Origin: Sphingomonas sp. Y38-1Y
Lineage (GTDB): Bacteria > Pseudomonadota > Alphaproteobacteria > Sphingomonadales > Sphingomonadaceae
NCBI RefSeq assembly: GCF_032391395.1
Contig: NZ_CP135916.1
Coordinates: 3,317,001-3,381,000, forward strand
Direction of reading: 5' to 3'
Length of the DNA stretch: 64,000 nt
Part shown: piece by piece, positions 1 through 64,000 of the stretch
Layout of the letters: each line of letters begins with the position of its first letter
Numbering within the stretch: the first letter of the stretch is position 1
Program-made: the position numbers and the translations under genes
Notes under the pieces: generated by a model
What the model was told of the DNA's origin: nothing
Database searches by the model: none
The model's input: the letters and a program-made list of their open reading frames with translations, nothing else

Positions 1-1211
1 GACAGCTCGGCGCCGATCACCGGCTTGGCATCGGGCAGCGCGCGGGTGGCGACGCCGAACGCCGGCGCGATGGTCATGCTGGCGAGCTCGTCGACGACCT
101 GCGCCGCCTCTCCTGGCTGGCCGCACCACCAGGTGGCGATGTTGGGGAGCCGCAGCCCCTCCCCCGTCAGCCGTGTCGCAAGCGCGGGGAGGAATGCCGA
201 CAGCGCCGCCGACTCGATGACCGCGGCGCCGGGGGCGTTGGCGACGACGACATGGCCCGCCGCCATCGCGTCGATCAGCCCCGGCACGCCGATCGCCGAG
301 GTCGAATCGAACGCCAGCGGATCGAGCAACGTCGGGTCTGTCCGCCGCCACAGCCCGTCGACACGCTTCAGCCCGGCGATGGTGCGGACGTACAGCCGAT
401 CCTCGATCACCGCGAGGTCGGCACCCTCGACCAGCAGGAAGCCGAGATAGCGCGCCAGATGCGCCTGCTCGGCATAGCTCTGGTTGAGGCGACCGGGGGT
501 CATCAGCCCCAGCCGCGGTTCGGCGCGCCGGCATGCGGCGGCGATCCCGTCGCGCAGGCTGGCGAAGAAGGGCGCGTGCCGCTCGACGTTGAGCCGCGCC
601 TGGAGCCCACCCAGCGTGCGCGCAATCGCCAGCCGGTTCTCCAGCGCGTAACCCGCCCCGACCGGTCCGCGGACATGGTCCGCGAGCACACGCCACTCGC
701 CCGCCGGCCCGCGGCACAGGTCGACCGCGACGATGTTGAGGTGATTGCCGCCCGGCGGCACCAGCCCCTGCATCGGCCGCAGGAAATAGGGGCTGCCGGT
801 CACGACCGCGGCGGGAAGCAGCCCCTGCGCGACCAGCCGGCCGGGGCCGTAAAGATCGGCGACGATCGTCTCGAGCAGTTCGGCGCGCTGGACGACGCCG
901 CGGCGGATGCCGGCCCACTCGTCGCTGCCCAGCATCAGCGGCACGGGCGAGAGCGGCCAAGGCCGCTCGTCGCTGTCGCCGGCCACGCGGTAACCGGTGC
1001 CGATATCGTCGGCCTGCCGCTGTGCCCGTTCGCGCGCATCGTCCAGCGAGTCGCCCGCGCTTGCCGCCAGCTCCTCGAACACCACGCGCCACGGATGCTT
1101 GTCGGCGGCATCGACCATCACGTCGCCGCGCGTCCGCCCAGCGCCGTAAGCGGCGATCCAGCGGTCGGCGATCAGCCCCGCGTCGAACAAGCTGGCCGTG
1201 CGCGTCGCCAT
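1..1211 (-). CDS. Circularly permuted ATP-grasp type 2 protein, 3' end outside window
   Basis: This reading frame is open from the ATG at 1211 to the window edge, so about 403 N-terminal residues are visible and the C-terminus is missing. The translation starts MATRTASLFDAGLIADRW and contains segments typical of the DUF404/DUF407 circularly permuted ATP-grasp family, such as LMLGSDEWAGIRRGVVQRAE, a VADLYGPGRL block and an HLNIVAVDLCRGPAG block. Members are thought to be amide or peptide ligases. They are often followed by an alpha-E (DUF403) domain or gene and a transglutaminase-like gene, which would lie left of position 1. The substrate is unknown. The family assignment is from recognised motifs; the exact reaction is not inferable. 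Confidence 0.8.
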   Translation of the reverse strand, partial: MATRTASLFDAGLIADRWIAAYGAGRTRGDVMVDAADKHPWRVVFEELAASAGDSLDDARERAQRQADDIGTGYRVAGDSDERPWPLSPVPLMLGSDEWAGIRRGVVQRAELLETIVADLYGPGRLVAQGLLPAAVVTGSPYFLRPMQGLVPPGGNHLNIVAVDLCRGPAGEWRVLADHVRGPVGAGYALENRLAIARTLGGLQARLNVERHAPFFASLRDGIAAACRRAEPRLGLMTPGRLNQSYAEQAHLARYLGFLLVEGADLAVIEDRLYVRTIAGLKRVDGLWRRTDPTLLDPLAFDSTSAIGVPGLIDAMAAGHVVVANAPGAAVIESAALSAFLPALATRLTGEGLRLPNIATWWCGQPGEAAQVVDELASMTIAPAFGVATRALPDAKPVIGAEL

Positions 1212-1311
1212 GCGATTTCCATTGTCCCCGTCGCGCGCCTCTTTCCCGAAAGCGGCGGGGTACGCAATGGGGCGGGCAGGACCAATGAGGCCTACTCGAA
1301 CCCCGTTCGGG

Positions 1312-2064
1312 TCAGTTCCCGTCCGAAATCAGCGTGCCGCCATCGATCACCAGCGTGTGCCCGGTGACGAACCCACCCGCATCGCTCGCAAGGAACAGCG
1401 CCGCCGCGGCGACCTCCGCGGGCGTGCCGACGCGGCGAAGCGGCGTGAGGCCGAGCCGGCGCTCGCTGCGCTCCGGGCTCGACAGCACCGCGTCGGCCCA
1501 GTCGGTGGCGATCAGGCCCGGCGCGATCGCATTGGCGCGCACGCCGCGCGGCCCCCATTCGACCGCCAGGTTGCGGGCCAGCTGTGCCAGTGCCGCCTTG
1601 GTGATCCCATAGTGGCCGAGCGCGGCATTGCCGCGAAGCCCGGCGAGGCTGGAGAGCAGGACGATGCTGCCGCCTCCCCGCTCGGCCATCCGCGGGGCAA
1701 GGCGGCCGGTCAGGCGGATCGGGTGATCGAGATTGACGGCATAGAGCGCGGCGCGCGCGGCATCGCCCATCGCGTGCATCGGGCCGGGCGTGCCGGCGAT
1801 GCCCGCGTTGCAGACGAGAATGTCGACCGTCCCGGCGGCGTCGACGAGCCGGTCGGTCGCGCGCGGATCGGCAAGGTCCCCGACGAACGCGGTGCCGTCC
1901 AGCGCCTCGGCGACCGCCCGCACGCCCGGATCGCGATCGGCCAGGATCAGCGATGCGCCCGCCCCGGCGAACAGCCGCGCGATGGCAAGCCCGATGCCGC
2001 TCGCCGCGCCGGTGACGAGGGCGCGCCGGGCGTCGAGGCGGAAGGCGGCAAGCGCGTCAGTCAT
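1312..2064 (-). CDS. SDR family NAD(P)-dependent oxidoreductase
   Basis: A classical short-chain dehydrogenase/reductase of 250 residues, the usual length. The cofactor motif TGAASGIG lies at residues 18-25, CNAGIAG near 85-91, the catalytic Ser at about 138-139, and the Tyr-Lys pair in YGITK at 152-156. A C-terminal SDAGGFVTGHTLVIDGG motif is typical of the FabG/cyclohexanol-dehydrogenase branch. It is the last gene of a minus-strand operon that begins with a TonB receptor at 7879, and its ATG overlaps the stop of the epimerase gene by 8 bases. It probably oxidises or reduces a hydroxyl or ketone intermediate of that pathway. The substrate is unknown. Confidence 0.9.
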   Translation of the reverse strand: MTDALAAFRLDARRALVTGAASGIGLAIARLFAGAGASLILADRDPGVRAVAEALDGTAFVGDLADPRATDRLVDAAGTVDILVCNAGIAGTPGPMHAMGDAARAALYAVNLDHPIRLTGRLAPRMAERGGGSIVLLSSLAGLRGNAALGHYGITKAALAQLARNLAVEWGPRGVRANAIAPGLIATDWADAVLSSPERSERRLGLTPLRRVGTPAEVAAAALFLASDAGGFVTGHTLVIDGGTLISDGN

Positions 2065-2920
2065 AGGCCGCGGCGATCAATGCGGCGACCCCGGCATCCG
2101 CGCGGAACCCCAGTGCCTTGGCTCGCGGCGCCAGTAGCGTCGGATAGCTGCCGAACGCCGCACGCAGCCGCTCGTCTTCTTCGAAGGTGAAGTCGCCGCC
2201 CAGGGCGTCGGTCAACGTCCCGATCTCGACCCGAAGCGCCGGCAGCGTCACCGCGTCGCCTTCGCTGGCATCGCTCAGCAGTGCGTGGGCGAGATTGGCG
2301 GCGCACACCCGCGCCGACATCAGCCAGCTCGTCGCTTCCCGCGCGACGGGCACCGTGTACGCCTCGCCAGACCGCGCTGCGTGGAAGAGGTCGCTCAGGA
2401 ACGCCGAGCCGAACCCGCCCGCTCCCCGCGGCCGCGCGACGATGCCGGGCAGACGCAGCGCCATGCCGCCGACCGCGCCGCGCCGGACCGCATCGGCAAA
2501 GGCGAGCTCGACCATCCTTTTGTGCGTGCCATAGACGCTGGCGGGCCGCGGCTCGGTCGCGTCGTCGACCGGGTCCGGCAGCACGCCGCCGAACACCGCG
2601 ATCGAACTCGCCAGGATCAGCCGCCGACCGGCCATCCCCTCGATCAGCGCGAGCGGCAGGTCGAGATTGATCGTCCGCGACAGCGCCGGGTCGCGCTCGG
2701 CTGCGGCGCCGGGCAGCGCGGCGAGATGGATCAGCGCGTCGGCCTCGCACGCGCGCGCCAGTACGGCCGGGTCGGTCAGGTCGCCCGCGACGAACGGATG
2801 CGCGGGCGCCGCAGCAAAGGCGCGGTCGATAAGCAGCAACTCGCCCGCTTGCCGCGCGCCCAGCTCGCGCACTACCGCGCGGCCGACGAAGCCGTCCGCT
2901 CCGGTGACCGCGATCCGCAT
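2057..2920 (-). CDS. DenD-like NAD-dependent epimerase/dehydratase
   Basis: An extended SDR protein of 287 residues beginning MRIAVTGADGFVG, with the NAD-binding GADGFVG at 7-13, Ser105 and the Tyr130-Lys134 pair in YGTHK. The overall pattern resembles the D-erythronate dehydrogenase (DenD) family rather than sugar-nucleotide epimerases. I chose the ATG at 2920 because the motif begins immediately after it and because it overlaps the TGA of the upstream cupin gene. The gene overlaps the cupin gene by one base and the SDR gene by eight, so it is translationally coupled in the 7879-1312 operon. The role as a hydroxyacid dehydrogenase is an inference from family. Confidence 0.82.
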   Translation of the reverse strand: MRIAVTGADGFVGRAVVRELGARQAGELLLIDRAFAAAPAHPFVAGDLTDPAVLARACEADALIHLAALPGAAAERDPALSRTINLDLPLALIEGMAGRRLILASSIAVFGGVLPDPVDDATEPRPASVYGTHKRMVELAFADAVRRGAVGGMALRLPGIVARPRGAGGFGSAFLSDLFHAARSGEAYTVPVAREATSWLMSARVCAANLAHALLSDASEGDAVTLPALRVEIGTLTDALGGDFTFEEDERLRAAFGSYPTLLAPRAKALGFRADAGVAALIAAAYD

Positions 2921-3489
2921 CAGCGGCGAAGGTCGGGCGCGTACTCGCCGTCGACAAGCACGAAGGCGACGCGGCAATTGGCGTCGGACCGGTTCGACCA
3001 GCCATGATTGGTCCCGCGCTGGACGACGATGTCGCCCGCGCGCACCACCGTCTCACCCTCGTCCATGATGAGGGTCAGTTCGCCTTCCAGGACGATGCCG
3101 TAATCGATGGTTTCGGTGCGGTGCATCAGTGCGTGGCGGGCAGGGCCGTCGCCATGCCCCGCCGCCTCGACCGCGCCGATCTCCGCGAAGTGCGCGCGCG
3201 CCGCCTCGGGCGACATCGTCCGGATCTCGTCACCCTCCGGCGGGATGTCGAGCACGCGCAGCCGCGTACCGCGCGGTGGGGGCGCAAGCGTCAGCGTGGT
3301 CTCGTCCGGCTCACTTGCCGCGTCGATCGGCGCGGGCGTGTCGTAGGTGCTCCATACCTCGTGGAACAGGGGGCCGATCGCACCGCCGACGCGCCGGACG
3401 AAGGCGACGGGCGCGTCGGACTGGATGATCGCGCGGCCGTCGGCGTCATGGCCGGTGACGATGCGGCGGACGGGGCGATGGTCCGTCAT
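2920..3489 (-). CDS. Cupin-domain protein
   Basis: 189 residues, starting MTDHRPVRRIVTG. The C-terminal half carries a single cupin barrel. Motif 1 is around HRTETIDYGIVLEGEL, and motif 2 is GDIVVQRGTNHGWSN, close to the G-x5-P-x-G-x2-H-x3-N consensus but with Gln in place of Pro. The N-terminal half has a segment VRRVGGAIGPLFHEVWST that is not part of the barrel. Start and stop overlap the neighbours in TGATG-type junctions, which argues for translational coupling. It could be a metal-dependent dioxygenase, isomerase or decarboxylase of the pathway, or a non-catalytic small-molecule binder; the sequence does not decide. Confidence 0.8.
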   Translation of the reverse strand: MTDHRPVRRIVTGHDADGRAIIQSDAPVAFVRRVGGAIGPLFHEVWSTYDTPAPIDAASEPDETTLTLAPPPRGTRLRVLDIPPEGDEIRTMSPEAARAHFAEIGAVEAAGHGDGPARHALMHRTETIDYGIVLEGELTLIMDEGETVVRAGDIVVQRGTNHGWSNRSDANCRVAFVLVDGEYAPDLRR

Positions 3490-4604
3490 CAGATCGGCTT
3501 GGCCACGACGCCGAACATCTCGTGGGTCGCCCTGGCATTGTCGACCGCCGGCCCCTTGCCGATCTGGCCCATGCAGATGGCGAGGCTCTGGCGCACGATA
3601 TAGGCGCAGCGATCGAAGCGCCGGTCGCGATAGGCGGTCAGCGCCGCCTCCAGATCGTCGCCCTTCGTCAGCTCGTCGGCGAGCACCAGGCTGTCCTCGA
3701 TCGCCATCCCCGCGCCCTGCCCCAGATGCGGCGTCGTCGCATGGACCGCGTCGCCGATCAGCACGACGCGCCCCTTGTGCCACGGCCCTTCGAGCAGCAG
3801 CCCTTCGAGCGGGCGATAGACGACGGCGTCGTCGTCGGTGATGTGCTCGGCCAGGTCGCGGATCGCAGGCGCGCAATTCTGGAGCTTGCCGCGCATCGCC
3901 GCCGCCAGTCCCTCGCGCGGGTACCACGGGTTCCCCGGCTCGGGCGTGGTCGCGTACATGTACATGAGCTCGCGCGTCATCGGCACCAGCCCCACCCCGG
4001 TCGGCCCGTTATAGGCGTGCATCGCGTCGAGGTCCGCGGGCCGCGGCAGGTTGTAGCGCCACACCGACTGGCCGGTGAACTCAGGGCTCGGCGCATTGGG
4101 CAGGATCGCCGCGCGCGTCTGCGAATAGACGCCGTCGGCGCCGATGACGAGATCGAAGCGGCCGGTCGTCCCGTCCGAGAAGGTGACGTCGACGCCCTTC
4201 CCGTCGTCCTCGAACGCGTTCGCGGTCACGCCCAGCCGCACCTCGGCCCCGCTCGCGATCGTGCGGTCGCCCAGCACCTTGTGCAGCGCCGGGCGCGGCA
4301 CGCCCATGCTGGCGGGATAGCCTTCGACCAGCCGCGGCACCGGCACGCGCGCGACGCGGGTGCCATCCGGCGTATAGATCTCGACCGCATCGAAGCCGAC
4401 GCCGGCAGCGAGATACTCGTCGATCAGGTCGAGTTCGGCCATCGCGCGGATGACGTTCGACTGCTGGATGATCCCGACGCCGTACACCGACCAGTCCGGA
4501 TCGCGCTCGATCACGGTGACGCGGTGGCCCTTGGCGCGCAGCGCGATGGCGGAGGTCAGCCCGCCAATGCCGCCGCCGATGACGAGGATGTTGAGGTCTT
4601 GCAT
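3489..4604 (-). CDS. Class A flavoprotein aromatic monooxygenase
   Basis: An FAD-dependent monooxygenase of 371 residues. It has the GGGIGG dinucleotide motif at 10-15, GADGVYS at 155-161 (DG motif) and GDAVHATTPHLGQGAGMA at about 284-301 (GD motif). This is the layout of salicylate hydroxylase, 6-hydroxynicotinate 3-monooxygenase and related single-component ring hydroxylases that use NAD(P)H and O2. It acts in the cytoplasm. It sits between a secreted hydrolase gene and a cupin gene in the 7879-1312 operon, so it is the likely ring-activating step of that pathway. The substrate is not identifiable from sequence alone. Confidence 0.9.
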   Translation of the reverse strand: MQDLNILVIGGGIGGLTSAIALRAKGHRVTVIERDPDWSVYGVGIIQQSNVIRAMAELDLIDEYLAAGVGFDAVEIYTPDGTRVARVPVPRLVEGYPASMGVPRPALHKVLGDRTIASGAEVRLGVTANAFEDDGKGVDVTFSDGTTGRFDLVIGADGVYSQTRAAILPNAPSPEFTGQSVWRYNLPRPADLDAMHAYNGPTGVGLVPMTRELMYMYATTPEPGNPWYPREGLAAAMRGKLQNCAPAIRDLAEHITDDDAVVYRPLEGLLLEGPWHKGRVVLIGDAVHATTPHLGQGAGMAIEDSLVLADELTKGDDLEAALTAYRDRRFDRCAYIVRQSLAICMGQIGKGPAVDNARATHEMFGVVAKPI

Positions 4605-4613
4605 GTTGGCCCT

Positions 4614-5549
4614 TCAGAACCGGTCGAGGTCGTTGGCGAGCGCGATCGTGCCGCCGAAGCGGGCGCGGATGCGCGCGGTATAGTCGGCGAGGCGGGCAGG
4701 ATCGCTGCCGCCCGCGAAATGCGTGACCGTCACCGCTTTCACCCCCGCATCGGCGGCGAGCGCGCCGACCGCGTCGGGCGTCAGGTGGTGGGTCGAGAGA
4801 TGCTGCGTCAGCTTGGCCCTGGCCGGTGCGGGCATGGCCGGCGAATTGCGCGCGACGGCCGCCAGCGTGAGGTCAAGGTCGATCATCTCGCTGACCAGCA
4901 GGTCGGCGCCCTTTGCCAGCGCCGCGACCGCGGGGCTCGGCCCGGTGTCGCCGGTATAGACGATCGAGCGCCCGGGCAGGTCAAAGCGATAGGAAAGCGA
5001 CTTGAACGCGCGGTCGTCGGCGCTGCCGGGCGCGAAGTCGTAATGCGTGTTCTGCGCGGTGCGGACGGTCATGTCGCCGACGCGGAGGCTCGCCCCGCCC
5101 TTGATCTCGACGACGCGGACGATGCTTTCGGGCGCGGGCCAGCGCTGGCCGGGAATGCCGTAACCCGCAACCGCGGCAGGGCGCAGCGAGGCGGTGATGC
5201 CATCGACCAGCGCCTGGGTGCCCGGCGGGCCATAGACGGTCAGCACCTCGCGAACGTCGGTTTGGTCGCGCAGGCCGATCAGCGCGGCGAGCCCGCCGGT
5301 ATGATCGACATGCAGGTGGCTGAGGAACACCGCCTTCACCTGCGGCAGCCGGTAGCCCGCCTTGGCGAGCTGCTGTGCCGCCCCGTCGCCGACGTCGACC
5401 AGATAGACGTCGCGCCCGCGCACCAGTGCGTTGGCCGGTTGCGCGCGCTCCGGCGCCGCCACCGGCCCGCCCATCGTGCCGAGCGTGATCCAGCCATCGG
5501 CGGGGGCGGCCTGCACCCCCGCGATCAGCGCCAGCGCGAGCGGGAGCAT
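4614..5549 (-). CDS. Secreted metallo-beta-lactamase-fold hydrolase
   Basis: 311 residues with an N-terminal hydrophobic signal segment (MLPLALALIAGVQA) followed by an MBL-fold domain. The zinc motif HLHVDH is at 78-83, with further metal-site candidates in NTHYD, YTGDTGPS and a C-terminal THFAGG. The profile resembles arylsulfatase/ribonuclease-Z-like MBL hydrolases rather than beta-lactamases. The start at 5549 overlaps the stop of the TonB receptor gene by one base. A periplasmic hydrolase directly after an outer-membrane receptor suggests it trims an ester, lactone or sulfate from the imported compound before it enters the cytoplasm. That role is inferred from context. Confidence 0.85.
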   Translation of the reverse strand: MLPLALALIAGVQAAPADGWITLGTMGGPVAAPERAQPANALVRGRDVYLVDVGDGAAQQLAKAGYRLPQVKAVFLSHLHVDHTGGLAALIGLRDQTDVREVLTVYGPPGTQALVDGITASLRPAAVAGYGIPGQRWPAPESIVRVVEIKGGASLRVGDMTVRTAQNTHYDFAPGSADDRAFKSLSYRFDLPGRSIVYTGDTGPSPAVAALAKGADLLVSEMIDLDLTLAAVARNSPAMPAPARAKLTQHLSTHHLTPDAVGALAADAGVKAVTVTHFAGGSDPARLADYTARIRARFGGTIALANDLDRF

Positions 5550-7879
5550 CAGAAGTCGAAACCCATGCGCACGCCATAGGTCCGCGGCGGGCGCAGCGTG
5601 CCGACGGGGAAGTCGAGGATCGGCCGCGCCCCCGCGCGCGCCAGCACCTCGGCATCCTCGATATTGTTGACGAATCCCGTCAGGCTCCAGCCCTCGGCGC
5701 GCAGCGTCAGGAACGCGTCGGACATCATGAAGCCGTCCTGGCGGAACTCGGGCCGGTAGTTGGCGTCGAGGAAGCGGCTCGTCTCGATGTTGGTGCGCAC
5801 CCCGGCGACGAGGTCGAACTGGCCGCCCAGCGGGAAGGTCCGCTCATAGCCCAGGTTGAACGACCATTCGGGCGAGTTGACCGTCGGCCGGCCCGAACAG
5901 TCGATGTCATAGAACCGCGCGCCGTTGATCCCCGGATTGGCCGCGCGACTGCCGAGCGTGGTGCACCCCGTCGCCACCGGCGCGCCGGTGGGGGAGAAAT
6001 TGGCGGTGGTCAGCTCGTCATAGCGGCCGTTCAGATACTGGGCGACGGCACTGAACAGGTCGTTGCGGCTGGGCGCGAAGCGCAGCTCGACCTCGCCGCC
6101 ATAGATGCGCGACTTGCCCGCATTGACGGTGATCGACCCCTGCGCGATCAGCCCGTTGCCGGTCGGCACACCGCCGACATAGGTGATCTGCTGGTCCTTA
6201 TAATCCCAGTAGAACGCCTCGACATTCAGTTGCAGCTTGTTGCCGAAGAAGCGGTTCTTGGCGCCGGCGGTGTACGCGGTCAGCGTTTCCGGCGCGAAGG
6301 TGTTGTTGGGCGGTTGCGCGACGAAGAAGCCGCCCGATTTGAAGCCGGTCGCGACGTTGGCGTAAAGGAGCGAGGCCGGGCCGGCGTCGAACTCGACCCC
6401 CGCCTTCCACGTGAACTTCTCGAAGGTGAGCGAGCCGGTGAACGGCGCGCTCAGCGGCGGCTCGATGGGCCCGGGCAGGCCGCCCGACGCGGTCGAGGTG
6501 CGCTGGCGCTTGTCCTCTCGCGTATATCGACCGCCCGCCACCAGGCGGAAGCCGTCGGCCACGTCGAAGGTGAGCTGGCCGAACCCGGCGATGCTCTCGG
6601 TTCGAAGGTTGGGCGTGAACCGGGTGGTCGAGATGTTGCCCTGGCGGAAGAAGTTCACCGCGCGCTGCTTCTCGTCGAAGAAGAAGGCCCCGACGACGTA
6701 GCGGAGGCGCTGGTCGTCGTTCGACGCCAGCCGCGCCTCGACCGACATCTGCTCGGAAAGGTCGGTGATGTCGCCGCGGAAGCCCGGCAGATAGGTGCGG
6801 AAATTGACGTCCGACTTGCGCCACGCCGGGATGACGGTGAGCTTGCCGAAGCCGAGATCGCCCTCGACCGTCGCCGACAGGCCATAGAACTGGTTGTCGA
6901 GGAAGCCGTCGCTCCCTGCCTGCGCGACGCAGCCCGACCGAACGAAGCCGCCCTGCCCGCCGCAGAAGGGTGGCGCGAAGATGCCGGCCGCGAACCCGGC
7001 GATCGCAGCCTGGGCGCGCGGGTCGGACACGCTGACGCGGTCCTCTAGCGGCGGCGCGTTGAGGCCGGCATAGGGAAGCAGGACCGCGCCCGCGCCCTTG
7101 CCATGCTGGTTGTAATAGTCGCCGACGATCGTCATCGACCACAAGTCCGACGGCCGGATCAGCAGCGACGCGCGCACCGCCTCGCCCCGCTCGTCGTCAT
7201 AACCGTCGCTGATGTATCCGTCGCGGTCGACCACCTGCCCCGCGACGCGCAGCGCGATCGTATCGCCCAGCGGCAGGTTGATCGCGCCCGACGCCTTCTT
7301 GGCATCGTAGTTGCCGTATTCGAGCAGCCCCTCGACCCCGAACTTGCCGAGCTCGGGCTTGCGCGGCAGCACGTTGATCGCGCCGCCGGTGGCGTTGCGG
7401 CCATAGAGCGTGCCCTGCGGCCCCTTGACCACCTCGACCCGCTCCAGGTCGTAGAACACGCCTGCGGGGGCGGTCGGGCGGCCGACATAGACGCCGTTGA
7501 AGTTGAACGCGACCGCGTTCTCCGAGAAGGAGTTCTGCGAATTGGTGCCGACGCCGCGCAGGAAGAAGCTGGTCGTGCCGCCCGTCGGCTGGACGACGAG
7601 CGCGGGGACGAGCTTGCCGAGGTTCGCGGTCTCGGTGATGCCGGCATTGGCGAGCGCATCGCCGGTGACGGCGGTGACCGCGACAGCGGCGCGCTGGAGT
7701 GATTCCGATCGGCGCTGTGCAGTGACGATGATGTCGCCCAGCCCGTCTTCCTGCGGCGTGCCGTCCGCCGCTGCATCGGCGGGGTCGGCGGGCGCCGAGT
7801 TGGTGACTTCCTGCGCCAGCGCCGGCTGTGCGATCAGGGCCAGGGCCATCGCCGTACCGAGCGTGAGTGTTTTTCGCAT
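5549..7879 (-). CDS. TonB-dependent outer-membrane receptor
   Basis: 776 residues from the ATG at 7879. There is a signal peptide (MRKTLTLGTAMALALIAQPALAQ), then an acidic linker, a TonB box (DIIVTAQRR), a plug domain and a long beta-barrel ending in aromatic residue Phe (GVRMGFDF). I rejected the longer frame upstream because it would bury the signal peptide behind 34 residues. Receptors of this type in sphingomonads import plant- or lignin-derived compounds as well as siderophores. Because it leads an operon with a monooxygenase, cupin and dehydrogenases, an aromatic or glycosylated aromatic substrate is more likely here than iron. Transcription probably starts in the 7880-8004 gap under the divergent LysR regulator. 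Confidence 0.93.
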   Translation of the reverse strand: MRKTLTLGTAMALALIAQPALAQEVTNSAPADPADAAADGTPQEDGLGDIIVTAQRRSESLQRAAVAVTAVTGDALANAGITETANLGKLVPALVVQPTGGTTSFFLRGVGTNSQNSFSENAVAFNFNGVYVGRPTAPAGVFYDLERVEVVKGPQGTLYGRNATGGAINVLPRKPELGKFGVEGLLEYGNYDAKKASGAINLPLGDTIALRVAGQVVDRDGYISDGYDDERGEAVRASLLIRPSDLWSMTIVGDYYNQHGKGAGAVLLPYAGLNAPPLEDRVSVSDPRAQAAIAGFAAGIFAPPFCGGQGGFVRSGCVAQAGSDGFLDNQFYGLSATVEGDLGFGKLTVIPAWRKSDVNFRTYLPGFRGDITDLSEQMSVEARLASNDDQRLRYVVGAFFFDEKQRAVNFFRQGNISTTRFTPNLRTESIAGFGQLTFDVADGFRLVAGGRYTREDKRQRTSTASGGLPGPIEPPLSAPFTGSLTFEKFTWKAGVEFDAGPASLLYANVATGFKSGGFFVAQPPNNTFAPETLTAYTAGAKNRFFGNKLQLNVEAFYWDYKDQQITYVGGVPTGNGLIAQGSITVNAGKSRIYGGEVELRFAPSRNDLFSAVAQYLNGRYDELTTANFSPTGAPVATGCTTLGSRAANPGINGARFYDIDCSGRPTVNSPEWSFNLGYERTFPLGGQFDLVAGVRTNIETSRFLDANYRPEFRQDGFMMSDAFLTLRAEGWSLTGFVNNIEDAEVLARAGARPILDFPVGTLRPPRTYGVRMGFDF

Positions 7880-7950
7880 CCTGTCCTCCCGTGTGCGACC
7901 ACCCGATGCTTGCCGGGCGCGTTCAGGCATGGAGGATGGCGGAGCGTCAG

Positions 7951-7969
7951 CAATCGGTCTAACGCATTG
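7951..7969. promoter_or_regulatory. Possible LysR operator between the TonB receptor operon and lysR
   Basis: The 125-base divergent gap holds a short inverted repeat CAAT-N11-ATTG, which fits the T-N11-A pattern of LysR-type binding sites. It lies about 35 bases before the LysR ATG and about 70 bases before the receptor ATG. The arms are only four bases, so chance occurrence is possible. Confidence 0.3.
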
Positions 7970-8004
7970 TTCTGATCGCAACCCATAAGCGGGATCGATG
8001 GATC

Positions 8005-8907
8005 ATGCGGCTAAACCAATTCGACCTCAACCTCCTCGTCGCGTTCGACGTGCTCGTCGAGGAGCGGAACGTGACGCGGGCGGCGCGGCGGATGAACGTC
8101 ACGCAATCGGCGATGAGCGCGGCGCTCAAGCGCCTTCGCGAGGCGTTCGACGACGACATCCTTGTCCAGAACGGCCGCCGCATGCTGCCGACCTCCAACG
8201 CGCTGGTGCTGGCGCCGCAGGTCTCTGCCGCGATCCTGGAGCTGCGCAGCATCCTGTCGACGGGGATGGCATTCGAGCCCGGCCAGTCGAAGCGCGTGTT
8301 CCGGCTGATCGCGTCGGACTATATCACCACCGTGCTGATCTCGCCGCTGCTCCCCCGGCTGGAGGCGGAGGCACCGGGCATCCGCCTCGACATCACGCTC
8401 CCGCGCAGCAACATCGGCGCGATGCTGGAGCATGGCGAGATCGACCTCCTCATCTCGCCCGAGACGTTCCTGGAGGCGGACCATCCGCGCGAGCTGATGT
8501 TCGAGGAACGGCACGTCGTCGTCGGCTGCGCGCGCAACCCGGTGTTCGCGCGGGCGATGACGGAGGCGGACTTCTATGGCTGCGGCCATGTCGCGGTCAG
8601 CGTGTCGCGCGACGGCACCTTCATCGAGAACTGGATGCGTCAGCGCGGCGACGGGCGGCGGATCGAGGTGCTGTGCGCCTCCTTCATCCAGGCGCCGTGG
8701 ATGCTGCCGGGCACGCAGCGGCTGGCGCTGATGCACGAGCGGCTGGCGCGGGTGATGGCGCCGGGTCTCGGCCTCGCCATCGCCGAGCCGCCGATCGAGC
8801 TGCCGGTGATGCGCGAGATGATGCAGCACCACCGCGCGCGCTCGACCGACCGGGGGCTGGCGTGGCTACGCCAGCGGATCGCCGAGCAGGCGCGGTTGGG
8901 TTCGTGA
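8005..8907 (+). CDS. LysR-type regulator, NodD/NahR-like
   Basis: 300 residues. The N-terminus FDLNLLVAFDVLVEERNVTR followed by ARRMNVTQSAMSAALKRL is the winged helix-turn-helix of the NodD/NahR/LinR branch, and the remainder (from about residue 90) is the periplasmic-binding-protein-like effector domain. It is transcribed away from the TonB receptor operon (7879-1312), the usual geometry for a regulator that controls its divergent neighbour. It is clearly paralogous to the LysR at 12913: both share the same N-terminal motifs and a matching SFRLIASDYI/SFRIMASDYI-like block. NodD/NahR relatives respond to aromatic ligands such as flavonoids or salicylate; the ligand here is unknown. Confidence 0.93.
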   Translation: MRLNQFDLNLLVAFDVLVEERNVTRAARRMNVTQSAMSAALKRLREAFDDDILVQNGRRMLPTSNALVLAPQVSAAILELRSILSTGMAFEPGQSKRVFRLIASDYITTVLISPLLPRLEAEAPGIRLDITLPRSNIGAMLEHGEIDLLISPETFLEADHPRELMFEERHVVVGCARNPVFARAMTEADFYGCGHVAVSVSRDGTFIENWMRQRGDGRRIEVLCASFIQAPWMLPGTQRLALMHERLARVMAPGLGLAIAEPPIELPVMREMMQHHRARSTDRGLAWLRQRIAEQARLGS

Positions 8908-8918
8908 TCCGGGAGTAG

Positions 8919-9016
8919 AAAGCGGGATCCCGGATCAAGTCCGAGATGACGTGACGGAGGACGGGCTACGCTCCGCCAATTTCGTCACCCCGGACTTGAT
9001 CCGGGGTCCCGCTTCT
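8919..9016. repeat. Palindromic intergenic repeat, family A
   Basis: Two inverted arms, AGCGGGATCCCGGATCAAGT at the left and the matching ACTTGATCCGGGGTCCCGCT at the right, each ending in a GTCA/TGACG flank, with about 31 bases between. The left arm has a few mismatches. It lies between the convergent ends of lysR and the fumarylacetoacetase-family gene and could also act as a transcription stop. Similar copies occur at least eight more times in the window. Confidence 0.9.
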
Positions 9017-9021
9017 TTCCT

Positions 9022-9960
9022 CTATCCCTGCACCACCCGCTGATCGATCTCCCCGAACGGCCCGGCGTGCATCCGCACCCGCGTGCCGAAGCGGAGGAAC
9101 CCGGTCGTGGGCTTGCCGTCCGCGATCATCTCGATCGCGCGGCGCTCCGACAGGCAGGTCGATCCGACCTCGGCATGCTCGGGATTGGACACCGTCCCCG
9201 ACCCGATGATCGTCCCCGCCGGAAGGTCGCGTGTCGCCGCGGCATGCGCGACCAGTTCGTGGAAGCCATACGCCATCGCCCGGCCGTTGGGGTGGCCGAA
9301 CCACTCGCCATCGACCTCGACCGTCAGCGGCAGGCAGACGCGGCCGTCGGCCCACGCCTCGCCCAGTTCGTCGGGCGTCACCGCGAACGGCGCGGTGCTG
9401 CACGCGGGCTTGGCCTGTACCCAGCCGAAGCCCGTCTTCATCTCGACCGGCGCGATCGCGCGGAGCGACCAGTCGTTGATGAGGACGACCAGCCGGATGT
9501 GATCGAGCGCCGCGTCTGCCGATATCCCCATCGGCACGTCGCCGGTCACCACGCCGAATTCGCCCTCGAAATCGATCCCGTCCGCCTCGCTCGGCAGCGG
9601 CACGTCGTCGGTGGGGGCGATGAAGCGGTGGCTCATCCCCTGATACATCAACGGCTTGTCGGTCTCGATCGGCGGCAGGTGGAACGCCGTCTGCATGAGG
9701 TCGCCATGCGTCGGGAACGCCGACCCGTCGAGCCACTGCCACGCGCGCGGCAGTGGCGCGGCAAAGTCGTCGGCCGCAACCGTTTCACCCGCCTCCGCCG
9801 CGTCGGCCGCGGCGGCGAGCGCTTCCTGGGCCGCATCCCAGGTATCGAGCGCCGATTGCAGCGTCGGGAAGCCCGTCACCGGCGCGACCCGGCTGCCGTC
9901 GCGGCTGACCGCCACCAGCGTGCCGTCGCGGCCGCCGCGCTTCAATGTCGCGAGCCTCAT
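9022..9960 (-). CDS. Fumarylacetoacetate hydrolase family protein
   Basis: 312 residues from the ATG at 9960, which overlaps the stop of the cyclase gene by four bases. The FAH fold is shown by the metal-ligand motif FEGEFG (Glu132, Glu134), Asp163 in INDWS, a QAKPACSTAPF segment and the C-terminal GSGTVSNPEHAEVGSTCLSE block. Family members hydrolyse C-C bonds (fumarylacetoacetate, acylpyruvates) or decarboxylate/hydrate meta-cleavage products. As the last gene after an extradiol dioxygenase and a C-C hydrolase, it probably acts on a diketo acid or dienoate late in the pathway. The particular reaction is inferred from context only. Confidence 0.9.
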   Translation of the reverse strand: MRLATLKRGGRDGTLVAVSRDGSRVAPVTGFPTLQSALDTWDAAQEALAAAADAAEAGETVAADDFAAPLPRAWQWLDGSAFPTHGDLMQTAFHLPPIETDKPLMYQGMSHRFIAPTDDVPLPSEADGIDFEGEFGVVTGDVPMGISADAALDHIRLVVLINDWSLRAIAPVEMKTGFGWVQAKPACSTAPFAVTPDELGEAWADGRVCLPLTVEVDGEWFGHPNGRAMAYGFHELVAHAAATRDLPAGTIIGSGTVSNPEHAEVGSTCLSERRAIEMIADGKPTTGFLRFGTRVRMHAGPFGEIDQRVVQG

Positions 9961-10745
9961 GCGTCCGCTCCTTCGAAGATCGCGACTGCGCGCGTCCAGC
10001 CTGCCGACCCGCGCTTCACCTTGGCGGGAAAGCACGAGACCATGAAGCCCGAGGGCGGCAGCTGGTCGAGATTGGTGAGCTTCTCCATGTGGCAATAGCC
10101 GATCTCGAGGCCCGCCTTGTGCCCTTCCCAGATCAGCGACGTATCGCCCGTTTCGGCGACGCGCTTCGCCGTCGCGCCGAACGGCGCGTCCCAGCTCCAA
10201 GCATCGGTGCCTGTCACGCGCACGCCCCGCTCGGTCAGATAGAGCGTCGCCTCGCGCCCCATGCCGATCCCCTTGGCCAGGAAGTCGGGCCCGCCCAGCG
10301 CCGCGCCTGCGGCGGTGTTGACGAGCACGATCTCCAGCGGCTTCAGCTCGTGGCCGATCCGCGCGAGTTCCGCCTCGACCTCCGCCGCGGTGACGACATG
10401 GCCGTCGGGCAAATGGCGAAAGTCGAGCTTCACGCCAGGCTGGAAGCACCAGTCGAGCGGCACCTCGTCGATCGTCATCGCCGGCTTTCCGCCGTCCTGC
10501 GTCGGATGATAATGCCATGGCGCGTCGAGATGCGTGCCGTTGTGCGTCGTCAGCGTCAGCGTCTCCGACGCCGCGAACCCCTCGCCGCCGACGAACTGCT
10601 CCGCGGTCACGCCGGGGAAGAAGTTCTGCACTTCCGCCACCGTTTCGGCATGGGTCTGATACTCGATCTTCGGCCGCATGAACGGCGGATCGGTGATGAC
10701 GTCTGGATCGAGCGTGATCGACAAGTCCAGGATCCGCCGCGTCAT
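9957..10745 (-). CDS. Cyclase/kynurenine formamidase-like metal hydrolase
   Basis: 262 residues of the cyclase (PF04199) family. The hallmark motif HNGTHLDAPWHYH at 68-80 supplies the predicted divalent-metal ligands. Relatives include bacterial kynurenine formamidase, isatin hydrolase and polyketide cyclases, which open or close amide and lactone rings. The ATG at 10745 and the stop at 9957 both form four-base ATGA overlaps with the neighbouring genes, so the four genes 12805-9022 are translated as a unit. Opening of a lactone or similar product of ring cleavage is the most economical role, but this is an inference. Confidence 0.87.
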   Translation of the reverse strand: MTRRILDLSITLDPDVITDPPFMRPKIEYQTHAETVAEVQNFFPGVTAEQFVGGEGFAASETLTLTTHNGTHLDAPWHYHPTQDGGKPAMTIDEVPLDWCFQPGVKLDFRHLPDGHVVTAAEVEAELARIGHELKPLEIVLVNTAAGAALGGPDFLAKGIGMGREATLYLTERGVRVTGTDAWSWDAPFGATAKRVAETGDTSLIWEGHKAGLEIGYCHMEKLTNLDQLPPSGFMVSCFPAKVKRGSAGWTRAVAIFEGADA

Positions 10746-11899
10746 GCCGTCTGGCCCCCCAGCGTCTCGGCGAACCAGTCGGCGATATAGTCGCGGCCAT
10801 AGCTCATATTGTCCGCGCCGACATGCTCCACGCCGCCCTCGCGCTTGGTGAAGAGCTTCAATTCGCGGCGCGGCGAATTGACGAGCTGGTCGTAGCAGTC
10901 GTGCGCGTACTGGACGCTGATCTGACGATCCTCGGCGCCGTGCGTGACGAGGAAGGGCACCTTCACGCCGTCCATATGGCCGTTGAGGTTCATCCCCTCC
11001 GCCTTGGCGAGGAAGTCGTCCATGTCGTCGGCGCCGAACGCCCACATCACGTGCGCCCAGTAATGCGGCACGGGGTTCTCGCCCTCGCGCTTCAGCCTTT
11101 TCTGCTGCACCTCGGCCCAATTATGGTTGGCGCCCCAGACCGCGCCGCTCGCGAAGCGCGGCTCATAGGCGACCGCGCGCGGCGCGAAATGACCGCCCAG
11201 CGAAATGCCGGTCATGCCGATGCGCTTGGGGTCGACGTCCGCCTGGCGCTCCAGCCAGTCGACCGCCTTCGACGCCCAGCTTTCGCTGTGCGGATCGACG
11301 GGCAGGTTCTGGAGGCGAAGCGCCTCACCCGACCCGGGCTGATCGACGCACAGGGTCGAGACGCCGCGGCGCGCCAGCGCCTCGGGCAGGCGCGACCAGT
11401 AGAGGAGCTCCTTGCAGCTATCGAGACCATTGCAATAGACGACCACCGGGTGCGGCCCCGGCCCCGCCGCGCGCGTGTAGAGCGCGGGCATGGTGCCGCT
11501 CTCCAGCGGGATTTCGACCCGCTCGCGGTTGATGCGGCCGAGCGCGGTCGACTTGTCGAACGTCTCGCGCGCCTTGCGGTACGTCTCCATCCGCCCCGGA
11601 TGACCGTGGCCCTGCATCCGCTCTGCCGTGAAGAGATATAGCGACGCGCGCTCCAGCTTCTCCGACGCGGAGAAGGCACGGCCTTTCGCCTCGTCCTCGG
11701 CGGCAAGCTCGATCAGCTTGTCGCCCATCGCCGCCCATTGCTTCATGAAGGCGGGGGTGCCGGCATCGCCGCCGCCGGCCGCCGCGTCCTTGATCGGCTG
11801 GCACATGTCGACGATCTCGCCGATGCGCCCGCCGCTCTCCATCGCGATCGCGACGGACAGGTTCCAGATATAGTTCGGAAAGGCTTCGTAGAGCGCCAT
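10742..11899 (-). CDS. Alpha/beta hydrolase of the dihydroxypseudooxynicotine hydrolase type
   Basis: 385 residues. An N-terminal helical cap of about 130 residues is followed by an alpha/beta-hydrolase core with the nucleophile elbow GISLGG (Ser233), an acid in HGAEDRQ (Asp324) and a catalytic His359 in GGVEHVGAD. The large N-terminal cap and spacing match the 2,6-dihydroxypseudooxynicotine hydrolase/FrsA-like family, enzymes that cleave a C-C bond next to a ketone. It follows the extradiol dioxygenase gene with a 3-base gap. It may be the C-C hydrolase acting on the ring-cleavage product or a side-chain-removing enzyme. Which of these applies cannot be told from the sequence. Confidence 0.87.
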   Translation of the reverse strand: MALYEAFPNYIWNLSVAIAMESGGRIGEIVDMCQPIKDAAAGGGDAGTPAFMKQWAAMGDKLIELAAEDEAKGRAFSASEKLERASLYLFTAERMQGHGHPGRMETYRKARETFDKSTALGRINRERVEIPLESGTMPALYTRAAGPGPHPVVVYCNGLDSCKELLYWSRLPEALARRGVSTLCVDQPGSGEALRLQNLPVDPHSESWASKAVDWLERQADVDPKRIGMTGISLGGHFAPRAVAYEPRFASGAVWGANHNWAEVQQKRLKREGENPVPHYWAHVMWAFGADDMDDFLAKAEGMNLNGHMDGVKVPFLVTHGAEDRQISVQYAHDCYDQLVNSPRRELKLFTKREGGVEHVGADNMSYGRDYIADWFAETLGGQTA

Positions 11900-11902
11900 C
11901 GA

Positions 11903-12805
11903 TCAGGCCTCCGCCGCCACGAACAGGCCCTTGTCGGCCTCCGGGTGCGGCATCGTCTGCGGACCGCCGACGCCGATGCCCCACTGGTCCATGACCTGCG
12001 GGCCGGGGACGTGGACCTGATGCTGGTGCGTGTCGAAATCCACGTCCTCCAACTCCGACGTATATTCGACCGCGAAGCCGTTCGGCGTCGTGAAATAGCT
12101 GAACGTGTTGTTGCCCGCGGTGTGGCGACCCGGGCCCCAGCGAAGGTCGGTCCCCTTCTTCTTCAGCCGGTTGATGCCGCGCATCATGTCGTCGACCGTC
12201 AGCATGTCATAGGCGACATGGTTGAGGCACGGCGGCCCCGGCAGGAAGGCGAAGCGGTGATGCGCCGAGTTGCAGCGCAGGAACGCCATGAAGTCGCCCA
12301 GCCAGTCGGACAGGCGGAAGCCCAGCACGTCCTGGAAGAACTGCACCGCCGCCTTGTGGTCGGGCGAGTGGAGGACGATGTGGCTGATCTTCTGCGGCAC
12401 GCCGTCCCAGCGGACCATTTCGCGCGCCGTGCCGCGCTCGACCCCGGCCGACACTTCAAAGGGCAGGCCGTCGGGCGAGAAGAAGCGGAAGCCGTAGCCG
12501 CCGCCCAGCGTCGTCAGCTCGCGCGGTGCGAAGATCACCTTGCAGCCGGCCGCCACGACCTTGTCATGGAGCGCGTCGACATCGGCATCGCTGTCGGCGG
12601 CGAGCGCGATCACGTCGATGCGCTTCTCGTCCGACGCACGCAGGCGAACGACATAGAGCTCGTCATTGCCCTCGGCAGCGAAGTGCCACATGCCGTCCTT
12701 CTCGCCGACTTCCTTCAGGCCCCACACTTCGCGATAGAAAGTGCGCTCGGTCTCGAGGTCGGTGACGCCGTAGCCGACATAGCGGATTTCAGTAACGCGG
12801 CTCAT
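11903..12805 (-). CDS. Extradiol ring-cleavage dioxygenase (VOC type I)
   Basis: 300 residues made of two vicinal-oxygen-chelate modules. The three Fe(II) ligands are visible in the second module: His142 (ISHIVLHSPDH), His196 (LNHVAYDM) and Glu247 (FAVEYTSE). This is the pattern of two-domain type I extradiol enzymes such as 2,3-dihydroxybiphenyl 1,2-dioxygenase and catechol 2,3-dioxygenase, which open a catechol ring beside the diol. It is the first gene of the minus-strand operon and lies divergent from the LysR gene at 12913. It is not related to the LigAB type of dioxygenase used for protocatechuate, so it opens a different catechol. Confidence 0.92.
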   Translation of the reverse strand: MSRVTEIRYVGYGVTDLETERTFYREVWGLKEVGEKDGMWHFAAEGNDELYVVRLRASDEKRIDVIALAADSDADVDALHDKVVAAGCKVIFAPRELTTLGGGYGFRFFSPDGLPFEVSAGVERGTAREMVRWDGVPQKISHIVLHSPDHKAAVQFFQDVLGFRLSDWLGDFMAFLRCNSAHHRFAFLPGPPCLNHVAYDMLTVDDMMRGINRLKKKGTDLRWGPGRHTAGNNTFSYFTTPNGFAVEYTSELEDVDFDTHQHQVHVPGPQVMDQWGIGVGGPQTMPHPEADKGLFVAAEA

Positions 12806-12855
12806 GCTCGCTCTCCCATTCGATCTGATGGCGGCGGGATAGTCGCTTGGCGATC

Positions 12856-12880
12856 GATTGAAAAAATCTTTGTTTCAATC
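12856..12880. promoter_or_regulatory. Inverted repeat, likely LysR operator for the meta-cleavage operon
   Basis: A perfect inverted repeat GATTGAAA-N9-TTTCAATC sits in the 107-base gap between the divergently transcribed dioxygenase and lysR genes. Size, symmetry and position match a LysR-type recognition site. The AT-rich arms stand out in this GC-rich region. Confidence 0.6.
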
Positions 12881-12886
12881 CATCCT

Positions 12887-12903
12887 CATTCACGGCGTGA
12901 ATG
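12887..12903. promoter_or_regulatory. Second palindrome in the lysR 5' region
   Basis: CATTCAC-GGC-GTGAATG is a perfect 7-base-arm palindrome 7 bases downstream of the larger inverted repeat. It overlaps the upstream ATG of the lysR frame and abuts the GGGAGG ribosome-binding site, so it may be an autoregulatory site or an mRNA hairpin at the start of lysR. Confidence 0.4.
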
Positions 12904-12912
12904 GGAGGCAGC

Positions 12913-13809
12913 GTGCGCTTCAAGGGTCTCGATCTCAATCTGCTGGTCGCGCTCGATGCGCTGATCGACGAGCGCAGCGTGTCGCGCGCCGCGGACCGGC
13001 TCAACCTCAGCCAGCCGGCGATGAGCAACGCGCTCACCCGCCTGCGCCGCTTCTTCGCCGACGACCTGCTCGTCGCCCAGGGCAAGCGCATGTATCCCAC
13101 CCCGCTTGCCCAGGCATTGGGACCGCAGGTGCGCGCGGCGCTCGGCACGATGGAGGGGCTGATCGCCGCGTCGCGCCACTTCGAGCCGGCGACGTCGGCG
13201 CGCAGTTTCCGGATCATGGCGTCGGACTATATCGCCACCGCCGTCCTCTTCCCGCTGATCGCGCGGCTGGCGTCGGAGGCGCCCAATGTCCGCGTCGAAC
13301 TACTGCTGCCGAGCGAACGGCGCTTCGAGCTGCTCGAGAGCGGCGGCATCGACCTGCTCATCACGCTTGAGCCCTATCTGACGCCCGAACTCCCGTCCGA
13401 CCCGCTGCTCGAGGATCATTATGTCGTCGTCGGGCGCCGCGGCCATCCCGCGCTCGACGGGCCGCTCAGCACCGAGGCGATGCTCGCCTGGCCGCATGTC
13501 CAGGTCGCGATCGGCGAGGGGCGACTGCCGAGCTTCGGCGACGCGTATTTGGAGCGGCTCGGCCTCACGCGCCGGGTGGCGGCGATCGCGCCGTCGTTTA
13601 CGCCGCTGCCGTGGCTGCTGATCGAGACCGACTGGCTGACGCTCCTTCAGGCGCGCCTTGCCCGCCTGCTCGCCGAGCGGTTCGAGCTCGCGATCGCCGA
13701 GTCGCCGGTCGCGATCCCGCCGCTGGCCGAGATGGCGCAATACCACCTCACCCGCCGGAGCGACCCGGGTCTGCGCTGGCTGATCGAGCGGATCAGGGCG
13801 GCGGGATAG
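12913..13809 (+). CDS. LysR-type regulator, NodD-like, divergent from the dioxygenase operon
   Basis: 298 residues beginning at a GTG: VRFKGLDLNLLVALDALIDE. An in-frame ATG lies 12 bases upstream, but GGGAGG at 12903-12908 is correctly spaced for the GTG, and NodD-family proteins begin exactly with M/V-RFKGLDLNLL, so the GTG is preferred. The winged helix ends near residue 65 (SQPAMSNALTRLRRF) and the effector-binding domain follows. It is the probable activator of the 12805-9022 operon and is a paralogue of the regulator at 8005. Its last 17 bases overlap the convergent 2-hydroxyacid dehydrogenase gene. Confidence 0.9.
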   Translation: MRFKGLDLNLLVALDALIDERSVSRAADRLNLSQPAMSNALTRLRRFFADDLLVAQGKRMYPTPLAQALGPQVRAALGTMEGLIAASRHFEPATSARSFRIMASDYIATAVLFPLIARLASEAPNVRVELLLPSERRFELLESGGIDLLITLEPYLTPELPSDPLLEDHYVVVGRRGHPALDGPLSTEAMLAWPHVQVAIGEGRLPSFGDAYLERLGLTRRVAAIAPSFTPLPWLLIETDWLTLLQARLARLLAERFELAIAESPVAIPPLAEMAQYHLTRRSDPGLRWLIERIRAAG

Positions 13810-14722
13810 GCGTCGGCAGCGGCCGGCCCGCGAGGAACGCGTCGAGATTGTCGAGCACCAGCGCCGCCATCGCCGCGCGCGTCTCTACCGTCGCGCTGGC
13901 GATATGCGGGGTCAGCAGCGTGCGGTTGCTGTCGACCAGCGGTTGCGGGACGTGCGGTTCGTCGGCGAACACGTCGAGCGCGGCGCCGGCGATCTGGCGA
14001 GAGTCGATCGCGGCGACCAGCGCCGCCTCGTCGACCACCGACCCACGGGCGACGTTGACGAGCACGCCGCCGGGGCCGAGCGCCTTCAACACCACCGCGT
14101 CGATCAGATGGCGCGTCTCGGCCGACGCGGACACCGCGACGATCAGCACGTCGCTCGCGGCGGCAAGGCTGGCGGCGTCGGGGTGGAAGGGCAGATCGAC
14201 GTCCTTCTTCGTGCGGCCGGTATAGGCGACGGGCCCGAACACCTTCAGCCGATCGGCGATCGCCCGACCGATCCGGCCCAGTCCAACGATCCCGAACCGG
14301 AGCCCCGTCACCTTGCGCGCGAGCGGCAATTCGCCCTTCGGCCACTGCCCGTCGCGGACGTGCCGGTCCGCGCCGACGAGGTTGCGCTGAAGGCCGATGA
14401 CGAGCCCGACCGCCAAGTCCGCGACGTCGTCGGTCAGCACCCCCGGCGTGTTGGTGACCGTCACGCCCCGCGCCGCGGCGTGCGCGACATCGACCTTGTC
14501 ATAGCCGACGCCGTTGATCGCGATCAGCCTGAGGTTGGGCAGCCGCTCGACCAGTTCGCGCGGCGCCCCGGTCCCGCCGCCGGTGACGATCGCGGTAACG
14601 TCCGCGGCGTGCTCTGCGAGCCAGGCTTCGCTAGGCGTGCGCGCGACTTCGCCTCGGGCGGCGAGCGCGGCTTCGAGGTCGGAGGACATCGGGGCGAGTT
14701 GGAGGATCGTGGGACGGTTCAT
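13793..14722 (-). CDS. D-2-hydroxyacid dehydrogenase (glyoxylate/hydroxypyruvate reductase type)
   Basis: 309 residues. The Rossmann motif GLGRIG is at 147-152, followed by the catalytic set Arg226 (NVARGS), Glu255 (ADEP) and His273 (TPHIAS). The residue after the second beta-strand region (TGRTKK) favours NADP, as in GhrB/HPR2-like enzymes. Two adjacent ATGs occur at 14725 and 14722; GGAGG upstream is only two bases from the first and five from the second, so the second is chosen. It reduces 2-keto acids such as glyoxylate, hydroxypyruvate or a hydroxyphenylpyruvate. The gene stands alone and overlaps the convergent lysR 3' end. Confidence 0.9.
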   Translation of the reverse strand: MNRPTILQLAPMSSDLEAALAARGEVARTPSEAWLAEHAADVTAIVTGGGTGAPRELVERLPNLRLIAINGVGYDKVDVAHAAARGVTVTNTPGVLTDDVADLAVGLVIGLQRNLVGADRHVRDGQWPKGELPLARKVTGLRFGIVGLGRIGRAIADRLKVFGPVAYTGRTKKDVDLPFHPDAASLAAASDVLIVAVSASAETRHLIDAVVLKALGPGGVLVNVARGSVVDEAALVAAIDSRQIAGAALDVFADEPHVPQPLVDSNRTLLTPHIASATVETRAAMAALVLDNLDAFLAGRPLPTPIPPP

Positions 14723-14739
14723 CATCGCCTCCAACACCC

Positions 14740-14821
14740 GTCACCCCGGACTTGATCCGGGATCCCGCTTCTTGTGCGCGGAGTGAAAAAAGCGGGGCCT
14801 ACGATCAAGGCGGGGATCACG
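14740..14821. repeat. Palindromic repeat, family A, one arm degraded
   Basis: The left arm TCACCCCGGACTTGATCCGG is intact and is followed by GATCCCGCTT. The right arm (AGCGGGGCCTACGATCAAGG) is eroded. It is the first of two repeats that fill the 298-base gap between the dehydrogenase and the small membrane protein gene. Confidence 0.8.
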
Positions 14822-14850
14822 AAGGTGAGCGCACATCGCCTTCTAGAGCG

Positions 14851-14928
14851 ACCACCCCGGCGCAGGCCGGGGTCCAGTGTCAAGCAGCACAGCGCCCGCG
14901 GCCGTGGACCCCGGCCTGCGCCGGGGTG
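14851..14928. repeat. Palindromic repeat, family B
   Basis: Perfect 25-base inverted arms (CCACCCCGGCGCAGGCCGGG and five more bases) around a 28-base centre. Each arm is itself a short hairpin (CCCCGGC/GCCGGGG). It lies 90 bases before the gene at 15021. Confidence 0.9.
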
Positions 14929-15020
14929 GTGTCGTGGTGTTGCACGGGCCGCGCCACCGTTGCAGGAACCCGTACCCGCACCGGCCAGTTGTCAGCACCA
15001 ACCGCTTGGAAAGGAACGAC

Positions 15021-15317
15021 ATGGCCACGAATCGACCCAATTTCGCGCTCTATGCCGCGGCCGGCGGCGTGCTGGCGGGCGCCGTCGGCGTCGCCTTGTG
15101 GAGCGGCCTGTCGCGCCGCTCTCCGGCGGACGGCCATGCCGCCCCCGATCTCGCCGCCGACAAGCCGCATCCCGGCCCCGACGACCGCGCGCCCGAACAT
15201 TTCCGCCCCAACCCGACCGCCACCGTCCCGCCCGAGGACCGCGAGGCGCTGCGTCCCGCGACCGGGCGTTCGCCGACGCTGGTGGAGGACCGCGGCGCGG
15301 TGCGCAGCCTGCCCTGA
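15021..15317 (+). CDS. Small single-pass membrane protein, unknown
   Basis: 98 residues, starting MATNRPNFALYAAAGG after a good AAAGGA ribosome-binding site at 15010-15016. Residues 9-28 form one hydrophobic helix. The rest is a hydrophilic, Pro-, Asp- and Arg-rich tail (HPGPDDRAPEHFRPNP) that would lie in the periplasm or the cytoplasm depending on orientation. I recognise no domain. It is isolated between repeats and has no operon partner. Base composition matches its neighbours, so it looks like a resident gene of low conservation. Confidence 0.7.
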   Translation: MATNRPNFALYAAAGGVLAGAVGVALWSGLSRRSPADGHAAPDLAADKPHPGPDDRAPEHFRPNPTATVPPEDREALRPATGRSPTLVEDRGAVRSLP

Positions 15318-15338
15318 TCGCGCGGCAGCGATTGGGGC

Positions 15339-15412
15339 ACGCCCTTCGACAAGCTCAGGGCGAACGGTTGCTTCTACACATCCGTTCGTGCTGAGCTTGT
15401 CGAAGCACGTGC
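15339..15412. repeat. Palindromic repeat, family C
   Basis: Inverted arms built on CCTTCGACAAGCTCAGGGCGAACGG and CCGTTCGTGCTGAGCTTGTC, with about 14 bases between. It lies between the small membrane protein gene and the convergent ferA gene, a typical position for a bidirectional stop. Confidence 0.88.
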
Positions 15413-15432
15413 TCCACGCGCAGACCTGAGTC

Positions 15433-17547
15433 TCAGCCCTCCAGCAGCATCAGTGCATCCAGCGCCACCACCCCCTGCCCCTCGGGGTAGAGGATCACCG
15501 GATTGAGATCGAGCTCGGCGATCCGCGGCTCGGCGAGGAGCACCGCGCCGACCGTCCGGATCAGCCGCGCGAGCGCCTTCACGTCGAGCGCCGGCGACCC
15601 GCGATAGCCCGCCAGCAACGCTGCGCTCTTGAGCTTCATCAACTCGGCGGCGATCGCCGCCTCCGACAGGTCCGGCGTCAGCAGCCGCACGTCCTGAAGG
15701 ATCTCGGCGGTCACCCCGCCAAAGCCGGCGAGCACGACCGGCCCCCATTCGGGATCGTTGCGCGCGCCGACGATCATCTCGGTCCCGCGCGCGCCCATCT
15801 TCTCGATGAGCACGCCGTCGAGGACGATCGACGCGTCATAGGCGGCGACGCTGTCGAACATCGTCGACCATGCCGCCCGCACCGCATCGGCATCGGCAAG
15901 GTTGAGCGCGACGCCGCCGGCATCGCTCTTGTGACCCAGCGCGGCCGCCTGCGCTTTCATCGCGACCGGCCAGCCGAGCGCCTCGGCCGCGGCCACCGCC
16001 TCGTCCGGGCTGGCGGCGAAGCGAGCATCCGGGAACGGCAGGCCGAGCGGGCCGAGCAGCGCCTTGCCCCGATACTCCGGCACCACGCCCGACAGCTCGG
16101 CGAGCTGCGGCACCGCCGCAGGTGCCGGGCTGTCGTCGGTCAGGTCGAGCGACGCCGCCGCGGTCAGCGCGGCAAGGGCGCGGAAGGCGCGCTCCGGACT
16201 CGGGAAATAGGGCACGCCATGCTCGCGCAGGCTCGCGACGTAATGCGCGGGCATCTCGGCACCCTCGTCCAGGCCGGCGAAGATCAGCGGCTTGGCAGCC
16301 GCGCCTGCCTCGATCGCCTTGAGGATCGCGGGCACCTTGATGCCGGCGGTCACCGGGTCGCCCTGGATGATCCCGGCGACCACCGCGCCCACCCGGTCGT
16401 CGGCGGCAAGCGCCGCCAGCGTGTCGGTGTAGATCGACGGCTGCGACAGCCCCTGAGCGGTGATGTCGAGCGGGTTGCTGACCGGCACGAACGGCGGCAA
16501 TGCGGCGCGAAGGGCGGGCGAGTCCTCGTCGCCCAGCGGCGCCAGCGGCAGCTCAATTGCTTCGGCCAGGTCGAGCGTCAGCGCCTTGAACGCGCCGGAT
16601 TCGCCCAGCACCGCGACACTCGGGCGGGTCACCGCCGGACAGCGCAGCACGATCTCGGCCGCGTCGCCCAGTGCCTCCAGCGTGTCGACCATGACGACGC
16701 CCGCGCGCTCGACCTTGGCGCGCATCAGCTTGTAGTCGCCGGCCATCGCGCCGGTGTGCGTCGCGGCGGACTCGCGTGCCGCACTCGACTTGCCGGGATG
16801 GAGGAGGACGATCGGCTTGCCCGCGGCGCGCGCACGCGCGGCGGCGGCGAGGAAGCGGGCGGGCGCGCGGAACTGCTCGACCACCATCGCGATCACATGG
16901 GTGTGCGGGTCGTCGACCAGGAAGTCGACATAATCCTCGACACCGCTCGCCGCCTCGTTGCCGGTCGATACCGAATAGCTGACGGCGACATCGCGGGCGA
17001 GGAGGACGGTCGACAGGACCGCGGCGATCGCGCCCGATTGCGAGACGACGCCGACCGCGCGGCGCCCCTCGGGCTTGCGGCCGGGCGTCTCGACGAAGGT
17101 CAGCGGGATGCCGTCGACATAGTTGACGAGGCCGAGGCAATTCGGCCCCTCGATCACCATGCCGCTTGTCTCGGCGATGCGGCCGATCTCGGCCTGTTCG
17201 GCCAGGCCCTCGGCGCCCCCCTCGGCAAAGCCCGCGGAGAAGATGATCGCGCCGCCGACCTTGCGCGCGGCGAGACCGCGGACGGTGTCGAGCACGAAGT
17301 CGCGCGGGATCGCCAGCACCGCGACATCGACGCCCTCGGGCAGCGCGTCGACGCTCGGCAGGCATGGCCGCGCGCCGATCGCCTCGCGCTTGGGATTGAT
17401 CGGATAGACCGGGCCGGCAAAGCCGTGGCGGTCGAGATTGCCGAGCACCGACGCACCCAAGGCGCCGGGCTTGTCGCTGGCGCCCACCACCGCGACGGAT
17501 TGCGGGCGCAGCAGGCGCTGGATGCGCGCGGGATCGATCCGGCTCAT
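15433..17547 (-). CDS. ferA: Feruloyl-CoA synthetase, NDP-forming type
   Basis: 704 residues with the domain order of NDP-forming acyl-CoA synthetases: a CoA-binding Rossmann domain (SVAVVGASDKPG near 17-28), succinyl-CoA-ligase-like domains with the phosphorylatable His in SAATHTGAMAGD, and a C-terminal ATP-grasp domain (from about 485, with GHKSDAGGVALNL). The Sphingobium SYK-6 feruloyl-CoA synthetase FerA belongs to this superfamily and is of nearly equal length. The gene lies 39 bases after a feruloyl-CoA hydratase/lyase gene, as in ferBA. It would activate ferulate, p-coumarate and related cinnamates to CoA thioesters in the cytoplasm. The specific name rests on family plus context. Confidence 0.85.
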   Translation of the reverse strand: MSRIDPARIQRLLRPQSVAVVGASDKPGALGASVLGNLDRHGFAGPVYPINPKREAIGARPCLPSVDALPEGVDVAVLAIPRDFVLDTVRGLAARKVGGAIIFSAGFAEGGAEGLAEQAEIGRIAETSGMVIEGPNCLGLVNYVDGIPLTFVETPGRKPEGRRAVGVVSQSGAIAAVLSTVLLARDVAVSYSVSTGNEAASGVEDYVDFLVDDPHTHVIAMVVEQFRAPARFLAAAARARAAGKPIVLLHPGKSSAARESAATHTGAMAGDYKLMRAKVERAGVVMVDTLEALGDAAEIVLRCPAVTRPSVAVLGESGAFKALTLDLAEAIELPLAPLGDEDSPALRAALPPFVPVSNPLDITAQGLSQPSIYTDTLAALAADDRVGAVVAGIIQGDPVTAGIKVPAILKAIEAGAAAKPLIFAGLDEGAEMPAHYVASLREHGVPYFPSPERAFRALAALTAAASLDLTDDSPAPAAVPQLAELSGVVPEYRGKALLGPLGLPFPDARFAASPDEAVAAAEALGWPVAMKAQAAALGHKSDAGGVALNLADADAVRAAWSTMFDSVAAYDASIVLDGVLIEKMGARGTEMIVGARNDPEWGPVVLAGFGGVTAEILQDVRLLTPDLSEAAIAAELMKLKSAALLAGYRGSPALDVKALARLIRTVGAVLLAEPRIAELDLNPVILYPEGQGVVALDALMLLEG

Positions 17548-17586
17548 CGCGTCACTCCCCTGATAGGTTGGCCTGATGTTGGCGGT

Positions 17587-18423
17587 TCAGTCGCGCTTCT
17601 TGTCGAGGTCGTAGGCGCCGAGGCCCGGCTTGAACGTCTTGTCGTCGATGAACTGGCGGGTCGCTTCCTTGCGCCCCTCGCTATCGAAATAGTTCGCCGC
17701 CTCCTGCGCGCGGATCAGATAGTCTTCGGCATTGTCATAGGTCATCTCGCGGACCCGGCGGACCGCCCACTTGGTGGCGCGCAGCGCGTGCGCGTTCTTG
17801 CCCAGCAGGACGGTGGCGATCTCGGTCACGCGGTCCTTCAGCCGGTCGGCGGGGACCGCCTCGTTGACCAGGCCCCATTCGGCGGCCTTCTTGCCGTCGA
17901 CATTCTCGCCCATCATCGCGTGGTACATGGCGTTGCGGAAGCCGGTGAGCTCGGCGATCACCTTGCTCGCGCCGCCGCCGGGCAGGATGCCCCAGTTGAT
18001 CTCGGACAGGCCGAATTGCGCGTCCTCCGCCGCGACCGCCAGGTCACAGCCGAACAGCGGGCCATAGGCGCCGCCGAAGCACCAGCCGTTGATCGCCGCG
18101 ATCGTCGGCTTCTCGAACCAGCGCAGCCGCTCCCACCAGCTATAGGCCTCGCGCTGCGCCTTGCGCGTCGCCCACAGGCCCTTTTCCTCGTTCTCGCGGA
18201 AATATTCCTTCAGATCCATGCCCGCCGACCAGGCGGTGCCCTCGCCGGTCAGCACGACTACGCCGACATCCTCGCGGAACTCGAGATCGGTCAGCACCTC
18301 GAGCATCCGCCGGTTGAGATTGGGCGACATGCAGTTGCGCTTCTCGGGCCGGTTGAAACGCACCCAGGCGATGCGGTTCTCGACGGTGACGGCAACGGTA
18401 TCTTCGGGCGCGCGCTCTGACAT
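17587..18423 (-). CDS. ferB: p-Hydroxycinnamoyl-CoA (feruloyl-CoA) hydratase/lyase
   Basis: 278 residues from the ATG at 18423. A TTG two codons upstream is a weaker start. The protein follows the hydratase/lyase consensus closely: NRPEKRNCMSPNLNR, a GMDLKEYFRE block, INGWCFGG for the oxyanion hole and FGLSEINWGILPGG with the catalytic Glu141. It hydrates feruloyl-CoA and cleaves it to vanillin and acetyl-CoA (p-coumaroyl-CoA to 4-hydroxybenzaldehyde). It is the first gene of the ferBA pair. After aldehyde oxidation, not encoded here, the products are vanillate and 4-hydroxybenzoate. The latter is the substrate of PobA at 46710. Confidence 0.94.
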   Translation of the reverse strand: MSERAPEDTVAVTVENRIAWVRFNRPEKRNCMSPNLNRRMLEVLTDLEFREDVGVVVLTGEGTAWSAGMDLKEYFRENEEKGLWATRKAQREAYSWWERLRWFEKPTIAAINGWCFGGAYGPLFGCDLAVAAEDAQFGLSEINWGILPGGGASKVIAELTGFRNAMYHAMMGENVDGKKAAEWGLVNEAVPADRLKDRVTEIATVLLGKNAHALRATKWAVRRVREMTYDNAEDYLIRAQEAANYFDSEGRKEATRQFIDDKTFKPGLGAYDLDKKRD

Positions 18424-18427
18424 GGCC

Positions 18428-18470
18428 AATCCTGCTCCTCGGCTTTATTGCTATACCGCATAACAGGATT
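18428..18470. promoter_or_regulatory. Nested inverted repeats upstream of ferBA, likely operator
   Basis: The gap before ferB contains an outer perfect repeat AATCCTG (18428-18434) and CAGGATT (18464-18470). Inside it is an imperfect palindrome TTATTGCTATACCGCATAA (18445-18463). The sequence is AT-rich relative to the surroundings. In SYK-6 the ferBA operon is repressed by the MarR-type regulator FerC; no marR gene is present in this window, so the binding protein is unknown. Confidence 0.55.
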
Positions 18471-18480
18471 GTAGGGGCCG

Positions 18481-19605
18481 TCAACTCCTCGCGCGCGGCG
18501 GCTCCCCCAGCGCGATCACGTCGGCGAGCACGCTCATCCGCCCGGTCTCGAAGCGATCGGCGGCGGGGCCGTCGTGGAGGATGAGCATCCGCCGGCCGGT
18601 CGCGCCGGGCAGCCACTCGATCGCCTCGGGCCGGTCGACGCCGTGCCGCACCGGCAGGTCGAACAGTCGCTCGGGCCGGTGGACGACGGCGTCGCCCGTG
18701 TCGCGCGCGGGATCTGTGCGCCACCCCGCCCAGCGCCACACGGCCACGCGTCCGTCGATCGCCTGTGTCGGACCGCCAAGGATGAAGAGGTCGTCCCCGC
18801 TCGCCAGCAGGTCGCGCACGCCCATGCCGTCCAGGTCGAGCAGCCGGATCGCAAGCTCCGGCCCCAGGTTCAGCCGCCCGCGCTTCTTCGGCACGATCAG
18901 CGGCTCGGCGATCAGCGCGTGACAGGCGATCACCGGCCCGCGCAGCCCCAGCGCCACGCGCGCCCCGGCAACGGCGATCCCCTCGATATCCAGCCCGCCC
19001 TCCTTGGCGGCGATGCGGGTGAACGGGCCGGTGAGCGGATGCTCGGCGAACAGCCGGGCAAGCTTGCTGCCATGCCGGTCGGTCAGCCGGACATGGCCCG
19101 CCCGGCGCTTACCGTCGCGCGCCACGGGCTCGACGCGCCCGTCCGTACCAACCGCGAGCGGTAGCCGCGCGAGGATGCAGCGAGCGCGCGTGTCCTTCAG
19201 GTTGGCCATCCGCGACACGTCGATGCGCGGCGCCCCGCCCTCTTCCTGCCGCTTGGGCTTGGGGCGGGTGCGCGCGTGGCTGCCCGTTACCCACAGCCAG
19301 TCGTCCTCGGCATAGGCGAGGCCCTCGACGTCGATCTCGCCCTCGTCCTCGAGGCCCAGCAGCGCCTTGAGGTCGAAGGGGCGGTGCTCGCCCCACACAC
19401 CCTCACCGGCCGGCACCAGACGTTCGATCCGCGCCCCCTCGTCCCCGGCAACGAACAGCGTCGTGCCGACGAACGCCGCGCCCGACAGGTCATGCATGGG
19501 ATGATCGTCGTCATGCGCCGATCCGGCGAAGTCGAGGCGCACATGCCCGACCGCGGCGCGCGGCGCCGGCAGGCGATCGGCAGTGAAGCTGCGGCGGGGA
19601 AGCAT
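18481..19605 (-). CDS. DUF3616 family protein
   Basis: 374 residues from the ATG at 19605, which has GAGGAGG upstream. The frame is open further but without a better start. Motifs HDLSGAAFVGTTLFVAGDEG, EGEIDVEGLAYAEDDWLWVTGS and GGLDIEGIAVAGARVALGLRGP show the repeated blades of the DUF3616 family, probably a beta-propeller related to esterase-like phytase folds. No signal peptide is apparent, so it is likely cytoplasmic. The function is unknown. It is divergent from the DUF72 gene, with 67 bases between. Confidence 0.8.
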   Translation of the reverse strand: MLPRRSFTADRLPAPRAAVGHVRLDFAGSAHDDDHPMHDLSGAAFVGTTLFVAGDEGARIERLVPAGEGVWGEHRPFDLKALLGLEDEGEIDVEGLAYAEDDWLWVTGSHARTRPKPKRQEEGGAPRIDVSRMANLKDTRARCILARLPLAVGTDGRVEPVARDGKRRAGHVRLTDRHGSKLARLFAEHPLTGPFTRIAAKEGGLDIEGIAVAGARVALGLRGPVIACHALIAEPLIVPKKRGRLNLGPELAIRLLDLDGMGVRDLLASGDDLFILGGPTQAIDGRVAVWRWAGWRTDPARDTGDAVVHRPERLFDLPVRHGVDRPEAIEWLPGATGRRMLILHDGPAADRFETGRMSVLADVIALGEPPRARS

Positions 19606-19672
19606 CGGCGTCCTCCTCTTTGAATTGCGGCGAGCGTCGCACGGCGGGGCCGAAGCTGCTAGGGGGCTCGGC

Positions 19673-20479
19673 ATGAAGAACGGCACGATACGCGTCGGCA
19701 TCGGCGGCTGGACCTATGAGCCCTGGCGCGGCGGCGTTTTCTATCCCGAGAAGCTGCCGCACAAGCGCGAGCTGGAGCACGCCGCGGGCGTGATGACCGC
19801 GATCGAGATCAACGGCACCTATTATTCGCGCTTCAAGCCCGAGAGCTTCGAGAACTGGGCCAGGGCGGTGCCCGACGGCTTCGTCTTTGCGGTGAAGGCC
19901 TCGCGCTACGTCACCAACCGCAAGGTGCTGGCCGACGCGGGCGAATCAATGGCCAAGTTCTTCGAGCAGGGCGTGACCGCGCTGGGCGACCGGCTGGGGC
20001 CGATCCTGTGGCAGTTCATGGCGACCAAGAAGTTCGATGCCGACGATTTCGGCGCCTTTCTCAAGCTGCTGCCGGCGACCCACGAGGGAACGCCGCTGCG
20101 CCACGCGGTGCAGGTCCGGCACGAGAGCTTTCGCGATCCCGCCTTCATCGACATGGCGCGGGCGGCCGGGGTGGCGATCGTCAATGCCTGGTCGGACGAT
20201 TATCCCGGCATCGGCGACGTGACCGGCGACTTCGTCTATGCGCGGTTCGAGAACGCGGTCGCGGAAGAGGCTCAGGGCTTTCCGAAGGCGACGCTTGACC
20301 GGTTCGCGGATTGGGCCGGCGACTGGGCGGCAGGCAAGCCGGCGGGCGACCTGCCGGTGGTGGGCGACGCACCGGCGAAGCAGCCGCGCGACGTCTTCGC
20401 CTTCATGATCAACGGCGCCAAGGAACGCGCCCCCGCTGCCGCCCAGGCACTGATCGAGCGCGTGGGGCGGCCGGGATAA
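19673..20479 (+). CDS. DUF72 family protein
   Basis: 268 residues beginning MKNGTIRVGIGGWTYEPWRG, the standard N-terminus of the DUF72 (YecE-like) family with a TIM-barrel-like fold. Further motifs are EINGTYYSRFKPESFENWA, VKASRYVTNRK and GPILWQF. The family is widespread and has no settled function. The length is normal. A longer frame begins at 19583, but it would run through the divergent promoter region and lacks family sequence. Confidence 0.88.
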   Translation: MKNGTIRVGIGGWTYEPWRGGVFYPEKLPHKRELEHAAGVMTAIEINGTYYSRFKPESFENWARAVPDGFVFAVKASRYVTNRKVLADAGESMAKFFEQGVTALGDRLGPILWQFMATKKFDADDFGAFLKLLPATHEGTPLRHAVQVRHESFRDPAFIDMARAAGVAIVNAWSDDYPGIGDVTGDFVYARFENAVAEEAQGFPKATLDRFADWAGDWAAGKPAGDLPVVGDAPAKQPRDVFAFMINGAKERAPAAAQALIERVGRPG

Positions 20480-20481
20480 TC

Positions 20482-20605
20482 TCACGCGGAGGCGCGGAGG
20501 CGCGGAGAAGAAGGGACTGCCGCAAAGCGGCTTGGATTAGAGGACGAGGTGGCTGTGCCGCGCAGCCGCGCTAAAGCCCCTCCGCGCCTCCGCGCCTCCG
20601 CGTGA
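20482..20605. repeat. Palindromic repeat, family D
   Basis: Perfect 25-base inverted arms (TCACGCGGAGGCGCGGAGGC continuing to GCGGA, and the complement) about 74 bases apart. Each arm contains two copies of GCGGAGGC. It begins two bases after the DUF72 stop. Together with the family A repeat after it, it fills most of the 345-base gap before typA. Confidence 0.9.
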
Positions 20606-20639
20606 ACCACAATTCTCGGCAACGCTCACTTGCACAACC

Positions 20640-20725
20640 GTCATCCCGGCCTTGAGCCGGGATCCCGCTCCTTCTCGCCGGCCCGAGAAGGAAGAAGCGG
20701 GACCCCGGATCAAGTCCGGGGTGAC
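20640..20725. repeat. Palindromic repeat, family A
   Basis: Left arm TCATCCCGGCCTTGAGCCGG, right arm CCGGATCAAGTCCGGGGTGA, with about 30 bases between. It lies about 100 bases upstream of the typA start, so the typA promoter must be in or after the short 20726-20824 stretch. That stretch includes a possible -10-like TAAGCG at 20770. Confidence 0.88.
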
Positions 20726-20824
20726 AGTGCTTGAAGCCCCGCCCCCTTTCGCGTTCGCAGCAAATAAGCTAAGCGCGCGCCCGATGCCTGCGTAACGGGC
20801 GCGGCCAAACCCAACGGAACACGT

Positions 20825-22642
<1,818 letters not shown>

Positions 22643-22697
22643 GACGAGGGCCGTCGCTTCCGCTTCTGGCTGAGGCGACGGCCACTCTCGATCGACG

Positions 22698-22793
22698 CGT
22701 CACCCCGGACCTGTTCCGGGGTCCACCGTCCCCCAGGAGCAGCCATCGGAGTGCCTGCGGCACGGTGGATGCCGGAACCAGTCCGGCATGACG
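22698..22793. repeat. Palindromic repeat, family A, GTCCACC subtype
   Basis: Arms GTCACCCCGGACCTGTTCCG and GCCGGAACCAGTCCGGCATG, with GGTCCACC/GGTGGATGCC next to the loop. It is the first of two adjacent family A copies that fill the 336-base gap between typA and the zinc-finger gene. Confidence 0.85.
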
Positions 22794-22823
22794 ATTGGGG
22801 TGACGGCTCGCGCCGACCACACC

Positions 22824-22913
22824 CGTCATCCCGGACTTGATCCGGGATCCCGCTTACTTCCTCTTCCGCCGCGTAGAAGAAGTAGCGGGACCCCGGATCA
22901 GGTCCGGGGTGAC
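22824..22913. repeat. Palindromic repeat, family A, CCCGCTT subtype
   Basis: Arms GTCATCCCGGACTTGATCCG and CGGATCAGGTCCGGGGTGAC around a centre of about 30 bases. It is directly downstream of another family A copy, so two long hairpins can form in tandem. Confidence 0.88.
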
Positions 22914-22978
22914 GTTTGCTCGAGGCTGATGGTGCGATCCCGTTGCAGCCCCCGAATGCCGCTGCTAATCGCCGGCCC

Positions 22979-23206
22979 ATGATCGCGCCGCCCGAACTCG
23001 TCCGCACCAGCCATGCCCGTGTCGCCTGCGACGGCGCCGGCGACATCGAGCCCGCGCTCGGCCACCCGCGCGTGTGGCTCCAGATCGACGAGACAGGCTA
23101 TGTCGACTGCGGCTATTGCGACCGCCGCTTCGTGCTGATCGGCGGCCCGGCCGACGGCGCGGACCACTCGAAGCTTCCCGACCACGGCGACGGCGCGGGT
23201 CGGTAA
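22979..23206 (+). CDS. CHCC-type zinc-finger protein
   Basis: 75 residues. The segment ACDGAGDIEPALGHPRVWLQ with a downstream DCGYCDRRFVL gives the Cys-x-His-x-Cys-x2-Cys arrangement of the zf-CHCC family, related to mitochondrial complex I subunit NDUFS6. Alphaproteobacterial members are complex I-associated or of unknown function. The ATG at 22979 was chosen because the family sequence begins right after it (MIAPPELVRTSHARVACDG). No nuo genes are nearby. Confidence 0.88.
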   Translation: MIAPPELVRTSHARVACDGAGDIEPALGHPRVWLQIDETGYVDCGYCDRRFVLIGGPADGADHSKLPDHGDGAGR

Positions 23207-23253
23207 TCGGCCGCGCGTATGAAGGCGCGCGCCGGCTGATCTAGAATCCGTCG

Positions 23254-23328
23254 GGCTCCGCGAAGGCGGGAGCCCGGAGCCACAAACGTAACGCTCGCCG
23301 CCCTGGGCTCCCGCCTGCGTGGGAGCAC
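23254..23328. repeat. Imperfect palindromic repeat, family E
   Basis: Arms CTCCGCGAAGGCGGGAGCCC and GGGCTCCCGCCTGCGTGGGA, 24 to 30 bases apart, with mismatches near the tips. With the family B element that follows, it makes up the 324-base gap between the zinc-finger gene and tldD. Confidence 0.75.
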
Positions 23329-23348
23329 GGCCTTCCATTCAAAACGCA

Positions 23349-23452
23349 CCTCCCCGGCGAAGGCCGGGGTCCAACTGGGACGTCGCTGCTGATGAAGCGC
23401 AACGTGCTTCCACATCGGCCTTCCCAACTGGACCCCGGCCTTCGCCGGGGAA
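23349..23452. repeat. Palindromic repeat, family B
   Basis: Near-perfect arms of about 31 bases (TCCCCGGCGAAGGCCGGGGT followed by CCAACTGGGA, and the complement) separated by about 41 bases. It ends about 80 bases before the tldD start. Confidence 0.9.
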
Positions 23453-23530
23453 GTAACTAAGAAGGTGCCGCACCGGCGAGGTGCGCCCCCACCCCTTCGA
23501 CATCGCACACCGCCCGCCTATATCGGCCAC

Positions 23531-24958
23531 ATGACCCCAGCCGATCCCCGCGCCTTCCTCTATGGCGATGCCCTCGATCCCGACGCCGCGCTTCGCCTGA
23601 CCCGCGATGCGCTGACCCGTGCGGAGGATGGCGAACTCTACCTACAATATTCGCATAGCGAGGCGTTCGGGTTCGACGACGGCCGGCTGAAGACCGCGTC
23701 GTACAACAACCATTCGGGCTTCGGCCTTCGCGCCGTCTCGGGCGAGCAGACCGCGTTCGCGCAAGGCAACGCGCTGTCCGCCGACGCGATCGCGCGGGCC
23801 GCCTCGACGATGGCGCTGATCGATCCCGCGCGGCAAGCCAAGGCCGCCCCGCCCCGCGGCAACAACCGACACCTTTATACCGCCGCCGATCCGCTCGACC
23901 TCGTGCCCTTCGCCGACAAGGTCGCGCTGTGCCAGACGATCGACGCCGCCGCGCGCGCCCGCGACCCGCGCGTCGCACAGGTCAGCGTCGGCCTGACCGG
24001 ATCGTGGAACGTCGTCGAGATCGTCCGCCCCGACGGCTTCACCGCCACCGACGTCCGGCCGCTCGTCCGCCTCAACGTCTCGATCGTGGTCGAGGCGAAC
24101 GGCCGGCGCGAATCGGGATCGTTCGGGATCGGCGGGCGCGAGCTCTACGACCGGATCATGGCGCCCGAGACGTGGAACCGCGCGGTGGACGAGGCGCTGC
24201 GCCAGGCGCTCGTCAACCTGGAGGCGGTCGCCGCTCCCGCGGGCGAGATGCCCGTGCTGCTCGGCCCCGGCTGGTGCGGCGTCATGCTGCACGAGGCGGT
24301 CGGGCACGGCCTGGAGGGCGACTTCAACCGCAAGGGCAGCTCCGTCTATGCCGGCCGCATCGGCGAACAGGTCGCGGCCCGGGGCGTCACCGTCGTCGAC
24401 GACGGATCGATCCTGAACAAGCGCGGATCGCTGTCGATCGACGACGAAGGGACGCCGACCCAGGAGAACGTCCTGATCGAGGACGGCGTGCTCAAGGGCT
24501 ATATCCACGATCGCCTCAATGCGCGGCTGATGGGCGTGCAGCCGACCGGCAACGGACGGCGCGAAAGCTTTCAGCACGCGCCGATGCCGCGCATGACCAA
24601 CACCTTCATGCGCGCCGGCCGCGACGATCCGGCCGAGCTCCTTTCGCGCATCAAGCGCGGCATCTATGCCACCAGCTTCGGCGGCGGCCAGGTCGACATC
24701 GTCTCGGGCAAGTTCGTCTTCTCCTGCACGGAGGCGTACATGGTCGAGAACGGCAAGCTCGGCGCGCCGATCAAGGGTGCGATGCTGATCGGCGACGGCC
24801 CGACCGCGCTGACCAAGGTCGAGGGGATCGGCAACGACTTCGCGCTCGACGAGGGCGTCGGCATGTGCGGCAAGGGCGGTCAGGCGGTGCCGGCGGGCGT
24901 GGGCCAGCCGACGCTGCTGATCGGCGGGCTGACGGTCGGCGGCACGGCGCTGAACTGA
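23531..24958 (+). CDS. tldD: Metalloprotease TldD
   Basis: 475 residues from the ATG at 23531. The zinc-binding HEAVGH is at 254-259, within a GPGWCGVMLHEAVGHGLEGD context, and the C-terminal CTEAYMVENGKLGAPIKGA and CGKGGQAVPAGVGQPTLLIG blocks are diagnostic. TldD normally works with TldE (PmbA) to degrade unfolded peptides and to mature peptides such as microcin B17 and CcdA. The partner gene is not in this window. Repeats flank the gene on both sides. Confidence 0.96.
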   Translation: MTPADPRAFLYGDALDPDAALRLTRDALTRAEDGELYLQYSHSEAFGFDDGRLKTASYNNHSGFGLRAVSGEQTAFAQGNALSADAIARAASTMALIDPARQAKAAPPRGNNRHLYTAADPLDLVPFADKVALCQTIDAAARARDPRVAQVSVGLTGSWNVVEIVRPDGFTATDVRPLVRLNVSIVVEANGRRESGSFGIGGRELYDRIMAPETWNRAVDEALRQALVNLEAVAAPAGEMPVLLGPGWCGVMLHEAVGHGLEGDFNRKGSSVYAGRIGEQVAARGVTVVDDGSILNKRGSLSIDDEGTPTQENVLIEDGVLKGYIHDRLNARLMGVQPTGNGRRESFQHAPMPRMTNTFMRAGRDDPAELLSRIKRGIYATSFGGGQVDIVSGKFVFSCTEAYMVENGKLGAPIKGAMLIGDGPTALTKVEGIGNDFALDEGVGMCGKGGQAVPAGVGQPTLLIGGLTVGGTALN

Positions 24959-24970
24959 GGCGTCGATCGT

Positions 24971-25112
24971 CGTCACCCCGGACTTGTTCCGGGGTCCACT
25001 TGGCCGCGGGCAGAAGCCGCTGAAATGGAAGCGTCGCAAGTTGCCACGCCGCACACCCAACTAGCCGCTAAGTAGGCTGTCAGGTGGACCCCGGAACAAG
25101 TCCGGGGTGACG
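24971..25112. repeat. Palindromic repeat, family A, GTCCACC subtype, long spacer
   Basis: Arms CGTCACCCCGGACTTGTTCC (24971) and GGAACAAGTCCGGGGTGACG (ending 25112) are perfect complements extending through GGGGTCCAC, with an unusually long centre of about 85 bases. It lies between the convergent ends of tldD and the TPR-like gene. Confidence 0.9.
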
Positions 25113-25121
25113 ATTGAAGAG

Positions 25122-26024
25122 CTACCGCCTCGCCGCGATCAGCTCCCGCACCATCATCGTTCCGCGCACGCGCGCGAGGCTGTCGCGGACGTCGCCGTCG
25201 CGGTCGGTCTGCGCGAGATCGGCGAACCCCTTCTCCGCCCCGGCATGATCGCCGCGCGCCTCGGCACACAGTGCGCGGTTGAACAGCGTCGACGGATGGT
25301 CCGGCATCGCCGCGAACTCGGCGCAGGCGGCGGGCAGGTCGCGCTGGGTCAGTCGGATCGCCACCTTGAACCGCTCGCCCGTCGCCTTGTCCATACCCCT
25401 GCGGCCCTCGCGAAAGCGGACATTGTCGTTCGAGTCGCGCGGCGCCAGTTCGCCCGCGACCTCGTCCGCCATCGATCCGAGCAGGCGTGCGACGACCTGC
25501 TCGACGCCGGCCGGGCGGCTGTCGCCCGGACACCAGCTCGTCTGGTCGCTCCGTTGCTTGCGCTCGCTCCAGGCGACCCGCCCCGCCTCGCCGTCGACGA
25601 CGCGCAAGTCGCCGACGACGTTGATGGTGCGGCTCGTGCAGTCGAGCTCGACCTCGCCGCGCTTCGCGCACTTGTCGTCGGTACCCTCGATGCAGCGCTG
25701 ACGCTTCAGCTTGATGCGCCCCTCGTCGACATCGGTTTCGGCGACGCCGTCGAGGATCATGTCGGCGCGATCCTCGCCGCGGCGGCCGGCCAGCACATCG
25801 AACCAGGGTTGTCCGCCGATCCCTGCGCCGGACAATGCGCGCTCCAGCGCGAGGCCGAGCTGCGCCCCGTCACGACCGCCGATCCGCCCGATCGCCAGGC
25901 TGCGCGCCATCGCCACCTCGCGAGAGGCGGGCGCGCGGAGCGCCGCGATCCGCACCGCTTCCGCCGCGGCGCCGCTTGCCACGCACGCGAGCGCCATCGC
26001 CGCCGCGAATCGTTTTCCACCCAT
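25122..26024 (-). CDS. Exported protein with TPR-like C-terminus, unknown
   Basis: 300 residues starting MGGKRFAAAMALACVASGAAA, a signal peptide. A GTG nine bases upstream is possible, but GGGGGTGA fits the ATG better. The middle holds several Cys residues (QRCIEGTDDKCAKRGEVELDC). The C-terminus (from about 215) has helical pairs ERFKVAIRLTQRDLPAACAEF and STLFNRALCAEARGDHAGAEK that look like one or two tetratricopeptide repeats. It may act as a periplasmic adaptor. I recognise no named family. Confidence 0.75.
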   Translation of the reverse strand: MGGKRFAAAMALACVASGAAAEAVRIAALRAPASREVAMARSLAIGRIGGRDGAQLGLALERALSGAGIGGQPWFDVLAGRRGEDRADMILDGVAETDVDEGRIKLKRQRCIEGTDDKCAKRGEVELDCTSRTINVVGDLRVVDGEAGRVAWSERKQRSDQTSWCPGDSRPAGVEQVVARLLGSMADEVAGELAPRDSNDNVRFREGRRGMDKATGERFKVAIRLTQRDLPAACAEFAAMPDHPSTLFNRALCAEARGDHAGAEKGFADLAQTDRDGDVRDSLARVRGTMMVRELIAARR

Positions 26025-26101
26025 CTCGATCACCCCCGATTTCCCCTGCGATCGACGATAGTCGCACTGCGGATGGAGGCAAGCGCGCCGCCCCCCACGA
26101 C

Positions 26102-26130
26102 TTGCACCCGCGCGATTAAGTTGCTAGCCG
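26102..26130 (+). promoter_or_regulatory. Predicted promoter of the ATP synthase operon
   Basis: TTGCAC, a 17-base spacer and TAGCCG lie 90 bases before atpH. The -10 hexamer and its flanks (GCTAGCCGCGC) are identical to those of the predicted rpsD promoter at 36827, which strengthens both calls. There was no transcript data to use. Confidence 0.55.
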
Positions 26131-26220
26131 CGCGCCTGTCCCGACCGGGCCGCCTTTGTCGCGGCTCTGTTCGCGCACCCGGCGCGATGGGATACCCAAG
26201 GTTCGCGAAAAGGAACGCGC

Positions 26221-28307
<2,087 letters not shown>

Positions 28308-28314
28308 CATATAG

Positions 28315-28505
28315 CCCTTTCCCCTTCAGGGGAGAGGGTTGGGAGAGGGGCCTGGCCCCGGACGCTCCCGCTCGTGACTGCCCCTCTCCCCGGCCAGTTT
28401 GGTCGAGGTGGGGGGTCGATCATGCCCCCGGCATGATCTAGAGACTGCCGGGGGCAGTCTCGACCACCACCTCGCCCAAACTCCCCTGAAGGGGAGAGGG
28501 AGAAG
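28315..28505. repeat. Palindromic repeat, family F, inside the atp operon
   Basis: A composite of inverted CTCCCC/GGGGAG arms. CCCTTTCCCCTTCAGGGGAG opens it and CTCCCCTGAAGGGGAGAGGG closes it, with an inner pair around GGGGCA-type sequence (CATGCCCCCGGCATGATC). It occupies almost the whole 207-base atpA-atpG gap. Its last bases run into the atpG ribosome-binding site (AGAAGGA). Confidence 0.9.
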
Positions 28506-28514
28506 GACAATAGA

Positions 28515-29396
28515 ATGGCCTCGCTCAAGGCGCTCAAACTCCGGATCAACTCGGTCAAGTCGACCCAGAAGATCACCAAGGCGATGAAGATGGTCGCCGC
28601 CGCCAAGCTGCGCCGCGCGCAGGAAGCGGCGGAGGCCGGGCGCCCCTATGCCCAGCGGCTGGAGGGCGTCGTCGCGCGCTTGGCGGCCAAGGTCGGCGGC
28701 GCGGACAACGCGCCCCTGCTGCTCTCGGGCACCGGCAAGGACCAGGTCCACCTGATCGTCGTCGCGACCAGCGACAAGGGGCTGGCGGGTGCGTTCAACA
28801 CCAATATCGCCCGCGCCGCCCGCCGCCGCGCCGACGCGCTGATCGCCGAGGGCAAGACGGTCAAATTCTACACGATCGGCAAGAAGGGCCGCGGCGTGCT
28901 CGCGCGGCTTTATCGCGACCGGATCGTGCATTCGGACGAGCCCGGCGACTTAGGCAAGCTGACCTTCGATAGCGCCCGGGCCTATGCCGACGACCTGATC
29001 GCGCGCTTCCAGGCGGGCGAGTTCGACGTCGCGCACCTGTTCTATGCCACGTTCAAGTCGGTGCTGACGCAGGAGCCGACCGAGCAGCAGATCCTGCCGG
29101 TCAAGGTGCCCGCCACGGCCGCCAACGACACCGATGGCGGCGCGGTGATGGAATATGAGCCCGACGAGGAATCGATCCTCGCCGACCTGCTCCCGCGCGC
29201 GATCGCGATCCAGATCTTCCGAGCGCTGCGCGAGAATGCGGCGTCGGAGCAGGGGTCGAAGATGACCGCGATGGACAACGCCACGCGCAACGCCGGCGAC
29301 CTTATCAAGCGACTCCAGATCGAATACAACCGCAGCCGTCAGGCCGCGATCACCACCGAGCTGGTCGAGATCATCTCGGGCGCCGAGGCGCTCTGA
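28515..29396 (+). CDS. atpG: ATP synthase F1 subunit gamma
   Basis: 293 residues, starting [20 protein letters not shown], the conserved N-terminal helix of the rotor shaft, and ending [20 protein letters not shown], the conserved C-terminal helix. Gamma rotates within the alpha3beta3 head. Its ribosome-binding site AGAAGGA (28500-28506) lies at the edge of a palindromic repeat, so its translation may be influenced by that hairpin. Confidence 0.98.
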
Positions 29397-29401
29397 TCCC
29401 G

Positions 29402-31460
<2,059 letters not shown>

Positions 31461-31468
31461 CCGTCTAG

Positions 31469-31577
31469 CCCTCTCCCCTCCAGGGGAGAGGGTTGGGAGA
31501 GGGGCATGCCCCACACGCTCCCGTCACTGACTGCCCCTCTCCCCTGCCCTCTCCCCTGAAGGGGAGAGGGGGAAGGT
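31469..31577. repeat. Palindromic repeat, family F, between atpD and atpC
   Basis: CCCTCTCCCCTCCAGGGGAG at the left and CCCTCTCCCCTGAAGGGGAG at the right can pair in several ways, with GGGAGAGGGGCATGCCCC in between. It is a second copy of the element found between atpA and atpG. Its right end supplies the GGGGGAAGG in front of atpC. Confidence 0.9.
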
Positions 31578-31584
31578 TTTGGAA

Positions 31585-31839
31585 ATGCCCCTCCACTTCG
31601 AACTCGTGACTCCCGAAAAGCTCCTCCGCTCGGAGGAGGTGCACATGGTCGTCGTCCCCGGCAGCGAGGGCGACTTCGGCGTGCTCGAGGGGCACGCACC
31701 CTTCATGTCGACGATCCGCGACGGCGAGATCATGGTCCACAAGACCGCCGGCGGCACCCCCGAAGCGATCCGCGTCGAGGGCGGCCTGGCCGAGGTGACG
31801 ACCAAGGGCCTGACGGTCCTGGCGGAAAAGGCGGGCTGA
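31585..31839 (+). CDS. atpC: ATP synthase F1 subunit epsilon, N-terminal domain only
   Basis: 84 residues from the ATG at 31585. The whole protein is the N-terminal beta-sandwich: [34 protein letters not shown] and a C-terminal [20 protein letters not shown]. The C-terminal two-helix domain that inhibits ATP hydrolysis in about 135-residue epsilon subunits is absent, and the stop follows directly. The sequence after the stop shows no helix-domain remnant in frame, so this is a compact form rather than a recent truncation. Confidence 0.95.
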
Positions 31840-31873
31840 TCGGGCGGGTTGCGCTAAGCAGCCTCACCTCGAC

Positions 31874-31954
31874 CCCAGCGTTCGTTTCGAGCGAAGTCGA
31901 GAAACGCTGGGGGAGCACTAGACCCGGTTTCCAGACTGCGCTCGAAACAAACGC
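31874..31954. repeat. Palindromic repeat, family G
   Basis: Left arm CCCAGCGTTCGTTTCGAGCG with AAGTCGAGAAACGC inside it, right arm GCGCTCGAAACAAACGCGGC. The left arm is itself self-complementary (GTTTCGAGCG...CGAGAAACGC). It lies after atpC. Confidence 0.85.
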
Positions 31955-31980
31955 GGCGCAGGGGGCACTTCCGCTCCCCC

Positions 31981-32085
31981 CCGTTCGTCCTGAGCCTGTC
32001 GAAGGACGTGCCGCATAGCGCACCGCCCAAAACACGTGCTTCGACAGGCCTGTCCTGAGCTTGTCGAAGGGCTCAGCACGAACGG
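31981..32085. repeat. Palindromic repeat, family C
   Basis: CCGTTCGTCCTGAGCCTGTC opens and a duplicated complement (CTTCGACAGGCCTGTCCTGA and GAGCTTGTCGAAGGGCTCAG) closes before CACGAACGGAT. The right arm looks like two overlapping arm copies joined. It fills the gap before the convergent DMT transporter gene. Confidence 0.88.
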
Positions 32086-32097
32086 ATGATCTGGGTC

Positions 32098-33018
32098 CTA
32101 CTCCGACTCCGGCACCACCCGCGGCCGCTGGCTCCGCCACAGCCACAGGCCGCTCGCCACCACCATCGCGGCGCCGCCCAGCGCCACCGGATCCGGCCGG
32201 TCGCCAAACAACAGCCATCCCAGCGTCAGCGCGGTCAGCAGCTGGACGTAGAGTGTCGGCGCCACCACCGCCGCCGAACTGCGCATCGTTGCGAGATAGA
32301 CGAGCAGGTGCGCCGTGCTCGCACTCGCCGCGACGAGGGCGCAGCGTGCGACGACGGTCCAGTCCGGCCAGGAAAGCTGCATCGCTCCGACGCCGCTCCA
32401 ATGGCCTGCGAACGCGACCGCGGTCAGCATCGGCGCCGCGAACAGTGCGATGGTGTACTGCATCGCCAGCGCCGATCCCGTGCCGACCGCGCGCCGGTTG
32501 AGGATCATCAGGCTCGCCATGCCGAGCGCCGCCAGCAGCGGCCACCCGGCTGCCCAGCCCAGTCGCGCAACGTCGGGCCGAAGGACGATCAGCACGCCCG
32601 CAAACGCCAGCGCGGTTGCACCCCAGACCGCCCGCGGCGCGCGTTCGCCGAGCAGCAGCGCCGACAGGATGGCGGTCAGCGCGGGGCTGGTGAACTGGAT
32701 CGCCGTCGCGTTGGCGAGCGGCATCGAGCGGATTGCCATGAAGAAGGCGAAGCTCGCGACCGACACGGCGAGCGCTCGCCCGGCCTGGAGCCAGGGACGC
32801 GGCACCGAAAGGCCGCGCGGCCCCTCGACCAACCGCACCGCGATCGTTAGCCCGATGACGCCGAACAGATAGCGGAGCGCCGCGACCCCGCTCGCCGGCC
32901 ACTCGTCGACCGTCGTCTTGATGACCGCGTCGCCGCACGACAGCAGCGCGAATCCCGCCATCCCGAACAACAGCCCGGTCGAGGCGCCGGCCCCGTCCTG
33001 ATCCCCGTTTGACGCCAT
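32098..33018 (-). CDS. EamA/DMT-family transporter
   Basis: 306 residues with about ten hydrophobic helices arranged as two EamA repeats (one from about residue 16, the second from about 160). Motifs include LRYLFGVIGLTIAVRLVEGP, ATAIQFTSPALTAILSALLL with the LLLGERAP end of the first repeat, and LLFGDRPDPVALGGAAMVV in the second. It is an inner-membrane permease, typically an exporter of amino acids, nucleosides or other metabolites. The substrate is not inferable. It stands alone. Confidence 0.9.
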   Translation of the reverse strand: MASNGDQDGAGASTGLLFGMAGFALLSCGDAVIKTTVDEWPASGVAALRYLFGVIGLTIAVRLVEGPRGLSVPRPWLQAGRALAVSVASFAFFMAIRSMPLANATAIQFTSPALTAILSALLLGERAPRAVWGATALAFAGVLIVLRPDVARLGWAAGWPLLAALGMASLMILNRRAVGTGSALAMQYTIALFAAPMLTAVAFAGHWSGVGAMQLSWPDWTVVARCALVAASASTAHLLVYLATMRSSAAVVAPTLYVQLLTALTLGWLLFGDRPDPVALGGAAMVVASGLWLWRSQRPRVVPESE

Positions 33019-33110
33019 GCCGAGCCGCTTCGGACGTGGTTAGGCAATTGTCAAACCTTGCTCCCTACACCGACACGCCAAGGAAAAGTGGGCGGGACAA
33101 GGGCTTCAGC

Positions 33111-34646
33111 ATGAGTGCATTCGGGCGGCGAAGCGGAGTGGGAGGCGGCGGTGGCGGTGGGCGGCCGTCGTTCGGCGTCGCACGGCCGATGCATGGCCCC
33201 GGCCGGGTCGAGCCCGATCACGGCGACCAGTTCCCCGCGATCGAGACGCTGCCGCTCCCGGGCGCCAGCCTCATCCCGGACGAGCCCGATCTGTCGACGT
33301 CCAGCGTCGCCGGCGACGCGATGCAGCGCCTCGCCGATCGCCAGGCCTCGTCGGGCGATGCCGCGCAGAGCCGCAACGAGGGGTTCGAAAGCTCGATCCA
33401 CCGGATCAAGGAACAGGTGCTGCCGCGCCTGCTCGAACGCGTCGATCCGGAGGCGGCGGCGACGCTGTCGAAGGACGAGCTCGCCGAGGAATTCCGGCCG
33501 ATCATCCATGAGGTGCTCGCCGAGCTGAAGCTGACACTCAACCGGCGCGAGCAGTTCGCGCTCGAGAAGGTGCTGGTCGACGAGCTGCTCGGCCTGGGTC
33601 CGCTCGAGGAGCTGCTGTCCGACCCGGCGATCAGCGACATCATGGTCAACGGCCCCGAGCAGACCTTCGTCGAGCGCAAGGGCAAGCTCGAGCTCGCCAA
33701 CATCCAGTTCCGCGACGAGGAGCATCTGTTCCAGATCGCCCAGCGCATCTGCAATTCCGTCGGCCGGCGCGTCGACCAGACCACGCCGCTCGCCGATGCC
33801 CGCCTCAAGGACGGCAGCCGTGTCAACGTGATCGTCCCGCCGCTGAGCCTCAAGGGCACGGCGATCTCGATCCGTAAGTTCTCGGCCAAGCCGATCACGC
33901 TCGACATGTATGTCGGCTTCGGCTCGATGTCGCAGAAGATGGCGACCGCGTTGAAGGTCGCGGGCGCGTGCCGGTTCAACATCGTAATCTCGGGCGGCAC
34001 GGGCTCGGGCAAGACGACGATGCTCAACGCCTTGTCCAAGATGATCGACCCGGGCGAACGCGTGCTGACGATCGAGGACGCAGCCGAGCTTCGCCTCCAG
34101 CAGCCGCACTGGCTGCCGCTCGAAACGCGCCCCCCGAACCTGGAGGGCGTTGGTGAGATCACGATCCGCGACCTCGTCAAGAACGCGCTGCGTATGCGCC
34201 CGGACCGGATCATCCTGGGCGAAATCCGTGGCAGCGAGTGCTTCGACCTCCTGTCCGCGATGAACACCGGCCATGACGGCTCGATGGCGACGCTTCACTC
34301 CAACTCCCCGCGCGAATGCCTGGCGCGTATGGAGAACATGGTGATGATGTCGGACATCAAGGTGCCCAAGGAAGCGATCAGCCGGCAGATCGCCGACTCG
34401 GTCGACCTCATCATCCAGGTCAAGCGCCTGCGCGACGGCTCGCGCCGCGTCACCAACATCACCGAGGTGATCGGCATGGAAGGCCCGGTGATCGTGACGC
34501 AGGAATTGTTCAAGTTCGAGTATCTGGACGAGAGCGCCGATGGCAAGATCCTGGGCGAATATCGCTCGATGGGCCTGCGCCCCTATACGCTGGAAAAGGC
34601 AAAGCAGTTCGGGTTCGACCAGGCGTTGTTGGAGGCGTGCCTCTAA
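33111..34646 (+). CDS. cpaF: CpaF-type secretion/pilus assembly ATPase
   Basis: 511 residues from the ATG at 33111. An N-terminal Gly-rich disordered stretch (GVGGGGGGGRPS, residues 9-20) precedes a helical domain and the T2SS/TadA ATPase core: DPAISDIMVNGPEQTFVERK, Walker A GGTGSGKTT, the Asp box VLTIEDAAELRLQ, Walker B RIILGEIRGSE and the His box MATLHSNSPREC. CpaF drives Flp/Tad pilus extension. None of the usual neighbours (cpaB-E, tadBC, flp) is in this window, so it is an orphan gene or its cluster is split. Confidence 0.94.
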   Translation: MSAFGRRSGVGGGGGGGRPSFGVARPMHGPGRVEPDHGDQFPAIETLPLPGASLIPDEPDLSTSSVAGDAMQRLADRQASSGDAAQSRNEGFESSIHRIKEQVLPRLLERVDPEAAATLSKDELAEEFRPIIHEVLAELKLTLNRREQFALEKVLVDELLGLGPLEELLSDPAISDIMVNGPEQTFVERKGKLELANIQFRDEEHLFQIAQRICNSVGRRVDQTTPLADARLKDGSRVNVIVPPLSLKGTAISIRKFSAKPITLDMYVGFGSMSQKMATALKVAGACRFNIVISGGTGSGKTTMLNALSKMIDPGERVLTIEDAAELRLQQPHWLPLETRPPNLEGVGEITIRDLVKNALRMRPDRIILGEIRGSECFDLLSAMNTGHDGSMATLHSNSPRECLARMENMVMMSDIKVPKEAISRQIADSVDLIIQVKRLRDGSRRVTNITEVIGMEGPVIVTQELFKFEYLDESADGKILGEYRSMGLRPYTLEKAKQFGFDQALLEACL

Positions 34647-34654
34647 CCACTCCT

Positions 34655-34737
34655 CCGTTCGTGCTGAGCTTGTCGAAGCACGTGTCCGGGACGGTGGCGT
34701 TTGCGGCACGTCCTTCGACAGGCTCAGGACGAACGGC
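34655..34737. repeat. Palindromic repeat, family C
   Basis: Arms CCGTTCGTGCTGAGCTTGTC and GACAGGCTCAGGACGAACGG, about 83 bases in all. It begins eight bases after the cpaF stop. Confidence 0.9.
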
Positions 34738-34761
34738 GAAACAGGTTTGGCACCCTTCCTC

Positions 34762-34841
34762 CAGCGTTCGTTTCGAGCGTAGTCGAGAAACGCGGATCGA
34801 GCGCCAACCCCCGTTTCTCGACTTCGCTCGAAACGAACGCT
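34762..34841. repeat. Palindromic repeat, family G
   Basis: Arms CAGCGTTCGTTTCGAGCGTA and TTCGCTCGAAACGAACGCTG, with nested GTCGAGAAACG and CGTTTCTCGAC pairs. It follows a family C element, in the same order C/G or G/C as after atpC. Confidence 0.9.
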
Positions 34842-34865
34842 GATGTGTATGGGCCGGAACCTAGC

Positions 34866-35213
34866 TCAGCGCCCGGCGAACACCGTCGCCGCCGTAAACC
34901 CCTTGCCGATCAGTTCCACCCGGTACCGCTCGCCCGCCTTCAGCGCCGGCGGGGCGTCCGCACTGAACCCCTCCGGATTCGCCGCCAGCCGCACCTCGCG
35001 CACGCACGGCGTGTTGGCCATTCCGCGGGTCGCGTACCAGAGCTGCCGCGGCTTCTCGCCCTCGGCATAGAGGTATGCGCGGTCGATGCACGCGTCGAAC
35101 CCCGCCTTGGCCGGCGCGGTCGCAAAGCTGGTTCCCGCCGCCCCCTGCCGCACCTCGACCTCGACCCCTTCGCTGCACGCGGCGAGCGCCAGGAACAGCG
35201 CCAGCGCGATCAT
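34866..35213 (-). CDS. Small lipoprotein downstream of the DUF4157-like gene
   Basis: 115 residues. MIALALFLALAACSEGVEVE gives a lipoprotein signal peptide with lipobox ALAAC (Cys13). The mature protein of about 100 residues has four Cys in all including the lipid one, and ends ELIGKGFTAATVFAGR. I recognise no family. It begins 25 bases after the stop of the DUF4157-like gene on the same strand, so the two are probably co-transcribed. A partner or protective role toward that protein is possible but only suggested by the arrangement. A longer upstream frame overlaps the DUF4157 gene and was not used. Confidence 0.72.
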   Translation of the reverse strand: MIALALFLALAACSEGVEVEVRQGAAGTSFATAPAKAGFDACIDRAYLYAEGEKPRQLWYATRGMANTPCVREVRLAANPEGFSADAPPALKAGERYRVELIGKGFTAATVFAGR

Positions 35214-35238
35214 GCGGCGCCCTCCCCGGTCCGCTCGC

Positions 35239-36255
35239 CTACAAACCATAGATGCCGGTACCCTCCAGTCGCCGCTCCAGATCGGCGATCTTGGCCTGAT
35301 CGGCGGGATTGGTCGAGTGGCGGATTTCGGCATAGTCGCCGACCATCTGCGCCTGTCCCTCCAGCGTCTCGGTATCGAACACGGTGTCGCGGGAGGCATA
35401 GTCGTACAGCTTGTCGGCATCGCCGCCGGCCTGCGCGAACTCCTTGCCATAGCGCGCGCCGAACCCGCCGAAGCCGAGCTCCTCGTACTGGACGACGTGC
35501 GTCAGTTCGTGGTTGAGGAGGTTCCGGCCCGCCGCGGTGTCGGTGAAGTCCTTCGAGAAATGGCCGGGCTTGAAATAGACGGTGTCGCCAATGGTGATCG
35601 CCGGATTGCCGTTGGCGAACGCCGCCCGCGCGATCGGCGAGTTGCCGGGCCCGTCGACGAAGCGCACGTCGTCGAGGTTCACGCGGCCCCCGAACGCTTC
35701 CTGGACGAACGCCTTCTCATCGGCGGTCAGCTCTCGCGCCTTGTCGCCGCGCATCGAGTCCGCGACCTTGTCGGCGACTTCGTGCGGCAGATCGGCCAGC
35801 TTGTCGCGCACCGCCTCCGCCCCGCGCTTGAGGATGTCGAGCGGATTGGGGATGTCGGGAAGACCCGGAAGGTCGGGGAAGGACGGTAGTCCCGGAAAGG
35901 AGGGCAGGCCGGGCAGCGAGGGAAGCCCGGGCAAGCCCGGCAGGTCCGGGAAGTTGCGCGGCAGGCCGGGCAGCGATGGCAGGTCGGGAAGGTCCGGCAG
36001 TCCCGGAATGCCGGGAATGTCGAAGTCGAACGCGGCGAACGACGCAGCGGTCGGCGCGGTACGCGCGAGCACCCCCTGCTCGACCGGCGACAGCGACGAT
36101 TGCGCCGTGCGATAGGCGGCGGCGGCACCCGCCGGATCGACCATCGCCTGCGTCTGGAGCGCGCTTCCCAGCGTCATCGCCTCGGGCGGCGGCGCAGCGG
36201 CCTCGGGCGCGGTCGTGACGGCGGACGTCGTGCGGGTGATCTCCGAAGCCAACAT
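35239..36255 (-). CDS. DUF4157-like protein with zinc-protease motif and Pro-triplet stalk
   Basis: 338 residues without a signal peptide. Residues 1-79 are Ala/Thr/Pro-rich. Residues 80-138 are about 18 (G/D/S)(L/F/I)P triplets, such as PGLPSLPGLPSFPGLP, with one slip in phase near residue 100. Residues about 175-312 resemble the DUF4157 (eCIS-core) domain, with FANGNPAITIGDTVYFKPGH and the HExxH motif HELTHVVQYEE at 249. A helical tail ends ERRLEGTGIYGL. DUF4157 domains occur in putative zinc peptidases and in effectors linked to contractile injection systems. No such system lies in this window. The enzymatic activity is predicted, not shown. Confidence 0.78.
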   Translation of the reverse strand: MLASEITRTTSAVTTAPEAAAPPPEAMTLGSALQTQAMVDPAGAAAAYRTAQSSLSPVEQGVLARTAPTAASFAAFDFDIPGIPGLPDLPDLPSLPGLPRNFPDLPGLPGLPSLPGLPSFPGLPSFPDLPGLPDIPNPLDILKRGAEAVRDKLADLPHEVADKVADSMRGDKARELTADEKAFVQEAFGGRVNLDDVRFVDGPGNSPIARAAFANGNPAITIGDTVYFKPGHFSKDFTDTAAGRNLLNHELTHVVQYEELGFGGFGARYGKEFAQAGGDADKLYDYASRDTVFDTETLEGQAQMVGDYAEIRHSTNPADQAKIADLERRLEGTGIYGL

Positions 36256-36362
36256 GCTACTCTCCTCGTCGGATCGGGGAAGAATAGCGGGTGCGGCGCC
36301 CGGACGGCATAATCGCATCGATTAGGGCGCTGCGTCTGCCGACCAGGAGGTGCGCGGATCGA

Positions 36363-36497
36363 TCACCGCGCCTTGCGGCAGCGGTCGGAGCAGAACTTGA
36401 CCTCGTCCCAGTTGCGCGCCCACTTCTTGCGCCAAGCAAAAGGTCGCCCGCACGCCTGGCAGATCTTGGTCGGAAGGGACAGCTTCTTGTGCGCCAC
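36363..36497 (-). CDS. DUF2256 mini-protein
   Basis: 44 residues from a GTG at 36497; an in-frame TGA lies a few codons upstream. The sequence VAHKKLSLPTKICQACGRPF followed by AWRKKWARNWDEVKFCSDRC is the complete DUF2256 family, a small basic protein with a Cys-x2-Cys ... Cys-x3-Cys zinc-ribbon-like pattern. The function is unknown. Conservation of every family position argues that this very short frame is real. It lies in the 339-base space between the DUF4157-like gene and the exported protein at 36595. Confidence 0.85.
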   Translation of the reverse strand: MAHKKLSLPTKICQACGRPFAWRKKWARNWDEVKFCSDRCRKAR

Positions 36498-36594
36498 GCC
36501 GCGACAACGTCATCCGATCGACTGGGTTGCCTGCATGTGATTGTCCCAGCGGCATTTGTGCGGCATATCGGCGCCAACCAGCCGGAGTTTCCCG

Positions 36595-36819
36595 ATGCTC
36601 ACCGCCCTGCTCCTCGTCGCCGCCCTGCCCCAGACTCAGCCCGCCCCAGCCCCGGTAACAAAGGCCGAACCGGCCAAGAAGATCTGCAAGGGCCGGGCAA
36701 ACACCGGCTCGCGGCTTCGCTCGAAGCCGGTCTGCAAGACGCAGGCGGAATGGGATAGCGACGCGGCGCTCAACGCCGACCAGACGCGCGGCATGAGCCA
36801 GATGCAGGGCCAGCGCTGA
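36595..36819 (+). CDS. Small exported protein, sphingomonad TGSR...VC...EWD type
   Basis: 74 residues with a signal peptide (MLTALLLVAALPQTQPAPAP). The mature part reads KKICKGRANTGSRLRSKPVC followed by KTQAEWD. This two-Cys motif recurs in small periplasmic proteins of sphingomonads, as far as I recall, and has no assigned function; the Cys pair may form a disulfide. GGAG precedes the ATG at 36595. It is likely a single-gene unit. Confidence 0.7.
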   Translation: MLTALLLVAALPQTQPAPAPVTKAEPAKKICKGRANTGSRLRSKPVCKTQAEWDSDAALNADQTRGMSQMQGQR

Positions 36820-36826
36820 CCACGCC

Positions 36827-36855
36827 TTGACTTCGCGGCTCGCGCACGCTAGCCG
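36827..36855 (+). promoter_or_regulatory. Predicted promoter of rpsD
   Basis: TTGACT, a 17-base spacer and TAGCCG, about 150 bases before rpsD. The -10 region GCTAGCCGCGC is shared exactly with the atp promoter. The intervening 36856-37004 leader holds no gene that I can see. It contains a possible hairpin around GCGCATGCGC, so some leader regulation (S4 is autogenously controlled in other bacteria) is conceivable. Confidence 0.55.
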
Positions 36856-37004
36856 CGCCACCTTCGCAATAGGCCCCGCACCCCGGTGAAGCGGCGGCCC
36901 TGGCGCATGCGCTGGGCGATGACCGGGACCGCGATCATGATCGGTACGCCTTTCGGGCTTCCCGCTCAGGGTCAACGTTGTTGGCAATTTGCAAGGATAT
37001 CACG

Positions 37005-37619
37005 ATGTCGAAGCGCTCCAGCGCCAAGTACAAGCTCGACCGCCGGATGGGCGAGAACATCTGGGGTCGTCCCAAGAGCCCGGTCAACAAGCGCGAGTAC
37101 GGCCCGGGCCAGCATGGTCAGCGCCGCAAGGGCAAGGTGTCGGACTTCGGCATCCAGCTGCGCGCCAAGCAGAAGCTCAAGGGCTATTACGGCGACGTCA
37201 CCGAGAAGCAGTTCAAGGCGGCCTATACCGAGGCGTCGCGCATGAAGGGCGACACCAGCCAGAACCTGATCGGCCTGCTCGAGCAGCGCCTGGACGCGAT
37301 CGTCTATCGCGCCAAGTTCGCGCCGACCATCTGGGCCGCGCGTCAGATCGTCAACCACGGCCACATCCGCGTCAACGGCGTGAAGTGCAACATCGCCTCG
37401 CGCCGCGTGAAGCCGGGCGAGGTGATCTCGCTGGGCGACAAGGCCAAGGAGATGGCGCTGGTGCTCGAGGCGCAGAGCCTGTCCGAGCGCGACATCCCCG
37501 ATTATGTCACGCCCGACGGCAACGCGGCAGTCACCTTCACGCGCGTGCCCACGCTGGACGAGGTCCCTTATCCGGTGAAGATGGAACCGAACTTGGTCGT
37601 CGAGTTCTACTCGCGCTGA
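37005..37619 (+). CDS. rpsD: 30S ribosomal protein S4
   Basis: 204 residues from the ATG at 37005 with AAGGATATCACG before it. N-terminal [20 protein letters not shown], the mid-protein [20 protein letters not shown] and the S4 RNA-binding fold [21 protein letters not shown] are standard. S4 is a primary 16S rRNA-binding protein. It is monocistronic here and is followed by a strong terminator. Confidence 0.98.
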
Positions 37620-37719
37620 TCCGACGGCGCAGCGAAGCTGCGCCGCGATAGCAGCGCGAGCGGCCGGCGGTGCCGAAAGGCACCGTCCGACGACGCGGCT
37701 CCGCCGCGGCGCTCACGAA

Positions 37720-37756
37720 AAAAGGGGTGGCTTCCCTCGCGGAAGCCGCCCCTTTT
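37720..37756. terminator. Bidirectional Rho-independent terminator
   Basis: AAAAGGGGTGGCTTCC, loop CTCGC, then GGAAGCCGCCCCTTTT: a 16-pair stem with one G-T wobble, followed by T residues on the plus strand and preceded by A residues that give T residues on the minus strand. It serves rpsD and the convergent S9 peptidase gene that ends at 37762. Confidence 0.88.
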
Positions 37757-37761
37757 CGCGT

Positions 37762-39735
37762 CTACTTCGCCGGCATCGCCGCGCTCAGGAAGGCGCTCGC
37801 CTTCGCCAACATCGACGCGCGGATCGAGCCGTCCTCCAGATAATGGTCGAGCCCGTCATAGACGACGAGCTCGCTCTTCTTGCCCGCGCCGACCAGCTTG
37901 GACTGCATCAGCTTCGCCTGCGCGACGCCCACATTGCGGTCGAGGTCGCCGTGGAACATCAGCACCGGCGCCTTGAATCGCTCCGGATGACGCGCCGGCG
38001 ATCCTTCGACCAGGTGCGCGCCCGTACCGATGAACTCGCGCATGATCTTGTAGTTGGAGAACATCTCGCCCTCGCCGCGCAGACGATCGAGATCGGTGAC
38101 GGGCGCGACCGCGACGACCGCCTTGAACAGGTCGGGATCGACGACCTGCGACTGAAGCGCGGCATAACCGCCATAGGACCAGCCGAACACGCCCAGCCGC
38201 CCGGCATCGGCGCCTTCCTTGACGAGCCAGCGCCCGGCGTCGCCGACATCGCCGATCGCGACACGCCAGCCCTGGAACCCGTTCTTCTGGAACCAGGTAT
38301 CGCCATAACCGGTCGAACCGCGGAAGTTGGGCTGGAGCACGGCATAGCCCTGGCTCGAGAAATATTGCGCCAGCCAGTCGAAGCCCCACTCGTCGCGCGC
38401 GCCTGGCCCGCCATGCGGCATCACCAGCGCCGGCAGTCCGCGCGCGCTGTCCTTGCCCGGCGGCAGCGTGAGGTAGCCGGGGATCCTGGTGCCGTCGGCC
38501 GCGGGATAGGTGACGTGCCGCATCGTCGCGAGCTTGATACCGTCCAAGTGCGGACGGTCGTCGAGCAAGCCGTCCAGCTTCCGCGCCTTGCGGTCGAACA
38601 GGTAATAGCGGCCGGGGCTGTTGTCGGCACCTGCCCACAACAGCATCAGGTTCTCGTCCTCGCTCGAATCGATGAAGCGGATCAGCGGCGTCTGCGGCAG
38701 CGCCTTTGCCAGGCTGGCCCCCAGCTTCTCGAGTTCGGGATCGAAATACTTCACCTGCTGCCGGTCGGTGACATAGGTCACGCCGACGATGCGTCCCTTG
38801 CGGCCGATCCGGGCAAAGCCGGCGACGTCGACTTCCGGATGCGCGAAGACGAGCGTTTCCTTGCCCGTTCCGTCCAGCGCCATGCTGTAGGCGGCAAGCC
38901 GGCCATTGGCCCGCTTTAGGCCGTAGGCGACGTTGGTGGCCGCATCGACGCCATATGGATCGAAGCCGAGCCCATCGGGCATTACGATGCTGAGCGGCTG
39001 CCACGCCTTGGCGTCGGCGGTGCGATAGAAATAGCGGCGGCCTGGCTTGTCATAGCCGCTCGCATTGTCGACGTCGGAGCGGCCGATGACGCGGATGTGC
39101 CCCTGCCCGTCGCTCAGATACTCGCGCACCTTGGCATCGGCGCGTTCGACCATCGTGGTCTTCAACGTCACGGTGTCGACCCGATCGATACGAAAGCCGC
39201 TCTGGCTGTCGCCGATCCAGGTGCCCGTCTCTGCCGAGGCAAGCTGCTGCCGCATCATCAGGACGCTGTTCTCGACGCCCGGGTTCCAGTCGACGATCGA
39301 CCCGCTGGACAGCGCCACGCCGAAGCCGCGCGGCATCGGCATGCCCTTCACCCGCTTGCCATCGGCATCCAGTGCGATGATCCGCGAGCTGTACGCGATT
39401 TCGCCATCCACCCGCACGATGCCATAGATGGTGCACATCAGCCGCGACGCGCCGACCCAGCGGCATCCCGACAACCGTTCGGGCTTGCCGTCGACGACCC
39501 CGATCCCGACCGGCTGCGCATCGGGCTTTGTCAGGTCGAGGGTCATGATCGCAGCGCCCTGCCCGCCGGTCGGACGAATGAAGGCAAGCTTCGTCCCGTC
39601 AGGCGACAGACTCGCCTGCTCGACATCCTCCCGCGCGCCGAATGCGGCCGCGAGCTTATCGGCCTGTGCGTGCGCGGCGCCCGTGCTCACCGCCAGCGCA
39701 GCCATTGCCGCGCCGGCCAACATCGTCTTACGCAT
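37762..39735 (-). CDS. S9 family prolyl-oligopeptidase-like serine peptidase, exported
   Basis: 657 residues with a signal peptide (MRKTMLAGAAMAALAVSTGA). Residues up to about 390 look like a beta-propeller, with repeated short blades. The C-terminal alpha/beta-hydrolase domain has GWSYGGYAALQ (Ser520), HGDLDRNVGV (Asp599) and LDHYLEDG (His631). This is the acylaminoacyl-peptidase/dipeptidyl-peptidase branch of S9, acting in the periplasm on peptides. It is a single gene, convergent with rpsD and divergent from the M28 peptidase gene, which may indicate joint peptide use. Confidence 0.93.
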   Translation of the reverse strand: MRKTMLAGAAMAALAVSTGAAHAQADKLAAAFGAREDVEQASLSPDGTKLAFIRPTGGQGAAIMTLDLTKPDAQPVGIGVVDGKPERLSGCRWVGASRLMCTIYGIVRVDGEIAYSSRIIALDADGKRVKGMPMPRGFGVALSSGSIVDWNPGVENSVLMMRQQLASAETGTWIGDSQSGFRIDRVDTVTLKTTMVERADAKVREYLSDGQGHIRVIGRSDVDNASGYDKPGRRYFYRTADAKAWQPLSIVMPDGLGFDPYGVDAATNVAYGLKRANGRLAAYSMALDGTGKETLVFAHPEVDVAGFARIGRKGRIVGVTYVTDRQQVKYFDPELEKLGASLAKALPQTPLIRFIDSSEDENLMLLWAGADNSPGRYYLFDRKARKLDGLLDDRPHLDGIKLATMRHVTYPAADGTRIPGYLTLPPGKDSARGLPALVMPHGGPGARDEWGFDWLAQYFSSQGYAVLQPNFRGSTGYGDTWFQKNGFQGWRVAIGDVGDAGRWLVKEGADAGRLGVFGWSYGGYAALQSQVVDPDLFKAVVAVAPVTDLDRLRGEGEMFSNYKIMREFIGTGAHLVEGSPARHPERFKAPVLMFHGDLDRNVGVAQAKLMQSKLVGAGKKSELVVYDGLDHYLEDGSIRASMLAKASAFLSAAMPAK

Positions 39736-39867
39736 CCAAGCTACCCCCCAAACTGTTCCCCATCAGCAGGTTGGCGCAGCGCGGGAACCAAGACAAGCCG
39801 CGTTGCTTGCCGTTCATCGTCGGGGGTGCAAAGCTCCTGCCATTCTCTTTGCGTTGAAAGGCCGATG

Positions 39868-41502
<1,635 letters not shown>

Positions 41503-41532
41503 GATCTACTCGCCTGCCGCGGCCCTCCCTCA

Positions 41533-41680
41533 CCGTTCGTGCTGAGTAGAGACCGAGTAGCTCCGCTAGGAGCGTATCGAGGGCTCGTATCGAAGCACGG
41601 TTCCGCTCGCCAACGTCCTTCGATACGCGCTCTCGCTACGCCGCCGCGCGGCTACTCGATCGCTACTCAGGACGAACGGC
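41533..41680. repeat. Palindromic repeat, family C with an inserted inner repeat
   Basis: The outer arms CACCGTTCGTGCTGAG and CTCAGGACGAACGG are family C tips. Inside them lies a second pair built on GAGTAGCTCCGCTAGGAGCG, TATCGAGGGC, and CGATACGCGCTCTCGCTACG/GCTACTCGAT. It looks like one repeat family nested within another. It separates the convergent M28 peptidase and ligI genes. Confidence 0.8.
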
Positions 41681-41706
41681 AAGGGGGGGCGATGACAGCC
41701 GCCGCC

Positions 41707-43626
<1,920 letters not shown>

Positions 43627-43634
<8 letters not shown>

Positions 43635-44298
43635 ATTTCAGCCCCATCGCCTCGAGCTTGCCGCGCATGTCGTAGATGTCGAGGCCGAGTTCGCCCGCGG
43701 CCAGCCGCACGCGCTTGGCTTCCTCGGCCGCTTCCCGCGCCTGCGCCTTTTCCAGCACCGAAGCCGCATCGGCGCGGGGGACGATGCACACGCCGTCGTC
43801 GTCGGCGACGATCACGTCGCCCGGATTGACCAGCGCGTTCGCCGCCACGACCGGCACGTTGACCGATCCGAGCACAGCCTTGACCGTCCCCTGCGCATGC
43901 ACCGCCTTCGACCAGACGGGAAAGCCCATCGCGGTCAGGTCGCGCACGTCGCGAACGCCGGCGTCGATCACCAGCCCCCGGCACCCCCGCGCCATCGCCG
44001 AGGTCGCGAGCAGGTCGCCGAAATAGCCGTCGGTGCACGGACTGGTCGGGCTGAGCACCAGGATGTCGCCCTCGCGCAATTGCTCGATCGCGACATGCAC
44101 CATCCAATTGTCGCCCGGCGGCGCCGAGATCGTCACCGCGGAACCGGCGATCCGTGCGCCCGAATAGATCGGGCGTATGTGCGGCGCCATCAGCCCGGTG
44201 CGGCCCTGCGCCTCGTGCACCGTCGCCACGCCCGCCGCGGCCAGGCCGTCGATCACCGACAGATCCGCGCGCTCGATATTCTGCACGACGACGCCCAT
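43627..44298 (-). CDS. ligK: 4-Carboxy-4-hydroxy-2-oxoadipate aldolase
   Basis: 223 residues from the ATG at 44298 with AAGGAG upstream. This is a class II HMG/CHA aldolase of the RraA-like fold, with [60 protein letters not shown] and [11 protein letters not shown] carrying the metal-site Arg/Asp residues. It splits 4-carboxy-4-hydroxy-2-oxoadipate into pyruvate and oxaloacetate, the last step of the pathway, and often also decarboxylates oxaloacetate. It is the first gene of the minus-strand lig operon. Confidence 0.93.
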
Positions 44299-44342
44299 CC
44301 GATCCGCTCCTTGTTCGTTCGATGTCCCGCTGTGGCCGATCC

Positions 44343-44394
44343 GTGGCAAACGCCACAATTCTGAATTGCCATCGCGGCATAAGTTTCTTTTATG
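44343..44394. promoter_or_regulatory. Cluster of three palindromes in the ligK/lysR divergent gap
   Basis: Within 52 bases lie GTGGC-AAAC-GCCAC (44343-44356), CAATTC-T-GAATTG (44356-44368) and CATAA-N7-TTATG (44378-44394). The gap between ligK and lysR starts is only 103 bases. The last palindrome has the T-N11-A shape of a LysR site and is next to the lysR ATG. A regulator with two DNA-binding domains is encoded directly beside these sites. Confidence 0.55.
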
Positions 44395-44401
44395 TCCGAT
44401 C

Positions 44402-45613
44402 ATGAGCGGCCACGTCCACGACCTCAATCTACGCCATCTGCGGGCCGCCCTGGCGGTGATCGAGACGGGCACGGTGATCGCCGCGGCGCAGGCGGTCAGC
44501 CTGTCGCAGCCCGCGCTGACGCAGGGGATCGCGCGGCTGGAGGCGGCGCTGCGCACCTCGCTGTTCACGCGCCGCCCCGACGGGATGACGCCGACCCCCG
44601 CCGGCCTCGCGCTCGGCCGCCGGGTCGAGGCGGTGCAGCGGCTGCTTGCCGAAGCGATGAAGGGCCTTCGCCGCGGCACTCGCGGCTTTGCGCGCGCCGA
44701 CCTGCTCCTCACCATGGCCCAGCTTCGCGCGCTCGTCGCGATGGCGCGGGGCGGCAGCTATGTCGCCGCCGCCGCCACGACCGGCGTGTCGCAGCCCGCC
44801 ATCCATCGTGCGATCCGCGATATCGAGCGGATCTGCGGCACGACCCTGGTGGAGCGGCGCGGGCGCGGCGTCGCCCTGACCGCGGCGGGCGTCCGCCTCG
44901 CCCGCGCCTGCCGCCTCGCGCTCAATGAACTTCGCGCCGCAATCGAGGAGATCGCCGCGATCGAGGGACGGGACGAGGGCCGCATCGCGATCGGCGCGAT
45001 GCCGCTCGCCCGCGCCTGGCTGCTCCCGACCGCGATCGCCCGCTTTCACGCGGCCGAGCCCGGTGTCGCCTTCGACGTGGCGGAGGGATCGCATGCCGAG
45101 CTGCTGGAGCCGCTGCGCGATGGCGAGTTCGACCTGCTCGTCGGCGCGATCCGCGATCCCGTGCCCGGCCCCGACATCGCGCAGGAAGCTTTGCTCGTCG
45201 ACCGGCTCGCGATCTTCGGCCGTACCGGGCATCCCCTCGCCGGCACTGCGCCCGACGCCGCAGCACTCGCGCGCCAGCCGTGGCTGGTCCCGCGCGCGGG
45301 CACGCCGCTGCGCTCGCTGTGGGAGGGGCTGTTCGCCAACCACCCCCTTCCCCCCGTCGCGATCGAGTGCGGGTCGGTGATGATGCTCCGCAATTTGATG
45401 CTCGAGGGCGATTACCTCACCCTCCTCTCGCCCGAGCAATTGTGGGTCGAGGTGCAGGCGGGCGTGCTCACGCGCATCGCCGATGTGCCGGACAGCACCC
45501 GCGTGATCGGCGTGACGACGCGCGCCGCCTGGCACCCGACCGGCGCACAGGCGCGCTTCATCGCGCTGCTGCGCGACCTTGCGCAATCGCGCACGCTTTC
45601 GCCAAACCAATAG
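44402..45613 (+). CDS. LysR-type regulator with two winged-helix domains
   Basis: 403 residues, about 100 more than a normal LysR protein. The extra length is a second DNA-binding domain. The first winged helix spans about 8-68 ([18 protein letters not shown], then [15 protein letters not shown]) and the second about 103-165 ([20 protein letters not shown], then [15 protein letters not shown]). The effector domain runs from about 193. It sits between ligK (divergent) and ligJ-pobA (downstream, same strand), so it probably controls both, as LigR does in SYK-6. The start at 44402 is the first ATG after the palindrome cluster. Confidence 0.92.
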
Positions 45614-45687
45614 AGCGGCGGCGCAACCGATTGGCGGGTCGAGGCCACGCGGGGCAGAGGCGGACCGTCCAAAAAGGAGAGGTTCGC

Positions 45688-46713
45688 GTGACGCTCGTCA
45701 TCGATTGCCACGGCCACTACACGACGGCGCCCGAGCCGCATAATCAATGGCGCGAGGCGCAGAAGGCGGCGTTCAAGTCGGGCGAGGCTCCGCCCCCCTA
45801 TCCGACGATCAGCGACGACGAGATCCGCGAGACGATCGAGCAGAACCAGCTTCGCCTGATCCGCGAGCGCGGCGCCGACATGACGATCTTCAGCCCGCGC
45901 GCATCGGCGATGGCGCACCATGTCGGCGACGAGGGCGTTTCGGTCGCCTGGAGCCGCGCCTGCAACGACCTGATCGCGCGCGTCGTCGGCCTCTATCCGG
46001 AGGTGTTCGCCGGCGTCTGCATGCTGCCTCAATCGCCGGAGGCCGGCCTCGAGGGCTCGATCGCCGAGCTCAGGCGCTGCGTGAACGAACTCGGCTTCAT
46101 CGGCTGCAACCTCAATCCCGATCCCGGCGGCGGTCACTTCCGCCATCCGCCGCTGACCGACCGCGCCTGGTATCCCTTCTACGAAGCGATGGTCGAACTG
46201 GACGTGCCGGCGATGATCCACGTGTCGGGCAGCTGCAATCCCGCGATGCACGCGACCGGCGCCTTCTACATCGCCGCCGACACGATCGCGTTCATGCAGC
46301 TGATCGAGGGCGACCTGTTCAAGGACTTCCCCACCCTCCGCTTCATCATCCCGCATGGCGGCGGCGCGGTGCCCTATCACTGGGGTCGCTATCGTGGCCT
46401 GGCCGACATGCTCAAGAAGCCGGCGCTCGCCGATCACGTCATGAACAACGTGTTCTTCGACACCTGCGTCTATCACCAGCCGGGCGTCGACCTGCTCGCC
46501 AAGGTGATCGATTCGAAGAACATCCTGTTCGGGTCCGAGATGGTGGGCGCGGTGCGCGGAATCGACCCGGAGACGGGCCAGTATTTCGACGACACCAAAC
46601 GCTATGTCGACGCGCTCGACGTCAGCAACGAGACACGCCACGCGATCTTCGAGGGCAATGCCCGCCGCGTCTTCCCGCGCCTCGACGCGATCCTGAAGGG
46701 TCGCGGGCTGTGA
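45688..46713 (+). CDS. ligJ: 4-Oxalomesaconate hydratase
   Basis: 341 residues from a GTG at 45688 with AAGGAGAGG before it, the same length as the SYK-6 enzyme as I remember it. This amidohydrolase-superfamily protein has VIDCHGHYTTAPEPHNQWRE at the N-terminus, FIIPHGGGAVPYHWGRYRG and ILFGSEMVGAVRGIDPETGQ. It adds water to 4-oxalomesaconate to give 4-carboxy-4-hydroxy-2-oxoadipate, the substrate of LigK. Here it is followed directly by pobA rather than by ligABC. Confidence 0.95.
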   Translation: MTLVIDCHGHYTTAPEPHNQWREAQKAAFKSGEAPPPYPTISDDEIRETIEQNQLRLIRERGADMTIFSPRASAMAHHVGDEGVSVAWSRACNDLIARVVGLYPEVFAGVCMLPQSPEAGLEGSIAELRRCVNELGFIGCNLNPDPGGGHFRHPPLTDRAWYPFYEAMVELDVPAMIHVSGSCNPAMHATGAFYIAADTIAFMQLIEGDLFKDFPTLRFIIPHGGGAVPYHWGRYRGLADMLKKPALADHVMNNVFFDTCVYHQPGVDLLAKVIDSKNILFGSEMVGAVRGIDPETGQYFDDTKRYVDALDVSNETRHAIFEGNARRVFPRLDAILKGRGL

Positions 46714-47879
46714 AGACAGAAATCGCGATCGTCGGCGCCGGTCCCGCCGGGCTGCTGCTCGGCCATCTGCTCCGCGCCGAGGGCATCGCCGTCACCATCG
46801 TCGAGCGGGCGAGCCCCGACTATGTCCTCGGCCGCATCCGCGCCGGCGTGCTCGAGCGGACCACGACAGACCTGCTCCACCGGCTGGGCCTGGACGAGCG
46901 GCTGAATGCCGAGGGGCTGCCGCATGACGGCTTCGCGCTGGCCGATGGCGAGCGGCTGATCCGCATCGACGTCAAGGGCCTGACCGGCCACAACGTCACC
47001 GTCTATGGCCAGACCGAAGTGACGCGCGACCTGATGGCCGCCGCCGCCGACCGCGGGGTCGAGGTGATCTACGAGGCCGGCGACGTCGCGCTGCACGAGA
47101 TCGAGAGCGACGCGCCTTACCTGACCTTCACCAAGGACGGCGCCGAGCAGCGGCTGGACGCGCGCTTCGTCGTCGGCTGCGACGGCTTCCACGGCCCCTC
47201 GCGAAAGGCGATCCCGGCCAGCGTCGCGCGCGCGTATGAAAAGGTCTATCCGTTCGGCTGGCTGGGCGTGCTCGCCGACGTGCCGCCCTGCGACCACGAG
47301 CTCATCTACGCCAACCACGACCGCGGCTTTGCGCTCGCCTCGATGCGGTCGGAGACGCGCAGCCGATACTATGTCCAGGTCGCGCTCGACGAGAAGGTCG
47401 AGGACTGGTCGGACGAACGCTTCTGGGACGAGCTGATCGTCCGGCTGGGGCCGGAGGCGGGCGGGCGCGTGACCCGCGGCCCCTCGATCGAGAAGTCGAT
47501 CGCGCCGCTCCGCTCCTTCGTGTTCGAGCCGATGCGCCACGGTTCGCTGTTCCTCGCCGGCGACAGCGCGCACATCGTCCCGCCGACGGGGGCAAAGGGT
47601 CTCAACCTCGCCGCCTCGGACGTCGCCTATCTCGCGGAGGCGCTGACGGGCTATTTCAAGCGCGCCGACAACGATGCCGTCGCCGGCTATTCCGACCGCG
47701 CGCTCGCTCGCGTGTGGAAGGCGGAGCGGTTCAGCTGGCAGCTGACGACGCTGATGCACCGCTTCCCCGGCCAGACCGACTTCGACCGCCGCATCCAGGT
47801 GGCGGAACTCGACTATATCGCCCGGTCGGAAGCCGCGCGAACGGCGATCGCGGAGAATTACATCGGGTTGCCGCTTTGA
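46710..47879 (+). CDS. pobA: 4-Hydroxybenzoate 3-monooxygenase
   Basis: 389 residues from a GTG at 46710 that overlaps the ligJ stop (GTGA). A class A flavoprotein with GAGPAG at 9-14, RIRAGVLERTT (PobA substrate and NADPH region), GCDGFHGPSRKAIP (DG motif) and GDSAHIVPPTGAKGLNLAASD (GD motif). It hydroxylates 4-hydroxybenzoate to protocatechuate using NAD(P)H, FAD and O2. Coupling to ligJ ties the supply of protocatechuate to its lower pathway. The 4,5-dioxygenase that must act between them is not in this window. Confidence 0.96.
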   Translation: MKTEIAIVGAGPAGLLLGHLLRAEGIAVTIVERASPDYVLGRIRAGVLERTTTDLLHRLGLDERLNAEGLPHDGFALADGERLIRIDVKGLTGHNVTVYGQTEVTRDLMAAAADRGVEVIYEAGDVALHEIESDAPYLTFTKDGAEQRLDARFVVGCDGFHGPSRKAIPASVARAYEKVYPFGWLGVLADVPPCDHELIYANHDRGFALASMRSETRSRYYVQVALDEKVEDWSDERFWDELIVRLGPEAGGRVTRGPSIEKSIAPLRSFVFEPMRHGSLFLAGDSAHIVPPTGAKGLNLAASDVAYLAEALTGYFKRADNDAVAGYSDRALARVWKAERFSWQLTTLMHRFPGQTDFDRRIQVAELDYIARSEAARTAIAENYIGLPL

Positions 47880-47884
47880 AATAT

Positions 47885-47965
47885 CGTCACCCCGGACATG
47901 ATCCGGGGTCCCGCTTCTTCTGGCGGCGAAATGCAGCGGAATCCCGGGTCAAGCCCGGGATGACG
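47885..47965. repeat. Palindromic repeat, family A, CCCGCTT subtype
   Basis: Arms CGTCACCCCGGACATGATCC and GGGTCAAGCCCGGGATGACG. It begins six bases after the pobA stop and is followed at once by another family A copy. Confidence 0.88.
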
Positions 47966-47992
47966 TTCCGGCGGCACGCAACTCCCCACTAT

Positions 47993-48088
47993 CGTCACCC
48001 CGGACTTGTTCCGGGGTCCACCGTTGGGCTTGACCAGCCGCCACTATGTGCGCGGGACAGTGGACCCCGGAACTAGTCCGGGGTGACG
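47993..48088. repeat. Palindromic repeat, family A, GTCCACC subtype
   Basis: Arms CGTCACCCCGGACTTGTTCC and GGAACTAGTCCGGGGTGACG with GGGGTCCACC/CAGTGGACCCC next to a 40-base centre. With the preceding copy it fills the 251-base gap after pobA. Confidence 0.9.
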
Positions 48089-48130
48089 CTTGGTTGGCTT
48101 CACTCTGAAGCCTCGTGTAAGCCGCCACAC

Positions 48131-48736
48131 ATGCCCACCCGCTCGCTCTTCGCCACCCAATTCTACGAAAGCCGCATCGACGACGACGCGCTTGTCGCCG
48201 ACATCGAGGCCAGCGTCCGCTCCCTCGCCGAGGACGACCGCGCCGGCCGCGGCTGGTCAAAGGCGAACGGCTACCGCGGCTATACGAGCTATGCCTCGCT
48301 CAACGACCTGCCGCTGCGCGATCCGGTGTTCGCCGACCTCAAGCGCGTGCTCGACAGGCATGTGGCGGCATTCGCGCGCGACTGTGCCTTCGATCTGGGC
48401 GGGCGAAAGCTCAAGCTCGACAGCCTGTGGGTCAACGTCTTGAAGCCGGGCGGCACACATTCGGGGCACATCCACCCGCACAGCGTCGTCTCCGGCACCG
48501 CCTATGTCGCGGTGCCGCCGGGTTCGGGCGCGCTCAAGCTGGAGGACCCGCGCCTGCCGATGCTGATGGCGGCGCCCGGCCGGAGCGACGATGCGCCCGA
48601 GATGCTGCGGCCGTTCGTCTATGCCGAGCCCGCGGTCGGCAGCGTCTTCCTGTGGGAAAGCTGGCTGCGGCACGAGGTCATGCCGAGCGCGGCCAAGAGC
48701 GACCGCATCAGCGTGAGTTTCAACTACCGGATGTGA
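48131..48736 (+). CDS. Putative 2-oxoglutarate/Fe(II) oxygenase (TIGR02466 type)
   Basis: 201 residues from the ATG at 48131 (MPTRSLFATQFYESRIDDDA). The double-stranded beta-helix core shows VNVLKPGGTHSGHIHPHSVV, with the His ligands, VFLWESWLRHEV and RISVSFNYRM with the Arg that binds 2-oxoglutarate. The family is of unknown substrate and is common in phage, marine and sphingomonad genomes. It stands alone between repeats. Confidence 0.82.
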   Translation: MPTRSLFATQFYESRIDDDALVADIEASVRSLAEDDRAGRGWSKANGYRGYTSYASLNDLPLRDPVFADLKRVLDRHVAAFARDCAFDLGGRKLKLDSLWVNVLKPGGTHSGHIHPHSVVSGTAYVAVPPGSGALKLEDPRLPMLMAAPGRSDDAPEMLRPFVYAEPAVGSVFLWESWLRHEVMPSAAKSDRISVSFNYRM

Positions 48737-48758
48737 GCGCCGGCGGACCACCCACGAT

Positions 48759-48841
48759 CGTCATTCCAGCGAAGTCTGGGATCTCGTGCCGCAGGGTTCC
48801 GGCTTCGATCGCGAGAGACCCCAGCCTTCGCTGGGGTGACG
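48759..48841. repeat. Palindromic repeat, family I, overlapping a coding end
   Basis: Arms GTCATTCCAGCGAAGTCTGG and CCAGCCTTCGCTGGGGTGAC, with GGATCTCG/CGAGAGACC inside. Its left part forms the last codons of the PAP2 gene that ends at 48761. Confidence 0.85.
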
Positions 48842-49447
48842 AATAGAGGAAGACCGTTTGTGGGTAATCGCAGCGACCCCACGATCCATCACCGCCGAAG
48901 CCCCCCGCTCCCCAACCCAGCCGATCGCTGCGCCCACCACCACGTCGCTGACGAAATGCTTGCACCGCGGCAGCTGCACCAGCGCCACCGCCAGCGCGAG
49001 CAGCCGCACCGGCGTCGCTGCCGCCGGCACCTCGCGCGCGATCGCCTCGGCCACCGCGACCGCGCCGGCGGTGTGGCCCGAGGGAAAGGACGACAGCTCG
49101 TGCCGCGCGCTGCCGCCCGCCTCCGCCCGATAGCCATTCTCGATCGCATGGTCGGGCCGCGTGCGATCGATCGAGCGCTTGATCGCGGTCTTGATCCCCG
49201 TCGCCAGCGCATGCGCCGCCAGCATCCGGAGCCCGGTGCGCGCGACTGCCGGCTGCCGCGCCGCCAGCCCTGCCACCAGCACCGCCGCCGACAGCGCGAT
49301 CAGCGGCGGCTGGTCCGCCACCTCGCTCGCCTTGCCCGCCGCCTTCACCTCGGGCCTGTGCCGCTGGTGCGCGAGCGCGCGCGTGACCTTCAGGTCGAGC
49401 GCCTCGACCGCCACCACCGCTTCGCGCACGCCATCGACGATCTTCAT
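48761..49447 (-). CDS. PAP2-family phosphatase with repeat-encoded tail
   Basis: 228 residues from the ATG at 49447. The three PAP2 motifs are KRSIDRTRPDH, SSFPSGHTAGAV and RCKHFVSDVVVG. Three or four membrane helices surround them. It would dephosphorylate a lipid phosphate or pyrophosphate (phosphatidate, undecaprenyl pyrophosphate) in the membrane. The final 25-30 residues (HPSEGWGLSRSKPEPCGTRS and on) are translated from a palindromic repeat element, so the native stop was lost or displaced by the repeat. Confidence 0.88.
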   Translation of the reverse strand: MKIVDGVREAVVAVEALDLKVTRALAHQRHRPEVKAAGKASEVADQPPLIALSAAVLVAGLAARQPAVARTGLRMLAAHALATGIKTAIKRSIDRTRPDHAIENGYRAEAGGSARHELSSFPSGHTAGAVAVAEAIAREVPAAATPVRLLALAVALVQLPRCKHFVSDVVVGAAIGWVGERGASAVMDRGVAAITHKRSSSIRHPSEGWGLSRSKPEPCGTRSQTSLE

Positions 49448-49538
49448 CGCCGCCCAACGTCCCGGCGGGCGCTGGCGTTGCACGCCGCTTGGCGCTAACG
49501 GAGCGGCCAATCCCCTTTCACATCATCGAGACGGCATC

Positions 49539-50639
49539 ATGGGTTTTCGCTGCGGCATCGTCGGCCTTCCGAACGTCGGCAAGTCGACGCTTTTCAACGC
49601 GCTCACCGAAACCGCGGCGGCGCAGGCGGCCAATTATCCCTTCTGCACGATCGAGCCGAACGTCGGCAACGTCGCGGTGCCCGACGACCGTCTGTCGAAG
49701 CTCGCCGACATCGCCAAGTCGGCCAAGGTGATCGAGACGCAATTGGGCTTCGTCGACATCGCCGGCCTCGTCCGCGGCGCGTCCAAGGGCGAGGGGCTGG
49801 GCAACCAGTTCCTGGGCAATATCCGCGAGGTCGACGCGATCGTCCATGTGCTGCGCTGCTTCGAGAATGACGACATCCAGCATGTCGACAACAAGGTCGA
49901 TCCGATCGCCGATGCCGAGACAGTCGAGACCGAGCTGATGCTCGCCGACCTCGACAGCCTGGAAAAGCGCGTCCCCAACCTCGTCAAGAAGGGGCAGCAG
50001 GGCGACAAGGAGGCCAAGGCGGCGGCCGTGATCCTCGGCCGCGCGCTGGACCTCCTTCGCGACGGCAAGCCGGCGCGGCTGGCGGTGCCCGGCGATCCGG
50101 ACGAGGCGCGGCACCTGGAGCAGGCGCAGCTCCTGACCGGCAAGCCCGTCCTTTACGTCTGCAACGTCAACGAAGAGGATGCGGCGAACGGCAACGAGTA
50201 CAGTGCGCGCGTCTTCGAGAAGGCCAAGGCCGAAGGCGCCGAGGCCGTCGTCGTCTCCGCCGCCATCGAGGCGGAGATCGCGACGATGCCGGCCGAGGAT
50301 CGCGCCGAGTTCCTTGCCGAGCTCGGCCTGACCGAGACCGGCCTCGCCCGTGTCATCCGCGCCGGCTACAAGCTCCTCAACCTCCAGACCTTCTTCACCG
50401 TCGGCCCCAAGGAGGCGCGCGCCTGGACCGTCGAGGTCGGCGCCAAGGCACCGCAGGCGGCGGGCGAGATCCATTCGGATTTCGAGCGCGGCTTCATCCG
50501 GGCTGAGACGATCGCGTTTGACGACTATGTCCGTCTGAACGGCGAAGCCGGCGCGCGCGAGGCCGGCAAGCTTCGTCAGGAGGGCAAGGAATATGTCGTC
50601 CAGGACGGCGACGTGATGCTGTTCCGCTTCAACGTCTAG
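49539..50639 (+). CDS. ychF: Redox-regulated ATPase/GTPase YchF
   Basis: 366 residues from the ATG at 49539. An Obg-family P-loop protein with GLPNVGKSTLFNALT (G1), FVDIAGLVRGASKGEGLGNQ (G3), NVNEEDA in place of the usual NKxD (the basis of its ATP preference), and a C-terminal TGS-like domain ending EGKEYVVQDGDVMLFRFNV. It binds ribosomes and affects stress responses. In many genomes pth lies next to it; here it does not. Confidence 0.97.
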   Translation: MGFRCGIVGLPNVGKSTLFNALTETAAAQAANYPFCTIEPNVGNVAVPDDRLSKLADIAKSAKVIETQLGFVDIAGLVRGASKGEGLGNQFLGNIREVDAIVHVLRCFENDDIQHVDNKVDPIADAETVETELMLADLDSLEKRVPNLVKKGQQGDKEAKAAAVILGRALDLLRDGKPARLAVPGDPDEARHLEQAQLLTGKPVLYVCNVNEEDAANGNEYSARVFEKAKAEGAEAVVVSAAIEAEIATMPAEDRAEFLAELGLTETGLARVIRAGYKLLNLQTFFTVGPKEARAWTVEVGAKAPQAAGEIHSDFERGFIRAETIAFDDYVRLNGEAGAREAGKLRQEGKEYVVQDGDVMLFRFNV

Positions 50640-50645
50640 CATTCT

Positions 50646-50724
50646 CGTCACCCCGGCCTTGAGCCGGGGTCCCGCTGTCTTGGAAGAAGGGAGAAGCGGG
50701 ACCCCGGATCAAGTCCGGGGTGAC
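50646..50724. repeat. Palindromic repeat, family A, CCCGCTT subtype
   Basis: Arms CGTCACCCCGGCCTTGAGCC and GGATCAAGTCCGGGGTGACG, with GGGGTCCCGCT/AGCGGGACCCC beside a 23-base centre. It begins seven bases after the ychF stop. Confidence 0.9.
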
Positions 50725-50776
50725 GGATATCGGGATGTCATCATCCCGCCATGCTCGGACGGCAATCGGCTGGGCC

Positions 50777-52000
50777 ATGAAGCTCCTCCCCCGCCTCCTC
50801 GCCTTTGCCGGCCTCGCCGCGCTCCAGGCGTGCATGACGCCGCCCGTTCAGGCGCCCTCCGCTCAGGCCGTCGCCGAGGTCCGCGCGCCCGTCACTTTGC
50901 TCGTCTCGATCGACGGGTTCCGCCCCGACTACCTCGATCGCGGCGACACCCCCGTCCTGTCGCGCCTCGCGGCCGAGGGCGTGCGCGGGTCGATGCAGGC
51001 GTCTTTCCCGACCAAGACCTTTCCCAACCACTATGCGATCGTCACCGGGCTCCACCCCGATCGCAACGGCATCGTCGGCAACGTCATTGAGGACGTCCGC
51101 CGCCCCGGCGAGACTTTCACCATGGCGACCACCGATCGCTTCTGGTGGGATCAGGCCGAACCGATCTGGGTGACGGCGGAGCGCGCGGGCATCCGGACCG
51201 CGACCATGTTCTGGCCGGGATCGAACGTGCCCGTCCACGGCACCTATCCCAGCGACTGGCAGCAATTCACGATCGCGATGCCGGAGGCGAACCGCATCGC
51301 CGCAATCACCGACTGGCTGCGCCGGCCCGCTGCGACCCGGCCGCGGCTGCTGACGCTCTATTTCGACAGCGTCGACACCGCGGGCCACCGCTTCGGCCCC
51401 GATTCGGCCGAAGTGCGCGAAGCGATGCGCGGCGTCGATGCGCGCATCGGCGAGCTCCTGGCCGAGCTCCAGGCGGGGGGCCAACCCGTCAACCTGATCG
51501 TCGCGGCCGATCATGGCATGGCGCCGGTGGATGCCAGCCGCACGATCGACCTTGCGCGCAGCTTCGCACCCGGCACGATCCGCGTGATCGAGCACGGCCC
51601 CTATGCCTCGTTCGAGGCGATGCCCGGCAAGGAGGCGGCGGTGCGCGCCGCGCTCGCCAAACCCGTGCCGCACATGCGCTGCTGGGACAAGGCCGACCTG
51701 CCCGCCCGCCTCGCCTATGGTCGCAACCCGCGCGTGCCGCGCTTCATCTGCATCGCCGAAAGCGGCTGGATGATTATCGGCAAGCCGGCCGAGCATCCGG
51801 TGCGCGGCGGCGCGCACGGCTACGACAATGCCGATCCGCTGATGCGCGCCGGCCTCGTCGCCTGGGGTCCGGCATTCGGCACCGGCCGCATCGAAGGGCG
51901 CAACGTCGACATCTACCCCCTTGTCCGCCAGCTGATCGGCCTGCCGCCGGCGGCCGAGATCGACGGATCGATCGCGCCGTTCACCCCCGTCCTCAAATAG
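50777..52000 (+). CDS. NPP-type nucleotide pyrophosphatase/phosphodiesterase, lipoprotein
   Basis: 407 residues. A signal ending in LAALQAC suggests lipid attachment at Cys19. The alkaline-phosphatase-superfamily core has LVSIDGFRPDYLDRGDTPVL (first metal Asp), FPTKTFPNHYAIVTGLHPDR (nucleophile Thr), YFDSVDTAGHRFGP and AADHGMAPVD (metal Asp/His), and GGAHGYDN. This matches the ENPP branch, which cleaves nucleotide or phosphodiester substrates outside the cytoplasm. The substrate is unknown. Confidence 0.92.
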   Translation: MKLLPRLLAFAGLAALQACMTPPVQAPSAQAVAEVRAPVTLLVSIDGFRPDYLDRGDTPVLSRLAAEGVRGSMQASFPTKTFPNHYAIVTGLHPDRNGIVGNVIEDVRRPGETFTMATTDRFWWDQAEPIWVTAERAGIRTATMFWPGSNVPVHGTYPSDWQQFTIAMPEANRIAAITDWLRRPAATRPRLLTLYFDSVDTAGHRFGPDSAEVREAMRGVDARIGELLAELQAGGQPVNLIVAADHGMAPVDASRTIDLARSFAPGTIRVIEHGPYASFEAMPGKEAAVRAALAKPVPHMRCWDKADLPARLAYGRNPRVPRFICIAESGWMIIGKPAEHPVRGGAHGYDNADPLMRAGLVAWGPAFGTGRIEGRNVDIYPLVRQLIGLPPAAEIDGSIAPFTPVLK

Positions 52001-52038
52001 CGCTTGCGCCGATCGGGTTTCGATCGGAAACCGATGTC

Positions 52039-52506
52039 ATGCGCTATTATGAAGACCTGACGGTCGGTGAGACCGCGTCGTTCGGACACTATCCGGTGAC
52101 GCGCGAGGAAGTTCTCGACTTCGCGCGGCGTTACGACCCACAGCCCTTCCACCTCTCCGATGAAGGCGCGGCGGGCACGCATTTCGGCAAGCTGGCGGCG
52201 AGCGGCTGGCACAGCTGCGCGATGACGATGGCGATGCTGGTGGAGCATATGAAGGACGTCCCGACCGCGGGCATGGGCGCGGGCGGCATCGACGAGCTGC
52301 GCTGGATGAAGCCCGTCTATCCGGGCGACACGCTGCGTTGCCAGACCGAGCTGCTGGAAAAGCGCATCTCGGCATCCAAGCCCGATCGTGGCTTCACCCG
52401 CTCGCGCATGACGGTGTTCAACCAGCATGAAGAGCCGGTGATGAGCTTCATCGCCAACGCGCTGATCCGCGTGCGGGGCGACGGGGACCGGGCCCCCGCC
52501 GCCTGA
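52039..52506 (+). CDS. MaoC-family (R)-hydratase
   Basis: 155 residues from the ATG at 52039. Hot-dog fold with VTREEVLDFARRYDPQPFHL, the Asp/His catalytic context, then GTHFGKLAASGWHSCAMTMA and ELRWMKPVYPGDTLRCQTEL. MaoC-like enzymes hydrate enoyl-CoA thioesters. This short single-domain form is often adjacent to acyl-CoA or aromatic genes, but here it lies alone, 38 bases after the phosphodiesterase gene and possibly co-transcribed with it. Confidence 0.9.
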   Translation: MRYYEDLTVGETASFGHYPVTREEVLDFARRYDPQPFHLSDEGAAGTHFGKLAASGWHSCAMTMAMLVEHMKDVPTAGMGAGGIDELRWMKPVYPGDTLRCQTELLEKRISASKPDRGFTRSRMTVFNQHEEPVMSFIANALIRVRGDGDRAPAA

Positions 52507-52511
52507 TCGCA

Positions 52512-53138
52512 TCAACGCGGCCGGACGACCCCGCCACGATTGCCGCGAAAGCCTTCGCGACCGCCACCGCTGCGTGCGCCGCGGAAGCCTTCTCGACGTG
52601 CGCCCCAATTGCCGCGGTCGATGCGGTTCTCGCGGCGGACGTTGCGCAGGTCGCGGCGATATTCCTGGCGATAGGCGCGGCGATCGGCCCGCCGCTCGGC
52701 GCGGAACTCGGGCCGCGTCACCTCCCCGCGGCGGAAGGCCTGACGATCGCCGCGGCGATCCTGGCGGAAGGCGCGGTTGTCATAGCGGCGATCCCGCCTG
52801 AAATCGCGCCAGTTGTCGCGCACGTCGCGATTGCCGCCGCGCCATGCATAGCGGCGGCCTTCCCAGTAACGCTGCTGCGCGCCGTTCCAGCGATAGGGCC
52901 GACGATAGCTGTCATAGACGTAATAGCCGGTGCCGGGATAATAGAAGCCGTTGTTCCAGCCCCAATAGGGATCGCCGAACCCGCCGCCATAGCCCGCATA
53001 ATAAGGATCGTCGTAGAACCCGCCGGCACCATAGCCGACGTTGAGCCCGCCATAGCCATAGCCATAATCCGAACATGCCGACAGTCCGAGCGCCGCGGCG
53101 ATCGCAAGACCGGCGATCTTCACTTGCCTTCCAAACAT
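52512..53138 (-). CDS. Arg/Tyr/Gly-rich lipoprotein
   Basis: 208 residues from the ATG at 53138 (GAGGAGG before it). The signal ends LGLSACSD, a lipobox. Residues about 22-90 are a Gly/Tyr/Asp low-complexity tract (YGYGYGGLNVGYGAGG). Residues 100-200 are dominated by Arg with repeated DRR, RRDRRYD, RRADRRAYRQ elements, and the end is Arg/Gly (GFRGNRGG). The net charge is very high. It may interact with lipopolysaccharide, nucleic acid or anionic polymers at the outer membrane. No family is recognised with certainty. Confidence 0.82.
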   Translation of the reverse strand: MFGRQVKIAGLAIAAALGLSACSDYGYGYGGLNVGYGAGGFYDDPYYAGYGGGFGDPYWGWNNGFYYPGTGYYVYDSYRRPYRWNGAQQRYWEGRRYAWRGGNRDVRDNWRDFRRDRRYDNRAFRQDRRGDRQAFRRGEVTRPEFRAERRADRRAYRQEYRRDLRNVRRENRIDRGNWGARREGFRGARSGGGREGFRGNRGGVVRPR

Positions 53139-53332
53139 CCTGAGCCTCCTCGATACGCAGGAGTGACAGTTCAGCGTGCGTTGAACGTGTTGAATGCCGG
53201 GTGAACCGTCGCCAAGCATTTGGAAGCGCAGATCGGGCGGGTTGGTTCCGTCATGGTCTCAACCTCGCTCCGTTCAGGTCGAGTCTGGCGAGGCAGCACG
53301 CTTGTCTTGCGGGGTCAGGCCGCCGGAACGGC

Positions 53333-53875
53333 TCAATGCCCCTCGAAGGTGGTGAGCGCGTGCACGGCGATCCCGTCGCTCGCCAGCGCCGCGGCGCCGC
53401 CCAGGTCGGGAAGGTCGACGACGAACGCGGCTTGCTCGACCACGCCGCCCGCCTTGCGGATCAGCCGCACCGCCGCGCGCGCGGTGCCGCCGGTGGCGAT
53501 CAGGTCGTCGACGAGCAGCACGCGGGCGCCGGGGGTGCAGGCGTCGGCGTGCATGGCGATGCGATCGGTGCCGTACTCGAGCGCGTAATCCTCGGCGATG
53601 GTCGCGCCGGGCAGCTTCCCGTCCTTTCGGATCAGCAACACACCGGCGTTGAGGTGCAGCGCGAGCGCCGGCGCGAACACGAAGCCGCGCGCCTCGATCC
53701 CGGCGACCAGGTCGACCGGCCCGGTGATCTGCGCCGCCATCGTCTCGACCGCCAGCCGCAGCCCTTCAGGGTTCAGCAGCAACGTCGTGATGTCGCGGAA
53801 CTGGATGCCGGGCTTGGGAAAGTCGGGGATCGTGCGGATCAGCGCGGCGATGCGGGCGGCGGGATCGTCGGTCAT
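53333..53875 (-). CDS. apt: Adenine phosphoribosyltransferase
   Basis: 180 residues. PFPKPGIQFRDITTLL-type N-terminus (DFPKPGIQFRDITTLLLNPE), AGIEARGFVFAPALA and the PRPP-binding VLLVDDLIATGGTARAAV are diagnostic. It salvages adenine to AMP using PRPP. It follows the petABC operon on the same strand after a strong terminator, so it is likely transcribed from its own promoter in the 53876-53951 stretch or by readthrough. The downstream 194 bases to the lipoprotein start hold no feature that I can identify. Confidence 0.96.
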   Translation of the reverse strand: MTDDPAARIAALIRTIPDFPKPGIQFRDITTLLLNPEGLRLAVETMAAQITGPVDLVAGIEARGFVFAPALALHLNAGVLLIRKDGKLPGATIAEDYALEYGTDRIAMHADACTPGARVLLVDDLIATGGTARAAVRLIRKAGGVVEQAAFVVDLPDLGGAAALASDGIAVHALTTFEGH

Positions 53876-53884
53876 GGACAGTCT

Positions 53885-53928
53885 TCCAAAAAGAAAAGGC
53901 CCCGGAGTCGGCGGGCGACTCCGGGGCC
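53885..53928 (-). terminator. Rho-independent terminator after petC
   Basis: A perfect 13-base-pair stem, GGCCCCGGAGTCG/CGACTCCGGGGCC, with a five-base loop GCGGG at 53898-53928. Read on the minus strand it is followed by CTTTTCTTTTTGG, a T-rich run, 24 bases after the petC stop. Confidence 0.9.
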
Positions 53929-53951
53929 GGATCAGGCCGGTCGGGGACCGA

Positions 53952-54785
53952 TCAATGCTTCACGTTGCGCCAGACGCTCTTGTAGGCGCCGATCGTCAGC
54001 CCGATGAAGATCAGGAGGAAGATCACCGACGCCAGACCCGCCTGATGACGCGCCTCGAGCTTGGGCTCGGCAGTCCAGACGAGGAACGCGGTCACGTCCT
54101 TGGCCATCTGGTCGACCGTCGACTGGGTCCCGTCGGCATAGGTCACCTGGCCGTCGCTGACGATCGGCTGCGGCATGGCGAGGTTCAGCGTCGGGAAATA
54201 GGGGTTGAAGTGCAGCCCCTCCGGCGTCGTGAACTTCGGGAATTCCTTCATCAGCTCGGCCGAAGGCTGCTGATAGCCGGTGAGGAGCGAGTGGACATAG
54301 GCGGCGCCGTTCGGACGCGCCTTGGTCATCAGCGACAGGTCGGGCGGGATCGCGTTATTGTTCGCGGCACGCGCGGCGACCTCGTTGGCATAGACGTGCG
54401 GGAACTTGTCCGAAGCCAGGTTCTTGCGCGTCGCCGCCTCGCCCGTCTCCGGGTTAACGCTCGGCTGCTCGATCACCCACTGATTGGCGATCGCCTTCAC
54501 CTCGGCCTCCGAATAGCCGAGCTGGGCGAGGTCGCGGAACGCGACCAGGCTGATCGAGTGGCAGGCGGCGCAGACTTCCTTGTAGACCTGGAAGCCGCGC
54601 TGGAGCTGCTGGCGGTCGAACTTGCCGAACACGCCGTTGGAGGCGAGCTCGAGCGGCTTAGGCTTTAGGTGGAACTCGTGCTCGGCGGTTGCCGGCTCCG
54701 ACGCGGTCGTGATCGTGCCGAACAGGCCGAGCACGAGGACGAAGGCGAAGCCCAGCCCGATAAGCGGTGCGATGATGCGGGTCAT
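53952..54785 (-). CDS. petC: Cytochrome bc1 complex cytochrome c1
   Basis: 277 residues. An N-terminal signal/anchor helix is followed by the haem motif CAACH (VYKEVCAACHSISLVAFRDL), and a C-terminal transmembrane helix anchors the protein (GLASVIFLLIFIGLTIGAYK). A distal Met in NLAMPQPI is the likely sixth haem ligand. It passes electrons from the Rieske protein to soluble cytochrome c. It is the last gene of petABC. Confidence 0.96.
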   Translation of the reverse strand: MTRIIAPLIGLGFAFVLVLGLFGTITTASEPATAEHEFHLKPKPLELASNGVFGKFDRQQLQRGFQVYKEVCAACHSISLVAFRDLAQLGYSEAEVKAIANQWVIEQPSVNPETGEAATRKNLASDKFPHVYANEVAARAANNNAIPPDLSLMTKARPNGAAYVHSLLTGYQQPSAELMKEFPKFTTPEGLHFNPYFPTLNLAMPQPIVSDGQVTYADGTQSTVDQMAKDVTAFLVWTAEPKLEARHQAGLASVIFLLIFIGLTIGAYKSVWRNVKH

Positions 54786-54801
54786 GTGGTCTCTCGCGTC
54801 C

Positions 54802-56112
54802 TTATTCGGCCGGCATCGGGTTGGGGCTGCCCTCGATCGCGCTGTGGCTCGGGGCGGTGCCGCCCTTGCCCTTCAGCACCGCCTCGGTGATCGAATTGGC
54901 GACGGGCTTGGGACGCTCGGTCGCCGACACGATCGGCAGGATGACGAGGAAGTGGAGGAAGTAATAGGCGGTGGTGATCTGGCCGATCAGCACGTTGGTC
55001 TTGTTGGCCTCCGCGCCGCCGACATAGCCCAGGATCAGCACGTCGACGAGCAGCACCATCAGGAACACGCGATAGCGCGGACGATGGTTGGCGGTGCGCG
55101 CCGGGCTGGTGTCGAGCCAGGGCAGGAAGAACAAGAGCAGGATCGAGCCGAACATCGCCAGCACGCCCCACAGCTTCGCCGGGATGATGAAGTCGACGGT
55201 GAACGACTTCAGGATCGCGTAGAAGGGCAGGAAGTACCATTCGGGCACGATGTGCGCCGGGGTCGAGAGCGGGTTGGCCGGGATGTAGTTGTCGGGGTGG
55301 CCGAGCAGGTTCGGCTGGAAGAACAGGAACAGCGCGAACACCAGGAGGAACACGCCCACGCCCACGCCGTCCTTGGCGGTGTAATAGGGGTGGAACGGCA
55401 CCGTGTCCTGCTCGCCCTTCACCTCGACGCCCGCCGGGTTCGACGAACCCGGGATGTGCAGCGCCCAGATGTGGAGGATGATGACGCCCGCGATCACGAA
55501 CGGCAGCAGATAGTGAAGCGAGAAGAAGCGGTTCAACGCCGCCGCGTCCGGGGCATAGCCGCCGAGCAGCCACACGCGGATCGTCTCGCCGACCAGCGGA
55601 ATGGCCGAGAAGAAGCCGGTGATGACCTGCGCGCCCCAGAAGCTCATCTGCCCCCAGGGAAGCACATACCCCATGAACGCGGTCGCCATCATCAGGAGGA
55701 AGATGACGACGCCGAGCAGCCACACCATCTCGCGCGGCGCCTTGTACGATCCGTAATAGAGGCCGCGGGCAATGTGGATATAGACGACGATGAAGAACAT
55801 CGACGCGCCGTTGGCGTGCGCATAGCGCAGGAACCAGCCGGCGTTGACGTCGCGCATGATCGCCTCGACCGAGGTGAACGCGGTGTTCGCGTCGGTCGAA
55901 TAATGCATCGCCAGCACGATGCCGGTGATGATCTGGATCGCGAGCGCGGCGCCCGCGAGAACGCCGAAGTTCCAGAAATAGTTGAGATTGCGCGGCACCG
56001 GGTAACCGGCGCCCACCGCATTGTAGACGAGGCGCGGGAGCGGCAGACGGTCGTCCAGCCACTTCATGACCGGCGCCTTCGGCTCATACTGCTTGGCCCA
56101 GGGGAAGCTCAT
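54802..56112 (-). CDS. petB: Cytochrome bc1 complex cytochrome b
   Basis: 436 residues with eight or nine membrane helices. It has the four haem-ligand His residues in the second and fourth helices (for example AMHYSTD and [13 protein letters not shown] with the later HYLLPF and HIWALH), and the Qo-site [14 protein letters not shown] motif. The C-terminus extends past the last helix with about 25 hydrophilic residues. It oxidises ubiquinol and forms the core of complex III. Confidence 0.97.
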
Positions 56113-56123
56113 CTTGCCAGTCC

Positions 56124-56708
56124 TCAGCCGACCACGATCGTGGTGTCGTTGGAGAATACGTACTCGGGCACCGCCAGGTTGAGCGGTGCCGGACCCGACC
56201 GGATACGGCCGGCAGTGTCATAGGCCGAACCGTGGCACGGGCAGAAATAGCCGCCGAACGGCCCCTTGTTCTCGCCCTCGCCCGCGCCCAGCGGCACGCA
56301 GCCCAGGTGCGTGCAGACGCCCAGCGTCACCAGCCAGTTGTTCTTGCCTTCCTTGGTCCGCTCGGCGAGCGTCTGCGGGTCGCGCAGATCGGAGACGTTG
56401 ACCGCGTTGGCCTGGTTGATCTCGTCAGGGGTCAGGTTGCGGATGAACAGCGGCTGCTTGCGGAAGCTCGCCTTGACCGCCTGCCCTGGCTGGATCGCCG
56501 AGACGTCGACCTCGGTCGTCGACAGCGCGAGCACGTCGGCCGACGGGCTCATCGAATTGATGAGCGGCAGCGCGATCACGCCGGCGCCCACGCCGGCGAA
56601 CGCGACGGCACCGATCGCCATATAGTCGCGGCGACGCGGGTCGGCGACCGTCTCCTCGAATGCCTGGGGCGATTCGCCCGGCGGAACCGTGTTGTCAGCG
56701 CTTGCCAT
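56124..56708 (-). CDS. petA: Cytochrome bc1 complex Rieske iron-sulfur subunit
   Basis: 194 residues. A Tat-like N-terminus ([20 protein letters not shown]) serves as the membrane anchor, and the 2Fe-2S cluster is held by CTHLGC and CPCHGS. A Pro-rich loop [12 protein letters not shown] follows. It is the first gene of the petABC operon. AAGGGCTGAGG precedes its ATG. Confidence 0.97.
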
Positions 56709-56898
56709 GCCTCAGCCCTTGAAATCTTTCATCGTCGCGACCCATTTCCGCATCGAACCCCGGTGCTCCGGCATCGACGGGAAACGGACGCGCGCACGGC
56801 TCGGCTCCGAAACCGGGCGCGTGGCCTGATAGACATGGGGGGCGCCATTTGCCAACACCCCATTTCGACCCAGCGGCGGCATCCGGAGCCTAAACCCC

Positions 56899-57360
56899 TT
56901 GCGCATCGCGCTCTTTCAGCCGGATATCGCCGGCAATGTCGGCACGATCCTGCGAACCGCGGCGTGCCTTGGGCTCAGCGTCGACCTGATCGAACCGATG
57001 GGCTTTCCCTTCGGCGCCCGTGCGCTGGCGCGGTCCGGCATGGACTATGCCGCGGCGGCCGAGGTGCGGCGGCATGCGGACTGGGCGGCGTTCCTCAGTG
57101 CCAGTGTCGGCCGGATCGTGCTCGCCACCACCAGGGGCGCGATCCCGCTCCCCGCTGCACGGTTCGAGCCCGACGACATCCTCCTGTTCGGCAGCGAAGG
57201 CGCCGGCGTTCCGGCGGAGGTCCACGACCGCGCCGACCTTCGCGTGTTCATCCCGATGCGGCCCGGCATGCGCTCGCTCAACGTCGCCGTCAGCACCGGC
57301 ATCGTCGCGGCCGAGGCATTGCGGCAAACGGGCAGCTGGCCCGCATTAGCAATGCGTTAG
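56899..57360 (+). CDS. trmL: tRNA (cytidine(34)-2'-O)-methyltransferase
   Basis: 153 residues from a TTG start at 56899. The family N-terminus MRIALFQPDIAGNVGTILRT begins exactly there and no ATG or GTG is available. GGAG lies ten bases upstream. The SPOUT knot motifs LLFGSEGAGVPAEV and RPGMRSLNVAVSTGI are clear. TrmL methylates the wobble base of tRNA-Leu. The rare TTG start suggests modest expression. The 190-base gap to petA holds both divergent promoters. Confidence 0.94.
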   Translation: MRIALFQPDIAGNVGTILRTAACLGLSVDLIEPMGFPFGARALARSGMDYAAAAEVRRHADWAAFLSASVGRIVLATTRGAIPLPAARFEPDDILLFGSEGAGVPAEVHDRADLRVFIPMRPGMRSLNVAVSTGIVAAEALRQTGSWPALAMR

Positions 57361-57384
57361 CCGTCCGCGTGGCAAGCGGCCGCG

Positions 57385-58236
57385 ATGGACCTGCTGACCC
57401 TTTCGTTCCAGGCGCTTCAACGCGGCGCCTTTGGCTGGATCGTCGTCGCGGCGCTGCTGACCGCGTTCGAACTCACGAATCCACGCGCGCCGACGACGCT
57501 TCGTGACCGAGCGAGCGGCCTTGCCTTCTGGGCATTGTCGATCCCGCTCTCGGCCTTGCTCGTGACGCTCATGTCGATGACGATGGATGCGCTTGGCATC
57601 GAGCCGTTGATCGAGCTTCCGATCTCGGCCGCCACCGCATGGATGGGGCCTCTATCGGCGATCATCGCCGTGCTGCTGGCTGCGATCGTCCATGATTTCT
57701 TCTTCTACTGGTTCCACCGGATCCAGCATCGCTTCCTTTGGCGCTTCCACGCGGTGCATCACTCGATCCGCGACCTTAGCGCCGTAAACTCCTATCATCA
57801 CGCGACCGAGGCGCTGATGTCGCTCGTGCTGCTGACGATCCCGACCACGCTGATCGTCGCCGATGCGGGAAGCGCGTTGCCGTACGTCAATCTGGCGCTT
57901 TGGCTTCACATCGTCTGGATCCATTCGCCCACGCGGATCACGTTCGGACCGCTCCGCGCGCTGCTCGTCGACAACCGCTTCCACCGGATCCACCATTCGC
58001 TCCAGCCCGAGCATTTCGACCATAATTTCGGTGCGTTCACGACGATCTGGGATCGGCTGTTCGGCACCGCCTGGTTCCCGCGACCCGACGAATGGCCCGA
58101 TGTCGGACTTGCCGAGGTCGATCAACCGCGCACCGTCGGCGAGTGGCTCGACCTTCCCGACCGATACCGCGATGCCGTGGCTGCAAAGTCGTTGTCGCAG
58201 CCGAGCCTGGGTGACGGGCTTCGCTTGCCTTCCTGA
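57385..58236 (+). CDS. Sterol desaturase/fatty acid hydroxylase family membrane protein
   Basis: 283 residues, four or more membrane helices. Three His clusters match the di-iron family: HDFFFYWFHRIQH, HAVHHS and HRIHHS. Such proteins hydroxylate or desaturate lipids, carotenoids or sterol-like compounds in the inner membrane. Sphingomonads use relatives in carotenoid and sphingolipid modification, but the substrate here is unknown. It lies 24 bases after trmL and may share its transcript. Confidence 0.9.
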   Translation: MDLLTLSFQALQRGAFGWIVVAALLTAFELTNPRAPTTLRDRASGLAFWALSIPLSALLVTLMSMTMDALGIEPLIELPISAATAWMGPLSAIIAVLLAAIVHDFFFYWFHRIQHRFLWRFHAVHHSIRDLSAVNSYHHATEALMSLVLLTIPTTLIVADAGSALPYVNLALWLHIVWIHSPTRITFGPLRALLVDNRFHRIHHSLQPEHFDHNFGAFTTIWDRLFGTAWFPRPDEWPDVGLAEVDQPRTVGEWLDLPDRYRDAVAAKSLSQPSLGDGLRLPS

Positions 58237-58282
58237 CCGGCAAGTGGTTGAAATATCCGGCGTTGATCGGGGAGCAGGCGCG

Positions 58283-59062
58283 ATGAAGACGGCACTCGTG
58301 GCAGCGACGCTGCTGCTCGCGACCACGGGCGTGAGCCGCGCACAGGACTCCGCGACCGAGACCGTCGCCGAGAACGGCCTACAGCTCTTCATCTTCGACC
58401 GCGCCGCCTGGATCGCGAGCGATGCCGTCATGGCGGCGGGTAAGAAGGCGGCGATGCCGCCTGTCGCCGGCTGGGTGACCGAACGCGGCTCGGGCGACAC
58501 GATAACCGTCACCTTCTTCACCGGCGAGGGTGACACGCGCCAGGCGGTCTATGCCGTGCGGCTGGATCGCAACCGGCTGGTCGGCGAAGATCGCTTCGAC
58601 GCGCCGCGTCCATTGACCGCGGCGCAGCGCAGCCTCAACGACGCGGTGAAGACCGCCTCGGCGGAGGCGGTCCGCCGCGGCTGGCGACCCTGCGGCGCGC
58701 AGCCGTTCAACGCGATCGCGCTGCCGCCGGCGAAGCCGGGCGCGCCGACCGCCGTCTATCTGCTGACACCCCAGACCCGGACCGACAGCTTCCCGCTCGG
58801 CGGGCATTACCGCGTCGCCGTCGATGCCGCCGGGCAGGTCACGGAGGCCCGCGCCTTCACCAAGAGCTGCCTCGAAATGGGGCGTCCTTCGGAAACCGCG
58901 GACAAGAAGCTGGCCATGCTGGCGACCAACCACCTGCTCGATCCGCAACCTACCGAAATCCACGTATTCACCAGCCTGGCCGCACGACTGCCCGTCGCCG
59001 TCAAGACCGGCGAGAAGCTGTGGGTCGTTCAGGGCGCGTCGATCCGCCAGGTTCCGCGCTGA
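58283..59062 (+). CDS. Exported protein of unknown function
   Basis: 259 residues. A signal peptide (MKTALVAATLLLATTGVSRA) starts at the ATG at 58283, with GGGGAGCAGG upstream. The mature protein contains LFIFDRAAWIASDAVMAAGK, VRRGWRPCGAQPFNAIALPP and QTRTDSFPLGGHYRVAVDAA, with two or three Cys and no domain I recognise. It lies 46 bases after the hydroxylase-like gene and 53 bases before hemF. Probably periplasmic. Confidence 0.75.
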   Translation: MKTALVAATLLLATTGVSRAQDSATETVAENGLQLFIFDRAAWIASDAVMAAGKKAAMPPVAGWVTERGSGDTITVTFFTGEGDTRQAVYAVRLDRNRLVGEDRFDAPRPLTAAQRSLNDAVKTASAEAVRRGWRPCGAQPFNAIALPPAKPGAPTAVYLLTPQTRTDSFPLGGHYRVAVDAAGQVTEARAFTKSCLEMGRPSETADKKLAMLATNHLLDPQPTEIHVFTSLAARLPVAVKTGEKLWVVQGASIRQVPR

Positions 59063-59115
59063 TAGGACAATCCGCCCGCTTGCGCGCCCCTGCCGCGATG
59101 CCCCAAGAAGCGCGC

Positions 59116-59961
59116 ATGGACCCGCTCGACGAACAGCAAGCCGCCGCCCGCCACTGGTTCGAGGCCTTGCGCGACCGCATCTGCGCCGCATTCGAGGCGA
59201 TCGAGCGCGAGGCGGGGTCCGATGCGGCGTTCGACTATATCGCCTGGGATCGCACCGACCCCTCGGGAGAGCCGGGCGGCGGCGGTGTCCGCGGCGTGAT
59301 GAAGGGCCGGGTCTTCGAAAAGGTCGGCGTCAACGTCTCGACCGTCGGCGGCACCTTCGAGGGCGACTTCGCCAAGTCGATCCACGGCGCGGGCGAGGAT
59401 CCGCGCTTCTTCGCCACCGGCATCAGCCTGGTCGCGCACATGGCCAATCCGCACGTCCCCGCGGTCCACATGAACACGCGCTTCCTCAACACGACCAAGC
59501 GCTGGTTCGGCGGCGGCGCCGACCTCAACCCGCCGATCCCGTACGAGGAGGACACGGCCGACTTCCATGCGGCGCTGAAGGCAGCATGCGACGCGCATGC
59601 GCCGGTCGGCGACTATCCGCGCTTCAAGAAATGGGCCGACGATTATTTCTGGCTGCCGCATCGCCAGGTGCATCGCGGCGTCGGCGGCATCTTCTACGAT
59701 CATCTGGATGGTGCGTTCGACCCCGCCTTCGCCTTTACACGCGCGGTGGGCGAGGCGTTCCTCGACAGCTATCCCGCGATCGTGCGGCGGCGGATGGGAA
59801 TGCCGTTCGACGATGCCGATCGCGCACGCCAGCTCGAATGGCGGGGGCGCTATGCCGAATTCAACCTCGTCTACGACCGCGGCACGCTGTTCGGATTGAA
59901 GACCGGCGGCAACATCGACGCGATCCTGATGAGCCTGCCCCCGCTCGCCACCTGGAGCTGA
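59116..59961 (+). CDS. hemF: Oxygen-dependent coproporphyrinogen-III oxidase
   Basis: 281 residues from the ATG at 59116. An ATG 18 bases upstream lacks a ribosome-binding site. Signature blocks are GGVRGVMKGRVFEKVGVNVS, HMNTRFLNTTKRWFGGGADL and EFNLVYDRGTLFGLKTGGNI. It decarboxylates coproporphyrinogen III to protoporphyrinogen IX with O2, in the cytoplasm, for haem synthesis. This serves the cytochrome bc1 genes nearby only in a general sense. Confidence 0.97.
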   Translation: MDPLDEQQAAARHWFEALRDRICAAFEAIEREAGSDAAFDYIAWDRTDPSGEPGGGGVRGVMKGRVFEKVGVNVSTVGGTFEGDFAKSIHGAGEDPRFFATGISLVAHMANPHVPAVHMNTRFLNTTKRWFGGGADLNPPIPYEEDTADFHAALKAACDAHAPVGDYPRFKKWADDYFWLPHRQVHRGVGGIFYDHLDGAFDPAFAFTRAVGEAFLDSYPAIVRRRMGMPFDDADRARQLEWRGRYAEFNLVYDRGTLFGLKTGGNIDAILMSLPPLATWS

Positions 59962-59965
59962 TCGC

Positions 59966-60556
59966 ATGGGGTTGATCCCCGTGCCGCCGGGTCATGTCGC
60001 GGCGGTGGTGACGACGCTGGAGATGCGCGAGCGACCGCGGGCGCGGCCGATGCCGCCCTCCCCGCTCCGCCTGATCCGCTGGTCCGCGCCCGAGCCGGCC
60101 AAGTACCGCGCGCTGTTCGAACGTGTGGGCGGGCCGTGGCTCTGGTATTCGCGACTGGCGATGGACGATGCGCGATTGATCGAGCTGACCCATCGGGCCG
60201 AGACGCAGCTTCACGTCGTCCAGGATCGCCAGGGGATCGAGGTGGGGATGCTGGAACTCAGCCATCCGGCCGCCGATTGGTGCTCGATCGACTATTTCGG
60301 GCTGGTCCCCGCGCTGACCAGCGCGGGGCACGGCCGCTGGCTGATGGCGATGGCGATGGCCCTCGCCTGGCGGCCGGGGGTAGAGGTGGTGCGGGTCAAC
60401 ACCTGCTCGCTCGACCATCCCCGCGCGCTCGGCTTCTACCGCGCGCAGGGGTTTGAGGCGGTATCGCGGTCGGTCGAGACCTTCCCCGACCCGCGGCTGA
60501 TCGGCGTGCTACCCGCCGACGCAGCGCCTCACGTTCCCTTGGTCAGCGCGCGATAG
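59966..60556 (+). CDS. GNAT-family N-acetyltransferase
   Basis: 196 residues. After a non-conserved N-terminal segment of about 80 residues, GNAT-like motifs appear: VGMLELSHPAADWCSIDYFG, an acetyl-CoA-binding LTSAGHGRWLMAMAMALAW and the C-terminal VRVNTCSLDHPRALGFYRAQGF. It begins four bases after hemF, so it is co-transcribed. The last 28 bases overlap the convergent membrane protein gene. Substrate unknown. Confidence 0.87.
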   Translation: MGLIPVPPGHVAAVVTTLEMRERPRARPMPPSPLRLIRWSAPEPAKYRALFERVGGPWLWYSRLAMDDARLIELTHRAETQLHVVQDRQGIEVGMLELSHPAADWCSIDYFGLVPALTSAGHGRWLMAMAMALAWRPGVEVVRVNTCSLDHPRALGFYRAQGFEAVSRSVETFPDPRLIGVLPADAAPHVPLVSAR

Positions 60557-61254
60557 ACCGTCACCTTGACGAGCATCGTCAGGATCCAGCTGGCGGTGCC
60601 GGCCAGCGCGGCGAGCGCGTCGAAGACGAGGTGAAGCGGCGCGCCGCCGCCGGCGACCGTCACCGCCCGGTCGAGCCCACCCGCCACCGACATCGCCGCC
60701 TGTCCCGCAAAGAACGGAATGGCGGTCGCGACGAAGCACCACCAGCCGCGCCCCCGCGTCAGCGCCCAGGAGCGGGCGATCGCCTCGACCGGCCCCGCCC
60801 CCGGATTGGCGGCAAGCGCCGAGGTGACGAGGAAGAAGCGACCGAGCAGATAGAGCGCCGGCAGGATCAGCAGCGCGCCCGCCATCAACCCCGCCCACAT
60901 GAGCAGGCCCGCGGCAAGGAAGCTCAGCATTCGCCCCGCGCTGAGCTTGAGCGCCTCCCCCAGCAGCGGCCGGCCAGGCGCCAGGAACAGCATCAGCAGC
61001 ACCGCGGTGCCGACCAACTGCGCGAAATTGACCGCCAGGATCGCGCCGGCATGCTCGCGCGCATAGCCGAGCAGCGCCTGGAGCGCGGCATCGTCGCCGC
61101 CGTTGCGGTCGACCGGCTGCATCTCCGGCAGCAACAGCAGCAGCGCCAGCGTCGGCACGAAATAGAAGAGGCCGGCCACCGGCACGATCAGCCCGCGCTC
61201 CTGCCGCCAGGCGGCACCCGCCGCGGCGAAGACATGGCCGATGTTCAGTTTCAC
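60529..61254 (-). CDS. Polytopic membrane protein, GDPD-anchor-like
   Basis: 241 residues, about six hydrophobic helices. The conserved-looking loop EAIARSWALTRGRGWWCF is the same as [18 protein letters not shown] in the upstream gene, so the two are tandem paralogues. This ARSWxLTRGxGW motif recurs in bacterial membrane proteins annotated as glycerophosphodiesterase membrane domains. No catalytic residues are evident. It overlaps the upstream gene by four bases. Confidence 0.78.
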   Translation of the reverse strand: MKLNIGHVFAAAGAAWRQERGLIVPVAGLFYFVPTLALLLLLPEMQPVDRNGGDDAALQALLGYAREHAGAILAVNFAQLVGTAVLLMLFLAPGRPLLGEALKLSAGRMLSFLAAGLLMWAGLMAGALLILPALYLLGRFFLVTSALAANPGAGPVEAIARSWALTRGRGWWCFVATAIPFFAGQAAMSVAGGLDRAVTVAGGGAPLHLVFDALAALAGTASWILTMLVKVTVYRALTKGT

Positions 61255-62081
61255 GCGAAGGTTTCCTCAAGGTCGCTGGCAGGGGCAAGCGCCACATAGA
61301 GCTTCGCGGCGAACGCACTCTGAACGACCGTCAGCAGCGAGGAGACGCCGGCCATGGCAACCGCGGGGATTACCCGGCCGATGTTGAAGCCCGTCTGCCC
61401 GCCGCCAGCGATCGCGCCGATCGCCCCGGCTGCCGCGCCGATCGCGGCGGACAGGATGCCGGCGACGAGGAGATAGAGGAGGAACACGCCGACGATGCGC
61501 CAGCCATGTCCGCGCGTCAGCCGCCACGAACGCCCGATCGCGCCCAGCCCGCGCCGCTCCGCGACGATCACGGGCGCGAGCACCGCCAGCCGCGCGCCGA
61601 CCCAGAGGAGCACGGCGAACAGGACCAGGCCATAGCCGGCCAGCGCCGCCGCGGTGCCTCCGCTCAGCGCGGGCAACGACGCCTGCACGCTCGCCGCGCT
61701 GAAATCCACGCCGCCCGCGACGGCGATGCCGATGAACGGGATCATGAGGACCAGGAACGCGAGCAACAGCACGATCATCACGGCGATGAAGGGCAGCAGA
61801 CGCCGCACGCCCTGACCCACCGCCTCGCTCCGCCGCGCCGGCGCGATCGCCAGCGCGGTGAGCGCCAGCGTGCCGACCAGGCTGACGATCGTCAGGACGA
61901 AGCCAAGGAGCTGGAACACGAAGGTCATCGGCGTCACGACGCCGGGCGTCACCGCCGCTTCGAGCAGGCCGGAGACGAGCGACGGCGCGAAGACGAGCGC
62001 CAGGGTGATCCCGGCGACCGCGCCGCCATGCTCGTTGAGGAAGTCGCTGGTCGCCTCCCAGACGCGCGTCATCTTGACCAT
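61251..62081 (-). CDS. Polytopic membrane protein, paralogue of the next gene
   Basis: 276 residues from the ATG at 62081, five or six helices. Contains the signature [20 protein letters not shown] and a Gly/Ala-rich stretch ([17 protein letters not shown]). Same family as the gene it overlaps at 61254. Possibly subunits of one complex. Function unknown. It is divergent from lipB with 64 bases between. Confidence 0.78.
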
Positions 62082-62145
62082 CGGACCCTGCCCCCTCACT
62101 TGGAGGGCGTCCTGCCCATCCGATCGAGCCCCTAGCCCAAGCCGC

Positions 62146-62856
62146 ATGGCGATACCATTACCCCTGTCAGCCGCGCGTCCCGACGAGGTCGAATGGCGCG
62201 TCGAGCCCTTGCCGGTGCCCTATCCCGACGCGCTGGAGGCGATGGCGGCGCGGGCCGCGGCGATCCGCGCGGGCGAAGCGCGCGAGCTCGTCTGGCTGCT
62301 CGAGCACCCGCCGCTCTATACCGCCGGGACCAGCGCCGACCCGGCCGAGCTGATCGATCCGCGCTTTCCCGTGTACAAGTCGGGGCGCGGCGGCCGCTAT
62401 ACCTATCACGGGCCGGGACAGCGGATCGGCTATGTCATGCTCGACCTGGCGAAGCGCGGCCGCGACGTGCGCTGCTATGTCCACGCGCTCGAGCAATGGG
62501 TGATCGGGGCGCTTCGCACCTGCGGGATCGAGAGCTATGCCGTCGAAGGGCGCGTCGGCATCTGGACGCGCGAGGGCGGGCCGGAGGCCAAGATCGGGGC
62601 GATTGGCGTGCGGGTCCGGCAATGGGTGACGCTTCACGGCTTTTCCGTAAACCTGTCCCCGGACCTTTCGCATTTTGGCGGAATCGTACCGTGCGGGCTT
62701 GCCGAATTCCCGGTCACGAGCGCTAACCAGCTTGCAAAGAAGGTTAAACTCGCAACCTTTGACGAAGCGCTGACGTTGTCGTTCCCGGCGTTCCTGCGGG
62801 CGCTCGGCGGTGCCGAGCCCATTTGTAGGGTTGAGGGGCGTCCGCATAGCGATTAA
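62146..62856 (+). CDS. lipB: Octanoyl-[acyl-carrier-protein]:protein octanoyltransferase
   Basis: 236 residues from the ATG at 62146. The LipB signature is visible in order: [60 protein letters not shown] with the catalytic Lys, and [14 protein letters not shown] with the catalytic Cys. It moves octanoyl groups from ACP to lipoyl domains. The coordinate start fits the divergent promoter gap. Confidence 0.96.
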
Positions 62857-62926
62857 TGTCCACGCCGGTTTGGGTATTAACGGCCGGAAAGGCCAGCCAA
62901 ATCCATTATTATCTAGGGAGCTCTAC

Positions 62927-63205
62927 ATGCGTTCACTCATCTCCAAGGTCGTTACCGGTTCGATGATCGCCGGTGCGGCGCTGCTCGTGTCGGCCTGCGG
63001 CGGCAACACCGAGAACACCACCGAGAACACCGTCGTCACTGACCTGAACACCACCGATCCGATGATGGACGGCACGATGACCGACAACATGACCGCGGTC
63101 GACGGCGCCGGCACGATGGGCAACGACGCGATGATGATGAACGACACCATGATGTCGAACGACATGATGATGTCGAACGAGGCGACGACCACGAACGCGA
63201 TGTAA
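62927..63205 (+). CDS. Met/Asn/Thr-rich small lipoprotein
   Basis: 92 residues with a strong ribosome-binding site (AGGGAG) before the ATG at 62927. A lipoprotein signal ends LLVSACGG (Cys24). The mature part is low complexity: NTENTTENTVVTDLNTTD, then a C-terminal half with about 17 Met residues in motifs such as MMMNDTMMSNDMMMSNE. It is a small outer- or inner-membrane lipoprotein. Met-rich tracts can bind Cu(I) or Ag(I), but that is only suggested by composition. It has its own terminator. Confidence 0.85.
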   Translation: MRSLISKVVTGSMIAGAALLVSACGGNTENTTENTVVTDLNTTDPMMDGTMTDNMTAVDGAGTMGNDAMMMNDTMMSNDMMMSNEATTTNAM

Positions 63206-63249
63206 TCGCGTTCGGCCGCGCCATCGAGCGCGCGCCGGGAGTTCGGACG

Positions 63250-63283
63250 GGGGCTGCGACGCGATGGCGTTGCGGCCCCTTTC
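63250..63283 (+). terminator. Rho-independent terminator after the Met-rich lipoprotein gene
   Basis: GGGGCTGCGAC, loop GCGATGGC, GTTGCGGCCCC followed by TTTCTTG. An 11-pair stem with two wobbles and a short T run, 45 bases after the stop codon. Confidence 0.75.
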
Positions 63284-63422
63284 TTGTTGCGGGTTGCTGC
63301 ACCCCGCCGTCGCAGCAATCGTTGCGCCTCCGGCCCGAAATAACCCTCTTCTTCGTCGCGGTAAAAAGCCTTAACGCTGTCCCCGCCCGGGACGGGCCTG
63401 TCGAGAGTGCCGAGGGGACGAA

Positions 63423-64000
63423 ATGAAGCGGTTGCGAATGATCGGGGGGGCCGCGCTGGCGGCTTTTGTCAGTGTGGCGGCAGCAACGCCCGCCAATGCG
63501 CAGTTCTGGTTCAAGCCCAAGGACCTGAGCGGTCCGCGGGTCACGGGCGAGGAGCCGGGCGTGCTGGGCCAGGCGTTGCCGGGCGCGACCCGCGACGAGC
63601 TCGAGGCGGCGATGGTCTGGAACCTTCGCGCCGCGCTCAACGTGGCGGCGCTGCAATGTCAGTTCGAGCCGACGCTGCTGACGCTGCGCAACTACAACGC
63701 GCTGCTCAAGGATCACGAGGGCGAGCTCGCCGCCAGCTTCGCGACGCTCGGCAAGTATTTCCGCCGCGTCAACAAGACGCCGAAGGAAGGCCAGACCGCG
63801 CTCGACCAATATGGCACGCGCGTCTATTCGGGCTATTCGACGGTGTCGGCGCAGCGCATCTTCTGCCAGACCGCCGATGCGGTGGGCGAGGACGCGATCC
63901 ACGCGCCGCGCGGCCAGCTTCACGAAGTCGCCGCGACCCGGCTGCAACAGCTCCGCAATTCGCTGACCTCATGGGGGGAGCAGCAATTCCCCTATGGCGG
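63423..64000 (+). CDS. Exported protein, 3' end outside window
   Basis: At least 192 residues from the ATG at 63423, with GAGGGGACGAA before it. A signal peptide (MKRLRMIGGAALAAFVSVAA, ending near ANAQ) is followed by a helical region with LEAAMVWNLRAALNVAALQC and EPTLLTLRNYNALLKDHEGE. The pattern resembles a sphingomonad periplasmic protein of unknown role; no enzyme motif is visible. The frame is open to the window edge. Confidence 0.82.
   Translation, partial: MKRLRMIGGAALAAFVSVAAATPANAQFWFKPKDLSGPRVTGEEPGVLGQALPGATRDELEAAMVWNLRAALNVAALQCQFEPTLLTLRNYNALLKDHEGELAASFATLGKYFRRVNKTPKEGQTALDQYGTRVYSGYSTVSAQRIFCQTADAVGEDAIHAPRGQLHEVAATRLQQLRNSLTSWGEQQFPYG

Follow-up and report, generated by a model that had tools for sequence, protein, structure and literature searches.

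The two adjacent genes described here, located in the 64,000-nucleotide window of the Sphingomonas sp. Y38-1Y genome analyzed in this work (Table 1), most likely encode an interbacterial effector-immunity pair composed of a zinc gluzincin toxin and a lipoprotein protector, a reading to which we assign a probability of roughly 0.72. This reading is based on homology, predicted fold, conserved linkage, co-divergence and the presence of T6SS genes, and from these we infer toxicity, inhibition by binding, T6SS delivery and membrane anchoring. The 338-aa gluzincin, which has no signal peptide, would be released as free cargo, most probably by the T6SS of the producing cell, and its helical head and flexible GLP tether would help in loading or extend its reach; in the periplasm of a recipient or sister cell it would then damage the envelope, as the C-terminal domain of VgrG2b does. 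The predicted Ig/FN3-like beta-sandwich of the downstream lipoprotein would bind and block the protease, and this fast-evolving protein probably protects the producer. No recognized description of this toxin-lipoprotein pair in Sphingomonas was found in the literature searched.

Table 1. Features of the toxin-lipoprotein locus, in window coordinates.
Feature	Position	Strand	Basis or remark
34-nt inverted repeat, 94% complementary	34762..34842	.	between convergent cpaF and lipoprotein genes
Lipoprotein gene, immunity candidate, probable 127-aa full form	34866..35249	-	ATG overlapping toxin stop; 115-aa form begins 35213
Toxin gene P0001, candidate 338-aa free-standing metallopeptidase effector	35239..36255	-	ORF, Pfam eCIS_core, 6h56 alignment
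Metallopeptidase domain (eCIS_core / VgrG2b-like), residues 138-338	35242..35844	-	Pfam, 6h56 alignment, AlphaFold2
E299 in ETLEGQAQ, probable third zinc ligand	35359..35361	-	conserved in at least 90% of 28 sequences; opposite IEQQ of 6h56
HELTH zinc-binding/catalytic motif, residues 249-253	35497..35511	-	H249, E250, H253 invariant in 28 sequences
(G/D/S)(L/F/I)P tether, residues 79-136, larger part predicted unstructured	35848..36021	-	18 triplets; pLDDT <50
Helical head (predicted), residues 24-75, LSPVEQG motif	36031..36186	-	AlphaFold2 helices 24-39, 41-54, 57-66, 68-75

The open reading frames of 338 aa (36255-35239, minus strand) and 115 aa (35213-34866) are those given by the first-pass annotation, and its assignment of a DUF4157-like domain with a HELTH motif is borne out: the C-terminal domain of the toxin matches Pfam eCIS_core (PF13699, formerly DUF4157) with an E-value of 1.9e-12 and a score of 47.6 bits (cut-off 22), and the motif starts at residue 249. 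At E 0.001, nothing else in the 3.58-Mb genome matches PF13699, and eCIS_core matches are present in 47 of 397 family genomes. The gluzincin hallmark, an HExxH motif with a downstream Glu, is found in the toxin both in the 28-sequence alignment and in the alignment with 6h56. The third zinc ligand of VgrG2b is E983 in the excerpt of PMC6899460, and alignment points to E299 as its probable one-to-one counterpart. The domain shows fold and sequence homology to VgrG2bC-ter and the Tpe metallopeptidases, with 17% identity to the VgrG2b C-terminal domain over the aligned fold; Foldseek alone gave 19 matches at E-values no higher than 10, and 6h56 was not among them.

Upstream of this domain, the head of the toxin is modelled by AlphaFold2 in blocks with pLDDT of 83-90 across residues 21-70, and its LSPVEQG motif is common to other full-length family members; the head is a possible loading or adaptor part. 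The count of about 18 (G/D/S)(L/F/I)P triplets proposed at first proves to be exactly 18 within residues 79-136, together with one NFP, and a further DLP at residue 155 lies outside the stretch. The depiction of this stretch as a probable rigid stalk is not borne out, since pLDDT falls below 50 over residues 77-124 and the stretch may thus be a flexible tether. GLP-type tethers of variable length are found only in the closest relatives of the toxin. As before, inspection by eye revealed no signal peptide, and Pfam recognized neither a T6SS loading domain nor RHS repeats.

The lipoprotein had been described as a 115-aa product beginning 25 nt after the toxin, and the frame from 35213 is indeed open with that gap, but the true start is probably the ATG at 35249, which overlaps the toxin stop by 11 nt. 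Two observations favor this start: 14 of the 17 loci for which the offset was read have a start codon at the equivalent position (13 ATG and one TTG, with L100 deduced), and the positively charged head of the signal peptide is encoded from 35249 and not from 35213. The lipobox Cys, C54, C82 and one tryptophan are invariant in 17 rows of the lipoprotein alignment (A3; 18 rows, L101-L103 dropped); the lipoprotein-like ORF of L042 deviates at the last conserved cysteine, and the lipobox of L043 is atypical. In a further alignment (A4), the very divergent L042 was dropped together with L094 and L100. A signal sequence with conserved cysteines is also seen in the Tpi and PA0261 immunity proteins, and neither Pfam nor NCBIfam yielded a match to a curated immunity family. 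Judging by the Ser at position +2 after the lipobox Cys, the protein is probably anchored in the outer membrane and faces the periplasm.

Linkage of both genes was assessed over 19 family loci (the window, L031-L044, L094, L100, L101 and L138), after removal of refetched copies (L095-L099, equal to L035, L033, L036, L040 and L037, respectively) and of G1027, which seems to be conspecific with G1001; among the more distant eCIS_core genes, neighbors were read for the loci named here. A small lipoprotein or lipoprotein-like ORF adjoins the toxin or a toxin remnant in 18 of these loci, and the intervening gap is 101 nt in L041. The sole locus without a lipoprotein is L101, where the frame with the HExxH domain (5576-6814) continues into the next gene, which resembles a queuosine-precursor transporter. 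Homologues lacking the lipoprotein had been put forward as potential counter-evidence to the pairing: within the family they are limited to L101, but two more distant lineages, discussed below, do lack it.

The two genes also appear to diverge together. Over 16 complete pairs (L101, L043 and L044 being excluded from the test), the toxin domains are on average 46% identical and the mature lipoproteins 27%, with the lipoprotein value the lower one in 119 of 120 pairwise comparisons, and toxin and lipoprotein distances correlate at 0.74 (permutation p 0.0001), a value that still includes host relatedness. Two lipoproteins are found in tandem in L044, the lipoprotein frame remains open beside a toxin remnant in L043, and in L042 an RHS protein ends in the toxin-related domain, with a small lipoprotein-like ORF after it. 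Read from the sequences, linkage, fast co-divergence, duplicated and orphan lipoproteins and RHS fusion together make up the build of a polymorphic toxin and its immunity gene. Homology to the VgrG2b toxin domain, along with the linkage, the co-divergence and the RHS-fused relative, lends good support to the first-pass idea of a protease toxin with a periplasmic protector, but the new export route proposed with it is not supported for this genome.

Flanked by cpaF on one side and the rpsD block on the other, the pair occupies a site that it also holds in S. spermidinifaciens (L031), its nearest relative (83% domain identity). A close relative (L109) carries cpaF, a small gene and rpsD without the pair; among the 30 cpaF loci to which it belongs, 27 others show neither the pair nor rpsD within the stretch examined. 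The small gene is the counterpart of a plus-strand ORF at 36541-36819 in the window. In G543 (L103), a different HExxH gene stands beside cpaF, as the window pair does. A simple scan found no terminator-like site at the 34762-34842 repeat.

Three lineages of HExxH genes can be told apart: lipoprotein-paired, membrane-partner and solitary. In the membrane-partner lineage (L102, 5132-5605; L103, 5287-5955, of which L051 is a second fetch), a gene for a 76-81-aa membrane protein overlaps the HExxH gene by 4 nt, and both genomes are T6SS-positive; in G585, about 13 kb separate the HExxH gene of L102 from tssK. The solitary lineage, with a protein of about 150 aa, is common (L052, L053, L055, L056, L058-L064, L066 and L068-L073), and no lipoprotein was seen by eye beside the HExxH gene in any of these 18 loci, considering ORFs of at least 45 aa starting between -40 and +120 nt. 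The gene following several of them (for example L055, L059, L060, L069 and L070) resembles, by eye, a gene for a TonB-dependent receptor. TssC is present in 2 of the 18 solitary-lineage genomes versus 7 of 11 pair genomes (p 0.01), with five later genomes bringing the latter to 8 of 16.

How the toxin would be exported is the point on which alternatives carry most weight. The first-pass annotation had noted that no secretion system is nearby and had deduced a new export route. T6SS genes are indeed distant, but they are present: a first cluster at approximately 1.97-1.99 Mb encodes TssA, B, C, E, F and G, a ClpV-like ATPase, Hcp, VgrG and an FHA protein, and a second one at approximately 2.80 Mb encodes TssK, L and M; the pair is about 1.4 Mb away from the first and 0.55 Mb away from the second, and about 0.8 Mb separates the two clusters (L104, L105 and L139). 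A new route is therefore unsupported for this genome. An M23 peptidase gene adjoins tssK. When proteins of the first cluster (thus without TssK, L and M) were compared at 1e-5 with the window and with the flanks of 19 loci (without L138), none gave a match. In one sample of 396 genomes of the order, 3 of the 6 bearers (profile A1, E <1e-70) carry TssC, against 24 of the 390 other genomes (p 0.005), and this strong enrichment, together with the T6SS of the window genome and its lack of any match to VirB4 or, at E 0.001 in G000, to the phage/eCIS sheath PF04984, leads us to favor T6SS delivery by a modest measure. It also weighs against delivery of the same toxin-immunity pair by another contractile system, or by a route using the head and the GLP tether, with T6SS presence being incidental, which we regard as unlikely. 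That alternative draws on the eight bearers without TssC among the 16 examined, a count that pools several searches, excludes the genomes of L138 and L101, and includes metagenome assemblies whose completeness is not given. These eight include S. spermidinifaciens, which lacks TssC, Hcp and TssK, and two of the four GLP-type loci (L031 and L094) are in T6SS-negative genomes; on the poorly resolved tree, the T6SS label clusters weakly (32-38 of 500 shuffles as low). In addition, a phage-sheath-like match (E 3e-19) at about 1.17-1.19 Mb of C1 in G597 lies some 22 kb from a 1184-aa ORF matching profile A1; this pair bearer is T6SS-free, and the match may mark an eCIS locus. A more speculative and unlikely reading is that in Sphingomonadales and neighbors the pair has parted from the T6SS and that in T6SS-free bearers, the nearest relative among them, the same protease leaves by an unrecognized route, with the helical head and length-variable GLP tether as export or reach module; such a periplasmic metalloprotease weapon with its immunity lipoprotein would work independently of any T6SS.

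Departing further from an effector-immunity pair, the toxin might be a housekeeping or self-acting envelope protease without any role in competition, and the lipoprotein its chaperone or inhibitor. The solitary lineage illustrates that the fold can exist without immunity, and the lack of a signal peptide would also fit. This account is improbable, however, in view of the fast co-divergence, the duplicated and orphan lipoproteins and the RHS fusion, and also of the patchy presence of the family, found in 6 of 396 order genomes (profile A1 E <1e-70, up to six candidates scored per genome) and missing from the cpaF-rpsD site of L109. Less probable still is a role in an eCIS, be it as effector or as core protein, which the Pfam name and the above-cut-off PF13699 match would suggest: the genome shows no sheath match, and in the multidomain eCIS toxins covered by the excerpt of PMC8213781 this domain is N-terminal to the toxin, whereas here it is C-terminal and itself the likely effector.

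An effector-immunity pair remains our preferred reading. Speaking against it are the TssC-free bearers and the weak clustering of the T6SS label, the lack of matches to first-cluster proteins beside the pair, to a T6SS loading domain and to a curated immunity family, the Foldseek result and the two more distant lineages without the lipoprotein. The open remark of Wood et al. may rest largely on the solitary lineage; the lipoprotein-paired lineage is enriched for T6SS and the solitary one is not, which makes this puzzle testable, with T6SS-free paired bearers as the key cases. Delivery in these bearers is also the more novel point raised here. Alignment A3, in turn, gathers divergent lipoproteins that are candidates for immunity to this family of proteases; their cysteines are conserved, and an Ig/FN3-like fold is predicted.

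Compared with known systems, the window pair most likely represents a Sphingomonadales version of an effector-immunity type that is already known, its toxin probably being T6SS cargo in this genome. The C-terminal domain of Pseudomonas aeruginosa VgrG2b and PA0261 (H2-T6SS) share with it the gluzincin fold with HExxH and Glu and, by likeness of features, a downstream envelope-targeted immunity gene with conserved cysteines. The window toxin differs in being free-standing, with a helical head and a GLP tether instead of a VgrG fusion, in the overlap of both genes, in its distance from T6SS genes and in the low identity reported above. As described in the excerpt of PMC6899460, Tpe1-Tpi1 (ACIAD0053-ACIAD0054) of A. 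baylyi and SARI_02727-SARI_02726 of S. arizonae are likewise built around stand-alone cargo metallopeptidase effectors, and the S. arizonae partner is an outer-membrane lipoprotein, as ours probably is, but both sit in T6SS loci, unlike the window pair. The eCIS_core/DUF4157 proteins of contractile injection systems, as presented in the excerpt of PMC8213781, share PF13699 with HExxH, whereas the window domain is C-terminal, lipoprotein-paired and encoded in a genome without an eCIS sheath match. RHS-type polymorphic toxins, finally, are linked to the family through the relative that ends an RHS protein in L042, while the window toxin itself stands free of RHS repeats.
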